64,000 nucleotides of DNA from assembly GCF_000365425.1 (NCBI RefSeq), contig NZ_AQOV01000002.1:62001-126000 (forward strand). Direction: 5' to 3'. The stretch comes from Methylomonas sp. MK1. Lineage in GTDB: Bacteria > Pseudomonadota > Gammaproteobacteria > Methylococcales > Methylomonadaceae. Below are positions 1-64,000 of this stretch, in pieces (position 1 is the first letter of the stretch; each line of letters starts with the position of its first letter). Both the position numbers and the translations under genes were made by a program. Below the pieces are notes generated by a model. That model was not told the DNA's origin, ran no database searches, and saw nothing but the letters and a program-made list of their open reading frames with translations.

Positions 1-212
1 CCATCCTTAAAATACAGCCAATACGCTTGTCCCGTGGTCGGTTTAAAACGAATTTGGCTATTTAAAACAAACAACGAGGTAAATAAATCGTTAGTAATTT
101 GCTGAATGTTTTTGGCGGGTGCGATCAGCTGCTTTTTGGCTTGCTGCAAACTATCTAATATCGCGACGCTTCCTTTTCCCTGCGGATTGGCCAGTTTAAT
201 TGTTAAATTCAT
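1..212 (-). CDS. DUF2452-like hypothetical protein, N-terminal part only
   Basis: An open frame starts at an ATG whose complement is 210-212 and runs off the left edge after 70 codons. It begins MNLTIKLANPQGKGSVAIL and continues with a segment containing LFTSLFVLNSQIRFKP and TGQAYWLYFKDG. The NPQGKG start and the YWLY pattern recall the DUF2452 family of uncharacterised bacterial proteins; that match is from memory and is tentative. There is no signal peptide or membrane segment in the visible part, so it is probably cytoplasmic. No strong ribosome binding site precedes the ATG. The function is unknown and the C-terminus lies outside the window. Confidence 0.6.
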   Translation of the reverse strand, partial: MNLTIKLANPQGKGSVAILDSLQQAKKQLIAPAKNIQQITNDLFTSLFVLNSQIRFKPTTGQAYWLYFKD

Positions 213-313
213 AAATCCAAGTATTCGGTAAGTATACAAAAACAGTATGCAGCTGGTTTGATCAACGCAGCGAATTCGGACGAACATTGATAGTTTTTAT
301 TCCCCTCATCCTA

Positions 314-336
314 GCCTTCTCCCGGAGGGAGAAGGC
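314..336. repeat. Perfect 10-bp stem hairpin in a dispersed CCCTCATCC-type repeat
   Basis: GCCTTCTCCC (314-323) and GGGAGAAGGC (327-336) form a perfect stem with a 3-base loop, preceded by CCCCTCATCCTA and followed by GATTTTTC. The palindrome lies between two minus-strand genes. The T-run follows it on the plus strand, the wrong side for terminating the photolyase operon, so it is better read as a dispersed palindromic repeat than as a classical terminator. It is the only copy seen in the window. Confidence 0.6.
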
Positions 337-355
337 GATTTTTCTGTCGATGTTT

Positions 356-1885
356 TCAAAGCCTCTCCAAATCCGCTAAAACCGTTTCCGCACGCCGGGC
401 TATCGCATCGACCTCAGTCGCCGCAAACCGATCCAGATTGCGATAGACCATACTCAGGCGCGGATTGTGGTTTAGCTTAGCGCGATGACGAATGAAGAAA
501 TGCCAATACAGAGCATTGAACGGGCAGGCGCGATCGCCGGTACGGGCTTTTTTGTCGTAGTGGCAGCCCTTGCAGTAATCGCTCATCCGGTCGATGTAAG
601 CCGCGCTGGACACATAAGGTTTAGTCGCCAACACACCGCCGTCGGCGAACTGGCTCATGCCCAGCGTGTTAGGCAATTCCACCCATTCGAAGGCGTCGAT
701 ATACACCCCCAGATACCAGCGATGCACCGCGTCGGGCGCCAAGCCTGCCAACAGAGCGAAATTGCCGATCACCATCAAGCGCTGGATGTGGTGGGCATAG
801 GCGTACTGCAAGGATTGGCCAATGGCGGCAGCCAGGCAATTCATTCGGGTTTCGCCGGTCCAGAACCAGGAGGGCAAAGGGCGGTCATGACCGAAATAAT
901 TGTGCGCGGCGTACTGCGGCATCTTTGCCCAATACACGCCGCGCACATACTCGCGCCAACCGAGAATCTGTCGGATAAAGCCTTCGACGGCCGCCAGCGG
1001 CGCGTGGCCTTGGCGATACGCGTGTTCGGCCCGTTCCACCACTTCACGCGGATTGAGCATTTTGGTATTCAAGGCAAACGATAGTAGCGAATGAAACAGC
1101 CGCCAGCTGCGCCGGCTCATCGCGTCCTGAAAATCGCCGAACTGTGGCAGGCCATCGGCGATGAAGGCTTCGAGTTGCTGCAAGGCTTCTGCACGATTTA
1201 GCGGCCAGCGAAAATTGCCGGCATCGGCGGTGCCGAAACTGTTCACGCCAGCCGTGCGGATGTCCTGCCAAAGTTTGGCGTGATTGTGGCGCGGCCGAGT
1301 ATCAACAGGCACAGCCGGCGCGCCGGGCCAAGTCTTGCGGTTGTCGCGGTCGAAATTCCATTGCCCGCCTATCGGGCGTTGATTGTCTTCCAGCAACACG
1401 CCATGTTTAACCCGCATGCGCCGATAGAACATTTCCATCAGCCAACGCGCTTTTGCGCCGAACAGTTGTGCCGCTTCGTGCCGTTGGCTGTAGAAATGTT
1501 CGCTGTCGTAAGCTTGGCTGCTGATAGCCAAGTTTTGGCAATAGTTGCTCAATTGCTGATCTAGTCGCCATTCGTCAGGTAGCTGGTATGCAAAATGTTG
1601 CACCTGATAGAGCTCGATCAAGTGATCCAGATTGGTAGTCAGCGATTGCCGATTATCGCTATCGTCGATTGTCAGGTAATGCACCCGATGGCCTTGGGCG
1701 GTCAAACACTCAGCAAAATCGCGCATTGCCGCGAAAATACCGATGATTTTTTGCGCATGGTGCAGCACATAATCGGTTTCCTGGCGGATTTCCATCAGTG
1801 TGTACACCACCTTGTTATCGGTTTGCTTAAACCAGCTGTGGAGTGGGTTTAGCTGGTCGCCCAGAATAAGACGTAGGGTGGTCAT
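356..1885 (-). CDS. FeS-type (6-4) photolyase / cryptochrome (deoxyribodipyrimidine photolyase-related protein)
   Basis: The 509-residue protein belongs to the DPRP/FeS-BCP group, flavoproteins that carry FAD and a 4Fe-4S cluster and repair UV (6-4) photoproducts or act as light sensors. It opens with [19 protein letters not shown], the usual N-terminal photolyase start. Four Cys fit the cluster ligands of Agrobacterium PhrB: one in TRMNCLAAA (about residue 350) and three in [11 protein letters not shown] and DRACPF. A His pair in YAHHIQRLM lies in the FAD region. A longer frame reaches 1960, but that extension lies over the DUF2256 gene. The ATG at 1885 overlaps the DUF2256 stop as ATGA and gives the normal family length, so it was chosen. 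It is the last gene of a four-gene light-repair operon. Confidence 0.92.
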
Positions 1886-2031
1886 GCTGTCGCTGCCGTG
1901 ATCCGCTGCCGGCGGCAACGCTCCGAGCAATATTTCACGGCATCCCAATTCCTGGCCCATTTTTTACGCCAAACGAAGGGCCGGCCGCAGACTACACAGG
2001 TCTTGGCGGGTAACAGGGCTTTTTGATGCAT
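1882..2031 (-). CDS. DUF2256 small Cys-rich protein of the photolyase operon
   Basis: This 49-residue protein has Cys pairs in TCVVCGRPF (C12, C15) and KYCSERC (C35, C39) around a basic WRKKWARNW segment. That is the pattern of DUF2256, a small zinc-ribbon-like family known mainly from neighbourhoods of photolyase genes. Its ATG (2031-2029) overlaps the stop of the upstream cryptochrome gene as TGATG, and its own TGA (1884-1882) overlaps the ATG of the downstream photolyase. Translational coupling on both sides is therefore likely. The molecular role is unknown; from context it probably serves flavoprotein folding, cofactor loading or DNA-repair partnership, which is inference. Confidence 0.88.
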
Positions 2032-3554
2032 CAAAACTCCAGCTGGGTTTGGACCCAGTCGCCGGCCGCGACTTTGGTTTTTCGGCGGCGTGTGAGCTGT
2101 TTACGCGAGCCGTGCTTTTCAACGATTGCGGCCTTGGCGGCTTTGACTTCGGCGCGGCCGCGTACTTGGTAAAGACGGGCTTTGGCCTGCCGGGTGGCGC
2201 ATTCAAGATCGACCAGCGGTTCGGCAATATCGACACCGACGATTACGCCGCATTGCTGTTGCAGTTTTACAGGCATGCGCCACGGTTCAAATAGCCATTC
2301 TTTGGGTACCCGGCGTAAGGCCGGCAGCCAATGTCTAACAAAGTGACCTTGCGGATCATGGTCGCGGGCCTGTTTGATTGGGTTATACACCCGCGTGGTG
2401 TTGATGCCGGTGGTGCCGGCTTGCATTTGCATCTGGCTCCAGTGGATGCCCGGTTCGTAATCCAGAAACTGCTGCGCCAGCCACGTGCCGACCGGCTGCC
2501 AGTGCAACCAAAGTGGGTAACTGGCTACCGACACTATCATGGCGCGCATCCGGAAATTCAGCCAGCCGGTCTGGTTAAGCATTGCGACGCAAGCATCGAC
2601 CAGCGGCCAACCGGTTTGGCCTGAGGTTAAGGCCTGAAAATGCGCCGGGTTCCAGTCCGCTTCGCGCAAACCGTCATAGCCGCGATGCAGATTGGTAAAT
2701 TCCAGTTCCGGCTCGCTTTCCAGCTTTTGCATGAAGTGGCAATGCCAATACAAGCGGCTGACGAAGGCGGTCAAACCGACACGACGGACGTCATTGCTAG
2801 GCAGAACATCAAGCTGGCGACGGGTGGCGTGTACCACTTCACGCAAACTCAAACATCCAAAGGCCAGGTAAGGCGATAGCCGCGAACAGGCCGTCGGTGC
2901 CGACAATGGCGAAGAGATGCCGCCGCGGTAAGCACCGCAACGGTCGAACAGAAAGTCGCGCAAGGTTTCGATGCCTTGGCGGCGACCGCCTATTTGGCGC
3001 TGCGGCGGGTCGGGCTGGATTAAGCCCAGAGCTTGCGGATCGGGCAAGATCGGCGGTTGAGGTGCTGCTATCCAATCACAAGAGGGAGGATCTAGGCAGG
3101 GTTCCGCCATCAGCGCTTCCCAATGCGCTTTCCACAAGTCTCGATTTTGCAAGCGCCGCACCACACCGAATTGCGCAAACTCATGCCACTTTAAGCCGTG
3201 CGACCGGCACCAGCGTTGCACGGCCAAGTCGCGCTGAAAGCTCAGCCAGTTGCCGGTTTCCTGATACGAATACAGTGTCTTGAAGGGCGCTTCGTGCCAA
3301 AGCCGGTCCAACACGTCCACTGCTTCGCCTATCTCGATACACAAGCCGCCGCCGCGTTTGCGCAAGGCTATATCCAAATCAAGCAGGCTTTCCCGTAAAA
3401 ATAGATAGTGTTGCGTAGCCGCATCGGCTGCCGCCCACAGGCTGGGTTCGATGATAAACACGCACAGCACCGGACCGTTGCGGCTGGCGTGCAGCAGCGG
3501 TGCATGGTCGTGCACCCGCAGATCGCGCTTGAACCAGACCAGGTTGTAGCTCAT
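2031..3554 (-). CDS. Cryptochrome / deoxyribodipyrimidine photolyase family flavoprotein
   Basis: The protein has 507 residues. The N-terminal alpha/beta photolyase domain starts [20 protein letters not shown], and the C-terminal FAD-binding domain contains [33 protein letters not shown] and [11 protein letters not shown], matching the flavin-contacting helices of class I photolyases and cryptochromes. A basic C-terminal tail of about 60 residues contains [14 protein letters not shown]. The family either repairs UV dimers using light or acts as a blue-light receptor, and the sequence does not settle which. It begins three bases after the TIGR02450 gene and its stop overlaps the DUF2256 start (TGATG), so it belongs to the same transcript as the second, unrelated-type photolyase. 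Confidence 0.92.
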
Positions 3555-3557
3555 CGC

Positions 3558-3794
3558 TCAAAGCCAGCCCTGGCGCCAAATGCTGGAGTCGCGCAAATCC
3601 CGCCACGGCATGATTTGCACCCGTTTGCTAAATACCGCCTCCAGCTCGATCATTTCCAGCGGCGCGTCAGGATCGTCTGGCAACAGCAATTTGCTGACGA
3701 TAAAGTGTTTTTCCTTGTTTTGCGGGGCAACGGCGGTCCATTTGCTGAGCAGCAATTTGTTTGGGTTCAGCCGGGGTGATTTGGCGGTCGGCAT
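3558..3794 (-). CDS. TIGR02450 family small Trp-rich protein
   Basis: This 78-residue protein contains NPNKLLLSKWTAVAPQNKEK near its start and ends with several Trp residues (MPWRDLRDSSIWRQGWL). That is the signature of the TIGR02450 tryptophan-rich family, whose members commonly sit beside cryptochrome or photolyase genes. It appears to be the first gene of the light-repair operon, only three bases upstream of the cryptochrome gene. No membrane segment is visible. Its biochemical role is not established. Confidence 0.87.
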   Translation of the reverse strand: MPTAKSPRLNPNKLLLSKWTAVAPQNKEKHFIVSKLLLPDDPDAPLEMIELEAVFSKRVQIMPWRDLRDSSIWRQGWL

Positions 3795-3826
3795 GGCTTG
3801 GTCTGCTTGAAGAATTTAGTTTCCGA

Positions 3827-3868
3827 GCATACCAGCCGATCCCGAAATGGCGAGATCGGCTGGTATGC
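3827..3868. terminator. Perfect 15-bp stem-loop between htrA and the light-repair operon
   Basis: GCATACCAGCCGATC (3827-3841) and its exact complement GATCGGCTGGTATGC (3854-3868) flank a 12-base loop. The structure begins 11 bases beyond the htrA stop, on the side where htrA transcription ends and upstream of the TIGR02450 start. No clear U-run follows on either strand, so intrinsic termination is plausible but not certain. An operator or mRNA-stability hairpin is an alternative. Confidence 0.6.
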
Positions 3869-3879
3869 AGCGGAATAAA

Positions 3880-5013
3880 TCAATTCCCCGGTTGCAAGGT
3901 TACTTCGACTTCCCGGGTCTTGCCGTTATTGAATACTTGGACTTTGACGACATCGCCAACCTTCTGGTCGTCCAGGCGGGCGAACAGTTTGGATAGCGAA
4001 TCGACTTCCTTGCCGTTGATCGCGACGATGATGTCGCCAGGGATCACGCCGCTCGCCGAAATTTTCACACCCTGCAAGCCGGCTTTTTCAGCCGCAGAAC
4101 CGGGCTGTACCCGCAACACCGCGACACCGGTCTTGCCAGTCAAGGCGGCCAACTGTTCGTTCATTTGTTGATCTATTTCGATACCTAAAGCCGGGCGGAT
4201 ATATTTGCCTTGCTTGATCAATTCCGGCACCACCCGCATCACCGTATCCACTGGCACCGCGAAACCGATGCCGGCCGAAGCGCCGCTCGGGCTGTAGATG
4301 GCAGTATTGATGCCGATCAGGCGGCCGGCGGAATCCAACAGCGGACCACCGGAGTTGCCCGGATTAATGGCTGCGTCAGTTTGGATCAAGTGCTCGACTG
4401 CCGGCCCATCCTGGCCGCCCAGCGAGCGGTCCAATGCGGAGACGATGCCGCCGGTTAAAGTCCAGTCCAAACCAAATGGGTTGCCAATCGCGAATACTTT
4501 CTGTCCGACCTTCAGATCGCGGCTGGTGCCGACCGGTACCGGCGGCGGCCGTTTGAAGCCGACGCCGATTTTCAACACCGCAATATCATGCACCTGGCTG
4601 GCACCGACCAGCGCGGCCTTGTAATCGCGGCCGTCGGCCAGTTTTACCGTGGCTTCATTGGCACCGGCAATGACATGAAAGTTGGTCACCACGTGGCCGG
4701 CTTCATCCCAGATAAACCCGGAGCCGGTACCCTTCGGCACCGAGAACACGTCGCGTGTCCAGACATTGCGCACTAGCGCGGCGGTACTGATGTAAACCAC
4801 CGAGTCGCGGGATTTTTCGAACAATTCGATGGTGCTTTTTTCGTCCGCCGCCAAGTCACCGCGCGCGGCGACGGTTCTGACCGGGGTGGATTCGGTCGCC
4901 GGTGCCCTCGGCTGCCAATGCCAAAGCAATATCAGCACAGCCGCCACTGCGCCGACGGCGAATACGCGTTTAATGAATATATCGGGCGAATGGGGATGGT
5001 GGGGATGTTGCAT
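3880..5013 (-). CDS. HtrA/Deg-type trypsin-like serine protease with one PDZ domain
   Basis: The 377-residue protein has an N-terminal membrane anchor (about residues 15-31), a trypsin-like domain and one PDZ domain (about 270-370). The catalytic triad is visible as H113 (TNFHVIAGA), D143 (VHDIAVLKI) and S221 (NPGNSGGPL). The family degrades or senses misfolded proteins in the periplasm. One PDZ domain and a membrane anchor give the layout of DegS, while the sequence also resembles generic S1C proteases, so the exact paralogue name is left open. A loop containing FSVPKGTGSGFIW precedes the His. It is a single gene: a hairpin lies past its 3-prime end and a repeat-filled gap lies upstream. Confidence 0.93.
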   Translation of the reverse strand: MQHPHHPHSPDIFIKRVFAVGAVAAVLILLWHWQPRAPATESTPVRTVAARGDLAADEKSTIELFEKSRDSVVYISTAALVRNVWTRDVFSVPKGTGSGFIWDEAGHVVTNFHVIAGANEATVKLADGRDYKAALVGASQVHDIAVLKIGVGFKRPPPVPVGTSRDLKVGQKVFAIGNPFGLDWTLTGGIVSALDRSLGGQDGPAVEHLIQTDAAINPGNSGGPLLDSAGRLIGINTAIYSPSGASAGIGFAVPVDTVMRVVPELIKQGKYIRPALGIEIDQQMNEQLAALTGKTGVAVLRVQPGSAAEKAGLQGVKISASGVIPGDIIVAINGKEVDSLSKLFARLDDQKVGDVVKVQVFNNGKTREVEVTLQPGN

Positions 5014-5213
5014 GTCGGCCTCCGGTTTGTTGGTTCCTACCCAGAATCGTGCGAACTGATCAAAGCTATTTTAAATGGCGGCACTGCTGGACATTCAATT
5101 CCACTGAGCCGCTACGTCGGCAAAATGGGAGCGCGTTTATCAAATTTCAAGCGAGTCGGTGCGCGTGCTTTTATTCACCCGGCCCTATCTATCAGTATTA
5201 TTCAGTTCTGGCT
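5014..5213. other. Intergenic leader of the htrA-type gene
   Basis: About 200 bases with no convincing coding frame lie between the start of the serine protease gene and the hairpin-rich repeat. The region presumably carries the htrA promoter, but no clear -35/-10 pair was recognised. Confidence 0.4.
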
Positions 5214-5563
5214 GAGCTCGTCCGCTGAAAATCTTGGAAACGGAGCGTTAGCGAAGTGAAGATTTTTAGTCCCCGATAGCCGTAGCGCCGGGCGGGTTTT
5301 CGCAGCGAAGCGGAGAAAACCTGCAAGGCATCGCGACACGGCGTTAAGTCATGCGAGAGCCTAAGTTTCGACCCCTTGTTGGGTCGGAACGAGGTGACGC
5401 GGACGAATCGGGGCGCCGCAGGCATAAGCGGTCGCGTAGTTTTTGCCGATTTTTTCCTGCTGGGAAGCTCGAAAAAATCTTTCGGCAAAAATAGCGACTC
5501 CCCGATAAGCCCTGGCTGGTGTGCCATTCGACAGGCAAGGGCATTAAGGCGAACGGTATTTAA
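5214..5563. repeat. Hairpin-rich intergenic repeat, long copy
   Basis: The region runs from TGAGCTCGTC to GGCGAACGGTATTTAA. Its edges recur at 22188-22247, where the middle of about 280 bases is missing. The interior is a chain of hairpins: AAAATCTT/AAGATTTT (5228-5235/5259-5266), GGTTTTC/GAAAACC (5295-5301/5315-5321), CGACCC/GGGTCG with a 6-base loop (5369-5374/5381-5386), and a long stem TTTTTGCCGATTTTTTC (5440-5456) pairing with GAAAAAATC (5471-5479) and GGCAAAAA (5484-5491). Open frames across it are probably accidental. It resembles a non-autonomous mobile or structured RNA/DNA element; no transposase is present. Confidence 0.65.
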
Positions 5564-5662
5564 GGGCCGGGTTAATAATCGACAGTGGATTTAGGAACTA
5601 TAGCCAATTCGCAAAGTCTCGAAAAAGCCTGGATCGTTTGCTACTGGACAGGAGTGATCATT

Positions 5663-5929
5663 ATGAAAAGAGTTAACAACACCATAAAACTGGTCATATT
5701 TGCATTTTTGAGTATGGGGTTAACCAGCGCTGCTATCGCGGAACATCATGAAAGCGCCAAGCTAAAAGCGCAATTACAAACCGAGGACGAGGCTGAAGTG
5801 GAGCTTTACGATTACCATTCGGGTGTTACGTATACCGGTACGCTACAACGTTTTATGTTTCATCGGCATTTAGAAAACCTAGTCGAAGAGCCAGAGGATA
5901 AACATGCAGAATCGGTGCGAATTAAGTAA
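5663..5929 (+). CDS. Small exported hypothetical protein
   Basis: An 88-residue protein starts at an ATG preceded by GGAG at 8 bases. A longer GTG-started frame from 5585 exists, but this start gives a clean signal peptide (KRVNNTIKLVIFAFLSMGL) with a likely cleavage after SAAIA. The mature part is short and acidic (QTEDEAEVELYDYHS) and ends EEPEDKHAESVRIK. The protein is probably periplasmic or surface-exposed. No family was recognised. It stands alone between the hairpin-rich repeat and the convergent tadA gene. Confidence 0.7.
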   Translation: MKRVNNTIKLVIFAFLSMGLTSAAIAEHHESAKLKAQLQTEDEAEVELYDYHSGVTYTGTLQRFMFHRHLENLVEEPEDKHAESVRIK

Positions 5930-6148
5930 CACCGCTGTCGAATTCAGAGGTTCCGACACTTACCGCCGTGATTTCGGCTAGTACATATCAATTAAAAAGC
6001 CGGCTCACCAAGTAATTACAGATTTAAGAGGGTTGTTATTAGAGTATTTAACGCATCAATAACTGCAAGCGGATCCAGGCAATCGGCAGGCAGCTATTTG
6101 CAACGATAGCAGAGCGGTAAATTGAACAAATTGTCCGGGTCGGATGTG

Positions 6149-6613
6149 TTATCGACCTTTCGACTGATTGCGTTTGGCTTTGAAAAAATCGCTGAGCAGT
6201 TCCGCGCAATCCGCCTCCAGAATTCCCCCCGTCCACTCCACGCTATGATTTAAAAACGCGGCATCGCTGAGTTGCAACGCGTGGCAGACTGCGCCGCGCT
6301 TGGGATCGTAGGCGCCGAATACCAGACGCTTGATGCGGGCGTGGGCTATGGCACCCATGCACATCACGCAGGGCTCCAGCGTCACATACAGGGTGGTGTC
6401 TATCAATCGGTAGTTGTTTAAGGCTTGGCCGGCTTTGCGCAGGGCGACGATTTCGGCGTGGGCGGTGGGGTCGTTGTTCTGGATCGGTTGATTCCAGCCT
6501 TCGGTGATGCAGCGGTTGTTGTGCACCAGCACCGCGCCGACCGGGACTTCGCCTTGGCTTTCGGCGCGCTGCGCCAGGCGGATGGCATGGCGCAGCCATT
6601 CCTCGTCGGTCAT
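6149..6613 (-). CDS. tadA: tRNA-specific adenosine deaminase
   Basis: TadA converts the wobble adenosine A34 of tRNA-Arg(ACG) to inosine. The 154-residue protein shows the zinc and catalytic motifs HAE (H52, E54) and PCVMC (C82, C85), with the family phrases EVPVGAVLV and GAYDPKRGA. The length is normal. It starts one base after the stop of the upstream tsaC-type gene, so the two tRNA-modification genes form an operon. The tail KAKRNQSKGR is basic, as is common for tRNA-binding members. Confidence 0.96.
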   Translation of the reverse strand: MTDEEWLRHAIRLAQRAESQGEVPVGAVLVHNNRCITEGWNQPIQNNDPTAHAEIVALRKAGQALNNYRLIDTTLYVTLEPCVMCMGAIAHARIKRLVFGAYDPKRGAVCHALQLSDAAFLNHSVEWTGGILEADCAELLSDFFKAKRNQSKGR

Positions 6614-6614
6614 C

Positions 6615-7583
6615 TCAAACTGTGGCTTTGTTCAGGCGGTCGTTGACGGCTGCCCAGGCTTCGTTGTCGGGCGGCTGTTCGATCAGGATGGTATCCAGTT
6701 GCAGGTTATCCAGGGCACGTAGCGAGCTGTACAAAGCCGGTTCGTAAAGTTCGGCATCGGCCGGTAATCTCAGCAAATGCAGGCAGGGAATCTCCGCGAT
6801 TTCGGCACTGAACGCCAGGATGCCGATGTGTTTGCCTTGTGCGCACAAATCGTCTGTCATCGTGATTAGGGTATCGGCCGGGCACAGCAAGGCCATGGTA
6901 TTGGGCGCGTAATGCACCGCCATCATGCCGGGCGCGCGGATCTTGCTCTGCGCCGACAGGCGCACATCGGTTTGCAGCACGGCTTTAAGTTGACTGCGGG
7001 TAATCCGGCCGGGTCTGAGAATCGCGGGAACGCCGTCGCTGAGGTCGATGATGGTCGATTCCACGCCCACGGCGCAGGGGCCGCCATCCAGAATGCAACC
7101 GACTTGATCGCCTAGTTCTTCGGCGACATGTTCTGCTTGTGTGGGGCTGATATGGCCGAAGCGATTGGCCGATGGTGCTGCTATGCCGCCGCCGAAGGCC
7201 TGTAATAGTTGTAAAGCAACCGGATTGGCTGGCACCCGCAAGCCTACCGTATCCTGACCGCCGGTAACGGCAGATGGTACCGTCGATTTTTTGTTCAAGA
7301 TCATCGTCAGTGGGCCGGGCCAGAAGTGTTCGGCCAGCCGAAGTGCCGACTCCGGCACGGCTTCCGCCCAATCGTGCATTTGCGCGGCGCTGGCGATATG
7401 CACGATCAAGGGATGATCGGCCGGCCGACCTTTCGCGGCAAAAATTTTGGCAACCGCATCGGGGTTGGAAGCATCGGCGCCCAGTCCGTATACGGTTTCG
7501 GTCGGAAAGGCGACCAATTGGCCTTGCCGCAACAGTTCGACGGCGTGGCGGATGGATTCTTCGGTGACGGGTTTAGGATTCAA
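6615..7583 (-). CDS. tsaC: L-threonylcarbamoyladenylate synthase (Sua5/YrdC/YwlC family, long form)
   Basis: The enzyme makes threonylcarbamoyl-AMP from threonine, bicarbonate and ATP for the t6A37 modification of ANN-decoding tRNAs. The YrdC domain contains VAFPTETVYGLGADA and AKGRPADHPL. The 322-residue length includes the extra C-terminal Sua5 domain, so this is the long Sua5/TsaC2 type. The start is TTG; no better ATG lies upstream in frame and no clear ribosome binding site is seen. The neighbour tadA follows after one base, so both act on the tRNA anticodon loop. Confidence 0.94.
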   Translation of the reverse strand: MNPKPVTEESIRHAVELLRQGQLVAFPTETVYGLGADASNPDAVAKIFAAKGRPADHPLIVHIASAAQMHDWAEAVPESALRLAEHFWPGPLTMILNKKSTVPSAVTGGQDTVGLRVPANPVALQLLQAFGGGIAAPSANRFGHISPTQAEHVAEELGDQVGCILDGGPCAVGVESTIIDLSDGVPAILRPGRITRSQLKAVLQTDVRLSAQSKIRAPGMMAVHYAPNTMALLCPADTLITMTDDLCAQGKHIGILAFSAEIAEIPCLHLLRLPADAELYEPALYSSLRALDNLQLDTILIEQPPDNEAWAAVNDRLNKATV

Positions 7584-7734
7584 AGTAATCAGGCGAAAGA
7601 TGAAAATCTAAAAAGACGGGCAGCCGACATAATTGTAGTGGCGAATTCATTTGCCAAAGCAAACAGCTGCAAATATATAAAAGCCATTGTCATGGCAAAC
7701 GCGTCATTTTACCTTTCGCCTTTAGGCTTTTCTC

Positions 7735-9558
7735 CTAATTAATTTCCACCAACACTTCATTAGGGTTAACCGCGTCACCTTTTGCAACATAAATTGCCTT
7801 GACTATGCCGGCTATCGGTGCGGTGATCTCGGTTTCCATTTTCATTGCTTCGGTGACCAGCAAAGATTGCCCGGCATTGACCTTCTGGCCTTCCTTGACC
7901 AAGACGTCAATGATATTGCACGGCATGCTGGTCACCACATCGCCCGGCTGGCTGGGCCGGCGGCGTTTGCTGGCGATGGCGCTTTGCACCGCGCCTTGCG
8001 CGCCGCCGTCCAGGACGATTTCGTCCAGGGTTTCGATGACGATTTCTTCCGGCATGCCGTCCACTGTGAAATAAAAATGCCGCAAGCTCTGGTTTTTCGG
8101 GCCGGCGCCGGTGACTTTGACGTGATAGGACTCGCCGTGCAGCGCGACATTGAACTCGGTAGGGGCTTTTTTCACTTCGCCGGGTGTGGGGGCTTCGTCC
8201 AATTCCAATGGTTCGGCGACCAGGCTGTCGGTGGAGCGTAGTTCCAGAAATTGTTTACCAATTTCCGGGAACATGGCAAAGCTCAACACATCTTCGTCGT
8301 TCGTAGCCAAATGGGCGATTTCGTTACGCAGGTGTTCGAACTCAGGTTTGAGTAAATCCGCCGGACGGCATTCGATCACTTCTTCTTTACCGACAGCTTT
8401 GGCTTGCAGTTGCGGATTAACGGGAGCCGGGGCCTTGCCATAACCCCCGTGCAGGTAGCGTTTCACCTCGTTGCTGATGGTTTCGTAGCGCTTGCCGGTT
8501 AACACGTTCAATACCGCTTGGGTGCCGACGATTTGTGACGTGGGCGTGACCAAAGGCGGATAGCCCAAGTCTTTGCGTACTTCGGGGATTTCTTTGTACA
8601 CCTCGGCCATGCGGTCCAAGGCGTTGCGTTCCTTCAGCTGATTGGCTAGGTTGGAAATCATGCCGCCCGGCACTTGGAAGATATGCACTCGGGTGTCTAT
8701 ACCGGTAAATTCGCTCTCGAAACGCCGGTATTTTTTTCGCACGTCGGCAAAGTATTGATTTACCGCTTGCAGTTTATCCAAATCCAGCCCAGTGTCGTAT
8801 TCGGTGCCGCGTAAGGCGGTGACCAAAGATTCGGTAGGCGGATGGCTGGTGCCGCCGGCCCAGGAAGATAGCGCAGTATCGACGTGTTCGCAGCCCGCCT
8901 CAATGGCCTTGAGCTGACACATTTCCGCCAAGCCGGCGGTGGCATGGCAATGCAGATGCAAAGGTAGATCGATGGCGTCTTTCAGGGCTTTGACCAGTTC
9001 GCCGGCAATGTAGGGTGTCAGCAGGCCGGCCATGTCCTTGATCGCAATCGAGTCGCAGCCCAAGTCCGCCAAACCTTTGCCCAACTTGATGAAACTGGCA
9101 ATGTCGTGCACCGGGCTGGTGGTGTAACAGATCGTGCCTTGGGCGTGCTTGCCGGCTGCTTTGGTGGCTTCGATGGCGGTTTCCAGGTTGCGGATGTCAT
9201 TCAGCGCATCAAAGATACGAAACACGTCCATGCCGTTGCGGGCCGCAGTCTCGACGAATTTACGCACCACATCGTCGGAATAATGCCGATAGCCCAGCAG
9301 GTTCTGGCCGCGCAACAGCATTTGCAGGCGGGTATTAGGCAGAGCGGCTTTCAGCTTGCTCAGTCGCTCCCAGGGATCTTCTTTTAAAAATCGCAAGCAG
9401 GCGTCGAAGGTGGCGCCGCCCCAGCATTCCAGAGACCAATAGCCGATATCGTCCAGCATGGCGCAGGCTGGCAGCATGTCTTCGGTGCGCATCCGAGTGG
9501 CGATGAGTGATTGGTGGGCGTCGCGGAGGATAACGTCGGTTACGTAAACTTTGCTCAT
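7735..9558 (-). CDS. oadA: Pyruvate carboxylase subunit B / oxaloacetate decarboxylase alpha subunit
   Basis: The 607-residue protein combines a carboxyltransferase domain (VTDVILRDAHQSLIATRMR near the start, HLHCHATAGLAEM in the middle) with a C-terminal biotinyl domain whose target Lys lies in VTEAMKMETEI. Together with the upstream biotin carboxylase it would form a two-subunit pyruvate carboxylase feeding oxaloacetate into the TCA cycle. No membrane subunits of the sodium-pumping decarboxylase (beta, gamma) are nearby, which favours the carboxylase role. A frame with 14 more codons reaches 9600, but the ATG at 9558 follows an AAGGA ribosome binding site and leaves a 16-base gap after the partner gene, so it was preferred. 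Confidence 0.93.
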   Translation of the reverse strand: MSKVYVTDVILRDAHQSLIATRMRTEDMLPACAMLDDIGYWSLECWGGATFDACLRFLKEDPWERLSKLKAALPNTRLQMLLRGQNLLGYRHYSDDVVRKFVETAARNGMDVFRIFDALNDIRNLETAIEATKAAGKHAQGTICYTTSPVHDIASFIKLGKGLADLGCDSIAIKDMAGLLTPYIAGELVKALKDAIDLPLHLHCHATAGLAEMCQLKAIEAGCEHVDTALSSWAGGTSHPPTESLVTALRGTEYDTGLDLDKLQAVNQYFADVRKKYRRFESEFTGIDTRVHIFQVPGGMISNLANQLKERNALDRMAEVYKEIPEVRKDLGYPPLVTPTSQIVGTQAVLNVLTGKRYETISNEVKRYLHGGYGKAPAPVNPQLQAKAVGKEEVIECRPADLLKPEFEHLRNEIAHLATNDEDVLSFAMFPEIGKQFLELRSTDSLVAEPLELDEAPTPGEVKKAPTEFNVALHGESYHVKVTGAGPKNQSLRHFYFTVDGMPEEIVIETLDEIVLDGGAQGAVQSAIASKRRRPSQPGDVVTSMPCNIIDVLVKEGQKVNAGQSLLVTEAMKMETEITAPIAGIVKAIYVAKGDAVNPNEVLVEIN

Positions 9559-9574
9559 TGGGGTTTCCTTAGGT

Positions 9575-10993
9575 TTACAGGCCAGTATGGGAGGCGACAA
9601 CCGCCGCCAGCACGCTAGCCAGAATTTCCGGTCGCGGCTTGTTGGAATAGTTGACTAGGTCTGGATTAGCTTCGACAAAGCCGGTGTTGAACCGACCGCG
9701 GCGAAAGTCCGGATGACCGAGAATTTTCAAGTAATAGGGGATCGTGGTTTTGATCCCAAACAAGCCCATATCTTTCAAGGCCCGCTCGCCGCGATTAATC
9801 GCGTCCTCCCAAGTCATCGCACTAACGATCACTTTAGCCAGCATCGAATCGTAAAAGGGCGGTACTTCGTAGCCGGTATAAATCGCCGTGTCGGTGCGCA
9901 CGCCGGGTCCGCCGGGGGCGTAGTAACGGGAAATATGGCCGAAGCTGGGCAGGAAATTGTTTTTAGGGTCTTCGGCGTTGACGCGGAATTGAATCGCGTA
10001 ACCGCGACGAACAATTTCTTCTTGCTTGAAGCGCAGCGGTAAACCGGCGGCAACCCGGATTTGTTCCTCAACAATATCTACGCCGGTGATGGTTTCGGTG
10101 ATGGTGTGCTCGACTTGTACCCGGGTGTTCATTTCCATGAAATAGAAGCGACCGTTGGCGTCCAGCAGAAACTCCACGGTGCCGGCGTTGGTGTAACCCA
10201 CTGCTTTTGCCGCCATCACCGCCAAACCGCCCAGGTACTGGCGTTGCGCTTCATCCAGTTGCGGTGAAGGAGCGATTTCGATCAATTTCTGGTTGCGGCG
10301 CTGTACCGAGCAATCGCGCTCATAAAGATGGATGGTGTTGCCGAAGTGATCGGCCAGTACTTGCACCTCAATATGGATGGGGTTAACGACGCATTTTTCC
10401 AAAAACACGTCAGCGCTACCGAAGGCCTTGGTGGCTTCGGAAATCACCCGCTGATAGTTTTGCCGCAACTCGTTGGGATTATCGCAACGCCGGATGCCGC
10501 GGCCACCGCCGCCGGAGGTGGCTTTTAGCATGATCGGATAACCGATTTGCTCGGCGACCTGCAAAGCGTGTTCGACGCTGTCCAGGTTGCCGTCCGAGCC
10601 GGGGGTGACCGGCAGGCCGGCCGCTATCATCGCGCTGCGGGCTTCGGTTTTATCGCCCATACGCTGAATGACTTCCGCAGAAGGGCCGATAAACACCAAG
10701 CCGCGTTCCTGGCAGGCACGCGCAAATTGGGCGTTTTCCGATAAAAAACCATAGCCGGGATGGATGGCATCGCAGCCGGTGCGTAATGCTAGATCCACTA
10801 AACCATAGATGTTCAAGTAGCCGGCCAGCGGCTCACTGCCGATGTAATGGGATTCGTCAGCCTTCTTGACGTGTAAGGCAAAGCGATCGGCTTCCGAATA
10901 AATAGCTGCTGAACGAATACCCATTTCCGCGCAGGCCCGAATGATACGGACAGCAATTTCGCCGCGATTGGCGATCAGTATTTTGCGTAACAT
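9575..10993 (-). CDS. pycA: Pyruvate carboxylase subunit A (biotin carboxylase, AccC-like)
   Basis: The 472-residue ATP-grasp biotin carboxylase starts MLRKILIANRGEIAVRIIRA and contains the ATP-binding loop GGGGRGIRRC and the metal/biotin region YFMEMNTRVQVEH. It carboxylates the biotin carried by the downstream subunit. AccC of acetyl-CoA carboxylase is a close homologue, but pairing with an oadA-type gene 16 bases downstream points to pyruvate carboxylase. The ATG is preceded by GGGAG. The tail after about residue 450 (ILASVLAAVVASHTGL) is slightly longer than in AccC. Confidence 0.93.
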   Translation of the reverse strand: MLRKILIANRGEIAVRIIRACAEMGIRSAAIYSEADRFALHVKKADESHYIGSEPLAGYLNIYGLVDLALRTGCDAIHPGYGFLSENAQFARACQERGLVFIGPSAEVIQRMGDKTEARSAMIAAGLPVTPGSDGNLDSVEHALQVAEQIGYPIMLKATSGGGGRGIRRCDNPNELRQNYQRVISEATKAFGSADVFLEKCVVNPIHIEVQVLADHFGNTIHLYERDCSVQRRNQKLIEIAPSPQLDEAQRQYLGGLAVMAAKAVGYTNAGTVEFLLDANGRFYFMEMNTRVQVEHTITETITGVDIVEEQIRVAAGLPLRFKQEEIVRRGYAIQFRVNAEDPKNNFLPSFGHISRYYAPGGPGVRTDTAIYTGYEVPPFYDSMLAKVIVSAMTWEDAINRGERALKDMGLFGIKTTIPYYLKILGHPDFRRGRFNTGFVEANPDLVNYSNKPRPEILASVLAAVVASHTGL

Positions 10994-11301
10994 GATGCTC
11001 CCGAGTCGTAGTATTCAGTAACTTGCCTACTACTCTAACAATTTATGGCTATCTTTCAACAGGAAAACCGCCGCTTGCTGATTCGAGATTAGCCTTTAGC
11101 TTGGGTGGTGGCGGTATTGCCGGCTACTGGGTTCGGTCAAAAAAACCGGCTAATTCGGCGATATTTGCTGCTTAGGCTTTGACGAAATTTCCAGCCGCTA
11201 AGTTGTTGTGTTAGCGGCATTTAATCGGCTTTTTGTGGTTGCTGTGCCAACAAGTTTTAAGGGTGAATGGGAAATATTGATAGAAAACAGCCTCTTGCAA
11301 T
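10994..11301. other. Intergenic region between divergent pycA and the VPLPA-CTERM-like gene
   Basis: No coding frame of note occurs in this part of the 436-base gap. The pycA promoter should lie near its left end; no clear sigma-70 hexamers were recognised. The sigma-54 site described separately lies to the right. Confidence 0.4.
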
Positions 11302-11317
11302 TGGCACGCATAGTGCT
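11301..11317 (+). promoter_or_regulatory. Sigma-54 (RpoN) promoter, -24/-12 type
   Basis: TTGGCACGCATAGTGCT matches the -24/-12 consensus TGGCACG-N4-TTGCW with one mismatch (G for T before TGC) and the required 10 bases between the GG and GC doublets. The expected transcript start is near 11328, giving a leader of about 100 bases before the ATG at 11430. A sigma-54 promoter implies control by an enhancer-binding activator. No activator gene lies nearby. Confidence 0.78.
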
Positions 11318-11429
11318 ATTCTCCTATGCATGGACGCCTATATCATGAGCCGCAGCCTTCCGTAATTGGTCCGGTTTGTGTGAATAGGGCTTCACCTCTT
11401 AACTAATTGATTAATTCTGGGGTTTTAAT

Positions 11430-11909
11430 ATGGACACAAACAAGCCGTTACTTTCCGCATTATTTTTTATCGGTCTATCGTTTTGGGGGATTCAGCTGGC
11501 GCAAGCGGCGACTACCGCAAACACGCTAAACCCGCTCGAATCCTTCAAAACCGTTACGCCGGATTTGCCAAGCGCTTATCAGGAGCAGTCATCAAATCCA
11601 TCAGCAGATAAGCCCTTGCAGGACTGTGCGTTGACGCTGTTTACTCGGGTCAAAACTGGAGCAGTAGCGACATTTCAGCAAGCCTTGGTAGAAATTGAAG
11701 GGCTTGGCGACATTGTTTCGCAAACAGGTTTTCTCGGTTTGCTTGGTACTGTATTCCAGCCAGTGATGGATGAGAGCAAAACAGCCGAATTGAAAGCTGC
11801 CTTGCCTACCGCGGCCTGGTTTTTTCTCAGCGGCATGCTGGGCATTCTGGGCTTGAAAAAACGCAGCAATTTGCTTGATGCCAAATCGGTGTTTAAGCCA
11901 CTCCGGTAA
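11430..11909 (+). CDS. Exported protein with VPLPA/PEP-CTERM-like C-terminal sorting segment
   Basis: The 159-residue protein has an N-terminal signal peptide (hydrophobic LLSALFFIGLSFWGIQLAQA, likely cut after AQAA), a Ser/Pro-rich middle (PSAYQEQSSNPSADKP) and a C-terminal LPTAAWFFLSGMLGILGLKK segment (about residues 125-144). That segment has the order short Pro motif, hydrophobic helix, basic cluster seen in VPLPA-CTERM and PEP-CTERM proteins, which exosortases process for surface or matrix export. A 14-residue tail follows the KKR cluster, longer than usual. The sigma-54 promoter upstream fits reports that PrsK/PrsR and RpoN control PEP-CTERM genes in floc-forming bacteria. Exosortase genes are not in this window. 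Confidence 0.75.
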   Translation: MDTNKPLLSALFFIGLSFWGIQLAQAATTANTLNPLESFKTVTPDLPSAYQEQSSNPSADKPLQDCALTLFTRVKTGAVATFQQALVEIEGLGDIVSQTGFLGLLGTVFQPVMDESKTAELKAALPTAAWFFLSGMLGILGLKKRSNLLDAKSVFKPLR

Positions 11910-12107
11910 ATGCTGTTACAGGTATGGTGTGGACTTGGGTCGCGCCCGCGTGTTGCCCAAGCCTTGCCCCATCAATCCTTTTAAAACTATGCTGTAGTTT
12001 GGTATTACAGCAAGTTTGCACCGATAATAGTTTTCGATTTTCGGTGATGCCTCCGCTAACAATATTTAGGCCTCGCTAATATTTTCCGCATTTTTTCGAG
12101 AAAGCCT

Positions 12108-13190
12108 ATGTCCGCTGTTGCCGAACATTTTGTTTATGGACCTATCCAACTGGCGGATATTCCGGATTGCATTCGGATTGCCGTCGCCAATTTCGATGAG
12201 TTTCAGCAACACCCCGAATATATCCAGCAATGGTTCGAGCGCCGTATCGTGCAGAATCCTTGGCAGGACGCCTTGCCGTGCGTCGGCGTCGGGGTTTGGC
12301 ACAATGGGCGTTTGGCAGGTTTCCGGGCCATGTTCGTGCAACCCTGGTGGTTGAACGGCGAATCCGTAACGATTGCTTTCGGTTCCAATACCTGCGTCGA
12401 TGAACAGTTTCGCGGGCAGGGTTTAGCCACCAAGCTGATCGAACACAGCCTCGAGTTTGCCCGGTTCAACGGCACTGTCACTGCCGGCGTAATTACGCAG
12501 AAAGCCTTTAAAAAATGCGGCTTTGTGGAGATCGGTGGCAGCGATAACGATTTTTATCGTTTGCGCGTTGGTTATCGCGGCTCTTGGCAGAAACGCGCCG
12601 GCAAATTTTTGGGCAATTTGTTGGGCAGCCTATTTGACATCAACTTGCGCTTACGCAATGTCAAATTGCATAGCGGCGGTTTTAAATTTGCTGAGGTTTT
12701 GCATTGCGAGACTGAGTTTGACGAGTTGTGGGAGCGGGCCAAAGCGGGCTATACATCATGTCTGGAACGCTGCAGCCGTTATTTAAACTGGCGTTTATTC
12801 GATTTTCCTACCTGTCCTTTAAGACTTTTCGCGCTGCGCGATGCTACAGGCAAGTTGCGTGCCTATGCTATCTGGCATCAGCAAGGTTTTGGGGATGCTA
12901 TCAGCATGGCAGTATTGCGCGATGTGTTTTATCCCTTGGACGACGAGCCTGCCTTACAGACGATGCTGTATTATCTATTTGCCTATTGGCGAGAGAACGG
13001 GATTAGCTGGGGCAGTCTGGAAGTCGCCTCGCCGTCATTGACCAGTCTGTTTCGCAGCCTTGGCTATGAGACAGTGCCGTCACGCGGCAATCGCTATCTG
13101 ATCTATCGCCAGCCGCTGCTAGCCGATAACATTTTGCAAAATTGGTACCGCAGCGGGATCGATGGCGATTATTTCGACCATCCGCTATGA
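12108..13190 (+). CDS. GNAT family N-acetyltransferase
   Basis: The 360-residue protein has a GNAT acetyl-CoA-binding region in the first 160 residues: the FRGQGLATKLIEHSLEFA motif A and the following VTAGVITQKAFKKCGFVEIG stretch fit beta4-alpha3-beta5 of the fold. The C-terminal 200 residues (from about LFDINLRLRNVK) are a second region that I do not recognise. The acetyl acceptor is unknown. It is followed after 54 bases by a glycosyltransferase gene on the same strand, suggesting a surface-polysaccharide role, which is inference. Confidence 0.8.
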   Translation: MSAVAEHFVYGPIQLADIPDCIRIAVANFDEFQQHPEYIQQWFERRIVQNPWQDALPCVGVGVWHNGRLAGFRAMFVQPWWLNGESVTIAFGSNTCVDEQFRGQGLATKLIEHSLEFARFNGTVTAGVITQKAFKKCGFVEIGGSDNDFYRLRVGYRGSWQKRAGKFLGNLLGSLFDINLRLRNVKLHSGGFKFAEVLHCETEFDELWERAKAGYTSCLERCSRYLNWRLFDFPTCPLRLFALRDATGKLRAYAIWHQQGFGDAISMAVLRDVFYPLDDEPALQTMLYYLFAYWRENGISWGSLEVASPSLTSLFRSLGYETVPSRGNRYLIYRQPLLADNILQNWYRSGIDGDYFDHPL

Positions 13191-13244
13191 TGTTGATCCT
13201 CTGCTTCTAAAACTGTAGCGTTCAAATTTGGCGATCTTAATATC

Positions 13245-14267
13245 ATGCAAAACACAACGGTAAGCATCATCTCCACGGTTCTAAACGAACGTGGCAGTAT
13301 TAAAAGTCTGCTGGACGCTTTCTTAACTCAGACTCGTCGGGCTGATGAGATAGTCATAGTTGATGGGGGCTCTACTGACGGGACTCTGGAGCTGCTACAA
13401 CAATACGCCGATCAAAATTCCAACATAAAGTTTTTTGTCGAGAAAGGCGTCAACATTGCTCGCGGACGTAATCTGGCAATCGCGCGTTCCAGCGCGGACA
13501 TTATCGCAGTCACCGACGGCGGTTGCCACCCCGATCCCGTTTGGCTGGAAGAGTTGATAAAACCACTACTGGAAAATCCTGATTTTGGCGCGGTATCCGG
13601 TGTGCGTAAGGTCGAACATATAAATCCCTTCGAATATTTTGCCGGGGCGTTATCAACCTCTGGGAATGCGGTCGATGAAGAACATCGAGTGTTTCATGGC
13701 AGAAATTCGGCGTTTCGAAAAAGTGTCTGGGCCGCGACAGGCGGTTACCCAGAATGGCTTTACACTGCGGAAGATACGTTGTTCGCACAGAGAGCCAAAG
13801 CACTTGGATGCAGGGTTGGGTTGGCGCAAAACGCTGTGGTGTCGTGGCGCCCTAGGCCTAATTTTAAAAAACTCGCCAAGCAGTACTATTTGTACGGACG
13901 CGGGACCGGGCGAATAGGCAAAGCAGATTTAAAAGCTGTTTTCTATCATTTGCGTAATCACGCCCTCTGGATGTTGACTTTTCTATTGGGATTTATTGTT
14001 CCTTGGGCATGGCTGGCGACACTTGGTTTGCTGGCTTTCATGTACATAAGCTTGATTGCTCCGGTCATTAAAAAACAACAAGATGATGGTTTAGGCGCGC
14101 CAGGTTTGTATTGGTATGTTCCGCTCATCGTGATGATCCGTAGCTTTTACAATAATCTTGGCCAGCTATATGGTTATTGGGAATATCAGAAAGTAGAACC
14201 TTTCAAGAAAAATCTGGAATTGTACTTGTCAGGACAATGGAAAAGCATTGATAACGCTAACAGCTAA
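13245..14267 (+). CDS. Membrane-associated family 2 glycosyltransferase
   Basis: The 340-residue protein begins with a GT-A domain (TVSIISTVLNERGSIKSLLD, EIVIVDGGSTDGTLELL) and has VTDGGCHPDPVW, where the usual DxD position reads TDGG. A later TAEDTLFAQRAKALG segment fits the ED acceptor-site motif. Two hydrophobic helices follow (about residues 240-275: HALWMLTFLLGFIVPW and WLATLGLLAFMYISL), so it sits on the inner membrane. It probably transfers a sugar to a lipid-linked or surface glycan; donor and acceptor are unknown. It lies downstream of the GNAT gene and may be co-transcribed. Confidence 0.88.
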   Translation: MQNTTVSIISTVLNERGSIKSLLDAFLTQTRRADEIVIVDGGSTDGTLELLQQYADQNSNIKFFVEKGVNIARGRNLAIARSSADIIAVTDGGCHPDPVWLEELIKPLLENPDFGAVSGVRKVEHINPFEYFAGALSTSGNAVDEEHRVFHGRNSAFRKSVWAATGGYPEWLYTAEDTLFAQRAKALGCRVGLAQNAVVSWRPRPNFKKLAKQYYLYGRGTGRIGKADLKAVFYHLRNHALWMLTFLLGFIVPWAWLATLGLLAFMYISLIAPVIKKQQDDGLGAPGLYWYVPLIVMIRSFYNNLGQLYGYWEYQKVEPFKKNLELYLSGQWKSIDNANS

Positions 14268-14322
14268 AAATGGCAATGTAGCGTTAGTAAAGGGTCTAGC
14301 TAGAACAACTCTCCTTTGTTAC

Positions 14323-14925
14323 TTACTTTAGCAACGCTTGCAAATAGCCCCAAACTTTCTCGGCAATCACCGGTTGCGCCAACTCATTCGGATGCAGGCC
14401 GTCAGCCTGCATCATCTCCGGGTTTAATGCCACCTCTTCGAGGATAAACGGCACATAAGGAATCTTCAATTCCGCGGATAGCTGCGGAAAAACCTCGTAA
14501 AACATCTCGACATAACGCTTGCCGTAATTGGGCGGGATTTTCATCCCCAGCAGCATGACTTTGGCGCCGACGTTTTGCGAGCGCCGGGTGATTTCGGTCA
14601 GATTATTTTTCATTTCCGCCGGCGATAAACCGCGCAAACCGTCGTTGGCCCCAAGTTCCACCAACACAATATCCGGTTTATGTCTGGATAAAATTTGCTC
14701 AAGTCGCGCCAGGCCGCCGGCCGAAGTATCGCCGCTGATGCTTTCGTTACTGATAACATAACCGCTATGCAGGTCGGTCAGCTTGTTTTGCAACAAAGCC
14801 ACCCAACCCAGCTGAACTTCGATGCCGTAACCGGCACTAATACTGTCACCCACTACCACTATCGATTTCGCCATGGCGCTAATCGGTAGTAAACCCAGAA
14901 TTACGGCAAGGACCACGCTATACAT
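14323..14925 (-). CDS. tesA: Periplasmic GDSL esterase / lysophospholipase L1-type (TesA)
   Basis: The 200-residue SGNH hydrolase shows block I VVVGDSISAGYG (Ser nucleophile), block III VELGANDGLRG and block V ADGLHPNE (Asp and His). A short signal peptide ([19 protein letters not shown]) sends it to the periplasm, where family members hydrolyse acyl-CoA thioesters, lysophospholipids or aryl esters. The gene is divergent from ybbA-ybbP exactly as in Escherichia coli, which supports the name. Its ATG and that of the divergent ABC gene overlap on opposite strands within CATG. Confidence 0.93.
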   Translation of the reverse strand: MYSVVLAVILGLLPISAMAKSIVVVGDSISAGYGIEVQLGWVALLQNKLTDLHSGYVISNESISGDTSAGGLARLEQILSRHKPDIVLVELGANDGLRGLSPAEMKNNLTEITRRSQNVGAKVMLLGMKIPPNYGKRYVEMFYEVFPQLSAELKIPYVPFILEEVALNPEMMQADGLHPNELAQPVIAEKVWGYLQALLK

Positions 14926-15616
14926 GTTAAATACTCATATTGATAAGACCAGTTCCCCGATTATCGTTACCGAACAACTCGGCAAATCGGTGCCAACTTC
15001 CGAGGGCATTTTACACATCTTGTCGGCGGTGAATTTAATCATCAGTCGGGGCGAGAGCCTGGCCATCGTCGGCGAGTCAGGTTCCGGCAAATCCACCTTG
15101 CTCAGTTTACTGGCCGGCCTGGATACGCCCAGTACCGGTCGAGTGGTCGTCAGTGGCCGCGATCTGACCAAGTTGGACGAAGACGGCCGCGCCTTGTTAC
15201 GCAACGAACTGGTCGGTTTCGTGTTTCAGTCGTTTCAACTGCTGTCAGGTTTGACGGCGCTGGAAAACGTGATGCTGCCGCTGGAGCTCAGTGGCCACCC
15301 TCAAGCAGCTTCGGCGGCCCGGGCTCTGCTGGACAGAGTAGGCTTGTCGCAGCGCTTGACTCATACACCCAAGCAGTTGTCCGGCGGCGAACAACAACGG
15401 GTGGCCTTGGCGCGGGCCTTTGTCACCCGTCCGGCCATTCTGTTTGCCGACGAACCGACCGGCAATCTGGACAGCAAAACCGGTGCTCACATCATCGATC
15501 TGCTATTCGAGCTTAATCAAGAACAGCATACCACTCTGATTTTGGTGACTCACGACATGTCTTTGGCCGCTCGTTGTCAGCGGACTATCCGCCTGGATGC
15601 CGGGAGCATGGTATGA
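14924..15616 (+). CDS. ybbA: ABC transporter ATP-binding protein, YbbA/LolD type
   Basis: The 230-residue ATPase carries Walker [13 protein letters not shown]-loop [11 protein letters not shown], signature [15 protein letters not shown], Walker [14 protein letters not shown] and switch His in LVTHD. It belongs to the MacB/LolD class that powers FtsX-fold permeases. The frame could begin earlier at 14873, but this ATG overlaps the tesA start on the other strand and gives normal family length. Its stop overlaps the downstream permease ATG (ATGA), so the pair is translationally coupled. The transported substrate of YbbA-YbbP is not established. Confidence 0.93.
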
Positions 15617-18093
15617 AACGCGTCAACCTGGCGCTGAAACTGTTGTGGCGCGACAGCCGTTCCGGAGAGTTGACCTTGTTATTGCTGGCTTTGCTGATTG
15701 CCGTCAGCAGTTCCACCGCCATTTCACTATTCGCCGACCGCTTGCATCGGACCATGACAGTACAAGCCGCTGAGTTTTTAGCCGGCGATTTGGTGGTAGC
15801 CGCGCCGGCACTTATCAACGAAATTTGGCTAGCCAAGGCTGGCGAATTGGGCTTATCCCGTTCGCAGACCAGCGAGTTTGCCAGCGTTTTGCTGGAAAAC
15901 CAGGAAATGCTGTTGGCCTCGGTAAAATCCGTCAGCAGCGGCTACCCGCTGCGCGGGAAATTGAAAACCAGCGATGCCGAGTCGCAGGATGAAACCGTCG
16001 TCAGCCAGGGCCCGGAACCCGGCTCGGCTTGGGTGGACAAACGCATTCTGCCTGCTTTGCATTTAAAAATTGGCGACACGCTGACCGTAGGTGAAAAAGC
16101 GCTGACCATTGGCCGGGTGTTGAGTTACGAGCCGGACAAACGCGGCGACTTTTACAGCTTTTCGCCACGGGTGATGATTAATCAAACCGACTTGGCCGCC
16201 ACCGGCGTGATTCAACCCGGCAGTCATGTGCGTTACGCCTTCCAGTTCAGCGGCGACGAGCAGGCCTTGGCTACCTTTAAGACTTGGTTGAAACCCCAAC
16301 TAAACAGTTCGCAAAAAATCCTGGATATACACGAGGACCGCCCGGAATTGGGATCGGCATTGCAGCGCGCCGAGCGTTACCTGGGCCTGTCCAGTATCGT
16401 GGTGATTTTAATTGCCGGCGTGGCGATTGCGATGGCCACCCGCCGTTATACCGAGCGGCATTTCAACGCCACTGCCTTGCTGCGCTGCCTGGGGTGTAAA
16501 CAAGCGGAGATCGTCTGGCTGTACGGTTTGCAGTTTTTGGTGCTGGGCCTGCTGACCAGTGGCGTCGGCTGTGGCCTTGGCTGGTTGGCGCAGTTCGGTT
16601 TATTCGAACTGTTAAAATCTTTGTTGCCGCAAGAATTGGCCAGCCCCAGTTGGTTGGCAGTGTTTTTTGGCTTGATTACTGGTTTGGCAATATTGCTAGG
16701 TTTTGCCTTACCGCCGTTGCTGCGCTTGCAAAAAGTCTCGCCCTTGCGGGTCTTGCGGCGCGAGTTGGAACCGTTACCTACTAGCGGTTGGTTGATTTAC
16801 GGTTTGGCGCTGGCGATTGTCGGCAGCTTGATTTGGCGCTATACCGAAGACCCGAAAATGACTTCGCTCATATTGGGTGTCGGGACGTTGGCATTATTCG
16901 GCTTAGGGGCGGCGATATACAGTTTTTTATTGCTGGCGCGCAAGTTGTTGCCGAAGATGGGCTTAAATTGGCGTTTTGGTTTGCAGGGATTGCTGAGGAA
17001 CAGCCAGGCCAGCATAAGTCAAATATTGGCTTTCAGCATCACGCTGACTGCAATGGCCTTGAGTTTCACTGTGCGCAGCGATTTGATCGACAACTGGCAA
17101 CAGCAATTGCCGGAACAGGCGCCCAATCATTTTGCCTTGAATATCCTGCCGGAACGCCAGCAGGCGTTTCAAAACGAATTAGAGCAAGCCCAAATCGCCA
17201 GCAGCCGGTTTTATCCGGTGGTGCGCGGGCGCTTGGTAACGATCAATAACGAAGCGGTGCAAGGCAGGGTCAGCAAAGATACGCAGGGCGAAGGCGCTAC
17301 CCAACGCGAGTTGAGTCTGACCTGGGCGGTACAATTACCGGACGATAACAAAGCCACCGATGGCGGTGTTTGGCAAGCCGATCAGCCGGGACTGGTATCG
17401 GTGGAGCAAAAACTGGCGGAAAGCCTAAAGATCAAGGTCGGCGATGAATTGACCTTTACCGTGGGGAGTGCGCAATTCAGCGCGAAGGTATCCCAACTTC
17501 GAAGTGTGCAGTGGGACACGATGCGGCCTAACTTTTACATGATCTTTTCGCCCGGCACACTGGACAATTTTCCGACCATGTACATGACCAGTTTCTATTT
17601 GGCCGACAATCAAAAAATTCTGCTGAATACGTTGCTGAAAAAATATCCGGCTATCACGATATTGGAAGTCGACCAGATCCTGAAACAGTTCAAGATGATC
17701 CTGACGCAGCTGACCAAAGCCATCAACCTGTTGCTGTATTTTGCCTTGGCGGCCGGTTTTACCGTGTTGTTCGCTGCCGTTTACGCCACACTCGATCAAC
17801 GGATTTATGAAGGTGCGTTGATGCGTACCTTGGGTGCGCGGCGCGGCTTTTTACGTGCCACGCATGTGATTGAGTTTGGCTTGCTCGGTACCTTGGCTGG
17901 CGTTTTGGCGGCATTGGCAAGCGAGGCGATTTTATATGCGCTGTATATCCGCGTGATGCATATCGACTACCGTCCGGGCTACTATTTGTGGGGCGCACTG
18001 CCAGCCATAGGGGCGATAACGGTGGGGCTGGCAGGTTACTGGGGTGTTCGCCAGGTGGTCAATCAGCCGCCGTTGCAGGTTTTGCGGCGTTAA
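15613..18093 (+). CDS. ybbP: ABC transporter permease with two FtsX-like domains (YbbP type)
   Basis: The 826-residue inner-membrane protein has an N-terminal helix (LTLLLLALLIAVSSSTAISL), a periplasmic region, a first FtsX-like helix set around residues 255-460 and a second near the C-terminus (INLLLYFALAAGFTVLFAAV onward). MRTLGARRGFLRATHVIEF and LRCLGCKQAEIVWLYG are the typical coupling-helix repeats. The size and the pairing with ybbA and tesA match YbbP. The ATG at 15613 is chosen because it forms ATGA with the ATPase stop; an in-frame upstream extension to 15574 would lie inside ybbA. Confidence 0.93.
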   Translation: MKRVNLALKLLWRDSRSGELTLLLLALLIAVSSSTAISLFADRLHRTMTVQAAEFLAGDLVVAAPALINEIWLAKAGELGLSRSQTSEFASVLLENQEMLLASVKSVSSGYPLRGKLKTSDAESQDETVVSQGPEPGSAWVDKRILPALHLKIGDTLTVGEKALTIGRVLSYEPDKRGDFYSFSPRVMINQTDLAATGVIQPGSHVRYAFQFSGDEQALATFKTWLKPQLNSSQKILDIHEDRPELGSALQRAERYLGLSSIVVILIAGVAIAMATRRYTERHFNATALLRCLGCKQAEIVWLYGLQFLVLGLLTSGVGCGLGWLAQFGLFELLKSLLPQELASPSWLAVFFGLITGLAILLGFALPPLLRLQKVSPLRVLRRELEPLPTSGWLIYGLALAIVGSLIWRYTEDPKMTSLILGVGTLALFGLGAAIYSFLLLARKLLPKMGLNWRFGLQGLLRNSQASISQILAFSITLTAMALSFTVRSDLIDNWQQQLPEQAPNHFALNILPERQQAFQNELEQAQIASSRFYPVVRGRLVTINNEAVQGRVSKDTQGEGATQRELSLTWAVQLPDDNKATDGGVWQADQPGLVSVEQKLAESLKIKVGDELTFTVGSAQFSAKVSQLRSVQWDTMRPNFYMIFSPGTLDNFPTMYMTSFYLADNQKILLNTLLKKYPAITILEVDQILKQFKMILTQLTKAINLLLYFALAAGFTVLFAAVYATLDQRIYEGALMRTLGARRGFLRATHVIEFGLLGTLAGVLAALASEAILYALYIRVMHIDYRPGYYLWGALPAIGAITVGLAGYWGVRQVVNQPPLQVLRR

Positions 18094-18220
18094 TCACCGG
18101 GGCCTTGGTTTGGTTTTACTTCCGCTCTCGGCTTCCTCGCCAGGCTTATGTCGGCGTATGATTGCCGCTTTAATTTTGCACCTCCATGGCACGAAGTTCG
18201 GCCCCTTTTAAGGATAATGC

Positions 18221-19684
18221 ATGAAATATAGAGATTTACGAGACTTTATCGCACAACTGGAAAAACAAGGCGAACTGAAGCGCATCAAACAGGAAGTCGA
18301 TCCGGTGTTGGAAATGACGGTGATATGCGACCGGGTATTGAAACAGGGCGGGCCGGCTTTGCTGTTCGAGAATCCGAAAGGCTCCAACATTGCCGTGCTT
18401 GGCAACTTGTTCGGGACCCCAAAACGGGTGGCAATGGGTATGGGCGCCAAAGACGTTTCCGAATTGCGCGGTATCGGCGAGTTACTGGCCTATCTGAAAG
18501 AGCCGGAGCCGCCGAAAGGCATGAAAGACGCGCTGGAAAAGTTCCCCGTGTTCAAACAAGTGCTGAATATGGCCCCGAAAATAGTCAGTTCCGCGCCCTG
18601 TCAGGAAGTGATTCGGGTTGGTGATGAAGTCGATTTAAGCGTTTATCCGATTCAAACCTGTTGGCCGGAAGATGCCGCGCCGTTGATTACCTGGCCGCTG
18701 GTGATTACCAAAGGGCCGAATAAAGACCGGCAGAATCTGGGGATTTACCGCCAGCAAGTCATAGCCAAAAATAAAGTCATCATGCGTTGGCTGGCACATC
18801 GCGGCGGCGCCTTGGATTTTAAGGAATGGCAACAGGCACATCCGGGCAAGCCGTTTCCGGTGGCGGTGGCGCTGGGAGCGGACCCGGCGACGATATTGGC
18901 GTCGGTCACGCCGGTGCCGGATTCTTTGTCCGAGTATGCCTTCGCCGGTTTGCTGCGAGGCAGTAAAACTGAAGTTGTGAAATGTCTATCCAACGATTTG
19001 CAGGTGCCGGCCAGCGCGGAAATTGTCCTGGAGGGCTTTATCTATCCCGGCGAAACCGCCCCGGAAGGCCCGTATGGCGATCACACCGGTTACTACAACG
19101 AGGTCGACGAATTTCCGGTATTCACCATCGAACGTATTACGCAACGGCAGGTGCCGATTTATCACAGCACCTACACCGGCCGTCCGCCCGATGAACCGGC
19201 TATTTTGGGTGTGGCGTTAAACGAAGTCTTCGTGCCTATCCTGCAAAAGCAGTTTCCGGAAATTGTGGATTTTTACCTGCCGCCGGAAGGTTGTTCCTAT
19301 CGGATGGCGGTGATCAGTATGAAGAAGCAATATGCCGGCCACGCCAAACGGGTGATGTTGGGCACCTGGTCGTATTTGCGCCAGTTTATGTACACCAAAT
19401 TTGTCATCGTAGTGGATGACGATGTTGATGTGCGCAATTGGCAGGACGTGATTTGGGCGATTACCACTCGGATGGACCCGGCTCGGGATTTGACGATTTT
19501 GGAAAATACGCCTATAGATTATCTGGACTTTGCTTCGCCGGTGTCTGGCTTGGGGTCCAAGGTCGGTTTCGATGCTACCAACAAATGGCTAGGCGAAACC
19601 AACCGGGAGTGGGGACGTCCGATTGTAATGAGTGAGGACGTGATCAAAAAAGTGGATACGATGTGGGATACCTTATTTAACTAG
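18221..19684 (+). CDS. ubiD: 4-hydroxy-3-polyprenylbenzoate decarboxylase
   Basis: UbiD removes the carboxyl group of the prenylated 4-hydroxybenzoate ring in ubiquinone synthesis, using the prenyl-FMN made by UbiX. The 487-residue protein starts [20 protein letters not shown] and has [40 protein letters not shown] (the conserved E-R-D area) and [15 protein letters not shown]. The length is normal. It stands alone, with response-regulator genes downstream, so it is probably a single-gene unit. No ubiX is in the window. Confidence 0.96.
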
Positions 19685-19724
19685 GGTAGACTGCCGGTTG
19701 GCTTGTAGAACGGTACAAATCCTA

Positions 19725-20861
19725 ATGAAAATATTGGTTGTCGACGATATCTACGAAAACAGGTTATTGCTCGATAAATTACTGAGCAGGATGCAGCATG
19801 AAGTCATTTCGGTCGAAAATGGGGAGCAGGCGGTTCAAGCTCTGACCAGCGTTAATCCCGACCTGATTCTGATGGATATTATGATGCCGGTGATGGACGG
19901 GCTGGAGGCTATCAAAGCGATTAGAGGGCTGACCCAGGACAAGTGGGTGCCGATTTTTGTGCTCAGCGCGTTAGCCGATGACCAAAACGTCCTGGATGGG
20001 CTGCAAGCCGGTGCTGACGATTATCTGCAAAAACCGTTCAGTCGGGCCATTCTTGCAGCTAAGTTGGGCTCGGTACAACGCGTGATCGATATGCAAAATC
20101 TGATTATTGCCGATACCCAGTTACTTAAAGCCTATCGCGACGAAAATGAAGCGGAACAGCAGTTTTTACAGAGCATTTTTGAGAGGTTAATTAAACAGAG
20201 CGATCTGAAAGACGATCATTTGCAGTTTTGGTTATTGCCGGCCAAGCGTTTTAGCGGCGATTTGATTTGCGCCAGACGCGTCAGCGACCAACAAATTTAC
20301 TTTATGCTCGCCGATTCGACCGGCCATGGTTTGGCGGCGGCGCTGCCGACGGTCATTGTCAATCAAGCGTTTCAGGCGATGACCAAAAAAGGACTGGCCG
20401 TCTCTATTATCGTTCGCGAGATTAATCGCCTGCTTTACAGTCAGATGCCGCCGGGCCGTTTCGTGGCATTGGCATTGGGCATGATAGACAGCGAAAAAAA
20501 GTCGGTGGAGTTGTGGAATGGCGGCTTACCCGATGTTTTTGCGCTGGATGGCGAAGGCAATCCGGCTCACGCTTTTCGTTCCACGCACCCCTCTGCCGGC
20601 ATTCTCGACAACCGGCAATTCGACGATACATGCGAAATCTGGCATTGGCGGGAGGCTTGCGAGTTATTTATGTACTCTGACGGCTTGACCGATGCCCAGG
20701 ATCCTGACGGCGGTTTATTCGGCCAGGAGCGCGTACTGCAAATTCTCAGGACTGCACCGCCCGGTGCTGAAGTGACGGCGATACAACAGGCCTTGGAAGC
20801 GCATATGCTGAACCGGGAAGCACAAGACGATATTTCCTGTATGGCAATTCGCTGTCGTTGA
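19725..20861 (+). CDS. Response regulator with PP2C/SpoIIE phosphatase output domain
   Basis: The 378-residue protein joins a receiver domain (acidic pocket VVDD; phospho-acceptor D51 in LILMDIMMPVMDG; conserved Lys in YLQKPF) by a coiled linker (about 130-160) to a SpoIIE-type PPM phosphatase domain (MLADSTGHGLAAALPTVIVN, MYSDGLTDAQD, EAQDDISCMAIRC). Such RsbU/HsbR-like proteins dephosphorylate anti-anti-sigma factors and so adjust partner switching in stress, motility or biofilm control. The ATG at 19725 is preferred to an in-frame TTG at 19698 because it starts the receiver fold directly. No anti-sigma or STAS gene is adjacent, so the target lies elsewhere. Confidence 0.9.
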   Translation: MKILVVDDIYENRLLLDKLLSRMQHEVISVENGEQAVQALTSVNPDLILMDIMMPVMDGLEAIKAIRGLTQDKWVPIFVLSALADDQNVLDGLQAGADDYLQKPFSRAILAAKLGSVQRVIDMQNLIIADTQLLKAYRDENEAEQQFLQSIFERLIKQSDLKDDHLQFWLLPAKRFSGDLICARRVSDQQIYFMLADSTGHGLAAALPTVIVNQAFQAMTKKGLAVSIIVREINRLLYSQMPPGRFVALALGMIDSEKKSVELWNGGLPDVFALDGEGNPAHAFRSTHPSAGILDNRQFDDTCEIWHWREACELFMYSDGLTDAQDPDGGLFGQERVLQILRTAPPGAEVTAIQQALEAHMLNREAQDDISCMAIRCR

Positions 20862-21068
20862 ATACTTCGACGTTGGGCCAAGTAATTTTTGTTTCTGGAA
20901 TCTTTTTGGCTGTTAGATTGAATGCTTGCGTCAGCTTGTAAAAAGCAGACTCAGCTAATTTGTCTATACTCAGAATTTCGCGAATAACCCACTCAGCAGG
21001 GACGGCTCGGTACGCGCCGGACTGCTAGGTTTTCGCTCCCAACTTGATGATCCTTTGAAAACAGCAAC

Positions 21069-22154
21069 GTGGACTTAAAACAGCATATTCTGCAAGCCGC
21101 CATTCTTATCGTCGACGACGAACCCGCTAACGTCAAATTGTTGGAAAAAATTTTGCAGCGCCAGGGTTATCGGAATATTCAATCGACCTGCGATTCTCGC
21201 GAAGTGACTTCTCTGTGCGATACCACTCGTTTCGATGCCTTTTTATTGGACATCCGCATGCCGTATTTAAGCGGCTTCGAGGTCATGGAGCAGCTGCAAC
21301 AGCGCTTTAGGGACGACTATTTACCCGTGTTGGTGCTCAGTGCGCAACCGGACATGGAGACCCGCTTGCGAGCGTTAAGTTTGGGCGCCAAGGATTTTTT
21401 GACCAAGCCCTTCGATCAATTGGAAGCCGTCACCCGCATCCACAATCTGCTGGAAGTGCGCTTGATGCATAATCAGGTTCGCGATCAAAACCGTCTGCTC
21501 GAACAACAGGTTAAATCTAGAACCGACGAGTTGTATCGTACTCGCCAGGAAGTCATACGCAGACTGGGGCTGGCCGCCGAATATCGGGATAACGAAACCG
21601 GCAACCATATTATTCGCATGAGTAAATATGCGCAGTTGTTGGCTTTGGCTTATGGTTTAACTGAGCAGGATGCGGAAATTATTCTGAATGCGGCACCGAT
21701 GCACGATATAGGCAAGATCGGTATTCCAGACCGGATTCTGTTAAAAACCGGCAAGCTGGACCCCGAAGAATGGCGGATCATGCAGACCCATGTGCAAATG
21801 GGCGCAAATATTTTATCCGGCTCACCGACCGAATTGATGCGCGCTGCGCGCACGATTGCTCAACATCACCATGAAAAGTGGGACGGTACCGGCTATCCGA
21901 ATGGCTTGAGAGAAGAAGATATATCTATTGCCGGCAGGATTTGCGCGCTCGCCGATGTGTTCGACGCACTGACGTCGCAACGTCCGTATAAGCCGGCCTG
22001 GACTGTGGAGGATACTTTGACCTATATCGCGTCCGAGTCCGGCAAACATTTCGACCCTAAATTAGCGCCGCTGTTAAAAAGGAATTTGCCGGAAATTTTG
22101 ATTATCAAAAGCGAATACGCCGATGCCGAGGTTATTCGGGATTTGGACTATTAA
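21069..22154 (+). CDS. Response regulator with HD-GYP cyclic-di-GMP phosphodiesterase domain
   Basis: The 361-residue protein has a receiver domain (ILIVDDEPANVKLLEKIL; phospho-acceptor D61 in FLLDIRMPYLSG; Lys in FLTKPFD), a linking helix (about 125-170) and an HD-GYP domain with HDIGKIGIPDRIL and the GYP loop KWDGTGYPNGL. RpfG-like members hydrolyse cyclic-di-GMP. The start is GTG: an in-frame stop lies 18 bases upstream of it and there is no ATG between, though no clear ribosome binding site is seen. It follows a REC-PP2C gene by about 200 bases, and neither has a kinase gene beside it. Confidence 0.9.
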   Translation: MDLKQHILQAAILIVDDEPANVKLLEKILQRQGYRNIQSTCDSREVTSLCDTTRFDAFLLDIRMPYLSGFEVMEQLQQRFRDDYLPVLVLSAQPDMETRLRALSLGAKDFLTKPFDQLEAVTRIHNLLEVRLMHNQVRDQNRLLEQQVKSRTDELYRTRQEVIRRLGLAAEYRDNETGNHIIRMSKYAQLLALAYGLTEQDAEIILNAAPMHDIGKIGIPDRILLKTGKLDPEEWRIMQTHVQMGANILSGSPTELMRAARTIAQHHHEKWDGTGYPNGLREEDISIAGRICALADVFDALTSQRPYKPAWTVEDTLTYIASESGKHFDPKLAPLLKRNLPEILIIKSEYADAEVIRDLDY

Positions 22155-22187
22155 CTCGGCCTTGCTTATCGCTGGTATTCCTTCAGG

Positions 22188-22247
22188 ATGAGCTCGTCTA
22201 AGCCCTGGCTGGTGTGCCCTTGACAGACTCGTTGCGAACGGTATTTA
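22188..22247. repeat. Short copy of the 5.2-kb intergenic repeat
   Basis: TGAGCTCGTC is followed directly by TAAGCCCTGGCTGGTGTGCC and then GCGAACGGTATTTAA. The long copy at 5214-5563 has the same edges but about 280 extra bases between GAGCTCGTC and TAAGCCCTGG. This copy lies just after the HD-GYP gene and before the end of hemY. It reads as an internally deleted form, or an ancestral form before the insert. Confidence 0.6.
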
Positions 22248-23480
22248 AACTGCGCGAATGGATTCTACACCGCTGATTAGCTCGGCTGATGCCAACTCCA
22301 TGCCGCGTTTGAAGTAATCGCAGGCTTGATCCTTGTCGCCTTTGCTAAACAATAATTCGCCCAGTAATTGGTAGGTCGCCACCGACGCTTCAGTATTCAG
22401 GCTTTTCAACAAATATTGTTCGGCTTTCTCCATTTGCTCGGCTTTCAGAGCCAGCTTACCCAGCACTCTTAACAACACTGCATTGCTGGGGTAAACCGCC
22501 AGCCATTGTTCAATCGATTGCAATTGCTTGGCTTTATCTTCGGCTTCAATGTTCGAAACCAACACCAGCAAGGTGTCGTCCCAATGCCGGCCCAATTGCT
22601 TGAGCATCGCCGATTCGACGCTACTGCCGGCGCCGGCGGCAATCATCGCCGCAAAATAGATATTGGCGATACCGGGCAGCGCTTTGATGTGATCGGGGAT
22701 GCCTTCCCAGCAGGTTTGGATCGCTTGGCGGTCACCCTGGGCGATGGTCTGTTTCAGCAAGCGGCTAAAGGTTTCCGTTTCCAGCAATTTAACTTCGGTT
22801 TCCATCAACACTTTATGCTGTTGTAGCGAGGGCAATATCTTGCTCAAGCCTTCCCAGTCGCCCAAATGTTGATACGCCTGATGCATCATTTTCAAAACCC
22901 GGGCATGGCCGGGATTGATCGAGTGCAATTTGCCCAGTGTTTCCAAGGCTTGCTCGAATTGTTTTTCAGAGAGATGCAATTCGGCTTGGGTCAAGCCAAC
23001 GGTCATATTGGTGTCCGAGGATTGTTCGCTGGCTTTTTGCAAATATTCGTCGCGCTTGTCCAGTGCGCCGCGCGATTGCGCCGCTCTGGCGGCAGTCAAA
23101 TAATGCAGTAATGGTGCACCGCTATGTGCGGCATGCTTGATCAGCACTTTCTCCGCGCGCTCCCAATTACCGTCTGCTGCGTCGAATAAGCCGGCCACCA
23201 GGGCTTCCTGTGAACGATTGAAACGAATATTGCGGCGGCGCTTGGCAAATTGGTTGGGCATGCGAATCAACACACCCATCAAGCGGAAAAAATTGTAGAG
23301 AACGAAAAAGCCGATCACTTGCGCTACCGCAAACACGGTCAAAGAGGTTTCCAACGACCAGTGGCCGAAACCGATCAACACATAACCGGGATCGTTTTGT
23401 TTGACCAGCCAGCTATGCAGCAAAAACGCCACCAGAATGGCGCAAAGCAAGGAGCCGAGAAAATACATGAGATTTTTCAT
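22245..23480 (-). CDS. hemY: HemY family TPR membrane protein of the hem operon
   Basis: The 411-residue protein has two N-terminal membrane helices (MYFLGSLLCAILVAFLLHSW and VFAVAQVIGFFVLYNFFRL) followed by a TPR-rich soluble domain (EKQFEQALETLGKLHSINPG and later repeats). It is the proteobacterial HemY associated with late haem biosynthesis and is not the Gram-positive protoporphyrinogen oxidase of the same name. Its exact role is not settled; it may organise haem-synthesis proteins at the membrane. It is the last gene of hemC-hemD-hemX-hemY, starting 12 bases after hemX. Confidence 0.93.
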   Translation of the reverse strand: MKNLMYFLGSLLCAILVAFLLHSWLVKQNDPGYVLIGFGHWSLETSLTVFAVAQVIGFFVLYNFFRLMGVLIRMPNQFAKRRRNIRFNRSQEALVAGLFDAADGNWERAEKVLIKHAAHSGAPLLHYLTAARAAQSRGALDKRDEYLQKASEQSSDTNMTVGLTQAELHLSEKQFEQALETLGKLHSINPGHARVLKMMHQAYQHLGDWEGLSKILPSLQQHKVLMETEVKLLETETFSRLLKQTIAQGDRQAIQTCWEGIPDHIKALPGIANIYFAAMIAAGAGSSVESAMLKQLGRHWDDTLLVLVSNIEAEDKAKQLQSIEQWLAVYPSNAVLLRVLGKLALKAEQMEKAEQYLLKSLNTEASVATYQLLGELLFSKGDKDQACDYFKRGMELASAELISGVESIRAV

Positions 23481-23492
23481 AATGCCACTCGC

Positions 23493-24659
23493 TTATTGCT
23501 GACCGGCAGTGGGATTTGCCGGTGCGGCTGTTTCCGCTGGCGGATTATTCAGCACGGCTTTATCGGATTCGATACGCAATTTACTGATGTCTTTCAACAG
23601 TTTCAACGAACCGCTAACATCCGGATATTGGCTGCGGATTTGCACACTGGCAAGTTTGTCGAGTTCGGCGAGGAATTTATCGGTTTGTTGGTTTTCCGCA
23701 AAATTTTTCTTCAGCCACTGTTTAGCGTCGGCGATGCTGCTGGAAAACAAGGTGTCGTTTTGTTGTACCAGGGCAATTTCGATCATTTCCAGCCTGACCT
23801 TCAACTGCTGCTTGATAAAGTGTGCTTCCTCCGGAGTGAGGATAGCGTTGACCGGTTGCTCGGTGTGACGCAGCACCACGTAGCCTTCCAGTTGTTTGGC
23901 TACAGTGCTTAAAATTTCATGACCATGTTCGGACAGGTCGCTGTTGGGTTCAGGCTTTTCCGGTTGCTTGCCGGCATGCGGCAGAAACACCGATAAGCTT
24001 TCTACGGCATCCTGTAAATGTTGAATGCCGCTGTAGATGCCGACGATATCCGGCACGGTGGCGCCGTTTAACAAGGCAATTTCCTTGGCAATTTGCTCGC
24101 GGACTTTAAATACCGCCGCGTCGCCACTTTCTCTAAGCCTTTGATCGGCAGCTTCCAACGCTTCGCGGGTGGTGGTGACGTCGCCGACTAGATGCAAACG
24201 CTGATTGGCAACGGTCAACAGATATTCGGCATCGGCCAGCAGCCAGTCGCCGCGGGTTTTACCTAGTTGCCGTTGCAAGGCTACTATTGATGCTTCCAAT
24301 TCTTTGCGGGCGGTGTTGAGCCGCTCTTCATGTAGTTTGGAGAAGTCGGCCAATGTTTCATTGAAATGGTTGTCTTTGCCGGTCATTTCGGCATTAACGT
24401 TGGCGATTTGGGTTTGCACGCCGTTCAGTTGGTCACGCAGGCCGTTGAGTTCCTTATCTAGCTCAATCAGTTTTAGATTGTCCTGATTGTTTTCAGTGTC
24501 TTGACTGAAGCGCAGCTGCTGGAAAAAGAAAAAACCCGCACCAGCCAAAGCAATCACCAAGACGATAGAGGTAATGCCTATCCATAATCCGGCGTGAGAC
24601 TTTTTAACCACCACTACCGGAGCTGGATTTTCTTGTTGTTCTTCAATTACTTCGGCCAC
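23493..24659 (-). CDS. hemX: HemX family protein (uroporphyrinogen-III C-methyltransferase-like membrane protein)
   Basis: The 388-residue protein has one N-terminal membrane helix (LWIGITSIVLVIALAGAGFF), then a coiled coil (about residues 55-130, with LDKELNGLRDQLNGVQTQI) and a periplasmic helical domain. No SAM-binding methyltransferase domain is visible, so the enzyme name often given to HemX does not fit the sequence. The tail is Ala/Pro-rich (PAETAAPANPTAGQQ). It starts with GTG inside the end of hemD (17-base overlap) and precedes hemY, the standard gammaproteobacterial order. Confidence 0.92.
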   Translation of the reverse strand: MAEVIEEQQENPAPVVVVKKSHAGLWIGITSIVLVIALAGAGFFFFQQLRFSQDTENNQDNLKLIELDKELNGLRDQLNGVQTQIANVNAEMTGKDNHFNETLADFSKLHEERLNTARKELEASIVALQRQLGKTRGDWLLADAEYLLTVANQRLHLVGDVTTTREALEAADQRLRESGDAAVFKVREQIAKEIALLNGATVPDIVGIYSGIQHLQDAVESLSVFLPHAGKQPEKPEPNSDLSEHGHEILSTVAKQLEGYVVLRHTEQPVNAILTPEEAHFIKQQLKVRLEMIEIALVQQNDTLFSSSIADAKQWLKKNFAENQQTDKFLAELDKLASVQIRSQYPDVSGSLKLLKDISKLRIESDKAVLNNPPAETAAPANPTAGQQ

Positions 24660-25425
24660 TGTTTTCCCCGTTCAATAACGTCGTCAAGGTCTTTAAAATC
24701 GCTGCATCCGTGGGCTGTGCGCTCACGGCAATCTGGTTAAATCCGAAATCTTCGGCCGCTTGGCCTATCCGCTCGCTCATGACGATTAAAAGTATCGATT
24801 TCAACAATACTATCGACTCGTCATCCAGCATCGCCAACAAGTTTTGTAAAGCTTCGACACTGGTGATCGTTACTGCGTCCAGCCGCCCTTGGGATATGTC
24901 TGTCCGCAAATCCGTGCTGTTCGCCATTGGCTGGCGGCGGCTATACACTTCCAGATAACTCGCTTCCGCGCCGCGGCTACGCAAGCTTTCCGCCAGTTTT
25001 TCCCGGCCACCGACACCGCGCACAATCACGCAACGCATGCCAGCTACCGTTTGTAATTCAGGTTCGGCGAGCAAGCCCTCACTGTTAAATTCGCTGGCCG
25101 GCACGCAATCCACCGGCCATTCCGCTTGCTGCAATGCGCAGGCGGTTGCGGCACCGACAGCCGCGACTTTGAATTTACGCAAGGCCGGCATTTTGCCACC
25201 GAACGCCTTGATAGCAAAATCCACAGCATTGGTGCTGGTAAAAATCAGCCAATCGCTGGCGGCGGCTTGGCTTAACAAATCCGGGTCGGGCTGGGTTGCG
25301 ACGATTTCCAGTGTCGGAAAGCGTATCGGCACACCGCCGTGTTGTTCTATCAAATGGCACAGATTTTCAGCCTGCGCCGCGGGTCGCGTCACCAAGATCC
25401 GCGCGCCGTTTAAAGCCTGATTCAC
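24643..25425 (-). CDS. hemD: Uroporphyrinogen-III synthase
   Basis: HemD closes hydroxymethylbilane with inversion of ring D, giving uroporphyrinogen III. The 260-residue protein has the two-lobed family pattern: [20 protein letters not shown] at the start, [19 protein letters not shown] in lobe one, and [18 protein letters not shown] in lobe two. It starts with GTG, and that codon overlaps the hemC stop as GTGA, so translation is coupled to hemC. The downstream hemX starts inside its 3-prime end. Confidence 0.94.
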
Positions 25426-26348
25426 TGGTATAGCTCGCGCAATATCCGGTCCGCGCCTTGCGCTAATAAATCCTCGGCCACAGCCTTGCCCAACACTTCA
25501 AAGTCGGTGAGGCTGCTTTCCGCTTCGGCCCGATATAATAAGGAACCGTCCGGGCTGCCAACTAGGCCACGCATGAACAAACGCTGGCCTTTGATTTCCG
25601 CAAAACCGGCAATCGGCACCTGGCAACCGCCGTTGAGTCGGGCATTCATCGCCCGCTCGGCGCCGACTCGGATGCTGGTGTCTTCGTCGTGCAATACCTT
25701 TAAATACTCATGAATCTCGGCGTCGTCGATCCGGCACTCGATGCCGATAGCACCTTGGCCCATCGCCGGCAAGCTTTCCGTCGGTTCCAGTTGGGCAGTG
25801 ATACGCTCGCCCATCCCCAATCGTTTCAATCCGGCGGAAGCCAAAATAATCGCATCGTATTCGCCGGCATCCAGTTTCGCCAAGCGGGTGTTGACATTGC
25901 CGCGCAGGCTGAGAATTTCCGCGTGCGGGAATTTTTCCTTGATTTGGCACTGGCGACGCAGGCTGGACGTGCCGATGCGCGCGTTAGCCGGCAGTTCGGC
26001 CAGATTGCGATATTGATTGGAAACAAAGGCGTCGGTTGGGTCTTCTCGGTCCAGGATCACCGCCAGATGCAGGCCTTCCGGAAATTCCACCGGCACGTCT
26101 TTCATGGAATGCACCGCGATATCGGCCGTGCCTTCCAGCATGCCTTGTTCCAGTTCTTTGACAAACAAACCCTTGCCGCCGACTTTCGCCAATGGCGCGT
26201 CGAGGATTTTGTCGCCGCGGGTGACCATTTTTACCAGCTCGGTTTGTAATCCCGGAAACGCCTGCTCAAGCCGCGCCGCGACATGCTCGGCCTGCCACAA
26301 GGCCAGCGGGCTTTGCCGGGTAGCGATACGAATAATTCTGTCTGCCAA
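25422..26348 (-). CDS. hemC: Porphobilinogen deaminase (hydroxymethylbilane synthase)
   Basis: HemC joins four porphobilinogen units on a dipyrromethane cofactor to make hydroxymethylbilane. The 308-residue protein has [35 protein letters not shown] and the cofactor-binding C242 in [13 protein letters not shown]. The start is TTG, well supported by AGGAG five bases upstream; no ATG fits. It is the first gene of hemC-hemD-hemX-hemY. All of the first three genes use non-ATG starts. Confidence 0.96.
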
Positions 26349-26550
26349 AACTGCTCCTGCCGATTGCTGGCGGGCGTCTAAGCTGCGCCCTTTGTTGGGA
26401 ATAAATGTTCGCTATTGTAATCCGATTTGGGGGGGAAGGTGCTTAGAAGTTGTTTGCATAGATAAGTAGCAGGTAACCGGTTGCCAGGTTAAAGATTGAG
26501 ACGTAGCTATTAAGTTGAGCGAATCAAAATGTCGCCTGACATTAGAGCAC

Positions 26551-26823
26551 CTACCTAACCTCAAACACCTCAAAATGCTCGCCTGCATCATAAGTGTTAG
26601 CAATTACCTCTGAAACCTTAGCCAATATCGGCCCTTTATGGCACCAAGCCACTAGTTTTTGTAGTTCCTCCGCATGGCCGCTGGCGACGATTTCGACACT
26701 GCCGTCGGCCAGGTTTCTGACAAAACCTTTTATATTCAACTTCACGGCCTGTTTTTGGGTGTAGGCACGAAAATACACGCCTTGAACTCGGCCCTTGACG
26801 ATGATATGCAAACACTCGCTCAT
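26551..26823 (-). CDS. acyP: Acylphosphatase
   Basis: The 90-residue protein hydrolyses acyl phosphates. It shows the family pattern KGRVQGVYFRAYTQKQA (with the phosphate-binding Arg) and GFVRNLADGSVEIVASG (with the catalytic Asn). The ATG at 26823 is preferred over an upstream start at 26841: GGAGG precedes it, and its ATGA overlaps the end of the rlmL gene. Translation is therefore probably coupled to rlmL. The physiological substrate is unknown, as for most bacterial acylphosphatases. Confidence 0.93.
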   Translation of the reverse strand: MSECLHIIVKGRVQGVYFRAYTQKQAVKLNIKGFVRNLADGSVEIVASGHAEELQKLVAWCHKGPILAKVSEVIANTYDAGEHFEVFEVR

Positions 26824-29015
26824 CGAGTAATCCTCCAGCAATAATGAATTTTTTGATCGCGGGCGAAATCCTCCGGAATCGTTTTCGCGCTGATGTCTGT
26901 TATCTGCAAATCCGCCAAGGCTTGCCTGTCCAGTTTGAAGCGGCGGAAATTAGTCGAAAAATACAGCACGCCGCCCGGCGCAAGCAGGGCAACGGCACTG
27001 CGCAGCAAATGCAGATGATCGTTCTGAATATCAAAGGCTTCGTCCATTTTCTTGGAATTGGAAAAGGTCGGCGGATCGAGAAAGATCAGATCAAATTGCA
27101 GTTTGTCTTTGGCGCCGGCCTGTTCCGCCAGCCATTCCACACAATTGGCGCGCAGCAGCTTGTGATCGCCTTGAATGCCGTTCAAATCAAAATTGCGCTT
27201 GGCCCAGTCCAGATAGGTATTGGACATATCCACGGTGACACTGGATGCCGCTCCGCCGACTGCCGCATGCACGCTGGCGCTGCCGGTATAGGCAAACAGG
27301 TTTAGGAAACGTTTGCCCTTGGCTTGCTGCTGGATCAACTGGCGGATCGGCCGGTGATCCAGAAACAGGCCGGTATCCAGATAATCTTCAAAATTCACCC
27401 AAAACTTGCAGCCGCCTTCTTCGACGACATGGAAGCGGCCGGATTCGCCTTGCTTCTCGTATTGATCGGTACTTTTCTGCTTGCGGCGGATTTTTAAAAA
27501 CACCTGCTCCTTGGGTATCTCCAATACTTTGGGGATTTCCATCATCGCCCCGGCTAAACGCTGATTAGCCTTGGCCGGATCGATGGTTTTCGGCGATTCG
27601 TATTCCTGGACGTTGACCCAGGTCTGTTCGCCTTGGTAGACATCCACCGCCACCGCGTATTCCGGTAAATCCGCGTCGTACAGTCGATAGCAATTGACCT
27701 GATTTTGCTTGGCCCATTTGCCGATTTTTTTTAGATTCTTGCGTAAGCGATTGGCGAACATCTCCGCCTGATTGTCGGGTTGCTCAGTCTCGGTACGCCG
27801 GCTGATTTGCTCGATGCGTTCTTGCTGGGATTTGGCTTTGGGTTCGAAGAAGGTCTGTTCTTCGATATTAAAACGCAGCAATTTGCACTCCAGTGCGCCG
27901 TTGAACAAGGTAATCGGCTTTTGCGAACGTACGCCCAACCTAAAACCCAATTCCGGATTGCTGATGATCATCGCCACCTGCCAGCCCACAAAGCGCTGTT
28001 TCAGCACCTCTCCAAAGCGCCGATACAACTCGGAAGTTTCGGCCTCGTCGCCCAGCCGTTCGCCGTAAGGCGGGTTGCAGGCGATCAGGCCCTTGGGCCA
28101 GCTTTCCGCCGCCGTCGCATCGCCGATGTCGCGCCGTTCGATATGAATCTTGCCTGCTAAGCCGGCGTTTTCCAAGTGTTGCAAGGCTGCGACCACGGTG
28201 CGGCGGTCCTGATCGAAACCGACAATCACAGGCATTTTAGTCAAGCCAATATCGCGGCGATGCATGGCTTCGTCCAGCAGGCTTTGCCAAAGCGCGCCAT
28301 CGTGTTTTTTCCAGCCCAGAAAGCCGAAATAATCGCGCTGCAAGCCCGGCGCATAATCGGCGGCGATCATCGCGCCTTCTAACAACATGGTGCCGGAGCC
28401 GCACATCGGATCGAGCAGCGAACCGCCTTGCTCGGCGATTTTCGGCCAGCCGGCGCGCAGTAAAATGGCTGCCGCCAGGTTTTCCTTGATAGGCGCGGCA
28501 ATGTTGACGTCACGATAACCGCGTCTGTGCAAACTCTCGCCGGATAAGTCCAGACTGAGTTGCGCGGTTTCGTTGTGTAGATAAACATTGACGCGAATAC
28601 TGGGCCGGTCGGTGTCGATATTGGGCCGTTTATTAAACTTGGCGCGCATCTGATCGACGATGGCGTCCTTGACTTTCAAGGCGCCGAAATGAGTGTTGTT
28701 GATGGCCGGATTGTTTTTGCTGCTGAATGATACCGCCAGACTGTCGTCGGGCTTGATATGCTCGAACCAGTTGATTTTTTTGACGCCATCGTACAAATCT
28801 TGCTGCGATTTGACCTCGAAACTGCTCAAGGGCAGAAACACCCGGTTAGCCGTACGCGACCACAAACAAACCCGGTAAGCCAGCGCCAGGTCGCCATCGA
28901 AGGAAACGCCGGCCATTTTTTCGCGGACGTTTTGGCCGCCTAGGGCTTTGATTTCGTTGGCAAGAATACCTTCCATCGCTTTCGGCGTGGTGGCGAACAA
29001 TTGGTATTGGGTCAT
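26820..29015 (-). CDS. rlmL: Bifunctional 23S rRNA methyltransferase RlmKL (m2G2445 and m7G2069)
   Basis: The 731-residue protein has an N-terminal THUMP domain (about 45-160), a RlmL methyltransferase domain (LLDPMCGSGTMLLEGAMIAA; catalytic motif IACNPPYGERL) and a C-terminal RlmK domain (FLNLFAYTGSASVHAAVGG; LIFLDPPTFSNSKKM). The fused RlmKL form is typical of gammaproteobacteria and modifies helices 74/75 near the peptidyl-transferase centre. The length is as expected. The downstream acylphosphatase overlaps it by four bases. Confidence 0.96.
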   Translation of the reverse strand: MTQYQLFATTPKAMEGILANEIKALGGQNVREKMAGVSFDGDLALAYRVCLWSRTANRVFLPLSSFEVKSQQDLYDGVKKINWFEHIKPDDSLAVSFSSKNNPAINNTHFGALKVKDAIVDQMRAKFNKRPNIDTDRPSIRVNVYLHNETAQLSLDLSGESLHRRGYRDVNIAAPIKENLAAAILLRAGWPKIAEQGGSLLDPMCGSGTMLLEGAMIAADYAPGLQRDYFGFLGWKKHDGALWQSLLDEAMHRRDIGLTKMPVIVGFDQDRRTVVAALQHLENAGLAGKIHIERRDIGDATAAESWPKGLIACNPPYGERLGDEAETSELYRRFGEVLKQRFVGWQVAMIISNPELGFRLGVRSQKPITLFNGALECKLLRFNIEEQTFFEPKAKSQQERIEQISRRTETEQPDNQAEMFANRLRKNLKKIGKWAKQNQVNCYRLYDADLPEYAVAVDVYQGEQTWVNVQEYESPKTIDPAKANQRLAGAMMEIPKVLEIPKEQVFLKIRRKQKSTDQYEKQGESGRFHVVEEGGCKFWVNFEDYLDTGLFLDHRPIRQLIQQQAKGKRFLNLFAYTGSASVHAAVGGAASSVTVDMSNTYLDWAKRNFDLNGIQGDHKLLRANCVEWLAEQAGAKDKLQFDLIFLDPPTFSNSKKMDEAFDIQNDHLHLLRSAVALLAPGGVLYFSTNFRRFKLDRQALADLQITDISAKTIPEDFARDQKIHYCWRITR

Positions 29016-29439
29016 GGTCTACGGGCTGGGTACGGAATGGCTCGCTAGGATACTAAAATGTGCTGCTACTGCGGCGGATATTTTTATAGCAAAATTGCAA
29101 ACAACGGCTCCGTTCTCCATCGTTCGCCCGTTCTACTGAAGGCTATGCCGGTAACGACTTGAGTGGGGTAATAACAAAATCAGTCTTGCGCCAATCGGGA
29201 GCGCTATGCACCACTCCGGTTCGTGGGTAGTTCTGAGTATCGACCACCTTGGCGCCTGCGTTTTGCGCAAGCAAGGCAGATAGCTAAACCAATCATTCGT
29301 TGTCGAAGCGTTTTACAATCGATTCGGCAAGCGCGCGCGTTGAAATGCTAAAGATTTGAGGCGGATAGCAAAACGCGTAGTGGCCGATTTATTGCTTGAT
29401 AAGCATTAATGTTCTACAACTCTGAAGACGGCCCTGGCT
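29016..29439. other. Intergenic region between divergent rlmL and cheD, with a possible gene remnant
   Basis: The region has no full-length gene. On the minus strand, 29143-29283 reads as 46 open codons between two in-frame TAG stops, including AGAKVVDTQNYPRTGVVH and WRKTDFVITPLKSLPA, which look protein-like. It may be the tail of a lost gene; no family was recognised. The rlmL and cheD promoters should also lie here. Confidence 0.3.
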
Positions 29440-30015
29440 ATGCATCCGCAAAAATACTCCGAAACCTACTACGACCCGCACCAACGCATCCGCGCCTGCA
29501 AAATCACTCCCGGCGAATATTGTGTTACCGATTCCGGCGAGCTTATTGTTACCGTGCTGGGGTCCTGCGTGATTGCCTGTATTCGCGATTGGCGGCGGGG
29601 CATAGGCGGGATGTATCAATTCATGGTGGTGAACGTCAACGAAGACCAGCCGCTCAACCAACGCATGGAGAACATGGCTAGTGCCGGTATGGATAATTTC
29701 ATCAACCATCTGGTCGACATGGGAGCAGAAGAGAGCGAGCTGGAAGCCAAGGTATTCGGCGGCGGCAACATACTTAACGGCATGCAGCGCAACAATGTCG
29801 GCGCTCGTAGTGCTCAGTTTTTACGCAGTTACCTGGCCGGCCGGAACATTCCGGTCCTCGCTGACGACATGCTCGGTATCTATCCCCGCAAGGTGTATTT
29901 CTTTCCGGAAACCGGGGAAGTGTTGGTGAAAAAACTCAAGGATATAAAAAACGAAACTATCTTGCAGCGGGAGCAGGAATATTCCCATAGGCTGTTTGCT
30001 AGGGTGTTGGCGTAG
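29440..30015 (+). CDS. cheD: CheD-family chemoreceptor glutamine deamidase, catalytic His replaced
   Basis: CheD proteins deamidate glutamines of chemoreceptors, and some bind CheC or phospho-CheY. The 191-residue protein has the nucleophile region IVTVLGSCVIACIRD (C43) and the later GNILNGMQRNNVGARS. Where the family reads GGMNHFML, this gene encodes GGMYQFMV: Q60 replaces the catalytic His, at exactly the Cys+17 spacing of Thermotoga CheD C27/H44. This is a real codon (TAT CAA), not a frame error. Deamidase activity may be lost while binding functions remain. No other chemotaxis gene is in the window. A multi-hairpin repeat starts 14 bases after the stop. Confidence 0.88.
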   Translation: MHPQKYSETYYDPHQRIRACKITPGEYCVTDSGELIVTVLGSCVIACIRDWRRGIGGMYQFMVVNVNEDQPLNQRMENMASAGMDNFINHLVDMGAEESELEAKVFGGGNILNGMQRNNVGARSAQFLRSYLAGRNIPVLADDMLGIYPRKVYFFPETGEVLVKKLKDIKNETILQREQEYSHRLFARVLA

Positions 30016-30028
30016 GGTTTTGTTGTTG

Positions 30029-30286
30029 TGTCGCTGGCGCGACGGCTATTTTAATGTCGGTTCTCGCACCGACAGGCGAGATACTTTTCTTTGCTTGTCC
30101 AAAGAAAAGTATCCAAAAGAAAAGACACCCGGACGCCGCTTATTTCCTGCGCTCCGAAGCTTTCGACGGGGGTTGCCGAAAGGGGCTTCCTGCCCCTTCG
30201 GAAACGCGCCGCATCCCTGCGGCGCCCCTACGGGCTATTCCCGCCAAAAGCTCCGGTGCTCGGCGCGGCATACGGGAGAAACCCAC
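30029..30286 (+). repeat. Multi-hairpin repeat, copy 1 (directly downstream of cheD)
   Basis: A chain of hairpins makes up this ~258-base element: GTCGC/GCGAC (30030-30043), TGTCGG/CCGACA (30055-30074), a 14-bp stem GATACTTTTCTTTG/CAAAGAAAAGTATC (30080-30113), a stem around AGGGGC/GCCCCT (30172-30205), GCGCCGCA/TGCGGCGC (30206-30225) and CGGG/CCCG (30231-30243). A second copy lies inverted at 31534-31793. Both copies begin just past the stop of the gene they follow. Short open frames within it are judged non-coding. It may end or stabilise transcripts, or be a non-autonomous mobile element. Confidence 0.8.
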
Positions 30287-30425
30287 TGGCAAGCTCGAAT
30301 GTTTTGACAATACTTTTGGATTTGGTGGAGTGGCTCCGAATAGCCAAGCGTATTTTCGGAGGAAGGAAGAATATTCCAAGCATTCTTTGGCAAGGCATAT
30401 GCCAGATAGATTTTATTCAGCACGC

Positions 30426-30469
30426 GTCCGATTACGCTACGCTAATCGGACCTACTGTGCTCACAGTAG
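30426..30469. repeat. Two tandem palindromes of REP type
   Basis: GTCCGATTA and TAATCGGAC (30426-30434 / 30443-30451) enclose CGCTACGC. The next base starts a second perfect hairpin, CTACTGTG CT CACAGTAG (30452-30469). The ATTACGCTNCGCTAAT core is common among proteobacterial REP sequences (from memory). The pair lies between repeat copy 1 and the broken AT-rich gene. Confidence 0.6.
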
Positions 30470-30505
30470 AGCGACCGAAGGGAGCGAATCCTGTGAAGCT
30501 GATTG

Positions 30506-31342
30506 TTAGGCCATTCTAGAATTAGCGAAGTCACATGCAATTCCTGACCATATTTCAATTATCTGTTTAATTTTCTCATCTATGCCTATCTCTATTGGAA
30601 TTACTGAAATGAAATCCCTTATTGAGAGTGACAAATACAGTGATGAGTACTGGATTACGATATTCATTAGCCTCAAGCTATCTTCCTCCCCCGCCCGAAA
30701 ACCCATAAGCTGTTGTATCGAGAAAGGGTGTGAATGGACGTAGCTCGATAAAAACATAAATACATTTTTGTAATAATCTTTATCAATTTTAGCTAGCTCG
30801 GATATTTCCGAATTGGTTAACAATATTGCTTCCTTAGCATTTCTAATATTCTTCTTGGCTTCTTCATTTAGTTTTTGATACTCATCATGATTAATTATCT
30901 GTTCTTTCAGTTTATCAATATGCTCTTCAATTCTTGGAATTTCGGGATTCTGAGAGCCGATAAGTTCTAGCTTTTTTCTTCATCGCTTTTCAGCGTGATA
31001 ATCCCAAACAAGCCACCGAAACTCATTACCTTTTTTGCCTGGGTCATCTATTGCCACGTAGTATAGAGTGTAATATGTGTCTACCAGCGATCTAGCTAGA
31101 ACGGCTATTGAAGAAATATCCCAAAGCTCTTGCTCTGGAGCGACTTCCCCCGCGGGCGCTTTTGGTAAGAGCACGAATATAGCCCTTGCATGAGATACAA
31201 GTTTTGCAAAAAGTCTCGATCCAATTTCTAGATCTTGGGTTTCTACTTGTATGCCGCTGGTTGCCATAGATATTGAGAATCCCGCATGAATTAGCTCTTT
31301 GAATTCCCAATATGACTCTTTGTATTTCTCTTCCATAATCAT
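30506..31342 (-). pseudogene. Hypothetical protein broken by one in-frame TGA
   Basis: One reading frame of 279 codons runs from ATG at 31342 to the stop at 30506 and is interrupted only by TGA at 30982-30980 (context CGA TGA AGA, protein DYHAEKR*RKKLELIGSQNP). The first part has 120 residues; the second continues in the same frame with a charged helical stretch (EEHIDKLKEQIINHDEYQ) and KDYYKNVFMFLSSYVHSHPF. Family members of similar build read through this point without a stop, as far as I recall. No known domain was recognised; an all-helical HEPN-like fold is possible. Base composition is clearly AT-richer than its neighbours, suggesting transfer. GTTAGGCC/GGCCTAAC at its two edges resemble integron core sites. 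Confidence 0.7.
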
Positions 31343-31533
31343 GACTTCAGTGGCCTAACAAGTGATTAGATAGTTTCTGTATATCTCCCAGAATTGGTAT
31401 ATATACATGTTATGTCAATTCAGGGGGAAGTCTAGCTGGAAAAAGGATTCAGATTTTGTTCAAGCGAAAAACAATGTTCGAGCATGCTTAAGGACGAAGC
31501 TCGACGCACGTTGGTTTGATCTTGGATTATGGG
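31343..31533. other. AT-rich spacer between the broken gene and repeat copy 2
   Basis: It starts next to the GGCCTAAC edge (31353-31360) and includes CCAGAATTGGTATATATACA. GAATTG and CAATTC form a wide inverted pair around the TATATATA stretch. No coding frame is convincing. It probably contains the promoter of the broken gene or a degenerate cassette recombination site. Confidence 0.35.
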
Positions 31534-31793
31534 GTGGGTTTACCCCGTATGCCGCGCCGAGCACCGGAGCTTTTGGCGGGAATAGCCCGCAGGGGCGCCG
31601 CAGGGATGCGGCGCGTTGACGAAGGGGCAGGAAGCCCCTTTCGTCAACCCCCGTCGAAAGCTTTGGAGCGCAGGGAATAAGCGGCGTTCGGGCCGCCTTT
31701 TCTTTGGACACTTTCTTTTGGCGGAGCAAAAGAAAGTATCTCGGCTGTCGGTCCGAGAACCGACATTAAATCAAACCGTCGCGCCAGCGACAC
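31534..31793 (-). repeat. Multi-hairpin repeat, copy 2 (inverted; directly downstream of the FKBP gene)
   Basis: This is the reverse-oriented relative of 30029-30286, with the same order of hairpins. The 14-bp stem here is GACACTTTCTTTTG (31707-31720) with CAAAAGAAAGTATC (31727-31740). It differs from copy 1 at paired positions that still pair. The second long stem is GTTGACGAAGGGGC (31615-31628) with GCCCCTTTCGTCAAC (31634-31648), and GCGCCGCA/TGCGGCGC (31595-31614) is unchanged. It ends 57 bases from the FKBP stop. Confidence 0.8.
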
Positions 31794-31849
31794 CTCAAAT
31801 AAAGTCTTAAATCAGCAAGCAAACCATTAGCTAAAAAGACAAAACAAAC

Positions 31850-32335
31850 TCAGTTGACCTTAATCAACTCAACATCAAAAATCAGCGCCGCATTAGGCCC
31901 AATATCCCGCCCGGCACCACGCTCACCATAAGCTAGGTTAGAAGGAATAAAGAAGCGGTATTTCGCGCCTTCTTTCATCAATTGCACGCCTTCGGTCCAG
32001 CCCGCGATAACACGGTTCAATGGGAAAGTGGCTGGCTCGCCGCGGCCGTAGGAGCTGTCGAATTCCTTGCCGTCGATGGTGGTGCCTTTGTAATGGACAG
32101 TGACGTTGTCGGTGGCTTTGGGTTGCGCGCCGGTGCCTTCGGTGAAGACCAGATATTGCAGACCGCTGGCGGTGGTTACCACGCCGGCGGTTTTGGCGTT
32201 TTCGGCCAGAAATTTTTCCCCGGCGGCTTTATTTTCAGCGGGGGTTGGGGCATTGGCGTTGGCCAGTGAGAACATAGCAAATCCTGTAATAAATGCGATT
32301 AAAATGGCGATAACACGTTGTTTCGTGGATTTCAT
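31850..32335 (-). CDS. FKBP-type peptidyl-prolyl cis-trans isomerase, exported
   Basis: The 161-residue protein has a signal peptide (VIAILIAFITGFAMFSLANA), a short helical segment (TPAENKAAGEKFLAENAK) and an FKBP domain with VTVHYKGTTIDGKEFDSSY, NRVIAGWTEGVQLMKEGAK and IPSNLAYGERGAG. It matches short FkpA/FklB/Mip-like periplasmic foldases but lacks the long dimerisation helices of Mip. It helps fold periplasmic or outer-membrane proteins. It is convergent with cheD across the repeat-bounded island. Confidence 0.93.
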   Translation of the reverse strand: MKSTKQRVIAILIAFITGFAMFSLANANAPTPAENKAAGEKFLAENAKTAGVVTTASGLQYLVFTEGTGAQPKATDNVTVHYKGTTIDGKEFDSSYGRGEPATFPLNRVIAGWTEGVQLMKEGAKYRFFIPSNLAYGERGAGRDIGPNAALIFDVELIKVN

Positions 32336-32371
32336 GAAAACTCCCGTTAGATGATTGGGGCGGCTAGTTTA

Positions 32372-32962
32372 TCAGTTTTTTTGTTCCAGCTCCTGTCGGC
32401 AGCTTGCCTGCTGGGCGTCGTAACGCAAGGCGCGCTGATGGACTTTTTGCGCGGTGTTCATTAACCATTGCTTGGATAAAAAGCTGTTGCGCTGATAGCC
32501 GCCTAAGCCTTCGTGATAGGTTAAATACAGATTGGTAGTATCGGAAGTGGGGATGCCTAGTTTGCGGTTGCTGGTCGCGCAATACCAGGCTACAAAATCG
32601 CAGCTGTCGGCAAAATCCTCTCTATCGGCCCAGCCGTTGCCGGCTTTTTGCTGATAGTCCGCCCAGGTTTCGTCCTTGGCTTGCGGATAGCCGTAAGCGC
32701 TGCTGGCACGAAACCAGGGGATAAACCCTAAAATCAACGGCCTTGGCGGTTGGGCGTCGGCGACGAAGCTGGATTCTTGGTTAATGATGGCCATTTGCAC
32801 CGCGATGGGTACGCCCCAGCGCCGCGCAGAGCTTAAGGTTGCTTGATACCAGTCGTCTTTTTCCCGGAAAATTTGACAGATATTTTCCGGGTTTTTCGGC
32901 GGCATGGTTGTACACGCCGATAAAACGGCTAGACTAGCGAGAAAAATTATTCTGCTTTTCAT
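32372..32962 (-). CDS. Lipoprotein with transglycosylase SLT-like domain
   Basis: The protein has 196 residues when started at ATG 32962, which gives a clear lipoprotein signal (MKSRIIFLASLAVLSACTTM, lipobox LSAC). A longer frame to 33106 would overlap the divergent PilZ gene and hide the signal. The domain has WGVPIAVQMAIINQESSF, where the Glu fits the catalytic position of family 23 lytic transglycosylases, plus SAYGYPQAKDETW and NLYLTYHEGLGGYQ. It probably trims peptidoglycan from the inner face of the outer membrane; activity is inferred. It is divergent from the PilZ gene. Confidence 0.85.
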   Translation of the reverse strand: MKSRIIFLASLAVLSACTTMPPKNPENICQIFREKDDWYQATLSSARRWGVPIAVQMAIINQESSFVADAQPPRPLILGFIPWFRASSAYGYPQAKDETWADYQQKAGNGWADREDFADSCDFVAWYCATSNRKLGIPTSDTTNLYLTYHEGLGGYQRNSFLSKQWLMNTAQKVHQRALRYDAQQASCRQELEQKN

Positions 32963-33028
32963 ATCCCAATAAATTAGATTGCTAAAAGGACTTACCTTTC
33001 GAAAGCCCTGCCAAACAGAAGGATTATT

Positions 33029-33661
33029 ATGCCAACGACCGAAAAACGCGCCTATCGCAAAAATCTGGCTAGCCAAGGATTGCTGTATCTGGGCTTTGAA
33101 GAACACGAGATTTGGGTCGTGAATCTGTCGCTGTCCGGCTTGCTGGCCGTGCTAAAGGTCGAGCCGCAGGTCAACGGCATAAAAGACATTTTTAATGCTT
33201 TGCAAGTTTCGCCGATAGTCGATTTTTATCTGCCGAGCATGCGCTTGGCCGGCGAGGCGGAAATGGTGCGCGCCGAGGCTGCCGAAGACGGATTTGAAAT
33301 TGCCATCGAGTTTCGCAACCTGTCTTACGATACCGATAATTTGTTATATAGTCGCCGCGCCTACCGCAAAAATATGACCGCGCCCGGCCATATCGTTTTC
33401 AACGATACCGACTATGCGTTCAACACCGAAAATGTCTCGGTGGACGGCTTGATGATACGCATGTTGGGCAGAGTTGAAGTGCCGGACGCTACGGTGGCCA
33501 GATTCGACTATAAGCATTTGAATCTGGAAGGCGAGGTGAAAGTGGTCTGGATCGATCACGACGATATTTCCACGTTGATGGGTCTGCAATACCTGCATAT
33601 GCAGCGCGACTACATCAAGGGGATTCCTAACTTCAGCCACCCGCCGCTGGAAGCAGGCTAA
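33029..33661 (+). CDS. Protein with two PilZ-like domains
   Basis: The 210-residue protein contains two similar halves. Half one has EKRAYRKN and VNLSLSGLLA; half two has SRRAYRKNMTAPG and ENVSVDGLMIRM. The RxxxR and (D/N)xSxxG pairs are the cyclic-di-GMP contacts of PilZ domains. The second set is complete, and the first has Lys at the leading Arg position. It may respond to cyclic-di-GMP, as produced or removed by enzymes such as the HD-GYP protein elsewhere in the window. The ATG is preceded by AAGGA. It is a single gene, divergent from the lipoprotein and convergent with ybiB. Confidence 0.78.
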   Translation: MPTTEKRAYRKNLASQGLLYLGFEEHEIWVVNLSLSGLLAVLKVEPQVNGIKDIFNALQVSPIVDFYLPSMRLAGEAEMVRAEAAEDGFEIAIEFRNLSYDTDNLLYSRRAYRKNMTAPGHIVFNDTDYAFNTENVSVDGLMIRMLGRVEVPDATVARFDYKHLNLEGEVKVVWIDHDDISTLMGLQYLHMQRDYIKGIPNFSHPPLEAG

Positions 33662-33697
33662 ACTATTTCACTTTCTAAACCGCGGTTGTCCTGAGAT

Positions 33698-34696
33698 TTA
33701 AAAACGCTGCCGATTTCGCGCCGCCCAAAAGTCCGTCGCCAATTGCTGAGCTTGTTCTTGGTCCTGGGCTTTCCCGAGCAGCTTCAATGCCACCGCCGCA
33801 GTCGCTATCACGGTTGCCTCGCCAAATTCGTCGTTAAACTCGCCGCGCCAGAATTGCGCCAGTAACTGCGGGTCCATGTCTTCGGCTTTCATGTGCCGGC
33901 GTTCGAACAAGGCCGGCCAGGTTTCGTCGTTAATTTCGCCGTCATTGACGCTTTGCACCAGGCATTCCACATCCGGATTACGCTCGGTTTCGCCGCCTTC
34001 GCCTTTTAAAACCGCCATGTGTTTTTGATCCAGCAGCAACGCGGCTTTTTGATGCACTTGGCGGTAGCTGGGATGGAAGATGCCTTGAATGCTGGCTGTG
34101 GCGTCGAACGGATTCAACAACCTAACCAAAGTATGTACCGGCGAACGCAAACCCATAATCGGCCGCAGATTGATCATGTCGTACAGTTTCGGGCAAATAT
34201 ATTCCAGCGATAGATAGCTGAAATTGTCTTGCTGCAACTGCTGGCCGGCTTCGGTTATCGAGGTTGCGGCTTTAATTCCTAGGGCTTGCAGCGCATTCTC
34301 GGTATACAAACGGCCTTGGGTATGACCTCCGGCGCCGTGCATGAATACTCGGATGCCGTTCTCGGCCAGCAGCAGCGTGGACAATAAAAACCAGGGCAGA
34401 TGGCGGCGTTTGCCGGCGTAAGACGACCAGTCCAGATCCACAGCTACTTTGGATTCGAAGGCAAAACTTTCCCGTGCGGCCTGCACGAAGCCGGCCAGTT
34501 CTTCGCAGGTTTCTTCCTTAACGCGCATCAGCATCAAAAACGCGCCGAGTTGAATCGGCTCGACTTGATCGTCGGCCAAAATCATTTGCATGGCCCGGTA
34601 GGCTTCGTCTTGGGTCAGCGGCCGGGCGCCTTTCTTGCCCTTGCCGAGTATCTTGATAAATTCCGCGAACGGGTGTTCCTGGGTAGACAAACTCAT
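33698..34696 (-). CDS. ybiB: YbiB/TrpD2 family protein (anthranilate phosphoribosyltransferase fold)
   Basis: The 332-residue protein has the fold of anthranilate phosphoribosyltransferase ([58 protein letters not shown]) but is of the YbiB/TrpD2 type. The E. coli member of that type binds nucleic acid and has no shown role in tryptophan synthesis. The loop FMHGAGGHT stands where TrpD has its GTGGD phosphoribosyl-binding motif, consistent with loss of catalysis. Its ATG overlaps the stop of the upstream cyoE gene (ATGA), so the two are coupled. No trp genes are present. Confidence 0.88.
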
Positions 34697-35583
34697 GAGA
34701 ATGACAGTGGGAAATAATGATCGATCAGCAATGCCGCGAAAATCAGCATCAGATAAACAATGGAATAGCCGAAGGTGCGCATCGCGGTTTTATTGTCTTT
34801 CTTACGCATCATTTGAATCGCGTAATAGATAAAGCCCAAGCCCAGCAATACCGCAGCCAGTAGGTAAATCACACCGCTCATGCCGGTCAGATAAGGCAGC
34901 AGGGTGGAGATCAGCAACAGGATGGTGTACAGCAAAATTTGCAGACGGGTGAATTCCACGCCGTGAGTTACCGGCAGCATAGGAATGGCAACTTTGGCGT
35001 ATTCTTCGCGCTTGGCAATTGCCAAGGCCCAGAAATGCGGCGGGGTCCAGACAAAAATTATTAGAAACAACAGCAGCGCGTGTGGATGCACTTCGCCGGT
35101 AATCGCGGCCCAACCCAAGACCGGCGGCGCCGCGCCGGCCGCGCCGCCGATGACGATATTCTGCGGGGTCATTTTTTTAAGGTATACCGTATAAATCAAC
35201 GCGTAACCGATCAGCGACAAAAAGGTCAGGAAGGCGGTCAACACGTTGATCTTGATGGTCAGAATCGCCATCGCGACAAAGCCGATCAAGCTGGCGAACA
35301 CCAATACCTGGTGCGAGTTCAAATGCCCGGTGGGTAGTGGTCTATTCTTGGTGCGGCCCATTTGCGCATCGGCTTTTTGATCGATGAAATGATTGATAGC
35401 CGCTGCCGAGGAGGCCGCTAGGGCGATGCCTATGCTGCCGTAGAAAAAGTTAGCCAGCGGCGGCATGCCGGGTACGGCCAGCAGCATGCCGACAACGGCG
35501 GTAAACACGATCAATGCCACGACTCTGGGCTTACAGAGTTCTAAGTAGTCTTTCCAGGATAGCGCGGAGGTTGTGTCGGTCAT
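34693..35583 (-). CDS. cyoE: Haem O synthase (protohaem IX farnesyltransferase)
   Basis: CyoE/CtaB adds a farnesyl group to haem B, giving haem O for terminal oxidases. The 296-residue UbiA-family protein has the Asp-rich loop [20 protein letters not shown] and several membrane helices ([18 protein letters not shown] onward). An in-frame start 54 bases upstream exists, but ATG 35583 gives the normal [20 protein letters not shown] beginning. Terminal oxidase genes are not in the window. The downstream ybiB overlaps its stop. Confidence 0.95.
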
Positions 35584-35690
35584 CAAGTACCAAATGGATT
35601 TGCAGGTCTTTAAACATATAGAATAACAGTGAACCATTGATTATTAAAATAATCACAAGCGCTCACCATCTTTTAGTCAACGAGGGATTT

Positions 35691-37061
35691 ATGAACTATA
35701 GGCTCGCGGCGTTAGCGCTGCTTTGCCCTGCTGTCGCGGCGCATGCCGAGGCCGGCAAGGTACACGAACATGTTTTTAGCAACGGCTTGAAACTATTGGT
35801 AAAGGAGGATCATCGTTCGCCGGTGGTAGTATCGCAAGTCTGGTATAAGGTAGGCTCCAGTTACGAGCCCGGTGGCATCACCGGTATCTCGCACATGCTG
35901 GAACACATGATGTTTAAAGGCACCGCAAAATATCCGGCCGGCGAGTTTTCCCGGATCATCGCCGAAAACGGCGGCAACGAAAATGCCTTTACCGGCCAAG
36001 ACTACACGGCTTATTTCCAAACTTTGGAAAAATCGCGTCTGGAAATCAGCTTTAAGCTGGAAAGCGACCGGATGCGCAATCTGGATTTGAAAGCCGAGGA
36101 ACTGAAAAAAGAACTCGAAGTGGTCACCGAAGAACGACGGATGCGCACCGACGATCAGCCGCGCGCCAAAGTGCATGAGCAATTCATGGCGACGGCTTTC
36201 ACCAACAGCCCCTACCAAAATCCGGTTATAGGTTGGCCGTCCGATATTGCCAATTACAAAGTGGAAGACCTGCAAGCTTGGTATCAACAGTGGTACGCAC
36301 CCAATAACGCGACGCTGGTGGTGGTGGGCGACGTCGATGCGCTGCAAGTGGAAAAACTCGCCGAGCAATATTTCGCGCCGCTGCAACCTAGTGTGTTGAA
36401 ACCGGTAAAACCGCAGGACGAAAGTGAGCAACGCGGCGTACGCCGGATTACCGTAAAAGCGCCAGCCAAACTGCCCTACCTGATGATGGGCTATAAAGTC
36501 CCGGTTTTAAAAACCGCCAAGCCGGAATGGGAAGCTTACGCGCTGGAAGTATTGGCGGGTGTGCTGGACGGCGGCGATAGCGCCCGCTTGTCTTCGCGTC
36601 TGGTAAGGGGCAAGCAAATCGCGGTATCGGCTGGTGCGGGTTATGATTTTACCTCGCGCTTACCCGAGATGTTCCTGCTGGAAGCCACCCCTGCCGAAGG
36701 CAAGACCGTCTTCGATCTGGAATACGCCTTGCTGGACGAAGTCTATCAATTGAAGAACGAACTGATAGCCAAGGACGAATTGCAACGCATCAAGGCACAA
36801 GTATTGGCTAGCGCGGTGTATCAAAAAGATTCCAACTTCTATCAGGCCATGCAGCTGGGTACTCTGGAAACGGTGGGTATCGGTTGGCAGAAAGCCGACG
36901 AGTATGTGGACAAGATCAATCAAGTCACCGCTGAACAGGTCAGGGACGTGGCGCGGAAATATTTGATTGAGGACACGCTCACCGTCGCTTATCTAGACCC
37001 GCAACCGATCACCCAAGCCGCCAAACCCGCAAAAGCCATAGGAGGCCATCATGCGTTTTAA
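35691..37061 (+). CDS. M16 zinc metallopeptidase, catalytic subunit, exported
   Basis: The 456-residue protein has a signal peptide (MNYRLAALALLCPAVAAHAE) and the inverted zinc motif HxxEH (H68, E71, H72 in ISHMLEHMMFKG) with the distal Glu region LEVVTEERRMR. The C-terminal half has the inactive M16 domain. It is a periplasmic pitrilysin/processing-peptidase-like protease. The ATG at 35691 follows CGAGGGATTT, while an upstream frame lacks a signal sequence. The next gene starts inside its 3-prime end (11-base overlap) and encodes the non-catalytic partner. Confidence 0.93.
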   Translation: MNYRLAALALLCPAVAAHAEAGKVHEHVFSNGLKLLVKEDHRSPVVVSQVWYKVGSSYEPGGITGISHMLEHMMFKGTAKYPAGEFSRIIAENGGNENAFTGQDYTAYFQTLEKSRLEISFKLESDRMRNLDLKAEELKKELEVVTEERRMRTDDQPRAKVHEQFMATAFTNSPYQNPVIGWPSDIANYKVEDLQAWYQQWYAPNNATLVVVGDVDALQVEKLAEQYFAPLQPSVLKPVKPQDESEQRGVRRITVKAPAKLPYLMMGYKVPVLKTAKPEWEAYALEVLAGVLDGGDSARLSSRLVRGKQIAVSAGAGYDFTSRLPEMFLLEATPAEGKTVFDLEYALLDEVYQLKNELIAKDELQRIKAQVLASAVYQKDSNFYQAMQLGTLETVGIGWQKADEYVDKINQVTAEQVRDVARKYLIEDTLTVAYLDPQPITQAAKPAKAIGGHHAF

Positions 37062-38349
37062 TTTAATCGGCTTGGCGCTATTGCTGTTGAGCCAGACCGT
37101 CTGGTCCGCCGCCAAAATCGAAAACTGGCAAACTCCGCAAGGCAGCCGGGTTTATTACGTGCGCACCGCTGGCTTGCCAATGGTGGATGTGCGGGTGGTA
37201 TTCGATGCCGGCAGCGCCCGCGACGACGCGCAATTCGGTGTCGCCGCGCTGACCTCCGCCTTGCTGGACAGTGGTGCCGGCGAGTTGAGTGCCGATGACA
37301 TTGCTCAGCGCTTCGAATCGGTAGGCGCCAATTATTCGGCCGGCGTCAGCGAAGACATGGCTTGGCTGGCGGTACGGACCCTAACCGAGAAAGCCTTGTT
37401 TGACAAAGCCCTGGCGACCTTCGAAACCGTGTTGAGCAAGCCTGCCTTTAACCAAGCCGACTTTGAACGCGAAAAAGCGCGTACCCTGGCTGGCTTGAAA
37501 CATCGGGAAGAATCACCGGGCGAGTTGGCCGGTATTGCCTTCAACAAAGCACTCTACGGCGATCATCCTTACGCGCATCCCGAAACGGGGGTGGTGGAAA
37601 CGGTGGCCGGTTTTAGTGCTGACGATCTGAAAAGCTTTTATCAAAAATACTACGTGGCAGCCAACGCTATGGTGGTCATCGTTGGCGACATCAGTCGCGA
37701 GCAAGCCGAACAAACCGCTAACCAATTGCTGAGCAAGCTGCCGGTCGGCAGTAAGCCTGCGGAAATTCCGGCGGTGGCGATGCCCGGCAAAGCCAGCAAG
37801 CAACACATCGAGTTTCCGTCCACACAAACCCATGTCCTGGTCGGTTTGCCAGGCACCTATCGCAAAGACCCTGACTACTTTGCCTTGTATGTGGGTAACC
37901 ATATTTTGGGCGGCGGCAGCATGGTTTCCCGCTTGTTCGAAGAAGTGCGGGAGAAACGGGGTTTGGCCTACGGCGCTTACAGCGTGTTCGCGCCTATGTA
38001 CCGGCAAGGACCGTTCATGATGAGTTTGCAAACCCGCAATGATCAGACCGAGCAAGCTTTGGACGTCTTGCTGAAGACTTTCAACGAGTTTCTGGATAAA
38101 GGCCCCAGCGATAAGGAGCTGACCGCCGCCAAGCAAAACATCACCGGCGGCTTTGCGATGCGTTTCGATACCAACAGCAAGCTGACCGACTACGTGGCAA
38201 TGATCGGGTTTTATCAGCAACCGCTGGATTATCTGGATACCTTTCAGAGCAATGTCGAAGCCGTCAGCATCGAGCAAATTAAGGATGCTTTCAAACGCCG
38301 GGTAAAACCGGAATTGTTGCAAACTGTGACGGTCGGTGCCGGTAAGTAA
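37051..38349 (+). CDS. M16 family non-catalytic partner subunit, exported
   Basis: The 432-residue M16-fold protein has a signal peptide (FNLIGLALLLLSQTVWSAA). At the zinc site it reads AALTSALLDSGAG, so the HxxEH is missing. The substrate-binding pair FEEVREKRGLAYGAYSVF in the C-terminal domain is intact. Together with the upstream active subunit it fits a two-chain M16 protease, in which one chain supplies the metal site and the other the Arg/Tyr residues. The ATG is preceded by AGGAGG within the upstream gene. Confidence 0.92.
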   Translation: MRFNLIGLALLLLSQTVWSAAKIENWQTPQGSRVYYVRTAGLPMVDVRVVFDAGSARDDAQFGVAALTSALLDSGAGELSADDIAQRFESVGANYSAGVSEDMAWLAVRTLTEKALFDKALATFETVLSKPAFNQADFEREKARTLAGLKHREESPGELAGIAFNKALYGDHPYAHPETGVVETVAGFSADDLKSFYQKYYVAANAMVVIVGDISREQAEQTANQLLSKLPVGSKPAEIPAVAMPGKASKQHIEFPSTQTHVLVGLPGTYRKDPDYFALYVGNHILGGGSMVSRLFEEVREKRGLAYGAYSVFAPMYRQGPFMMSLQTRNDQTEQALDVLLKTFNEFLDKGPSDKELTAAKQNITGGFAMRFDTNSKLTDYVAMIGFYQQPLDYLDTFQSNVEAVSIEQIKDAFKRRVKPELLQTVTVGAGK

Positions 38350-38351
38350 GT

Positions 38352-39696
<1,345 letters not shown>

Positions 39697-39782
39697 CACT
39701 CGGAATTGGCTGTTGCCCCGTCTGGTCAAGTTAATTGGCTAGCGCAGGCAATAAGTGCACCCTCTAAACGCAGGAGATCGAT

Positions 39783-40832
39783 ATGCTTAAAACGGTTGGC
39801 TATGCTGCCTACAACCCGCAAACCCCACTACGCTCTTTTCATTTCGAGCGGCGGCAACCCGGCCCAGAGGATGTGCGTATCGAAATTCTCTATTGCGGGG
39901 TTTGCCATAGCGATTTGCATCAGGTGCGCAACGAATGGCGCGGCACCACGTTTCCGATAGTGCCGGGACACGAAATTGTCGGCAGAGTCGTGGAAGTCGG
40001 CTCTCAAGTGACCAATTTCAAGCTGGGTGATTTGGCTGGGGTGGGCTGCATGATCGACTCTTGCGGTGTCTGTCCTGATTGTCAGGATCATCAGGAGCAG
40101 TTTTGCGACCACACCATATTTACTTACAATAGCCCGGATAAACATACCGGCAAAATGACTTACGGCGGCTACTCCAATCAGATCGTGGTCGATCAGGGTT
40201 TTGTGTTGCATGTTTCCGATAAACTCGAGCTATCAGCGGTAGCCCCCTTGCTATGCGCCGGTATCACCACCTATTCGCCGTTGCGGCACTGGAAAATCGG
40301 CGAAGGCCACAAAGTAGGCATCGTTGGTTTGGGCGGATTAGGTCACATGGGGCTGAAATTCGCGCATGCTTTTGGCGCGGAAGTCGTGTTGTTTACTACT
40401 TCGCCAGGCAAGGAAGCCGATGCCAAACGCTTAGGGGCTAGCGAGGTGGTGATTTCCAAACATGCCGACGAAATGGAAAAGCATTTAAACAGCTTCGATT
40501 TCATTTTAAACACCGTCGCCGCCCAACACGATTTGGATCAATATCTGAGTTTGTTGAAGCGCGACGGCACGATGTGTCTGGTTGGCGTACCGTCCGAGCC
40601 GCATCCGTCGCCGAATGTCGGTAACCTGATATTCCGCCGCCGCGCACTGGCGGGTTCGCTGATCGGCGGCATCCGCGAAACCCAGGAAATGCTGGATTTC
40701 TGCGCCGAGCACGGCATCGTTTCCGACATTGAGCTGATTCCGATGGCCGGTATCAATGACGCCTATCAACGTATGTTGAAAAGCGACGTGAAATACCGCT
40801 TTGTGATCGATATGGCGACCTTACCAGGCTAA
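39783..40832 (+). CDS. Zinc-dependent NAD(P) alcohol/aldehyde dehydrogenase (YahK/CAD type)
   Basis: The 349-residue medium-chain dehydrogenase has catalytic zinc ligands CGVCHSDLH and VPGHEIVGRV, structural zinc Cys in CGVCPDCQDHQEQFC, and the nucleotide-binding GIVGLGGLGHMG. CAGITTYSPL and TYGGYSNQIVVD place it in the cinnamyl alcohol dehydrogenase/YahK branch, usually NADPH-linked reductases of broad aldehyde range. It is a single gene preceded by GGAG and followed by a perfect GC-rich palindrome. Confidence 0.92.
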   Translation: MLKTVGYAAYNPQTPLRSFHFERRQPGPEDVRIEILYCGVCHSDLHQVRNEWRGTTFPIVPGHEIVGRVVEVGSQVTNFKLGDLAGVGCMIDSCGVCPDCQDHQEQFCDHTIFTYNSPDKHTGKMTYGGYSNQIVVDQGFVLHVSDKLELSAVAPLLCAGITTYSPLRHWKIGEGHKVGIVGLGGLGHMGLKFAHAFGAEVVLFTTSPGKEADAKRLGASEVVISKHADEMEKHLNSFDFILNTVAAQHDLDQYLSLLKRDGTMCLVGVPSEPHPSPNVGNLIFRRRALAGSLIGGIRETQEMLDFCAEHGIVSDIELIPMAGINDAYQRMLKSDVKYRFVIDMATLPG

Positions 40833-40873
40833 GCGCCTGTCCATAAAACTATCCCCGCTCCTTAAATATCGTC

Positions 40874-40891
40874 GCTCCCGCCGGCGGGAGC
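40874..40891. terminator. Perfect 18-base palindrome after the alcohol dehydrogenase gene
   Basis: GCTCCCGCCGGCGGGAGC reads the same on both strands. It lies 42 bases after the dehydrogenase stop and could end transcription or be a REP-type unit. There is no U-run after it and the loop would be minimal, so cruciform or REP use is as likely as termination. Confidence 0.45.
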
Positions 40892-41028
40892 CCAGTTGCT
40901 AAACTGGATTGGCGATGAGGCTTTCTAATATCGGATGGTTCAGGTTTTGGCCTATCCGCATCTCTAGCAAAGCATTTGACCTATAATCACCTTCTCTCAC
41001 TTTTCTTAGCTTGTTGGGCAGAGAAGGA

Positions 41029-44000
41029 ATGCGTTTGAGCTTTTACCGATATATTTTTGTGACAGTAAGTATGGTCGTGGCGGGTTGGGCCGCGCTACGC
41101 CTGGCATTACCGCCGGGCTATGCCAGTCCGATCTGGCCGCCGGCCGGGATTGCATTGGCTGCGTTATTGCTTTGGGGTAAGAAAGTCTGGCCGGCAATAT
41201 GGTGTGGATCGTTCCTGACAAATCTGTTCTATGGATACGATTTAAGCGGCTATTTGACCGCACAGACGGTTTTTGTGGCGTTGGGCATTGCTGTCGGTAG
41301 TACTTTGCAAGCATTGTTCGGTGCTTGGCTGTCGCAACGCTTTCTGGAGCAAGGCGCACCGCGTCTGGATAACGGCAAAAAAATTTTTCGGTATGTGTTA
41401 TTAGCTGGCCCTTTGAGTTGCTTGATCGCCGCCTCCGTCGGGGTCAGCACCTTGCTTGGATTTGGTGTTTTAAGCCATGCCAACATTTTGGTTGCTTGGT
41501 GGAATTGGTGGATAGGCGATTGTTTGGGGTCCATCATTATATCCCCCTTGGTTTTTTGCTTGTTTGCAGAGCCAAGAGCACTCTGGCGGCCAAGGCTGAT
41601 AGGCGTAGCTATGCCTCTGGTGGCCATGTTGGCCGGGCTGATCGTTACGTTCCTGCTGGTTTTGCGAGCGGAAGACAGTCGGCTGCAACTGCAGTTTGAC
41701 AGCAATGCCACTGCGATCAATAAAGCCTTGGCGGAGAATTTTTCCGCAGTGCTAAACGCGTCTTTTTCACTCAATAGTTTTTTTCAAGCGGCGGGGCCGG
41801 TTGACCGGGATAAATTCGGCGTTTTTGCGAATGGCGTGCTGACACAGAATACGCACATTCAAGCGCTGAGCTGGGTACCGCAGATCACCAACGAACAGCG
41901 GGCGTCTTACGAACAGTCGTTCCGCGATGAAGGATATAAAGATTTTACGATCAAGGAGCTGGGTGCGGATCGCCAGTTTATCAAGGCTAATGAGCGTGGC
42001 GAGTATTTCCCGGTCACCTACATCGAGCCTTTATCAACCAATAAACCGGCGTTGGGTTTTGATTTGAATTCCGAGTCCAATCGCCGAGAAGCTCTGACGG
42101 CAGCCAGGGCCAGTCAAGCAGTCAGCGTCACCCGGCCAATTCAACTGGTGCAAGACGGGCAAGCCAACCAAGCCTTATTGTTGATGATGCCGGTATATCT
42201 TGCTAATGCCAAAAGCTCGGAGCCGGCGTTTAGCGGGTTTTTGTCCACAGTGGTGCGTATCGATTCCTTAGTGAACGCGGCCATGCAAGGCTTAAATCTT
42301 GACGATATGAACGTGGCGTTACTCTATTACGATACGGAAAACCACGCCATATCGTTACACGGGGTGCTGAAATCGTTGACGCCCGGCCTAAACGAGTCCA
42401 GGCATTCCATCCGTTTTGGCAATCGGTTGCTGGAAATTGTTGTCCAGCCGGAAGCCGTGTTCATTTCGACACATGCCTCTTGGCTACCGTGGATGGTGTT
42501 ACTAGGCGGATTGCTGTTTACCATGCTGTTAAGCGTGTACTTGTTATCGGCCACCGGCAGGGCGGCGATGGTGGCGGCACTAGTCGATCAGCGTACCGCC
42601 GAGCTTGATGCGGCAAACTCAAGCTTAAAAAATGCGTATATCCGCTTGGCGGAGAAAGGCCAAAAGCTTCGAGATTTATACGAACTATCGCCCTTAGGCA
42701 TAGCTTTGCTGGATGTACACGGCAAATTCGTTGAATTCAATCATGCTTTCCAACGCATGACGGGGTACACGGAAGAAGAACTTAAACGGCTCGATTACCT
42801 GAGCTTATCCGCCGATAAAGAGCAGAGTTTGGACGAGCAATTAAACTGGTTGGCAAAAACCGGGCAATATGGCTCCGACGAAGCTACGTTTATTCATAAA
42901 AGAGGGCGGCCGGTGTCATTGCAATTGAGCGGTACCAAGGTCGCCGGCAGCGAGGATCACGATTATATTTGGTTTATCGCTGAGGACGTTACGCAAGCCA
43001 AAGCCAATAAGGAAGTGCTGCGGCAAAGTGAGTTGAAATATCGGAAGCTGTTCAATAGTTCGCATGATGCGGTGATGATGGCCGACAACAGCGGATTTCT
43101 GGATTGTAATCAAGCCACCTTGGATTTATTTGGTTACGACGCCGTTTCCGAGTTCTGCCGCTTGCACCCAGGTAAGGTTTCCCCGCCAAACCAGGCAAAC
43201 GGCAGGGATTCAGTAGAATTGGCGAACGAGTATTTGACTACGGCGATCAAAAACGGCCACTTGGAGTTCGAGTGGCTGCATCGGCGTGCCGACGGCAGTA
43301 TTTTTCCGGCTTTGGTGACGCTGGCGCGCGTTAGCCTGGACGGCCACCTGGTGTTACAAAGCGTGGTTCGCGATCTTAGCGAACAGAAGCGGGTGGAACA
43401 GGCCTTGATTGAAGCCAAAGAAGCCGCCGAGAGCATGGCGGCCTTCAAATCGGAGTTTCTGGCGAACATGTCGCACGAAATCCGCACGCCGATGAACGCA
43501 GTGATCGGTTTGTCGCAGTTGGCTTTGAACAAGCCGGTATCCGATGAGGTAAGGGATTATCTGCAAAAGATTCACAGCAGTTCGGTCAGTTTACTCGGCA
43601 TACTCAACGATATTCTCGACTTCTCCAAAATGGAGGCGGGTAAACTGGGTGTCGAGCAGGCCGAATTCAACCTGAATAATGTGTTGGATAATTTGCATAG
43701 TCTGTTTGCCTTGTACGCAGCGGAAAAGCGTCTGGACTTCAAGATAGAAGTCGCGCCGAACGTACCCTTAAGTTTGGTCGGTGATGCACTGCGTTTGCAA
43801 CAGATTCTCTCCAACCTGCTGGGTAATGCGCTGAAGTTTACTGAGCAAGGCAGTGTCAGTTTGCGGGTGGCCTTGCTGGATTTAAACGAGGCTCAAGCCA
43901 GGCTACGATTTAGCGTTGTGGATACCGGTATCGGCATTCCCGAGGCGGATTTGCCCAAGTTGTTTCAATCCTTCAGCCAACTGGATGCGTCGATTACCCG

Positions 44001-44991
44001 TCGCTTCGGTGGTACCGGGCTGGGCTTGAGCATCAGCCAAAAGCTGCTGCAATTGATGGGCAGCGATTTTCATGTCGAAAGTACTCCGGGGCAGGGGTCG
44101 AATTTTAGTTTTGACTTAGTGCTTGGTGTTGCCGCGCAGCAAGCCGACTTGTCGGCGGTGCGGCCACATACCGAAACCCAGGCCGCTGGCTTAACGAAGG
44201 CGCTTGCCGAGCAAGGTAGCGCATTGCGGGGCATGCGTATCTTGGTGGCCGAAGACCATGCTATCAATCAGAAAATTTTGCAGGAATTTTTGGCCTTATG
44301 CGGGGTTAGTGTCGATCTTGCCGGCAATGGTCGCGACGCCTTGGCCTTGCTGGCAGAGCACGCTTATGATGCGGTGTTGATGGATATTCATATGCCGGTG
44401 ATGAGCGGTCTGGCCGCCACCGAAGAAATCCGCCGTAACCCGGATTATAAAGCGCTGCCGATTATCGCGCTGAGCGCCGGCGTGACCGAGGAGGAGCGGG
44501 ACAAATGCCTGGCCAGCGGTATGAACGAATTTGTGGTCAAGCCGATTCAACCGATTCAGTTGGTTGAGGTGTTGTGCCGGCAGATAGGTCGAGGCCCGGC
44601 CGGCGATTCGGCAAACGGGGCCGTTAAAAATGAGCGTGACGTTTCAGCGTTTAGCTTACGAGATTTGCCCGGTTTTGACTTCAGCAACCCCCTGGATCTG
44701 TTGGATGGCGACGAAGGTTTTTTGAGCGAGTTGCTGGGTAGTTTCAGAGATAGCACCGCAAGCACGTTGATAGAGCTGGGTGATTTGCTGGATAAGCGGG
44801 ATTTTCAAATGGCGCGAGATATGCTGCACGGTTTGAAAGGCGTCGCCGCTAACTTGGGGGCAAGGCGTGTGGAACAGGCCGCGACTAAATTTTGTATTTC
44901 GCTCGAGCAGGACAGTTTAAATCAGGCCGACTACGCCGAGTTCAAACGGGTAATGACCGAAGCAATGACTGCACTGGAGCCGCTGGGATAG
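41029..44991 (+). CDS. Hybrid sensor histidine kinase: MASE1, CHASE, two PAS, HisKA, HATPase, receiver, Hpt
   Basis: The protein has about 1320 residues. An N-terminal MASE1 membrane domain (about 1-215, SPIWPPAGIALAALLLWG) is followed by a CHASE periplasmic sensor (about 220-480), a further helix (WLPWMVLLGGLLFTMLLSV), two PAS domains (about 545-670 and 675-800), HisKA with phospho-His in MSHEIRTPMN (about residue 815), HATPase (DTGIGIPEADL, GTGLGLSIS), a receiver (VLMDIHMPVMSG) and an Hpt domain (MLHGLKGVAANLG). It is a complete intramolecular phosphorelay. Start choice is uncertain: AAGGA touches the ATG at 41029, so TTG at 41011 or 41035 is possible. No partner regulator is adjacent. Confidence 0.92.
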   Translation: MRLSFYRYIFVTVSMVVAGWAALRLALPPGYASPIWPPAGIALAALLLWGKKVWPAIWCGSFLTNLFYGYDLSGYLTAQTVFVALGIAVGSTLQALFGAWLSQRFLEQGAPRLDNGKKIFRYVLLAGPLSCLIAASVGVSTLLGFGVLSHANILVAWWNWWIGDCLGSIIISPLVFCLFAEPRALWRPRLIGVAMPLVAMLAGLIVTFLLVLRAEDSRLQLQFDSNATAINKALAENFSAVLNASFSLNSFFQAAGPVDRDKFGVFANGVLTQNTHIQALSWVPQITNEQRASYEQSFRDEGYKDFTIKELGADRQFIKANERGEYFPVTYIEPLSTNKPALGFDLNSESNRREALTAARASQAVSVTRPIQLVQDGQANQALLLMMPVYLANAKSSEPAFSGFLSTVVRIDSLVNAAMQGLNLDDMNVALLYYDTENHAISLHGVLKSLTPGLNESRHSIRFGNRLLEIVVQPEAVFISTHASWLPWMVLLGGLLFTMLLSVYLLSATGRAAMVAALVDQRTAELDAANSSLKNAYIRLAEKGQKLRDLYELSPLGIALLDVHGKFVEFNHAFQRMTGYTEEELKRLDYLSLSADKEQSLDEQLNWLAKTGQYGSDEATFIHKRGRPVSLQLSGTKVAGSEDHDYIWFIAEDVTQAKANKEVLRQSELKYRKLFNSSHDAVMMADNSGFLDCNQATLDLFGYDAVSEFCRLHPGKVSPPNQANGRDSVELANEYLTTAIKNGHLEFEWLHRRADGSIFPALVTLARVSLDGHLVLQSVVRDLSEQKRVEQALIEAKEAAESMAAFKSEFLANMSHEIRTPMNAVIGLSQLALNKPVSDEVRDYLQKIHSSSVSLLGILNDILDFSKMEAGKLGVEQAEFNLNNVLDNLHSLFALYAAEKRLDFKIEVAPNVPLSLVGDALRLQQILSNLLGNALKFTEQGSVSLRVALLDLNEAQARLRFSVVDTGIGIPEADLPKLFQSFSQLDASITRRFGGTGLGLSISQKLLQLMGSDFHVESTPGQGSNFSFDLVLGVAAQQADLSAVRPHTETQAAGLTKALAEQGSALRGMRILVAEDHAINQKILQEFLALCGVSVDLAGNGRDALALLAEHAYDAVLMDIHMPVMSGLAATEEIRRNPDYKALPIIALSAGVTEEERDKCLASGMNEFVVKPIQPIQLVEVLCRQIGRGPAGDSANGAVKNERDVSAFSLRDLPGFDFSNPLDLLDGDEGFLSELLGSFRDSTASTLIELGDLLDKRDFQMARDMLHGLKGVAANLGARRVEQAATKFCISLEQDSLNQADYAEFKRVMTEAMTALEPLG

Positions 44992-45125
44992 TCGCTCAAT
45001 ATTTTTCCTGAAGGGTCAAAATCTACGCTGGCCCCAAAAGATCGTCTGAGTCCGGTCAAGTTTATCGGTGTAAAATCCGCCGCCATATTGGCTTTAGTTC
45101 AACATCCCCCCAAGGAGAACGCACA

Positions 45126-45752
45126 ATGAATGATCTGGTGTTTTATACCAATCCGCAGTCGCGTGGCCGTATCGCCCACTGGATGCTGGAAGAACTGGGC
45201 GAGCCTTACGAAACAGTCTGGCTGGAGTTCGGCGCCGCGATGAAAAACGCCGACTATCTGGCTGTTAACCCGCTGGGTAAAGTGCCAGCGCTGAAACACG
45301 GCGCTGCGCTCGTCACGGAAACCGCCGCCATTTGCGCGTATTTGGCTGATCGTTTTCCGGAGAAAAATCTGCTGCCGGCCATCAACCATCCCGCGCGCGC
45401 CGATTATTTTCGGTGGCTGTTTTTCGCGGCCGGTCCGCTGGAGCAGGCTCTTACCGCCAGAGCGCTGGGTTGGCAAGTGCCTGAGGGTAAGAATGGCTTT
45501 GTCGGCTTTGGCAGTTACGAGGCAGCAATCGATGCTGTCGAAAAGGCGCTGTTGCCCGGACCGTATATTTGCGGCGAGCAATTTACTGCGGCGGATGTGT
45601 ATGTCGGCTCGCAGCTGGGTTGGGGCATGATGTTTGGCACCATCGACAAGCGCCCGTTGTTCGAAGATTATGTGGCGCGGATCTATGCGCGTCCGGCGGC
45701 CTTGCAAGCCATCCGCCTTAACGAAGCGTATTTGCAACAGCGCCAAGCCTGA
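45126..45752 (+). CDS. Glutathione S-transferase family protein
   Basis: The 208-residue protein has an N-terminal thioredoxin-like domain (LVFYTNPQSRGRIAHWMLEE; NPLGKVPALKHG; the glutathione-binding ETAAICAYLADRFP) and an all-helical C-terminal domain (GEQFTAADVYVGSQLGWG). The ATG follows AAGGAG. It probably conjugates or reduces with glutathione in the cytosol; the substrate is unknown. murI begins 28 bases downstream on the same strand. Confidence 0.92.
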   Translation: MNDLVFYTNPQSRGRIAHWMLEELGEPYETVWLEFGAAMKNADYLAVNPLGKVPALKHGAALVTETAAICAYLADRFPEKNLLPAINHPARADYFRWLFFAAGPLEQALTARALGWQVPEGKNGFVGFGSYEAAIDAVEKALLPGPYICGEQFTAADVYVGSQLGWGMMFGTIDKRPLFEDYVARIYARPAALQAIRLNEAYLQQRQA

Positions 45753-45780
45753 TTAACTTAATAAAAGTCAGCATCCATCG

Positions 45781-46629
45781 ATGACAGCGTTGCACACTGA
45801 TGCCCCTATTGGCGTATTCGATTCCGGTGTCGGCGGCCTATCCGTGCTGCGGGCAATCCGCGCGGAACTGCCCAGGGAAGACTTGCTCTACGTGGCGGAC
45901 TCCGGCTATGCGCCCTACGGCGACCGGGATGCGGATTTTATTGCGGATAGAGCGACAACGATTACCGAACTGCTGCTCGATGCCGGCGTGAAGGCTATTG
46001 TGGTGGCGTGCAACACCGCCACGGTGGTCGCAATCGAAAAGCTACGTGCTTGGTGTCCGGTGCCGGTGGTGGCGATGGAGCCCGCCATCAAACCGGCCGC
46101 GCAAACCACACAATCCGGGGTGGTCGGTGTGCTGGCCACCAGTCGCACACTAGCCAGCCCTAGCGTAGCCCGGCTGTGTGCGGCCTACGGTAAAGACATC
46201 GAAATATTGTTACAGCCTTGCCCCGGTCTGGTCGAACAAGTTGAAAAGGCACAATTACACAGTGAGGCCACGCGGGAGCTTTTGGTCGGTTACCTGTCGC
46301 CGCTGTTGCGGGCTGGCGCGGATACCATCGTGCTGGGTTGCACGCATTACCCGTTTCTGGTAACGCTGATTAGTGAAATCGTTGGGCCGGATGTGGCGAT
46401 AATAGACCCGGCCACCGCCGTGGCAAAAGAGCTGGCGCGGCGTCTGCAAAGCAAGCTTATGCCTGTTTCCGGTGAGAGATTGGCGGAAGTCAGCTTTTAT
46501 TCAAGCACCGCCGCCGAAGAGGCAAGCCTGATCATATCGGCGTTATGGGGTAGCCGTGTGCTTGTTCAGGAGGCCAGTCAGCTCGGCCATCGCGGTCAGA
46601 GTCCTGGGCTAATATCCACCGGATTTTAA
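45781..46629 (+). CDS. murI: Glutamate racemase
   Basis: MurI makes D-glutamate for peptidoglycan. The 282-residue protein shows IGVFDSGVGGLSVLRAI, SGYAPYGDRD, the first catalytic Cys in VVACNTATVVA and the second in IVLGCTHYPFL. Length and motifs are normal. It lies after the GST gene, and a small cupin gene follows. Several residues after LISALWG extend the C-terminus a little. Confidence 0.95.
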   Translation: MTALHTDAPIGVFDSGVGGLSVLRAIRAELPREDLLYVADSGYAPYGDRDADFIADRATTITELLLDAGVKAIVVACNTATVVAIEKLRAWCPVPVVAMEPAIKPAAQTTQSGVVGVLATSRTLASPSVARLCAAYGKDIEILLQPCPGLVEQVEKAQLHSEATRELLVGYLSPLLRAGADTIVLGCTHYPFLVTLISEIVGPDVAIIDPATAVAKELARRLQSKLMPVSGERLAEVSFYSSTAAEEASLIISALWGSRVLVQEASQLGHRGQSPGLISTGF

Positions 46630-46691
46630 AATGCCGGGCTTGACGGTTGGCACGTTAGACTCGGAGCTCGAATTTCTAGTTGCGGGACACC

Positions 46692-47168
46692 ATGAACGAT
46701 AAACATACTCCAATCTCTCTGTCGGCCTCAGACGTGACGCCACGGACCACATCACTCTATCCGGAACCGTTTGCCTCGCGCATGGCGGGGCGAGAAAAGC
46801 GCCGCCTCGGCGAGGTATTTGGCCTGGCAAATTTTGGTGTCAATCTAACCACGCTGGCGCCCGGTGCCAGTTCGGCTTTACGCCATGCGCATTCGCTGCA
46901 AGACGAGTTTATTTACATACTGCAAGGTCACCCGACACTGGTCACAGATGAAGGCGAAACCCTGCTTGCGCCGGGTATGTGTGCCGGATTTAAAGCCGGC
47001 ACCGGTAACGCCCATCAGTTGCTGAACCGTTCGAACGTAGACGTGCAGTACCTGGAAATCGGCGACAGGACCGCTGGGGATGCGGTCATTTACCCGGACG
47101 ATGACTTGCAAGCGCTGCTGGTTGACGGCAATTGGCGATTCACCCACAAAGACGGCGAGCCATACTAA
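46692..47168 (+). CDS. Cupin domain protein
   Basis: The 158-residue protein contains a single cupin fold with motif one APGASSALRHAHSLQDEFIY (His, His and Glu metal ligands) and motif two APGMCAGFKAGTGNAHQLLN (His ligand). It is a likely metal-binding small enzyme or sensor; the substrate is unknown. A TTG start 12 bases upstream is possible, but the ATG is preferred. It is followed after 15 bases by an ABM-type protein, and both may be co-transcribed. Confidence 0.85.
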   Translation: MNDKHTPISLSASDVTPRTTSLYPEPFASRMAGREKRRLGEVFGLANFGVNLTTLAPGASSALRHAHSLQDEFIYILQGHPTLVTDEGETLLAPGMCAGFKAGTGNAHQLLNRSNVDVQYLEIGDRTAGDAVIYPDDDLQALLVDGNWRFTHKDGEPY

Positions 47169-47183
47169 AAAGCGGGAGTCTGC

Positions 47184-47465
47184 ATGCCACACGTATTAAT
47201 CATCCATGAGGTTGCCGCCTATCCGGCCTGGAAGCAGATTTTCGATCAGGCCGCAGAGATCAGAAAACGTGCCGGAGAAATCAGCTACCAACTGCTGCGC
47301 TATGATGACGATGTTAATAACATCGTCCACTTTTCTGCTTGGGACTCGCTGGACAATGCCCGGCGTTTTTTCGAGTCTGCGGAGTTGGTGGAAATCAGAA
47401 AACAGGCCGGCGTAAAAGCGCCGGAATTTATCTATTTGCAAGAGATCGAACGAGGTGTGCTGTAG
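47184..47465 (+). CDS. Small ABM-like (dimeric alpha/beta barrel) protein
   Basis: The 93-residue protein has the order strand, helix, two strands, helix: MPHVLIIHEVAAYPAWKQIF, then AGEISYQLLRYDDD, NNIVHFSAWDSLDNARRFF and VKAPEFIYLQEI. This is typical of antibiotic-biosynthesis-monooxygenase or EthD-type dimeric barrels. No catalytic residues can be named, so the function is unknown. It follows the cupin gene by 15 bases with GGGAG before its ATG. Confidence 0.72.
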   Translation: MPHVLIIHEVAAYPAWKQIFDQAAEIRKRAGEISYQLLRYDDDVNNIVHFSAWDSLDNARRFFESAELVEIRKQAGVKAPEFIYLQEIERGVL

Positions 47466-47807
47466 TCGCGGCATTGCTCAGCGCGGTCGGCGCAACGGTT
47501 GCTGGTCCTTATTGTTTCCGCTAGTGAGCAACTTCAGCCAAACCAAAAAATGTCCGTCATGCCCGTTGGCTGGCGTAATTCCATACTCTTGCCTCTGTTA
47601 TTAGTTATATTTTTAGCGGGTGACGGCCAAACGTTCATACTCAGGAAGACGCTACCAAAACGTGCACCTAACTCATTCGCAAGCATCCATGCAAGGTCCA
47701 AAACATATTTTCTAAGTTGTCGATTGTCTGATTATACTTGGCGCTATTAAAAATAATCGGTTGCGACGCCCGGCTTGTTTGCCTGGCGAAAAAAACAAAG
47801 GACTGCC
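47466..47807. other. Intergenic region upstream of the type I restriction locus
   Basis: About 340 bases with no convincing gene lie here. The right half is AT-richer and presumably contains the hsdR promoter; no clear hexamers were recognised. The sequence marks the change from the chromosomal murI cluster to the restriction locus. Confidence 0.4.
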
Positions 47808-50573
47808 ATGACCCTCAACCAAAATCCCGAACAACTCGCCCGCGACCACATAGACAAGCTGTTGTTGCAATCGGGTTGGGTCATCCAGAACAAAAACCAG
47901 ATTAACTTTCACATCGGCGAAGGTCAGGCCGTCCGCGAATACCAAACCGACACCGGCCCCGCCGATTACATCCTGTTTGTCGGTGGCAAACCGGTTGGCG
48001 TGATTGAAGCCAAAGCCGAACAGCACGGCCACAAACTCACCAGCGTAGAAGAACAGACTGCCGAATACGCCGCCGCCAAACTGAAATGGGTCAATAACAG
48101 CGAGCCGTTGCCGTTTCTCTATGAAAGCACCGGCGTCATAACCCGCTTTACCGATGCGCGTGACCCCAAGCCGCGCTCGCGCGAAGTATTCAGTTTTCAC
48201 CGTCCGGACACCTTGCAAGACTGGCTGGAACAAGGCAGCTCATTGCGCAGCCGCTTGCAAAGCTTTCCCACGCTCGACCCCACCGGCTTGCGCGCTTGCC
48301 AGGAAATCGCCATCAACAACCTGGAAGACTCGTTCAAGCACAATCGCCCGCGCGCCCTGATCCAAATGGCCACCGGCTCCGGTAAGACCTACACGGCAAT
48401 TACCGCCATGTATCGCTTGCTGAAATTTACCGATGCCAAACGTATCCTGTTTTTGGTCGATACCCGCAACCTGGGCGAACAGGCAGAGCAGGAAATGATG
48501 GGTTACTCGCCCAGCGACGATAACCGCAAATTCACCGAAATTTACAGTGTGCAGCGTCTGCAATCCTCGCATGTGCCCAGTAACAGCCACGTCTGCATCA
48601 GCACCATTCAGCGCCTGTATTCCATTCTCAAGGACGAAGAACTGGACAGTAGCCTGGAAGACCTCAACCCCGCCGAGCAACTGACCAAGCCCAAGCAACC
48701 CATGCCGGTGGTCTACAGCGCCAAAGTGCCGCTGGAGTTTTTCGACTTTATCTTTATCGACGAATGCCACCGCTCGATTTACAACCTGTGGCAACAGGTG
48801 CTGGATTATTTCGACGCCTTTCTGATCGGCCTCACCGCTACCCCGGATAACCGCACTTACGGCTTTTTCAAGAAAAACGTGGTCAGCGAATACACCCACG
48901 AAAAAGCCGTGGCCGATGGCGTTAACGTCGGTAACGAAACCTATGTGATCGAAACTCAAATCACTCAAACCGGCGGCAACATTCCCGCCAAACTGCAAAT
49001 TCAAAAACGCGAAAAACTCACCCGCAAAAAGCGCTGGGAGCAGCAAGACCAGGATGAAATCTATACCAGCAAAGAGCTGGATAACAGCGTAGTCAACCCT
49101 GACCAAATCCGCACCGTGATTCGTGCCTATCAGCAGAACTGGCCCAGCATGTTTCCCGGTCGGCAGGAAGTGCCCAAAACCCTGATTTTCGCCAAAACCG
49201 ACAGCCACGCCGACGACATCATTCAAACCGTGCGTGAAGAGTTTGCCGAAGGCAACGCCTTTTGCAAGAAAGTCACCTACAAAGCTGAAGATGACCCTAA
49301 ATCCACGCTGTCCGATTTCCGCAACGCTTATTACCCGCGCATCGCTGTCACGGTGGATATGATTGCTACCGGCACCGACGTTAAACCGCTGGAATGCCTG
49401 CTGTTCATGCGCGACGTGCGCAGCCGCAACTACTTCGAGCAAATGAAAGGCCGTGGCACCCGCACCCTGGACTTGGACGGCCTGAAAAAAGTCACCCCGT
49501 CCGCCGTCAGCGCCAAAACCCATTACGTGATTGTCGATGCCGTCGGCGTTACCAGCTCGCTAAAAACCGCCAGCCAACCCTTGATCACCAAACCGACCGT
49601 GCCGCTAAAAGATTTAGCCATGGGCGTGATGATGGGCGCCAATGATACCGACACCATCAGCTCTTTGGCCGCGCGGCTGGCGCGCTTAAATCAGCAACTC
49701 AATCCGGCGGAACAGCAAAAAATCCAAAAACTCGCCAATGGCGTTTCCTTAACGCAGCTCATCAACAGCCTGTTCAACGCCATCGACGCCGATACCGTCA
49801 GCCAAACCGCCTGCCAACTGGCCGGACTACCTGCCGACGCCGAACCCAGCGAACAACACTACCAGCAAGCCCAGGCGCAACTGGTCAAAGACGCTGCCAA
49901 AGCCTTGAACGGCGAGTTGATTAACCTGCTGGATAGCATCCGCCGCGACAAGGAACAAACCATCGACCACCTTAACCTGGATGAACTCAAATTTGCCGGC
50001 TGGTCCGCCGATGCCCAAGCCAATGCCCAACATCTGGCACAGGAATTCGCCGACACGCTGGCCAGCTACAAAGACCAGATCGAAGCGCTGAGTATATTCT
50101 TCGACCAGCCGCAGCGCCGCCGCGACATCACATACGCCATGTTGCAACAGGTGCTGGAAATCCTGAAAACCGATAAACCCAAACTGGCCCCGCTGCACGT
50201 CTGGCAAGCCTACAGCCAATTGGACAACTATCAGGGCAAACAACCCATAAGCGAACTAACCGCCCTTATAGGCTTGATTCGCCGCGTCTGCGGCATTGAC
50301 AGCCAACTTGCCGATTACGACAGCAGCGTGCGCCGCAACTTCCAAACCTGGATCATGCGCCACCATGCCGGCAACCCGGACAAATTCACTGAAGAGCAAA
50401 TGGCCTGGCTGCAAATGATCCGCGACCACATCGCCAACTCCTACCACATCGAACGCGACGACCTGGAACTGGCACCGTTCGACGGCCAAGGCGGCTTAGG
50501 CAAGATGTATCAGTTGTTTGGGACGGAGATGGATACGGTGTTGGATGAATTGAATGAGGCGCTGGCTGCTTAG
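47808..50573 (+). CDS. hsdR: Type I restriction enzyme, R subunit (HsdR)
   Basis: The 921-residue protein has an N-terminal PD-(D/E)xK nuclease (GPADYILF and GVIEAKAE), a DEAD/SF2 translocase (ALIQMATGSGKTYTAITAMY, IFIDECHRS, LTATPDN, MKGRGTRTL) and a C-terminal helical part. It cuts DNA after ATP-driven translocation from unmethylated sites bound by HsdM/HsdS. The ATG at 47808 follows AAAGGA; an upstream in-frame start adds 11 residues without family support. It is the first gene of hsdR-hsdS-DUF1016-hsdM. The reading frame looks intact. Confidence 0.94.
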   Translation: MTLNQNPEQLARDHIDKLLLQSGWVIQNKNQINFHIGEGQAVREYQTDTGPADYILFVGGKPVGVIEAKAEQHGHKLTSVEEQTAEYAAAKLKWVNNSEPLPFLYESTGVITRFTDARDPKPRSREVFSFHRPDTLQDWLEQGSSLRSRLQSFPTLDPTGLRACQEIAINNLEDSFKHNRPRALIQMATGSGKTYTAITAMYRLLKFTDAKRILFLVDTRNLGEQAEQEMMGYSPSDDNRKFTEIYSVQRLQSSHVPSNSHVCISTIQRLYSILKDEELDSSLEDLNPAEQLTKPKQPMPVVYSAKVPLEFFDFIFIDECHRSIYNLWQQVLDYFDAFLIGLTATPDNRTYGFFKKNVVSEYTHEKAVADGVNVGNETYVIETQITQTGGNIPAKLQIQKREKLTRKKRWEQQDQDEIYTSKELDNSVVNPDQIRTVIRAYQQNWPSMFPGRQEVPKTLIFAKTDSHADDIIQTVREEFAEGNAFCKKVTYKAEDDPKSTLSDFRNAYYPRIAVTVDMIATGTDVKPLECLLFMRDVRSRNYFEQMKGRGTRTLDLDGLKKVTPSAVSAKTHYVIVDAVGVTSSLKTASQPLITKPTVPLKDLAMGVMMGANDTDTISSLAARLARLNQQLNPAEQQKIQKLANGVSLTQLINSLFNAIDADTVSQTACQLAGLPADAEPSEQHYQQAQAQLVKDAAKALNGELINLLDSIRRDKEQTIDHLNLDELKFAGWSADAQANAQHLAQEFADTLASYKDQIEALSIFFDQPQRRRDITYAMLQQVLEILKTDKPKLAPLHVWQAYSQLDNYQGKQPISELTALIGLIRRVCGIDSQLADYDSSVRRNFQTWIMRHHAGNPDKFTEEQMAWLQMIRDHIANSYHIERDDLELAPFDGQGGLGKMYQLFGTEMDTVLDELNEALAA

Positions 50574-50615
50574 CCGAATTGCAACAATGAAATCGAAACA
50601 GAAATAGGTTCTAAA

Positions 50616-52340
50616 TTGACAAAATTACAAATGCCAAGTTCTTGGGAAGCTATAGCGCTGAACGACTTGGCTGTATTAACAATTGGTGGTGATTGGGGGA
50701 AAGACGCTGACTTCGACGACCCAGAGTTTGTCAGTGTTCTTTGTATAAGAGGGTCTGAATTTCGAAATTGGGATTCAGACAAAGGTTCCTCCGCGTCGCT
50801 TAGAAAGGTCAAAAAATCGAGTTTAGAAGGCCGCATTCTTGTTAAAGGCGATATTCTTGTAGAAATATCAGGTGGCGGACCTGAACAACCTGTCGGTAGG
50901 ACGGTTTTAATCGATAATTCCGTATTATCTTTCTCAAAAGAGACGCCTAAGATATGCACCAATTTTTTGAGATTATTAAGAACAACAGGAAATATTGATT
51001 CAAATTTTCTTAATCAATATCTGTTGTTTTTTTACCGAACCGGGAAAATCAGAGATTATCAAGGTGGAAGTAATAATCTACGCAATCTAAGGTTTAACGA
51101 CTATCTTGAAATTAAAATTCCATTGCCGCCAATTTATGAACAACACCGCATCGTCGCTAAAATCGAAGCCTTGTTTTCCGAGCTGGACAAAGGCATCGAA
51201 AGCTTTAAAACCGCCCGCGAGCAATTGAAAATCTACCGGCAAGCGCTGTTGAAACATGCCTTTTCCGGCAAGCTCACCGAGCAATGGCGGGCGGAAAATA
51301 CGGGTAATTTGGAAAGCGCCGAAGCCTTGCTGCAACGCATCCAAACCGAACGCCAGCAGCGCTATCAGCAGCAGCTTAAAGATTGGGAGCAATCAAAATC
51401 CCCCCCAGCCCCCCTTTTACAAAGGGGGGAGTCTGGCCCCAGCACGGGAAAGGAAAACGTCACCGCAGCCACCACCCCCTTCATCACAACCGATGCCGTT
51501 ATCCCCCCCTTTGAAAAAGGGGGGTTAGGGGGGATTTCCAAACCCAAGCCCCCAAAAACCCCGCCGCCGCTGACCGCTGAGGAATTGGCCGAGTTGCCGG
51601 AATTGCCGGAAGGATGGGTCTGGGTTCAATTAGAAGCCCTTGTAAGTGGCATAGATCAAGGCTGGAGTCCAAAATGCGAGAACTTTCCGGCCTCATTTGA
51701 AGAATGGGGAGTTATAAAAACTACTGCTGTTCAACATGGCAAATTTCTAGAAGAAGAAAACAAATCTCTACCAACCGACTTAAAACCAAGAGAACAGCAT
51801 GAATTGAAAGAGGGCGATATTCTTATAACAAGGGCTGGGCCTCGAGTTAGGGTTGGAGTTTGCTGCCTGGTGAGAAAAGTTAGAAATAATTTAATGAATT
51901 GCGACAAGGTTTATCGCATTAGAAGTCTTGAAGCGGTCTGTAGTCCCGATTACTTAGAAGCAGCTCTAAACTCGCCGAGGATTTTGGATGACATAGAAAA
52001 AATTAAATCTGGCATTAATGATAGCGGTGTAAATTTAAATCAAGGTGCATTTCTCCGCCTGGCCATCCCATATTGCTCACTTACAGAACAAGAGTTTGTG
52101 TTAAACGAACTTGATCGAAAATTATCTATTACCGCTCAAATGGATCAGAACATTGAAAGCGCCTTGCAACAAGCCGAAGCCCTACGCCAGTCCATCCTGA
52201 AAAAAGCCTTCTCCGGCCAGTTAGTCCCGCAAGAGCCCAACGACGAACCGGCCAGCGTGTTGCTGGAACGGATCAGGGCCGAGCAGACCGCGCTATCGGC
52301 GCAGCCTAAAGTGGCCAAAAACAAACGGAGCAAGCCATGA
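50616..52340 (+). CDS. hsdS: Type I restriction enzyme, S subunit (HsdS), with an in-frame repeat in its linker
   Basis: The 574-residue protein has two target-recognition domains, each followed by a conserved helical region: IPLPPIYEQHRIVAKIEALF with QALLKHAFSGKLTEQW, and CSLTEQEFVLNELDRKL with SILKKAFSGQLVPQEP. HsdS sets the DNA sequence recognised. The start is TTG (ATG at 50631 is the alternative). Residues about 261-308 come from an inserted palindromic repeat (peptides SPPAPLLQRGESG, IPPFEKGGLGG) between the first spacer helix and TAEELAELPELPEGWVW. The frame stays open through it. The recognition domains are AT-richer than the rest, as is common for hsdS. Confidence 0.93.
   Translation: MTKLQMPSSWEAIALNDLAVLTIGGDWGKDADFDDPEFVSVLCIRGSEFRNWDSDKGSSASLRKVKKSSLEGRILVKGDILVEISGGGPEQPVGRTVLIDNSVLSFSKETPKICTNFLRLLRTTGNIDSNFLNQYLLFFYRTGKIRDYQGGSNNLRNLRFNDYLEIKIPLPPIYEQHRIVAKIEALFSELDKGIESFKTAREQLKIYRQALLKHAFSGKLTEQWRAENTGNLESAEALLQRIQTERQQRYQQQLKDWEQSKSPPAPLLQRGESGPSTGKENVTAATTPFITTDAVIPPFEKGGLGGISKPKPPKTPPPLTAEELAELPELPEGWVWVQLEALVSGIDQGWSPKCENFPASFEEWGVIKTTAVQHGKFLEEENKSLPTDLKPREQHELKEGDILITRAGPRVRVGVCCLVRKVRNNLMNCDKVYRIRSLEAVCSPDYLEAALNSPRILDDIEKIKSGINDSGVNLNQGAFLRLAIPYCSLTEQEFVLNELDRKLSITAQMDQNIESALQQAEALRQSILKKAFSGQLVPQEPNDEPASVLLERIRAEQTALSAQPKVAKNKRSKP
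51396..51537. repeat. 142-bp palindromic repeat inserted within hsdS
   Basis: The left end (51396-51430) has AAATCCCCCCCAGCCCCCC then TTTTACAAAGGGGGGA. The right end (51502-51537) is its near-complete inverse, TCCCCCCCTTTGAAAAAG then GGGGGTTAGGGGGGATTT. Each end is itself a palindrome (CCCCCCTTT..AAAGGGGGG). The element looks like a MITE or dispersed G/C-run repeat. No clear target duplication was identified and no transposase is encoded. It sits in the hsdS interdomain linker and is translated. Confidence 0.8.
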
Positions 52341-53356
52341 CGGCTTTGCTTATCGAGATACGGCCGCTCATTGTTGAGGCGCGTAGCCGCGTGGCCGTGA
52401 TGGTCAATACGGAATTAACTCTGCTTTATTGGCAAATCGGTTCCCGCATCAACACGGAAATTTTGCAAGGGCAGCGGGCGGAATATGGCAAGCAGATTGT
52501 CGCGACGTTGGCGCGGCAGTTAACCGACGAATACGGCAAAGGCTGGGGTGAGCGGCATTTGCGGGATTGTTTGCGATTCGCCGAGGCGTTTCCTGACGAA
52601 CAAATTGTGCACACGCTGTGTGCCGAATTGAGCTGGTCGCATTTGCGGTTGCTGGCGGGTGTTGACGATGCGCTCAAACGAGAATTTTACATTGAGGTGG
52701 GACGTCAGGAACGCTGGAGTGTTCGCCAGTTGCAGGAGCGCATGGGGTCGATGCTATTTGAGCGTACCGCCATCTCCAAAAAGCCGGAACAAACCATTGC
52801 GCAAGAATTAAACAAGCTGCGACAAGAAGGTCAGGTGTCGGCGGAGATGGCATTTCGCGACCCTTATGTGCTGGATTTCCTAGGGCTTGCTGACAGTTAC
52901 TCGGAAAAAGACTTGGAGTCATCCATTCTTGCCGAATTGCAACGTTTTATCATTGAGCTGGGGAATGACTTTGCCTTTATGGCGCGGCAAAAGCGCATCA
53001 CGATCGACAATCGGGATTATCGTATCGACTTGTTATTTTTTCATCGGCGCCTGAAATGTCTGGTGGCGATTGATCTGACGATTGGCGAGTTCGAGGCGGC
53101 CTTCAAAGGCCAGATGGAATTGTACCTTCGCTATCTGGAAAAGTATGAGCAGATGGAAGGTGAGAATTCGCCTATCGGTTTGATCCTGTGTACGGGTAAA
53201 AACGATGAGCATGTCGAATTGATGCGTTTGGATCAAAGCAATATTCGGGTTGCGGAATATTTTACCGTGCTACCGCCACGCGAAACATTACAGGCCAAGT
53301 TGCACCAATCAATTTTGATTGCTCGCCAACGATTAATGAATAAGGAAGAAGAGTGA
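52337..53356 (+). CDS. DUF1016/YhcG family protein (PD-(D/E)xK nuclease fold) with degenerate active site
   Basis: The 339-residue protein has an N-terminal DUF1016_N domain (LLYWQIGSRINTEILQGQRA, RHLRDCLRFAEAFPDE) and a C-terminal nuclease-like domain (YRIDLLFFHRRLKCLVAIDL, GQMELYLRYLEKYE). The family reads (D/E)LK in the second strand; here it is DLT (D246, L247, T248), so the catalytic Lys is missing. YhcG-like genes often sit inside type I restriction loci, and their role is not settled. The ATG overlaps the hsdS stop (ATGA) and its stop overlaps the hsdM GTG start (GTGA), so all three are translationally coupled. Confidence 0.9.
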   Translation: MTALLIEIRPLIVEARSRVAVMVNTELTLLYWQIGSRINTEILQGQRAEYGKQIVATLARQLTDEYGKGWGERHLRDCLRFAEAFPDEQIVHTLCAELSWSHLRLLAGVDDALKREFYIEVGRQERWSVRQLQERMGSMLFERTAISKKPEQTIAQELNKLRQEGQVSAEMAFRDPYVLDFLGLADSYSEKDLESSILAELQRFIIELGNDFAFMARQKRITIDNRDYRIDLLFFHRRLKCLVAIDLTIGEFEAAFKGQMELYLRYLEKYEQMEGENSPIGLILCTGKNDEHVELMRLDQSNIRVAEYFTVLPPRETLQAKLHQSILIARQRLMNKEEE

Positions 53357-54684
53357 ACGCCGAATCCATCGTTTCCAAAGTCTGGAGTTTTTGTACCACC
53401 CTGCGCGATGACGGCGTGGGTTATGGCGATTATCTGGAGCAACTGACCTATCTGATCTTTTTGAAAATGGCTGACGAATACAGCCGGCCACCGCATAACC
53501 GCGATGTCGGCATTCCGGCCGAATACAACTGGAAAAGTCTTAAGACTAAGAAAGGCGCGGCGCTGGAAGGCCATTATGTGATGCTGTTGCGCGAGTTGGG
53601 CAATAAGTCCGGCATGTTGGGACAAATCTTCACCAAGGCGCAAAACAAGATTCAGGACCCGGCCAAATTGTCGCGTTTGATCGATATGGTCAACGACACC
53701 GATTGGGTGGTGATGGGCGCGGATACCAAAGGCACTATTTACGAAGGTTTGCTGGAGAAAAACGCCGAGGATACCAAGTCCGGCGCCGGGCAATACTTTA
53801 CGCCACGGGCGCTAATCAAGGCGATGGTGGAATGTGTGCGACCGGAACCCGGTAAGTCGATTGCCGACCCGGCTTGCGGTACCGGTGGTTTCTTTTTGGC
53901 GGCGTACGATTTTTTAAAGGCCCATTACCCGCTGGATAAAAAGCAGTTGGCGTTTTTAAAGCACGAAACCTTTTACGGTAACGAAATCGTCGCCAATACC
54001 CGTCGCATGTGCTTGATGAATATGTTTTTGCATAACATCGGCGAGATTGACGGCAATAGCGCCATTTCATCGAACGATGCCTTGGTATCGCCACCCACTG
54101 AAACCGTCGATTATGTGCTGGCCAATCCGCCGTTCGGCAAGAAAAGCAGCATGACGTTTACCAATGAAGATGGCGAGCAGGAAAGGGACGATCTGACCTA
54201 TAACCGTCAGGATTTTTGGGCGACGACTTCGAACAAGCAGCTGAATTTTGTGCAGCATATCCGCAGCTTGTTAAAAATCGCCGGTCGAGCCGCCGTGGTG
54301 GTGCCGGATAATGTGTTGTTTGAGGGCGGTGCCGGTGAAATCGTGCGCAAAAAGCTGATGCAGAATACCGATCTGCACACCATCTTGCGGTTGCCGACCG
54401 GGATTTTTTACGCCAATGGCGTGAAGGCGAATGTACTGTTTTTCGATAACCGCGAAGCCAGCCCCAATCCGTGGACCAAGGAAATCTGGTATTACGATTA
54501 CCGTACCAACATTCATCACACCCTGAAAAAGAAACCGCTACGGTTTGAGGATTTGCAGGACTTTATCGCCTGTTACAACCCGGCTAACCGCCATCAACGC
54601 CACGAAACCTGGCACGAACAAAACAACCCGGAAGGCCGCTGGCGCAAGTTCAGCTATGAGCAAATCCTGGCGCTTTCTGGCTGA
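53353..54684 (+). CDS. hsdM: Type I N6-adenine DNA methyltransferase (HsdM), C-terminus cut by frameshift
   Basis: The 443-residue frame starts at GTG overlapping the DUF1016 stop. It has the HsdM N-terminal helical domain, SAM motif ADPACGTGGFFLAAY (about residue 172) and catalytic NPPFG (about residue 258). After SYEQILA the frame ends at once (TGA 54682-54684). The usual family end, WLKDKSLADLDNLPEPDD and onward, continues in another frame to 54806, so the last ~50 residues are displaced and the RDK...LDIF segment expected before them is missing. The catalytic core is intact, but pairing with HsdS may suffer. Confidence 0.9.
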   Translation: MNAESIVSKVWSFCTTLRDDGVGYGDYLEQLTYLIFLKMADEYSRPPHNRDVGIPAEYNWKSLKTKKGAALEGHYVMLLRELGNKSGMLGQIFTKAQNKIQDPAKLSRLIDMVNDTDWVVMGADTKGTIYEGLLEKNAEDTKSGAGQYFTPRALIKAMVECVRPEPGKSIADPACGTGGFFLAAYDFLKAHYPLDKKQLAFLKHETFYGNEIVANTRRMCLMNMFLHNIGEIDGNSAISSNDALVSPPTETVDYVLANPPFGKKSSMTFTNEDGEQERDDLTYNRQDFWATTSNKQLNFVQHIRSLLKIAGRAAVVVPDNVLFEGGAGEIVRKKLMQNTDLHTILRLPTGIFYANGVKANVLFFDNREASPNPWTKEIWYYDYRTNIHHTLKKKPLRFEDLQDFIACYNPANRHQRHETWHEQNNPEGRWRKFSYEQILALSG

Positions 54685-54806
54685 AGGATAAATCGCTGGC
54701 CGATCTGGACAACCTGCCGGAGCCGGATGATATAGCCGCCGAGATTATCGAAAACGTGGAGGCGGGGCTGGCTTGTTTTAGAGAGATTGCTGGGGTTTTG
54801 GGTTAA
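54675..54806 (+). pseudogene. hsdM: Out-of-frame remnant of the hsdM C-terminus
   Basis: Read from TTC at 54675, the sequence gives FWLKDKSLADLDNLPEPDD followed by IAAEIIENVEAGLACFREI and a TAA at 54804-54806. This is the normal C-terminal end of HsdM proteins. It overlaps the end of the preceding open frame, so a small deletion around 54672-54675 has joined the two parts out of frame. Confidence 0.75.
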
Positions 54807-54843
54807 ATGCAAATGGGACCAAGGCTTTAGGCGAAATCACTCC

Positions 54844-55524
54844 ATGAAACCGCAAATCAGCATCATCATACCGGTGATAAACGAGGCGGCGCAGCTTGCC
54901 GACAAGTGGCAAGCCCTGCAGGCGTTGCGAGTGCGCTGTGAATTGCTGTTGGTCGATGGCGGCAGTGTTGATGCAAGTCGATCTATTGCAGAGCCTTTGG
55001 TCGATCAGGTTTTGCAAAGCCCGCGCGGCAGGGCCAGGCAAATGAATTTGGGTGCGCGACATGCGCAAGCGGAGGTGTTGTTGTTTCTGCACGCCGACAC
55101 CAACCTGCCGGAACGGGCTGTAGAGCTGATTATGTCGGCGGTGGAGCAGGGTGCTGCTTGGGGCCGTTTTGATGTGCAATTCGACAGCCCGCAAGCCATT
55201 TTTAAGTTAATCGCCTGCCTGATGAACGCGCGCTCCCGGTTGACCGGTATCGCTACCGGCGATCAAGCCATCTTCATCACCCGCCAGGCTTTTCAGGCCG
55301 TGGGCGGTTTTCCGGAGATTGCCTTGATGGAAGATATTGCCATCAGCGCAGCACTAAAAAAAATCGGCAAACCTTGCTGCCTAAGCGCAAAGGTGATTAC
55401 TTCCTCGCGGCGTTGGCAACATCACGGTATCCTCAGAACGATTTTATTGATGTGGTGCTTGCGGCTGCGGTATTTTTTCGGTGCCCATCCGGATCAGTTG
55501 GCGGCGCGATATTATCGGAGGTAG
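54844..55524 (+). CDS. TIGR04283 family glycosyltransferase
   Basis: The 226-residue GT-A protein has ISIIIPVINEAAQLADKWQA, ELLLVDGGSVDASRSIAE, GRARQMNLGARHAQAEVLLF, FLHADTNLP (HADT replaces DxD) and ATGDQAIFITRQAFQAVGGF. These are typical of TIGR04283, rSAM/selenodomain-associated or arsenosugar-type transferases. Its substrate here is unknown. An in-frame extension to 54787 overlaps the hsdM remnant; ATG 54844 is the usual start. The next gene begins two bases after its stop, so the pair may share a lipid or glycan pathway. Confidence 0.9.
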   Translation: MKPQISIIIPVINEAAQLADKWQALQALRVRCELLLVDGGSVDASRSIAEPLVDQVLQSPRGRARQMNLGARHAQAEVLLFLHADTNLPERAVELIMSAVEQGAAWGRFDVQFDSPQAIFKLIACLMNARSRLTGIATGDQAIFITRQAFQAVGGFPEIALMEDIAISAALKKIGKPCCLSAKVITSSRRWQHHGILRTILLMWCLRLRYFFGAHPDQLAARYYRR

Positions 55525-55526
55525 TG

Positions 55527-56318
55527 ATGGAAGCAATGGTGCGCTTGGGCGTGTTTCTGGGGATTTTTTTGGTCATGGCGGCTTGGGAGTGGTCTCGGCC
55601 CAAGCGCCAATTAAGTTTGGAACGGCGCCGACGCTGGCCGGTCAATCTGGGCTTGGCGATTTTGAATGTTGGGGTGATGCGGCTGAGTATCGGCGCCGCG
55701 GCTTGGCTGGCGGCCAATTGGGCTGCCGAACAACAAATCGGCTTATTCAATCTGCTGCTGGTGCCGCGTTGGTTGTCGATAGCGCTGAGTCTGATGCTGC
55801 TGGATCTGGCAATTTACGCCCAACATATCGCCGCTCATCGTTGGCGCTGGTTCTGGCGCTTGCATCAAGTGCATCACAGCGATATGGATTTCGACACCAC
55901 GACAGCGGTGCGCTTTCATCCCTTGGAGATCATGCTGTCGATGCTTTATAAGGTCGCGCTGGTGGTGTTACTTGGAGCAGATCCGTTCGCGGTGATCGCT
56001 TTTGAAGTGATATTGAACGGTTGCGCGTTATTTAATCACGGTAATGTGGGCCTGCCGCCCTTGGTCGAGCGCGGGTTGCGCTATTTGATAGTGACTCCCG
56101 ACATGCACCGTATTCATCACTCTGCCTTTCAAGCTGAGACCGACAGCAATTACGGCATCTCGCTGTCGTGTTGGGATAGATTGTTCAAAACCTATTGTCC
56201 ACAAGCGCGCGAAGCACAAACTGCAATGATGATAGGTTTGTCCGAGTTTCGCGATAGTGCCCAGTTGGGCTTTGTCGGCCTGTTGGCGCTGCCGTTTCGG
56301 CGTCTAAATAATAGATAA
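55527..56318 (+). CDS. Fatty acid hydroxylase / sterol desaturase superfamily membrane protein
   Basis: The 263-residue protein has several membrane helices and the full set of His boxes: HIAAH, HQVHH and HRIHH, binding a di-iron centre. The ATG follows GGAGGTAGTG. The superfamily includes C-4 or C-5 sterol oxidases and fatty-acid or carotenoid hydroxylases. Because Methylococcaceae can make sterols, a sterol or hopanoid link is possible but unproven. It is coupled by close spacing to the upstream glycosyltransferase. Confidence 0.92.
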   Translation: MEAMVRLGVFLGIFLVMAAWEWSRPKRQLSLERRRRWPVNLGLAILNVGVMRLSIGAAAWLAANWAAEQQIGLFNLLLVPRWLSIALSLMLLDLAIYAQHIAAHRWRWFWRLHQVHHSDMDFDTTTAVRFHPLEIMLSMLYKVALVVLLGADPFAVIAFEVILNGCALFNHGNVGLPPLVERGLRYLIVTPDMHRIHHSAFQAETDSNYGISLSCWDRLFKTYCPQAREAQTAMMIGLSEFRDSAQLGFVGLLALPFRRLNNR

Positions 56319-56535
56319 GCCCTGTCTGCCTGCTGCCTTGATTGTGCCGCGCAAGCTTTTGAATGTCTATCGGGCTGATCTTAAAATTTTGATTGGGCTT
56401 AAATCTGAATCGGCTTGGGGGTTGGCTTATTTGGTTGTTTCCTTTTAGGGATTAATCAATGTATTTTTAGTGTCATTGTTAATTAATGTAGTCGGGCATA
56501 TAGTCTAAATGCGTTTATTACTTCGGGAAGCGACC

Positions 56536-56685
56536 ATGAACCGCTTACACAAAGACATTTTGACCGGGCTGGTGTTTGTTACTGGCGTTATCGAATTTAT
56601 TTCGGGCGATTTTATTATTTCCTCAGCATTGCTCGCAGCGACCACGTTTGCCAGCACTATGGGTTCGAATCGCAAAAAACCGTAG
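56536..56685 (+). CDS. Small membrane protein, 49 residues, hypothetical
   Basis: The ATG is preceded by GGGAAG and the frame encodes a short basic start (MNRLHKD), two hydrophobic stretches (ILTGLVFVTGVIEFIS and FIISSALLAATTFAS) and a basic end (SNRKKP). It is probably a small inner-membrane protein. No family is recognised. Its reality rests on the ribosome binding site and hydrophobic pattern only. It stands alone between the desaturase-type and DUF5710 genes. Confidence 0.5.
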   Translation: MNRLHKDILTGLVFVTGVIEFISGDFIISSALLAATTFASTMGSNRKKP

Positions 56686-56842
56686 GACTTGATTGTTCAG
56701 CGGCTTGGCCGATCAGGCTATTGTTTCGTCAAATTCATTTGGTGCCAGGTTTTCAAAAGGTAAGATTGGATTATCCGCGTCGTTTGCATAAGCAATGATT
56801 TACAATATTGCGATGCAATTAATTTTGAACCGACTGCGGTAA

Positions 56843-57118
56843 ATGGCTGACGCGAAAACTTACCTGAATGTACCCTACGCCGAAAAGGACGCGGCGAAGG
56901 CGCTTGGCGCCAGATGGGATGCCGCTGTCAAGAAATGGTATGTCCCCGCCAATAAAGACATGGCGCTGTTTGCCAAATGGCAAACCGAGCCTGGTCTTGC
57001 TCAATTGCCCAGCGACGAATCGAGAAAACCAAAAGCCGATAGCGTAGTCGGCGGCACTACCCGCTCCAGCGATAAAAACTTCGTAGCCTATGACGGAGAC
57101 GAGCCGCCATGGGACTGA
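56843..57118 (+). CDS. DUF5710 domain protein
   Basis: The 91-residue protein starts with the DUF5710 pattern TYLNVPYAEKDAAKALGARW, then DAAVKKWYVPANKDMALFAK, and ends with a polar, likely disordered tail (GGTTRSSDKNFVAYDGDEPP). The domain is found alone or in DNA-primase and traC-like proteins and may bind nucleic acid or act as a small adaptor; the function is unknown. A YgjP-type metallopeptidase gene follows 25 bases later on the same strand. Confidence 0.85.
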   Translation: MADAKTYLNVPYAEKDAAKALGARWDAAVKKWYVPANKDMALFAKWQTEPGLAQLPSDESRKPKADSVVGGTTRSSDKNFVAYDGDEPPWD

Positions 57119-57143
57119 ACCAACCGGTGCGTGGTTTTAGCTT

Positions 57144-57647
57144 ATGCGCCCGTTAAAATACCTGGCCGGCTATGCGCCTGCCATCACCGCGCAAGTCCAT
57201 ACGCTGATCGACAGCGACAAACTGCCCGCGCTACTGCTAAAAAAATACCCCCGACCGCATGATATAAAGACCGACAAGGCGCTTTATGCCTACACGATGG
57301 CTCTTAAAAATCAATTTCTGCGGCAATCCGCTCCGCTCAGCAAAGTCGTTTACGACGACAAAATCGATGTATTACATCAGGCCTTGGGTTTGCACTCGGT
57401 GGTTTCGCGGGTGCAGGGCTGCAATTTAAAATCGAAAAATGAAATTCGCATCGGCGCGATCTTTAAACTTGCGCCGCCGGAGTTTTTGAAAATGATCGTC
57501 GTCCACGAGCTTTCGCATCTACGCGAAAAGCAACATAACAAGGCGTTTTACAAATTATGCGAGTACATGGAACCGGACTATCACCAGTTGGAATTTGATA
57601 TGCGGCTTTATCTGACCTATCTGGATTTAGGCGGGACGATTTATTGA
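57144..57647 (+). CDS. YgjP-like (M48-type) metallopeptidase domain protein
   Basis: The 167-residue protein contains the zinc motif IVVHELSHLREKQHNKAFY (HELSH with a downstream His) of the YgjP-like DUF45 family, followed by EYMEPDYHQLEFDMR. There is no signal peptide. Some YgjP members have been reported as UTP pyrophosphatases, so proteolysis should not be assumed. It lies 25 bases after the DUF5710 gene. Confidence 0.88.
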   Translation: MRPLKYLAGYAPAITAQVHTLIDSDKLPALLLKKYPRPHDIKTDKALYAYTMALKNQFLRQSAPLSKVVYDDKIDVLHQALGLHSVVSRVQGCNLKSKNEIRIGAIFKLAPPEFLKMIVVHELSHLREKQHNKAFYKLCEYMEPDYHQLEFDMRLYLTYLDLGGTIY

Positions 57648-57813
57648 GTTCATTCAAACTCCATGAGCTAACGGTTCACGGCCTGTTCATCGCGACTTAA
57701 TGGCTGTGCATATCCATGACGCTGCGATATTTCTAAATTTTGCCTGGCTATAGTGTCACTATTGCGTCAGAATTTACTTACTTTTTTACAGACATTTTTA
57801 TTGGAGAAACATC

Positions 57814-58281
57814 ATGCGTGTAGCAGAATTAATGACTACCAAGGTATTTACCGTCGAACCGCACGATCTGATTGATCGCGTGTTCTTTTTGATCCATTAC
57901 GAAAAAATCCGTCATCTGCCCGTGGTTGAAAAAGGCAAATTGGTCGGTATCGTTTCCGACCGGGATTTATACAAAGCTCTGGGGCCAAAAAGTAATTCCA
58001 ATGCGGTGGAGGCCAGTAAGGACAACAGTCAATTGCATGTGGTTTCCCAAAAAGTCGTGCACATCATGCACCGCGGCGTTTACACCGTTACCCCGGAAAC
58101 TCCGGCGTCGGAAGCAGCGGCAATGATGGCGGAACACCGGGTCGGCGCTTTGCCTGTGGTGGAAAAAGACAAACTGGTAGGCATATTGTCCGCCACCGAT
58201 ATTTTAAGAGTGTTCGCCAAACTGGAACGCGCGCACGAAAAACTGGAACAACAGATCAAAGAAGGCGCCGCGCACGGCTAA
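57814..58281 (+). CDS. Protein with two CBS domains
   Basis: The 155-residue protein has paired CBS domains: MRVAELMTTKVFTVEPHDLI to VSDRDLYKALG, and IMHRGVYTVTPETPASEAAA to GILSATDILRVFAKLE. CBS pairs bind adenosine nucleotides and adjust partner proteins. No catalytic domain is attached, so it is probably a free-standing regulator. The ATG follows TTGGAG. The gene is convergent with the Rieske gene, and a hairpin lies between them. Confidence 0.92.
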   Translation: MRVAELMTTKVFTVEPHDLIDRVFFLIHYEKIRHLPVVEKGKLVGIVSDRDLYKALGPKSNSNAVEASKDNSQLHVVSQKVVHIMHRGVYTVTPETPASEAAAMMAEHRVGALPVVEKDKLVGILSATDILRVFAKLERAHEKLEQQIKEGAAHG

Positions 58282-58297
58282 AACGGTCTGAAATAAA

Positions 58298-58324
58298 TGG
58301 GGCGATGCTGGTTGTTTCGCCCCA
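58298..58324. terminator. Hairpin between the convergent CBS and Rieske genes
   Basis: TGGGGCGA (58298-58305) pairs perfectly with TCGCCCCA (58317-58324) across an 11-base loop. Its place between two convergent stops suggests a two-way terminator. There is no strong U-run on either side. Confidence 0.5.
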
Positions 58325-58334
58325 GGCCAAAGCC

Positions 58335-58700
58335 TCAACCGGTAATCGCGGCTCGTTTATCCACTAAGTAAATCCATTCGTCTTGTTCTTTAACTTTCAG
58401 CGCGGTCAGTTTTTTGCCCAGGCAAATTTCGCTTAAAGACTCGCCGCTGACTGGGTCGTAGCAAATGCTGTGCATGGAACACTGCAAATAGCGTCCCGAT
58501 TCGTCGAAAATGTTGCTGTTCTCACAATCCAATGTTCGGGGCATGTGCACGCATTGGTTTAGATAACCGTAGACCTCGCCTTGGAAGCGAATCAGGACCG
58601 CATGTTGCGGCGCGCCTCGATAGAGCAGTTCAAACGAAAATTTGCCGAGTTCGGGAAGTTGTTGCGTGGGGCAGATGGTAAATTGGTGTTTCACCGACAT
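58335..58700 (-). CDS. Rieske [2Fe-2S] domain protein
   Basis: The 121-residue protein contains the Rieske cluster ligands NQCVHMP (Cys, His) and QCSMHSICYDP (Cys, His) and the end motif CLGKKLTALKVKEQDEWIYL. The gap between the two ligand pairs is 21 residues, longer than the usual 15-17. There is no signal or membrane helix, so it is probably a soluble ferredoxin-like electron carrier. The ATG follows GGAGGATAATAATC. No oxygenase partner is adjacent. Confidence 0.88.
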   Translation of the reverse strand: MSVKHQFTICPTQQLPELGKFSFELLYRGAPQHAVLIRFQGEVYGYLNQCVHMPRTLDCENSNIFDESGRYLQCSMHSICYDPVSGESLSEICLGKKLTALKVKEQDEWIYLVDKRAAITG

Positions 58701-59200
58701 GATTATTATCCTCCGTTAGTTTCGGAAGCAAACCCCGGGCCATAAAGCTTTCGGCTTACATGACTGGTCGTCGGCGAATTAGCGTTTGTCGCTAAGGTTT
58801 AGCGAGCGTATCCGAACTAGCGGATATTAAGACGCGGAGCCTGTTTTTTGGTTTTGTTCAATTGTGCCAGGAAATAGGTGTCGTAGTGCCAGCCGATACG
58901 GGGTGGTGGCGGAGTGCGTAAAATCATAAAGCCTCGATGTTGCTGGGGTAGTGCTGAATTAATTAAGACGTTTCTTCGGGCTGCCGGAAGGCAATTACAA
59001 GAGGAGACGGTAGGAGTACGAGGGGCAAGGTTGCAGTTTTGCTGTCATTGTCGGTCGTTTGTGATCTCACTGCGGTTCGATCACGACTACGAATCTACCA
59101 GGAAACTGGCGACAATGATAGCAATAACTTACTTTGGCGTATTTCAGTTTAGTGTGGGGCCGGCAATTAGCGTTGGTATTGCACGTAAATAGCCGGAAAA
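58701..59200. other. Intergenic region of about 500 bases
   Basis: The region contains the Rieske gene promoter on its left. A 92-residue open frame at 58914-59192 on the plus strand has unusual residue use, no good ribosome binding site and no recognised family, so it is not called. No repeats or clear RNA structures were seen beyond a short AAGC/GCTT stem near 58746. Confidence 0.4.
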
Positions 59201-60280
59201 TTAGCTGTCATTCAAGCCGGCTTCATTGTTTTGTTCCTCGTGTTCGTTACGAATCAGCCAGTCCAGAACCAAGGCATAACTGGTTGCCAGCAAGGTAGGG
59301 CCGATAAATACGCCGATAAAGCCGAAAGCCAGCAGGCCGCCGAAAATGCCGAATACGATCAGCACAAACGGTAATTCCACTTCTCTGCTGATCAAAATCG
59401 GCCGCAGCCAGTTGTCGATAGTGCCGACAAACAGCAAAAACCACAGTGCGATAAAGATCGCCCAACCGGTCTCGCCTTCCGCCAGCAACCACAAGGCAAT
59501 CGGCAGCCAGATCACCGTGCCGGCTGCGGGAATGATCATTAAGAAGAACGCGATTACGCCCAGCACAAAGGCGTAAGGCACGCCGGCGATGACAAAGCCC
59601 AGGATAGAGGCTAGCGCTTGCACCAGCGCGGTACCGAGTATGCCGTATACCACCGCGCGCAGACTGGAACGCACGATGTGCAGGATGCGTTGGGTGCGTT
59701 CGCCGGCCAGGCGTTCGACGCCAATCACGACGTGTTGGGCTACGTGTTCGCCGTCGCGATAGAAAAAAAACAGTACCAAAATAGCCAGGCCCATATGCAT
59801 CAGTTCGCCGGCTAAGCCAATCCCCTGTTGCAGCAACCAGCTACTGGCGCCCAAGGCGTATTGCCGGGCCAGATTGACGAGACGGCTGGAGTCTTCGCCG
59901 ACACTTTGCCAGGCAGCGACAGCGTTGTCGCCGACTACCGGCAACGATTGCAGCCAAGCCGGAGGCTCCGGCCACACGTGCCGGCTCTGGTTAAGCCATT
60001 GCAGCAAGTGGTTAATATCTTCGGTAAATGTCAGCGTGGCGGCGACGAACGGCGTTAGCAGTAATATGCCTATCGGCAGGACCATGGCGGTGGCGGCCCA
60101 GTTGGCTGTTAGCTTCCAGTCGCGCAAACGCGCATACAGCGGCCAGGTGACAAAACATAGAATGGCTGCCCACAACAAATCGAAAATAAACGGCCTTAAT
60201 ACTTGGTAGCAGGCAAATAGCAGCAGGCACAAGGCGGCCAGACTGGCGATTTTTTCGTAACGGGAAATCTGGATAGGCAT
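59201..60280 (-). CDS. AI-2E family transporter-type membrane protein (PerM/YdiK-like)
   Basis: The 359-residue protein has about seven to eight membrane helices (LAALCLLLFACYQVLRPFIF, AATAMVLPIGILLLTPFVAA, and a C-terminal FGIFGGLLAFGFIGVFIGPT). The PerM/AI-2E family is thought to move small molecules, sodium or autoinducer-2; the substrate cannot be told here. ATG 60280 is used; a TTG 36 bases upstream is also possible and neither has a strong ribosome binding site. It is divergent from moaB. Confidence 0.88.
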   Translation of the reverse strand: MPIQISRYEKIASLAALCLLLFACYQVLRPFIFDLLWAAILCFVTWPLYARLRDWKLTANWAATAMVLPIGILLLTPFVAATLTFTEDINHLLQWLNQSRHVWPEPPAWLQSLPVVGDNAVAAWQSVGEDSSRLVNLARQYALGASSWLLQQGIGLAGELMHMGLAILVLFFFYRDGEHVAQHVVIGVERLAGERTQRILHIVRSSLRAVVYGILGTALVQALASILGFVIAGVPYAFVLGVIAFFLMIIPAAGTVIWLPIALWLLAEGETGWAIFIALWFLLFVGTIDNWLRPILISREVELPFVLIVFGIFGGLLAFGFIGVFIGPTLLATSYALVLDWLIRNEHEEQNNEAGLNDS

Positions 60281-60434
60281 GGTCGAGTAGGCGGCGGCTA
60301 ACTGAATTGCAATCAATATCCGGAGTTTACGGCATTATCGGTTAAGCCGGTATGACAGCCGGCGAATTAAACAATGCTTGCTTGTCCGGCGGCGCTTTAC
60401 ATAGAATGCGGTAGCCTTTATCTGGAGCCCTGCT

Positions 60435-60956
60435 GTGAGCGAAGTCCGAGAGTTTATTCCTATCAATATCGCCGTGTTGACGGTATCCGATACGCGGACT
60501 GAATTAGACGACGTATCCGGGCAAACCTTGGTCACCGGTTTGACCGCGGCCGGGCATAACTTGATCGATAAAAAAATCGTTCCCGACGATATTTACCAAA
60601 TCCGCGCCGCCGTCAGTCATTGGATCGCCGATCCGGCAGTCAATGCGGTTATTACGACAGGCGGCACTGGCGTGACGGGCCGCGACGGCACACCGGAAGC
60701 GATTCTGCCTTTGTTGGATAAAGTACTGGATGGCTTTGGCGAAGTGTTTCGGATGATTTCCTACCAGGACATCAAAAGTTCGACGATGCAATCGCGGGCT
60801 ATTGCCGGTGTGGCCAACGCCACTTACATATTCTGCGTGCCCGGTTCGTCCGGCGCCTGCCGTACTGCCTGGGATTCCTTAATCAAGGAACAATTGGATT
60901 ACCGCACCCGGCCGTGTAATCTGGTGCAACTGATGCCGCGCCTGTTGGAGAAATAA
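60435..60956 (+). CDS. moaB: Molybdenum cofactor biosynthesis protein B
   Basis: The 173-residue MogA/MoaB-fold protein has [20 protein letters not shown], the substrate loop [18 protein letters not shown] and [19 protein letters not shown]. It adenylates molybdopterin or serves a related step. Its size and start favour MoaB over MogA. It begins with GTG. The next gene overlaps its last base (TAATG). Other moa or moe genes are not in the window. Confidence 0.93.
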
Positions 60957-61327
60957 TGCGTCCACCTTTTTTGTTTCTGGCCGCCGTCGGCGGTTTTATC
61001 GGCGTGGCAATGGGTGCATTCGGTGCGCATGGCTTGAAGCATTTATTATCCGAGCATCTGCTGGAAGTTTATAAAACCGCGGTAAGCTACCAGATGTGGC
61101 ATGTATTGGCCTTGGCCTTGATTGCGGTGTTACCGGAACATAAATTATTGCGAATGGCCGGCTGGTGTTTGGTGGCAGGCGTCGTGCTGTTTTCCGGCAG
61201 TCTATACTTACTGGCGATATTGAATATCGGTTGGCTGGGCATGATTACGCCGTTTGGCGGCCTGGCCTTTTTAGCGGCATGGGCCCTATTGGCTTATGTG
61301 GCTTGGCAGAAAAACCAGGAGTTGTAG
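60956..61327 (+). CDS. DUF423 membrane protein (YgdD type)
   Basis: The 123-residue protein has about four membrane helices and the family motif FGAHGLKH near the start, with YQMWHVLALALIAV and GSLYLLAI further on. The function is unknown, though it is widespread in bacteria. It overlaps the moaB stop by one base (TAATG), and the PsiE-type gene starts at the base after its stop, making a tight three-gene run that reaches pepN. Confidence 0.9.
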   Translation: MRPPFLFLAAVGGFIGVAMGAFGAHGLKHLLSEHLLEVYKTAVSYQMWHVLALALIAVLPEHKLLRMAGWCLVAGVVLFSGSLYLLAILNIGWLGMITPFGGLAFLAAWALLAYVAWQKNQEL

Positions 61328-61870
61328 ATGGACACGAAACCGCCCGCTCGACCTTCCATGCCGCCACCGGCATCCACTCGGCCCGGGGCTAGTCGCCGGG
61401 ATGATACCCACGAAGTAAAAGTGCCGCCGGTTCCGGAAGATGCCATGCTCAAAGTCCTGCACGCGGTGATTCACTTTGCGGTCAGAATATTGGCGGTACT
61501 GATGGTGCTGGTGATTTTGTGGGGCGTGGCTGACGTGGGCTACGTGATGTATCAGCGAGTGGTCGCGGCACCGTTTTTGATGCTGACGGTCTCCGACATA
61601 CTGGTGATCTTTGGTTCGTTCATGGCAGTGTTGATCGCGATCGAGATATTTATCAACATCACGCTGTACATTAAACACGACACACTACCGATCAAAATGG
61701 TCATAGCCACTGCCTTGATGGCCGTGGCCCGAAAAGTCATCATGCTGGATTTCAAGGATTTGGATCCGGCTTATATTACGGCCATTGCTGCGGTCATCGT
61801 GGCATTGGGCCTTACTTACTGGCTGATTTCCTATAAACCGCCACAACCTGTCAAACAAGACGAGCGATAA
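61328..61870 (+). CDS. psiE: PsiE-family membrane protein
   Basis: The 180-residue protein has a Pro-rich cytosolic N-terminus (about 1-40, KPPARPSMPPPASTRPGASR) and about four membrane helices. The PsiE-type motifs are FGSFMAVLIAIEIFINITLY and MVIATALMAVARKVIMLDF. PsiE was found as a phosphate-starvation-inducible protein in E. coli; the biochemical role is unknown. No Pho box was recognised, and the gene is closely packed between the DUF423 gene and pepN, so phosphate control is doubtful here. Confidence 0.86.
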   Translation: MDTKPPARPSMPPPASTRPGASRRDDTHEVKVPPVPEDAMLKVLHAVIHFAVRILAVLMVLVILWGVADVGYVMYQRVVAAPFLMLTVSDILVIFGSFMAVLIAIEIFINITLYIKHDTLPIKMVIATALMAVARKVIMLDFKDLDPAYITAIAAVIVALGLTYWLISYKPPQPVKQDER

Positions 61871-64000
61871 ATGATGCGTGATGCAAGCCCGCAAACGGTT
61901 TTCCTGAAAGACTACACCCCGCCCGAATATCTGATCGACCGGATTGAACTGAATTTTGATCTCGACGAGCAACACACGCAGGTCCGCTCGACCTTGAGTC
62001 TGCGCCGCAATCCGCAAAGCAAGGACAGCAGTACCGCATTGACCTTGCTTGGCGAGGAATTGCAGTTGGTCAGTATCGCGATAGACGGCCAAGCGCTGGA
62101 GCAGAGCCAGTATGTGCTGGGCGAAGAAGCCTTGGTCGTGCATGAAGTGCCGCAGGATAGGCCGTTTCAGATCGTCATCGAAAATGTCATCAATCCGCAA
62201 GCTAACACGGCGCTGGAAGGTTTGTATTTATCCAGCAGCATGCTGTGTACCCAGTGCGAGGCGCAGGGCTTTCGGAAAATCACCTGGTTTTTGGACCGGC
62301 CGGATGTGATGAGCCGGTTTAAAACCACGCTGGTCGCCGATAAGACCAAATACCCGGTCTTGCTGTCCAACGGCAATAAAACCGGCAGCGGCGAATTGGA
62401 TGGCAATCGGCACTGGGTAAGCTGGGAAGACCCATTCGCCAAGCCTTGTTACTTATTTGCCTTGGTGGCCGGGCAGTTGGAATGCGTGGCTGACCAATTT
62501 ACTACGATGAGCGGCCGCAATATCGCGCTGGAAATATTTGTCGAGCAGCACAATGTCGACAAATGCGCTCACGCGATGCAGTCCTTAAAAAACGCGATGC
62601 GCTGGGACGAAGAGACTTACGGCCTGGAATACGACCTGGATTTGTACATGATCGTCGCGGTCGACCATTTCAATATGGGGGCGATGGAAAACAAGGGCCT
62701 GAACGTATTCAACACCAAGTTCGTGTTGGCGCGCCCGGATACTGCGACCGACAGCGATTACGAGCACATCGAAGGCGTGATCGGTCACGAATATTTCCAT
62801 AACTGGTCCGGCAACCGGGTAACTTGCCGCGACTGGTTTCAGTTGAGTTTGAAGGAAGGCTTTACCGTATTTCGCGACCAGCAATTCAGCGGTGATCGTA
62901 CTTCGCCAGCCGTAAAACGTATAGAAGATGTCAACGCCTTGCGCACTCGGCAATTTGCCGAAGATGCCGGCCCGCTGGCGCATCCGATTCGTCCGGAAGC
63001 TTATATCGAAATCAACAATTTCTACACGCTGACCGTCTATGAAAAAGGCGCGGAAGTGGTGCGGATGCTGCACACCTTGCTGGGTGCGGCCGGTTTCAGA
63101 AAGGGCTGTGATTTATATTTTCAACGCCATGACGGTCAGGCGGTAACTTGCGAGGATTTTGTCAAGGCTCTGGAAGATGCTAACGGTGTGGAATTAAATC
63201 AATTTCGCCTTTGGTATTCGCAAGCCGGTACACCGGTGTTGACGGTCAGTCAGCAATACGACGCCGAATCGCAACAACTGCATTTGGCCATTCAGCAAAG
63301 CTGTCCTCCCACCCCAAATCAGCCGGTGAAAGCGCCGCTGCATATTCCGGTAAAACTGGGTTTGCTCGCCGCCGATGGTTCGGCTGCGCAGATTCATTAC
63401 AAGGGTTCCAGTCAGGCGGAAATCACTTTGAATGTCACGGAAGCGGAGCAATCCTTTAGTTTTGCTAAGCTGCCGCAAAAGCCAGTCGTTTCGTTACTAA
63501 GAGGCTTTTCCGCGCCGGTTACGCTGAAAATGGAGCGTAGCCTGGACGAATTGGCATTTTTGCTAAGACACGACAGCGATACCTTTAACCGCTGGGAAGC
63601 TGGTCAACAGCTGGCGGTGCAAGTGATTTTCAAGCTGATCGACGCGATAGAGTTGGGTCGGCCTTTGCAGCTGGAGCCGGTTATCGTCGATGCCTATCGC
63701 AGCGTGCTGACCGATAGCGGTGGCGACTTGTCTTATCAAGCGCTGTTGCTGGCGCTGCCGGAAGAAAGTTATTTATCCGGGCAGATGGCTGTCATTGATG
63801 TCGAAGCCATCCATCAAGCCCGCGAATTTGTGAAAAAAACCCTGGCCGAGCAATTGCAAGCCGAGTTTAAGCAGTTGTACTCGGAACATCATCGGGACGA
63901 ATCCGGCAGTTTCGATGCCGGTGCAGTGGGGCGGCGGCGTTTGAAAAATGCTTGCTTGAGTTATTTGAGCAAACTGGAAAATGCGGACGTTTATCATATC
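61871..64000 (+). CDS. pepN: Aminopeptidase N, N-terminal 710 codons
   Basis: PepN is an M1 zinc aminopeptidase with broad specificity for N-terminal residues. Starting MMRDASPQTVFLKDYTPPEY, the protein has the substrate motif GAMEN (about residue 270), the zinc motif HEYFHNW (His at about 306) and the distal Glu in LSLKEGFTVFRDQQF. The frame is open to the right edge, and about 170 residues are missing relative to the usual ~880. The ATG follows the psiE stop immediately (TAAATG), with a second ATG next to it. It is a likely member of the moaB-DUF423-psiE-pepN run. Confidence 0.95.
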   Translation, partial: MMRDASPQTVFLKDYTPPEYLIDRIELNFDLDEQHTQVRSTLSLRRNPQSKDSSTALTLLGEELQLVSIAIDGQALEQSQYVLGEEALVVHEVPQDRPFQIVIENVINPQANTALEGLYLSSSMLCTQCEAQGFRKITWFLDRPDVMSRFKTTLVADKTKYPVLLSNGNKTGSGELDGNRHWVSWEDPFAKPCYLFALVAGQLECVADQFTTMSGRNIALEIFVEQHNVDKCAHAMQSLKNAMRWDEETYGLEYDLDLYMIVAVDHFNMGAMENKGLNVFNTKFVLARPDTATDSDYEHIEGVIGHEYFHNWSGNRVTCRDWFQLSLKEGFTVFRDQQFSGDRTSPAVKRIEDVNALRTRQFAEDAGPLAHPIRPEAYIEINNFYTLTVYEKGAEVVRMLHTLLGAAGFRKGCDLYFQRHDGQAVTCEDFVKALEDANGVELNQFRLWYSQAGTPVLTVSQQYDAESQQLHLAIQQSCPPTPNQPVKAPLHIPVKLGLLAADGSAAQIHYKGSSQAEITLNVTEAEQSFSFAKLPQKPVVSLLRGFSAPVTLKMERSLDELAFLLRHDSDTFNRWEAGQQLAVQVIFKLIDAIELGRPLQLEPVIVDAYRSVLTDSGGDLSYQALLLALPEESYLSGQMAVIDVEAIHQAREFVKKTLAEQLQAEFKQLYSEHHRDESGSFDAGAVGRRRLKNACLSYLSKLENADVYHI

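Follow-up and report, generated by a model that had tools for sequence, protein, structure and literature searches.

A cargo slot between cheD and FKBP genes in Methylomonas bracketed by ~250-nt elements with a covarying tandem-pseudoknot fold

What are the two inverted, hairpin-rich sequences that separate cheD from an FKBP gene in Methylomonas sp. MK1, and what holds them in place? The window analyzed here is the whole stretch of 64,000 nucleotides that includes this locus. Its initial annotation, made from the letters alone, described a pair of inverted multi-hairpin copies just past the stop codons of these convergent genes, with compensatory changes in their stems and without a named family. 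The inverted pair is real, and it belongs to a larger phenomenon than was first noted. The left structured element occupies 30028-30277, its folded strand being the minus strand with the 5' end at 30277 (profile match over positions 1-250, alignment and pair counts), and the right element occupies 31544-31793 with the plus strand as the folded one (supported by the same three kinds of evidence), so that both copies read outward. The copies are ~90% identical by BLASTN and start 12 nt past the cheD stop and 56 nt past the FKBP stop, respectively. Inverted arms at 30050-30286 and 31534-31770 extend over 237 nt with 89% complementarity, and an outer 28-nt arm is 86% complementary.

In the left copy (minus strand), pseudoknot a is predicted to contain a 14-bp stem at 30080-30113 (helix 8, arms 30080-30093 and 30100-30113), the loop of which, 30096-30099, pairs with 30124-30127 (helix 7, 30096-30127); both sides have changed at three of these four pairs among 43 copies. 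A pyrimidine strand at 30115-30122 (alignment columns 161-168) matches the purine arm of the stem in parallel and is predicted to form a major-groove triple helix with it. Pseudoknot b (30055-30079) consists of a stem at 30055-30074 and of loop bases 30064-30067 that pair with 30076-30079 (helices 9 and 10), and a terminal hairpin, GTCGC..GCGAC, lies at the outer edge at 30030-30043 (helix 11). In the right copy (plus strand) the 14-bp stem of pseudoknot a is at 31707-31740 and the pyrimidine third strand at 31698-31705. Coordinates of the third strands and of left-copy helices 7, 9, 10 and 11 were converted by hand from alignment columns. The TC/GA to CT/AG exchange reported for the 14-bp stem and the C-G to A-T change reported for a second stem are both present between the two copies. 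The additional wobble described for the right copy in the 14-bp stem is a T-G pair on one strand, as stated, but a C-A mismatch on the strand on which the family folds (pair 172-201).

The fold comprises 89 pairs in 11 helices and was assessed on 43 full-length copies, from which a covariance model, R1, was also built. In these copies 98.2% of the cells pair, compared with 88.2% after shuffling and 39-47% with the partners slid, and both sides have changed at 41 of the 89 pairs, above all of 500 shuffles. Among 52 diverse copies, the alignment of which was fitted to R1 and is thus biased toward its structure, 84 of the 89 pairs have changed on both sides and 94.3% are paired versus 69.1% when shuffled; slid versions gave 33-48 pairs changed on both sides. 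As judged from these alignments, the covariation support for the predicted fold is overwhelming. The outward-reading strand has 68 G-U pairs where the other strand has A-C, against 13 of the reverse kind, and this excess indicates folding of a single strand, either RNA or single-stranded DNA. A function as single-stranded DNA would yield the same covariation as a function as RNA.

The same alignments support an arrangement of two pseudoknots in tandem, each closing the other's loops, one of them with a putative covarying triple helix of eight layers. In pseudoknot a the strand preceding the 14-bp stem matches its purine arm in parallel register; eight T.A-T or C.G-C layers are found in 43 of 43 copies, and two positions switch together, with 14 copies in one state and 29 in the other. 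In the diverse set, scored on the 38 complete rows of 52 (the 14 gapped rows were left unscored), the mean is 7.68 of eight layers versus 6.66 in shuffled rows, the top of 2000 shuffles reaching 7.24. By eye, locus L183 has a G opposite a U-A pair in the predicted triplex, and G against U-A is a substitution known from pyrimidine triplexes.

Pseudoknot and triplex RNAs include telomerase RNA, the SAM-II riboswitch and the omega-RNAs of TnpB. The element shares with them an H-type pseudoknot whose major groove takes up a pyrimidine strand, and its base triples covary in a fixed parallel register; unlike these RNAs, it has no Rfam match. No family of Rfam 15 matched the window or 13 loci from other families at the gathering score, and the best hit in a permissive scan of the window region had an E-value of 0.25, which agrees with the initial annotation on the want of a named family. 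A search restricted to a library of open-access papers found none on the element. Identity as an omega-RNA or HEARO is not supported, given the missing Rfam match, the presence of a TnpB domain in three of the 37 genomes of the genus, including the element-free G030, and the shortness of the RRXRR matches in 18 of these 37 genomes (~40-70 of 174 positions).

BLASTN with one copy gave 44 matches in the source genome. Analysis of 26 regions around matches together with the window yielded 63 hits, 43 of them full-length, and 54 copies and fragments after merging, a lower bound that covers the regions around the 44 first matches. The element is ~250 nt long and is present in 34 of the 37 genomes of the genus. 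Searches with R1 gave matches in 53 of 121 family genomes, 91 of 369 class genomes (from 74 of 272 genera) and 56 of 398 phylum genomes, five candidates being scored per genome in the two latter sets; 44 of the 56 phylum matches fall in the same class, and the other 12 are weak and all in one other family. A pattern scan gave, among the matches listed, Stenotrophomonas, Xanthomonas, Luteimonas, Nevskia, Halorhodospira, Acidovorax, Methylovulum, Crenothrix and others, as well as some deltaproteobacterial MAGs, and the element search over the pattern loci covered 65 of 120. No element was found in E. coli and phages, the plasmid collection gave two partial matches, and viral contigs gave one match, in which the pattern of the element core was recognized at L380 7656-7760 in a contig of 37,984 bases.

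Comparison of orthologous copies allowed us to follow the fold at fixed positions. Such copies are 90.6% alike versus 84% otherwise, and 46 of 75 copies have their ortholog as closest relative, the remaining 29 a different copy. Within the orthologous groups 220 double changes are paired versus 55 broken cells. Among 31 nearest orthologous comparisons, pairing survives in 25 double changes and is lost in one (~2 expected by chance); of the single changes, 47 break a pair and 45 keep one; the substitution rate is 0.027 at paired and 0.071 at unpaired positions. At the level of aligned sequences, these data demonstrate selection on the fold in resident copies, in line with the suggestion made initially from the two window copies and with far greater force than two copies can give.

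At the cheD-FKBP site the pair is at the same place in seven relatives, and the central cargo of the window has no BLASTN match at the same site in these seven genomes. For eight further sites, flanks were looked for in seven relatives; L055 is a single-copy site, L052 was queried and left unread, and the instances read are those with both flanks found. The seven pair sites gave 42 instances (seven in the source genome and 35 in relatives), all with at least a part of the element on each side, and cargo is shared over at least 70% of the shorter one in 5 of 124 within-site comparisons. Shoulders of ~100-190 nt are found repeatedly, both at one site and between sites, and one cargo was found again at a different site of another species in inverted orientation (S033_G001 and S045_G025, 86%). 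By these site comparisons the cheD-FKBP pair is shown to be one cargo slot, with brackets that are stable at the site and contents that are exchanged. At the single-copy site (L055, L247-L253) two species have the element in minus orientation and five in plus orientation, and an internally deleted remnant is seen in the eighth.

The cargo mostly consists of single AT-rich genes in either orientation, which belong to the DUF4062, DUF2971, FRG, LprI or PLD-like families or to no Pfam family; REPtrons or IS are found in some slots. In the window, the left shoulder (30278-30461) is common to the same site in other species, with positions 6-184 of the window cargo matched in five of seven relatives and over a shorter length in the other two, G011 and G019, and by eye it ends in a GTAG-type hairpin at ~30426-30455. 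The variable cargo (30506-31342, minus strand) has frames at 30506-30823 (105 aa) and 30980-31342 (120 aa), which are possibly pieces of one broken gene; the 120-aa frame resembles DUF5677 below the cut-off. The right shoulder (31353-31543) starts at GCCTAAC, an integron-type core as recognized by eye.

In 162 comparisons with different cargo, element identity is 0.908 and that of the outer flank 0.889, that is, the two are equally conserved. Together with the compensation in place, this conservation leads us to infer that the brackets persist under constraint while their content changes. In 29 of the 162 comparisons the element falls below 0.87, often beside a well-conserved flank, as if it had been replaced. 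These cases, together with shoulders and elements common across sites and the 29 of 75 copies with a non-orthologous nearest relative, are what would be expected if the elements served as homology arms only, so that dispersed repeats of any function would allow DNA of one slot to recombine into another and the slots would be a by-product. We consider this explanation unlikely, as it leaves the selection on the fold unexplained and the element is not visibly replaced in the other 133 comparisons despite the different cargo.

The orientation of neighboring copies was tallied from 46 of 50 and 85 of 87 match rows, with short antisense or partial matches omitted. Among neighbors within 4 kb in the source genome, 20 of 24 are outward, one is inward and three are tandem. 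Twenty loci of the class gave 19 outward, four inward and three tandem cases, a tally biased by the choice of ten loci that already showed pairs, and the named loci gave 13, nine and three, respectively. Inverted neighbors therefore account for 21 of 24, 23 of 26 and 22 of 25 cases in the three sets. The nine inward pairs at the named loci have gaps of 62-231 nt and come mainly from Xanthomonadaceae and one gammaproteobacterial MAG (L259, L261, L268, L284, L289, L312, L324, L327, L331), and their existence means that outward polarity is not universal. Many pairs in other families have a spacer of 35-200 nt without a gene, and solo copies without a partner are also well folded. With respect to genes, simple ORF calls around 17 pairs of the source genome gave four convergent, 12 co-directional and one divergent context, and the tie to 3' ends of convergent genes that the cheD-FKBP site had suggested fails. 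Of the two expectations attached to the first description, covariation holds in a larger alignment, and the tie to 3' ends of convergent genes is absent. A convergent gene that runs into the copy would be transcribed with the folded strand as its antisense, which makes the proposed role as a 3' RNA structure of the flanking genes unlikely.

Our preferred reading, which we advance tentatively and stop short of calling probable, is that the elements may be RNA boundary elements of the cargo slots. The element would act as RNA, and transcripts leaving the slot on either side, as the orientation of the cargo varies, would fold into a compact pseudoknot/triplex that could mark or block their own 3' side. 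Foreign genes inside the slot would thereby leave the neighbors undisturbed, and the interior would be a tolerated landing site. Cargo would be replaced by recombination inside the brackets via the shared shoulders and the elements, and might also be exchanged by its own carriers (integron-type cassettes, REPtrons, IS) rather than by an enzyme of the element. Several observations speak against the RNA-boundary reading: no outward promoter signal was found (score of 7.61 outward versus 7.88 inward at 82 ends), the copy downstream of the cargo does not clearly outscore its upstream counterpart (mean +5.2 bits, sd 15.2, 16 of 28 positive), solo copies are folded, 9 of 25 pairs at the named loci are inward, short spacers elsewhere are gene-less, and 47 single changes break a pair. 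A role as the 3'-UTR of the cargo was rejected, since downstream and upstream copies show no clear difference.

The full fold retained by every copy, solo ones included, could instead reflect autonomous multi-copy genes for a non-coding RNA, for example a protein-sequestering or regulatory one, in which case the pairs would be divergent copies sharing a central promoter and the cargo would be incidental. In several genera some copies (L037 16685-16757, L049 7779-7851, L114, L273, L281) carry an additional loop domain of ~50-70 nt in their first pseudoknot hairpin (pseudoknot a), a feature of the kind found in other structured RNAs. We regard such genes as very unlikely here, given that their 5' ends show no promoter signal, that the spacer of some pairs (35-57 nt) leaves little room for two promoters, and that inward pairs exist.

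A further explanation places the function in DNA. The folded strand, whose 3' end lies at the outer edge on either side, would be the substrate of a trans-acting recombinase or HUH-type transposase, and the pair would be a giant REPIN-like or TIR-like unit that carries genes. The dominance of inverted over tandem neighbors in all three tallies agrees with this, and the short-spacer pairs resemble such units. Recognition of DNA hairpins by a mobile-element enzyme had also been proposed initially; such an enzyme was looked for and none was found, and no recurrent neighbor protein appeared among the 14 largest ORF clusters at 180 loci, the clusters with most loci being element translations or common families such as ABC ATPases. 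Inverted repeats around variable cargo are shared by the element pair with MITEs and TIR transposons that carry passenger genes. However, flanking direct repeats are not in excess at 13 pairs (mean 1.62 nt versus 1.53 when shuffled), and no clean empty site was found among instances with both flanks resolved in seven relatives, S055 in G001 being a deletion remnant. Identity as a MITE or TIR transposon end is not supported in the absence of a target duplication and a clean empty site and with orthologous sites that are stable. In addition, the two copies of one pair are hardly closer (0.851) than copies of different pairs (0.84), which also stands against the DNA-level explanation.

A RAYT gene lies within 2 kb of an element at 12 of 44 loci in four genomes of the genus, where ~2 are expected by a rough density estimate; RAYT loci with flanking element pairs are L394, L409, L441, L455 and L454. 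PMC3733652 describes TIR dimers of RAYT-like tyrosine transposase genes, and presents TIR repeats as long, partly self-complementary, in many cases dimeric, and abundant in Stenotrophomonas maltophilia, with a GGGGWSAS motif common to some of them. The element is like TIRtrons in its long repeats, dimers and self-complementarity, and it also occurs in Stenotrophomonas. It differs in that no dedicated transposase could be tied to it at the RAYT loci analyzed and in the lack of a GGGGWSAS motif (0 of 43 copies on either strand); the TIR families of S. maltophilia were compared by description. REPs are palindromes of 20-40 bp tagged by GTAG or CGTC (PMC3733652). REPs and REPINs share with the element an extragenic location, hairpin formation and frequent inverted pairs, that is, the inverted-dimer arrangement, whereas the element, with ~250 nt and tandem pseudoknots, is far from the size of such palindromes. 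The GTAG hairpins lie separately within the slots.

The RAYTs near elements fall into several groups (19-96% identity), and GTAG hairpins of their own intervene at 6 of 11; the 24 RAYT loci from other families gave a single, weak element match. Because these RAYTs are unrelated, often bring their own hairpins and are nearly free of elements elsewhere, we read the REPtrons as cargo, and ownership of the element by a RAYT or TIRtron finds no clear support in 16 genomes and 47+30 loci. On both sides of this evidence, we hold the DNA-level explanation to be somewhat unlikely. At L394, L409, L392, L430, L436 and L454, RAYT genes with their own GTAG hairpins are located within element pairs or next to them and look like cargo. 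At L428 and L448 the RAYT frame is 16 and 8 nt from the element, and the reading of REPtrons as cargo leaves both unexplained.

Integron attC sites, in which structure rather than sequence is conserved (PMC2727003), were considered as well. Integron platforms and the slots have in common single exchangeable genes, and some cargo edges in the slots have GTTAGGC/GCCTAAC cores, whereas the element is without the R''/L''...L'/R' architecture of attC. A strict scan for attC-like ends gave 0 of 53 cargos, its criteria being perhaps too strict in view of a complete attC-like cargo end recognized by eye at L103 in one relative. An integron integrase was found above the cut-off in 14 of the 37 genomes of the genus, the source genome not being among these. 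Identity of the element with an attC site is not supported, as its structure differs and the strict scan was negative. The GCCTAAC/GTTAGGC cores with shared shoulder sequence were noted at the cargo edges at 31353-31359 and 30505-30511 in the window and at L042, L045 and L051.

This ~250-nt fold, which lacks an Rfam entry, numbers dozens of copies per genome and is carried by roughly one in four of the class genomes sampled. If RNA is the active form, it would rank with the larger structured RNAs of bacteria that have no class; if DNA is, the recombination substrate would far exceed attC and REP hairpins in complexity. Under either reading, the slots make testable how accessory genes find harmless chromosomal places to come and go. 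A more far-reaching proposal, which we consider doubtful, is that of fixed slots, ancient in Gammaproteobacteria, that would be edged by a large pseudoknot/triplex RNA of a new class absent from Rfam and would serve as protected landing sites. If the fixed-slot proposal is true, it would represent a new class of chromosomal organization, in which integron-type cassettes, REPtrons and defence-like genes would be exchanged without disturbing the neighbors. Finally, a short extra hairpin (like CGGGACGGTTTTCTCCCG) was seen by eye on the RNA 5' side of most copies, for example at 31524-31548 in the window, where it seems to lengthen the element inward and could compete with the closing stem.
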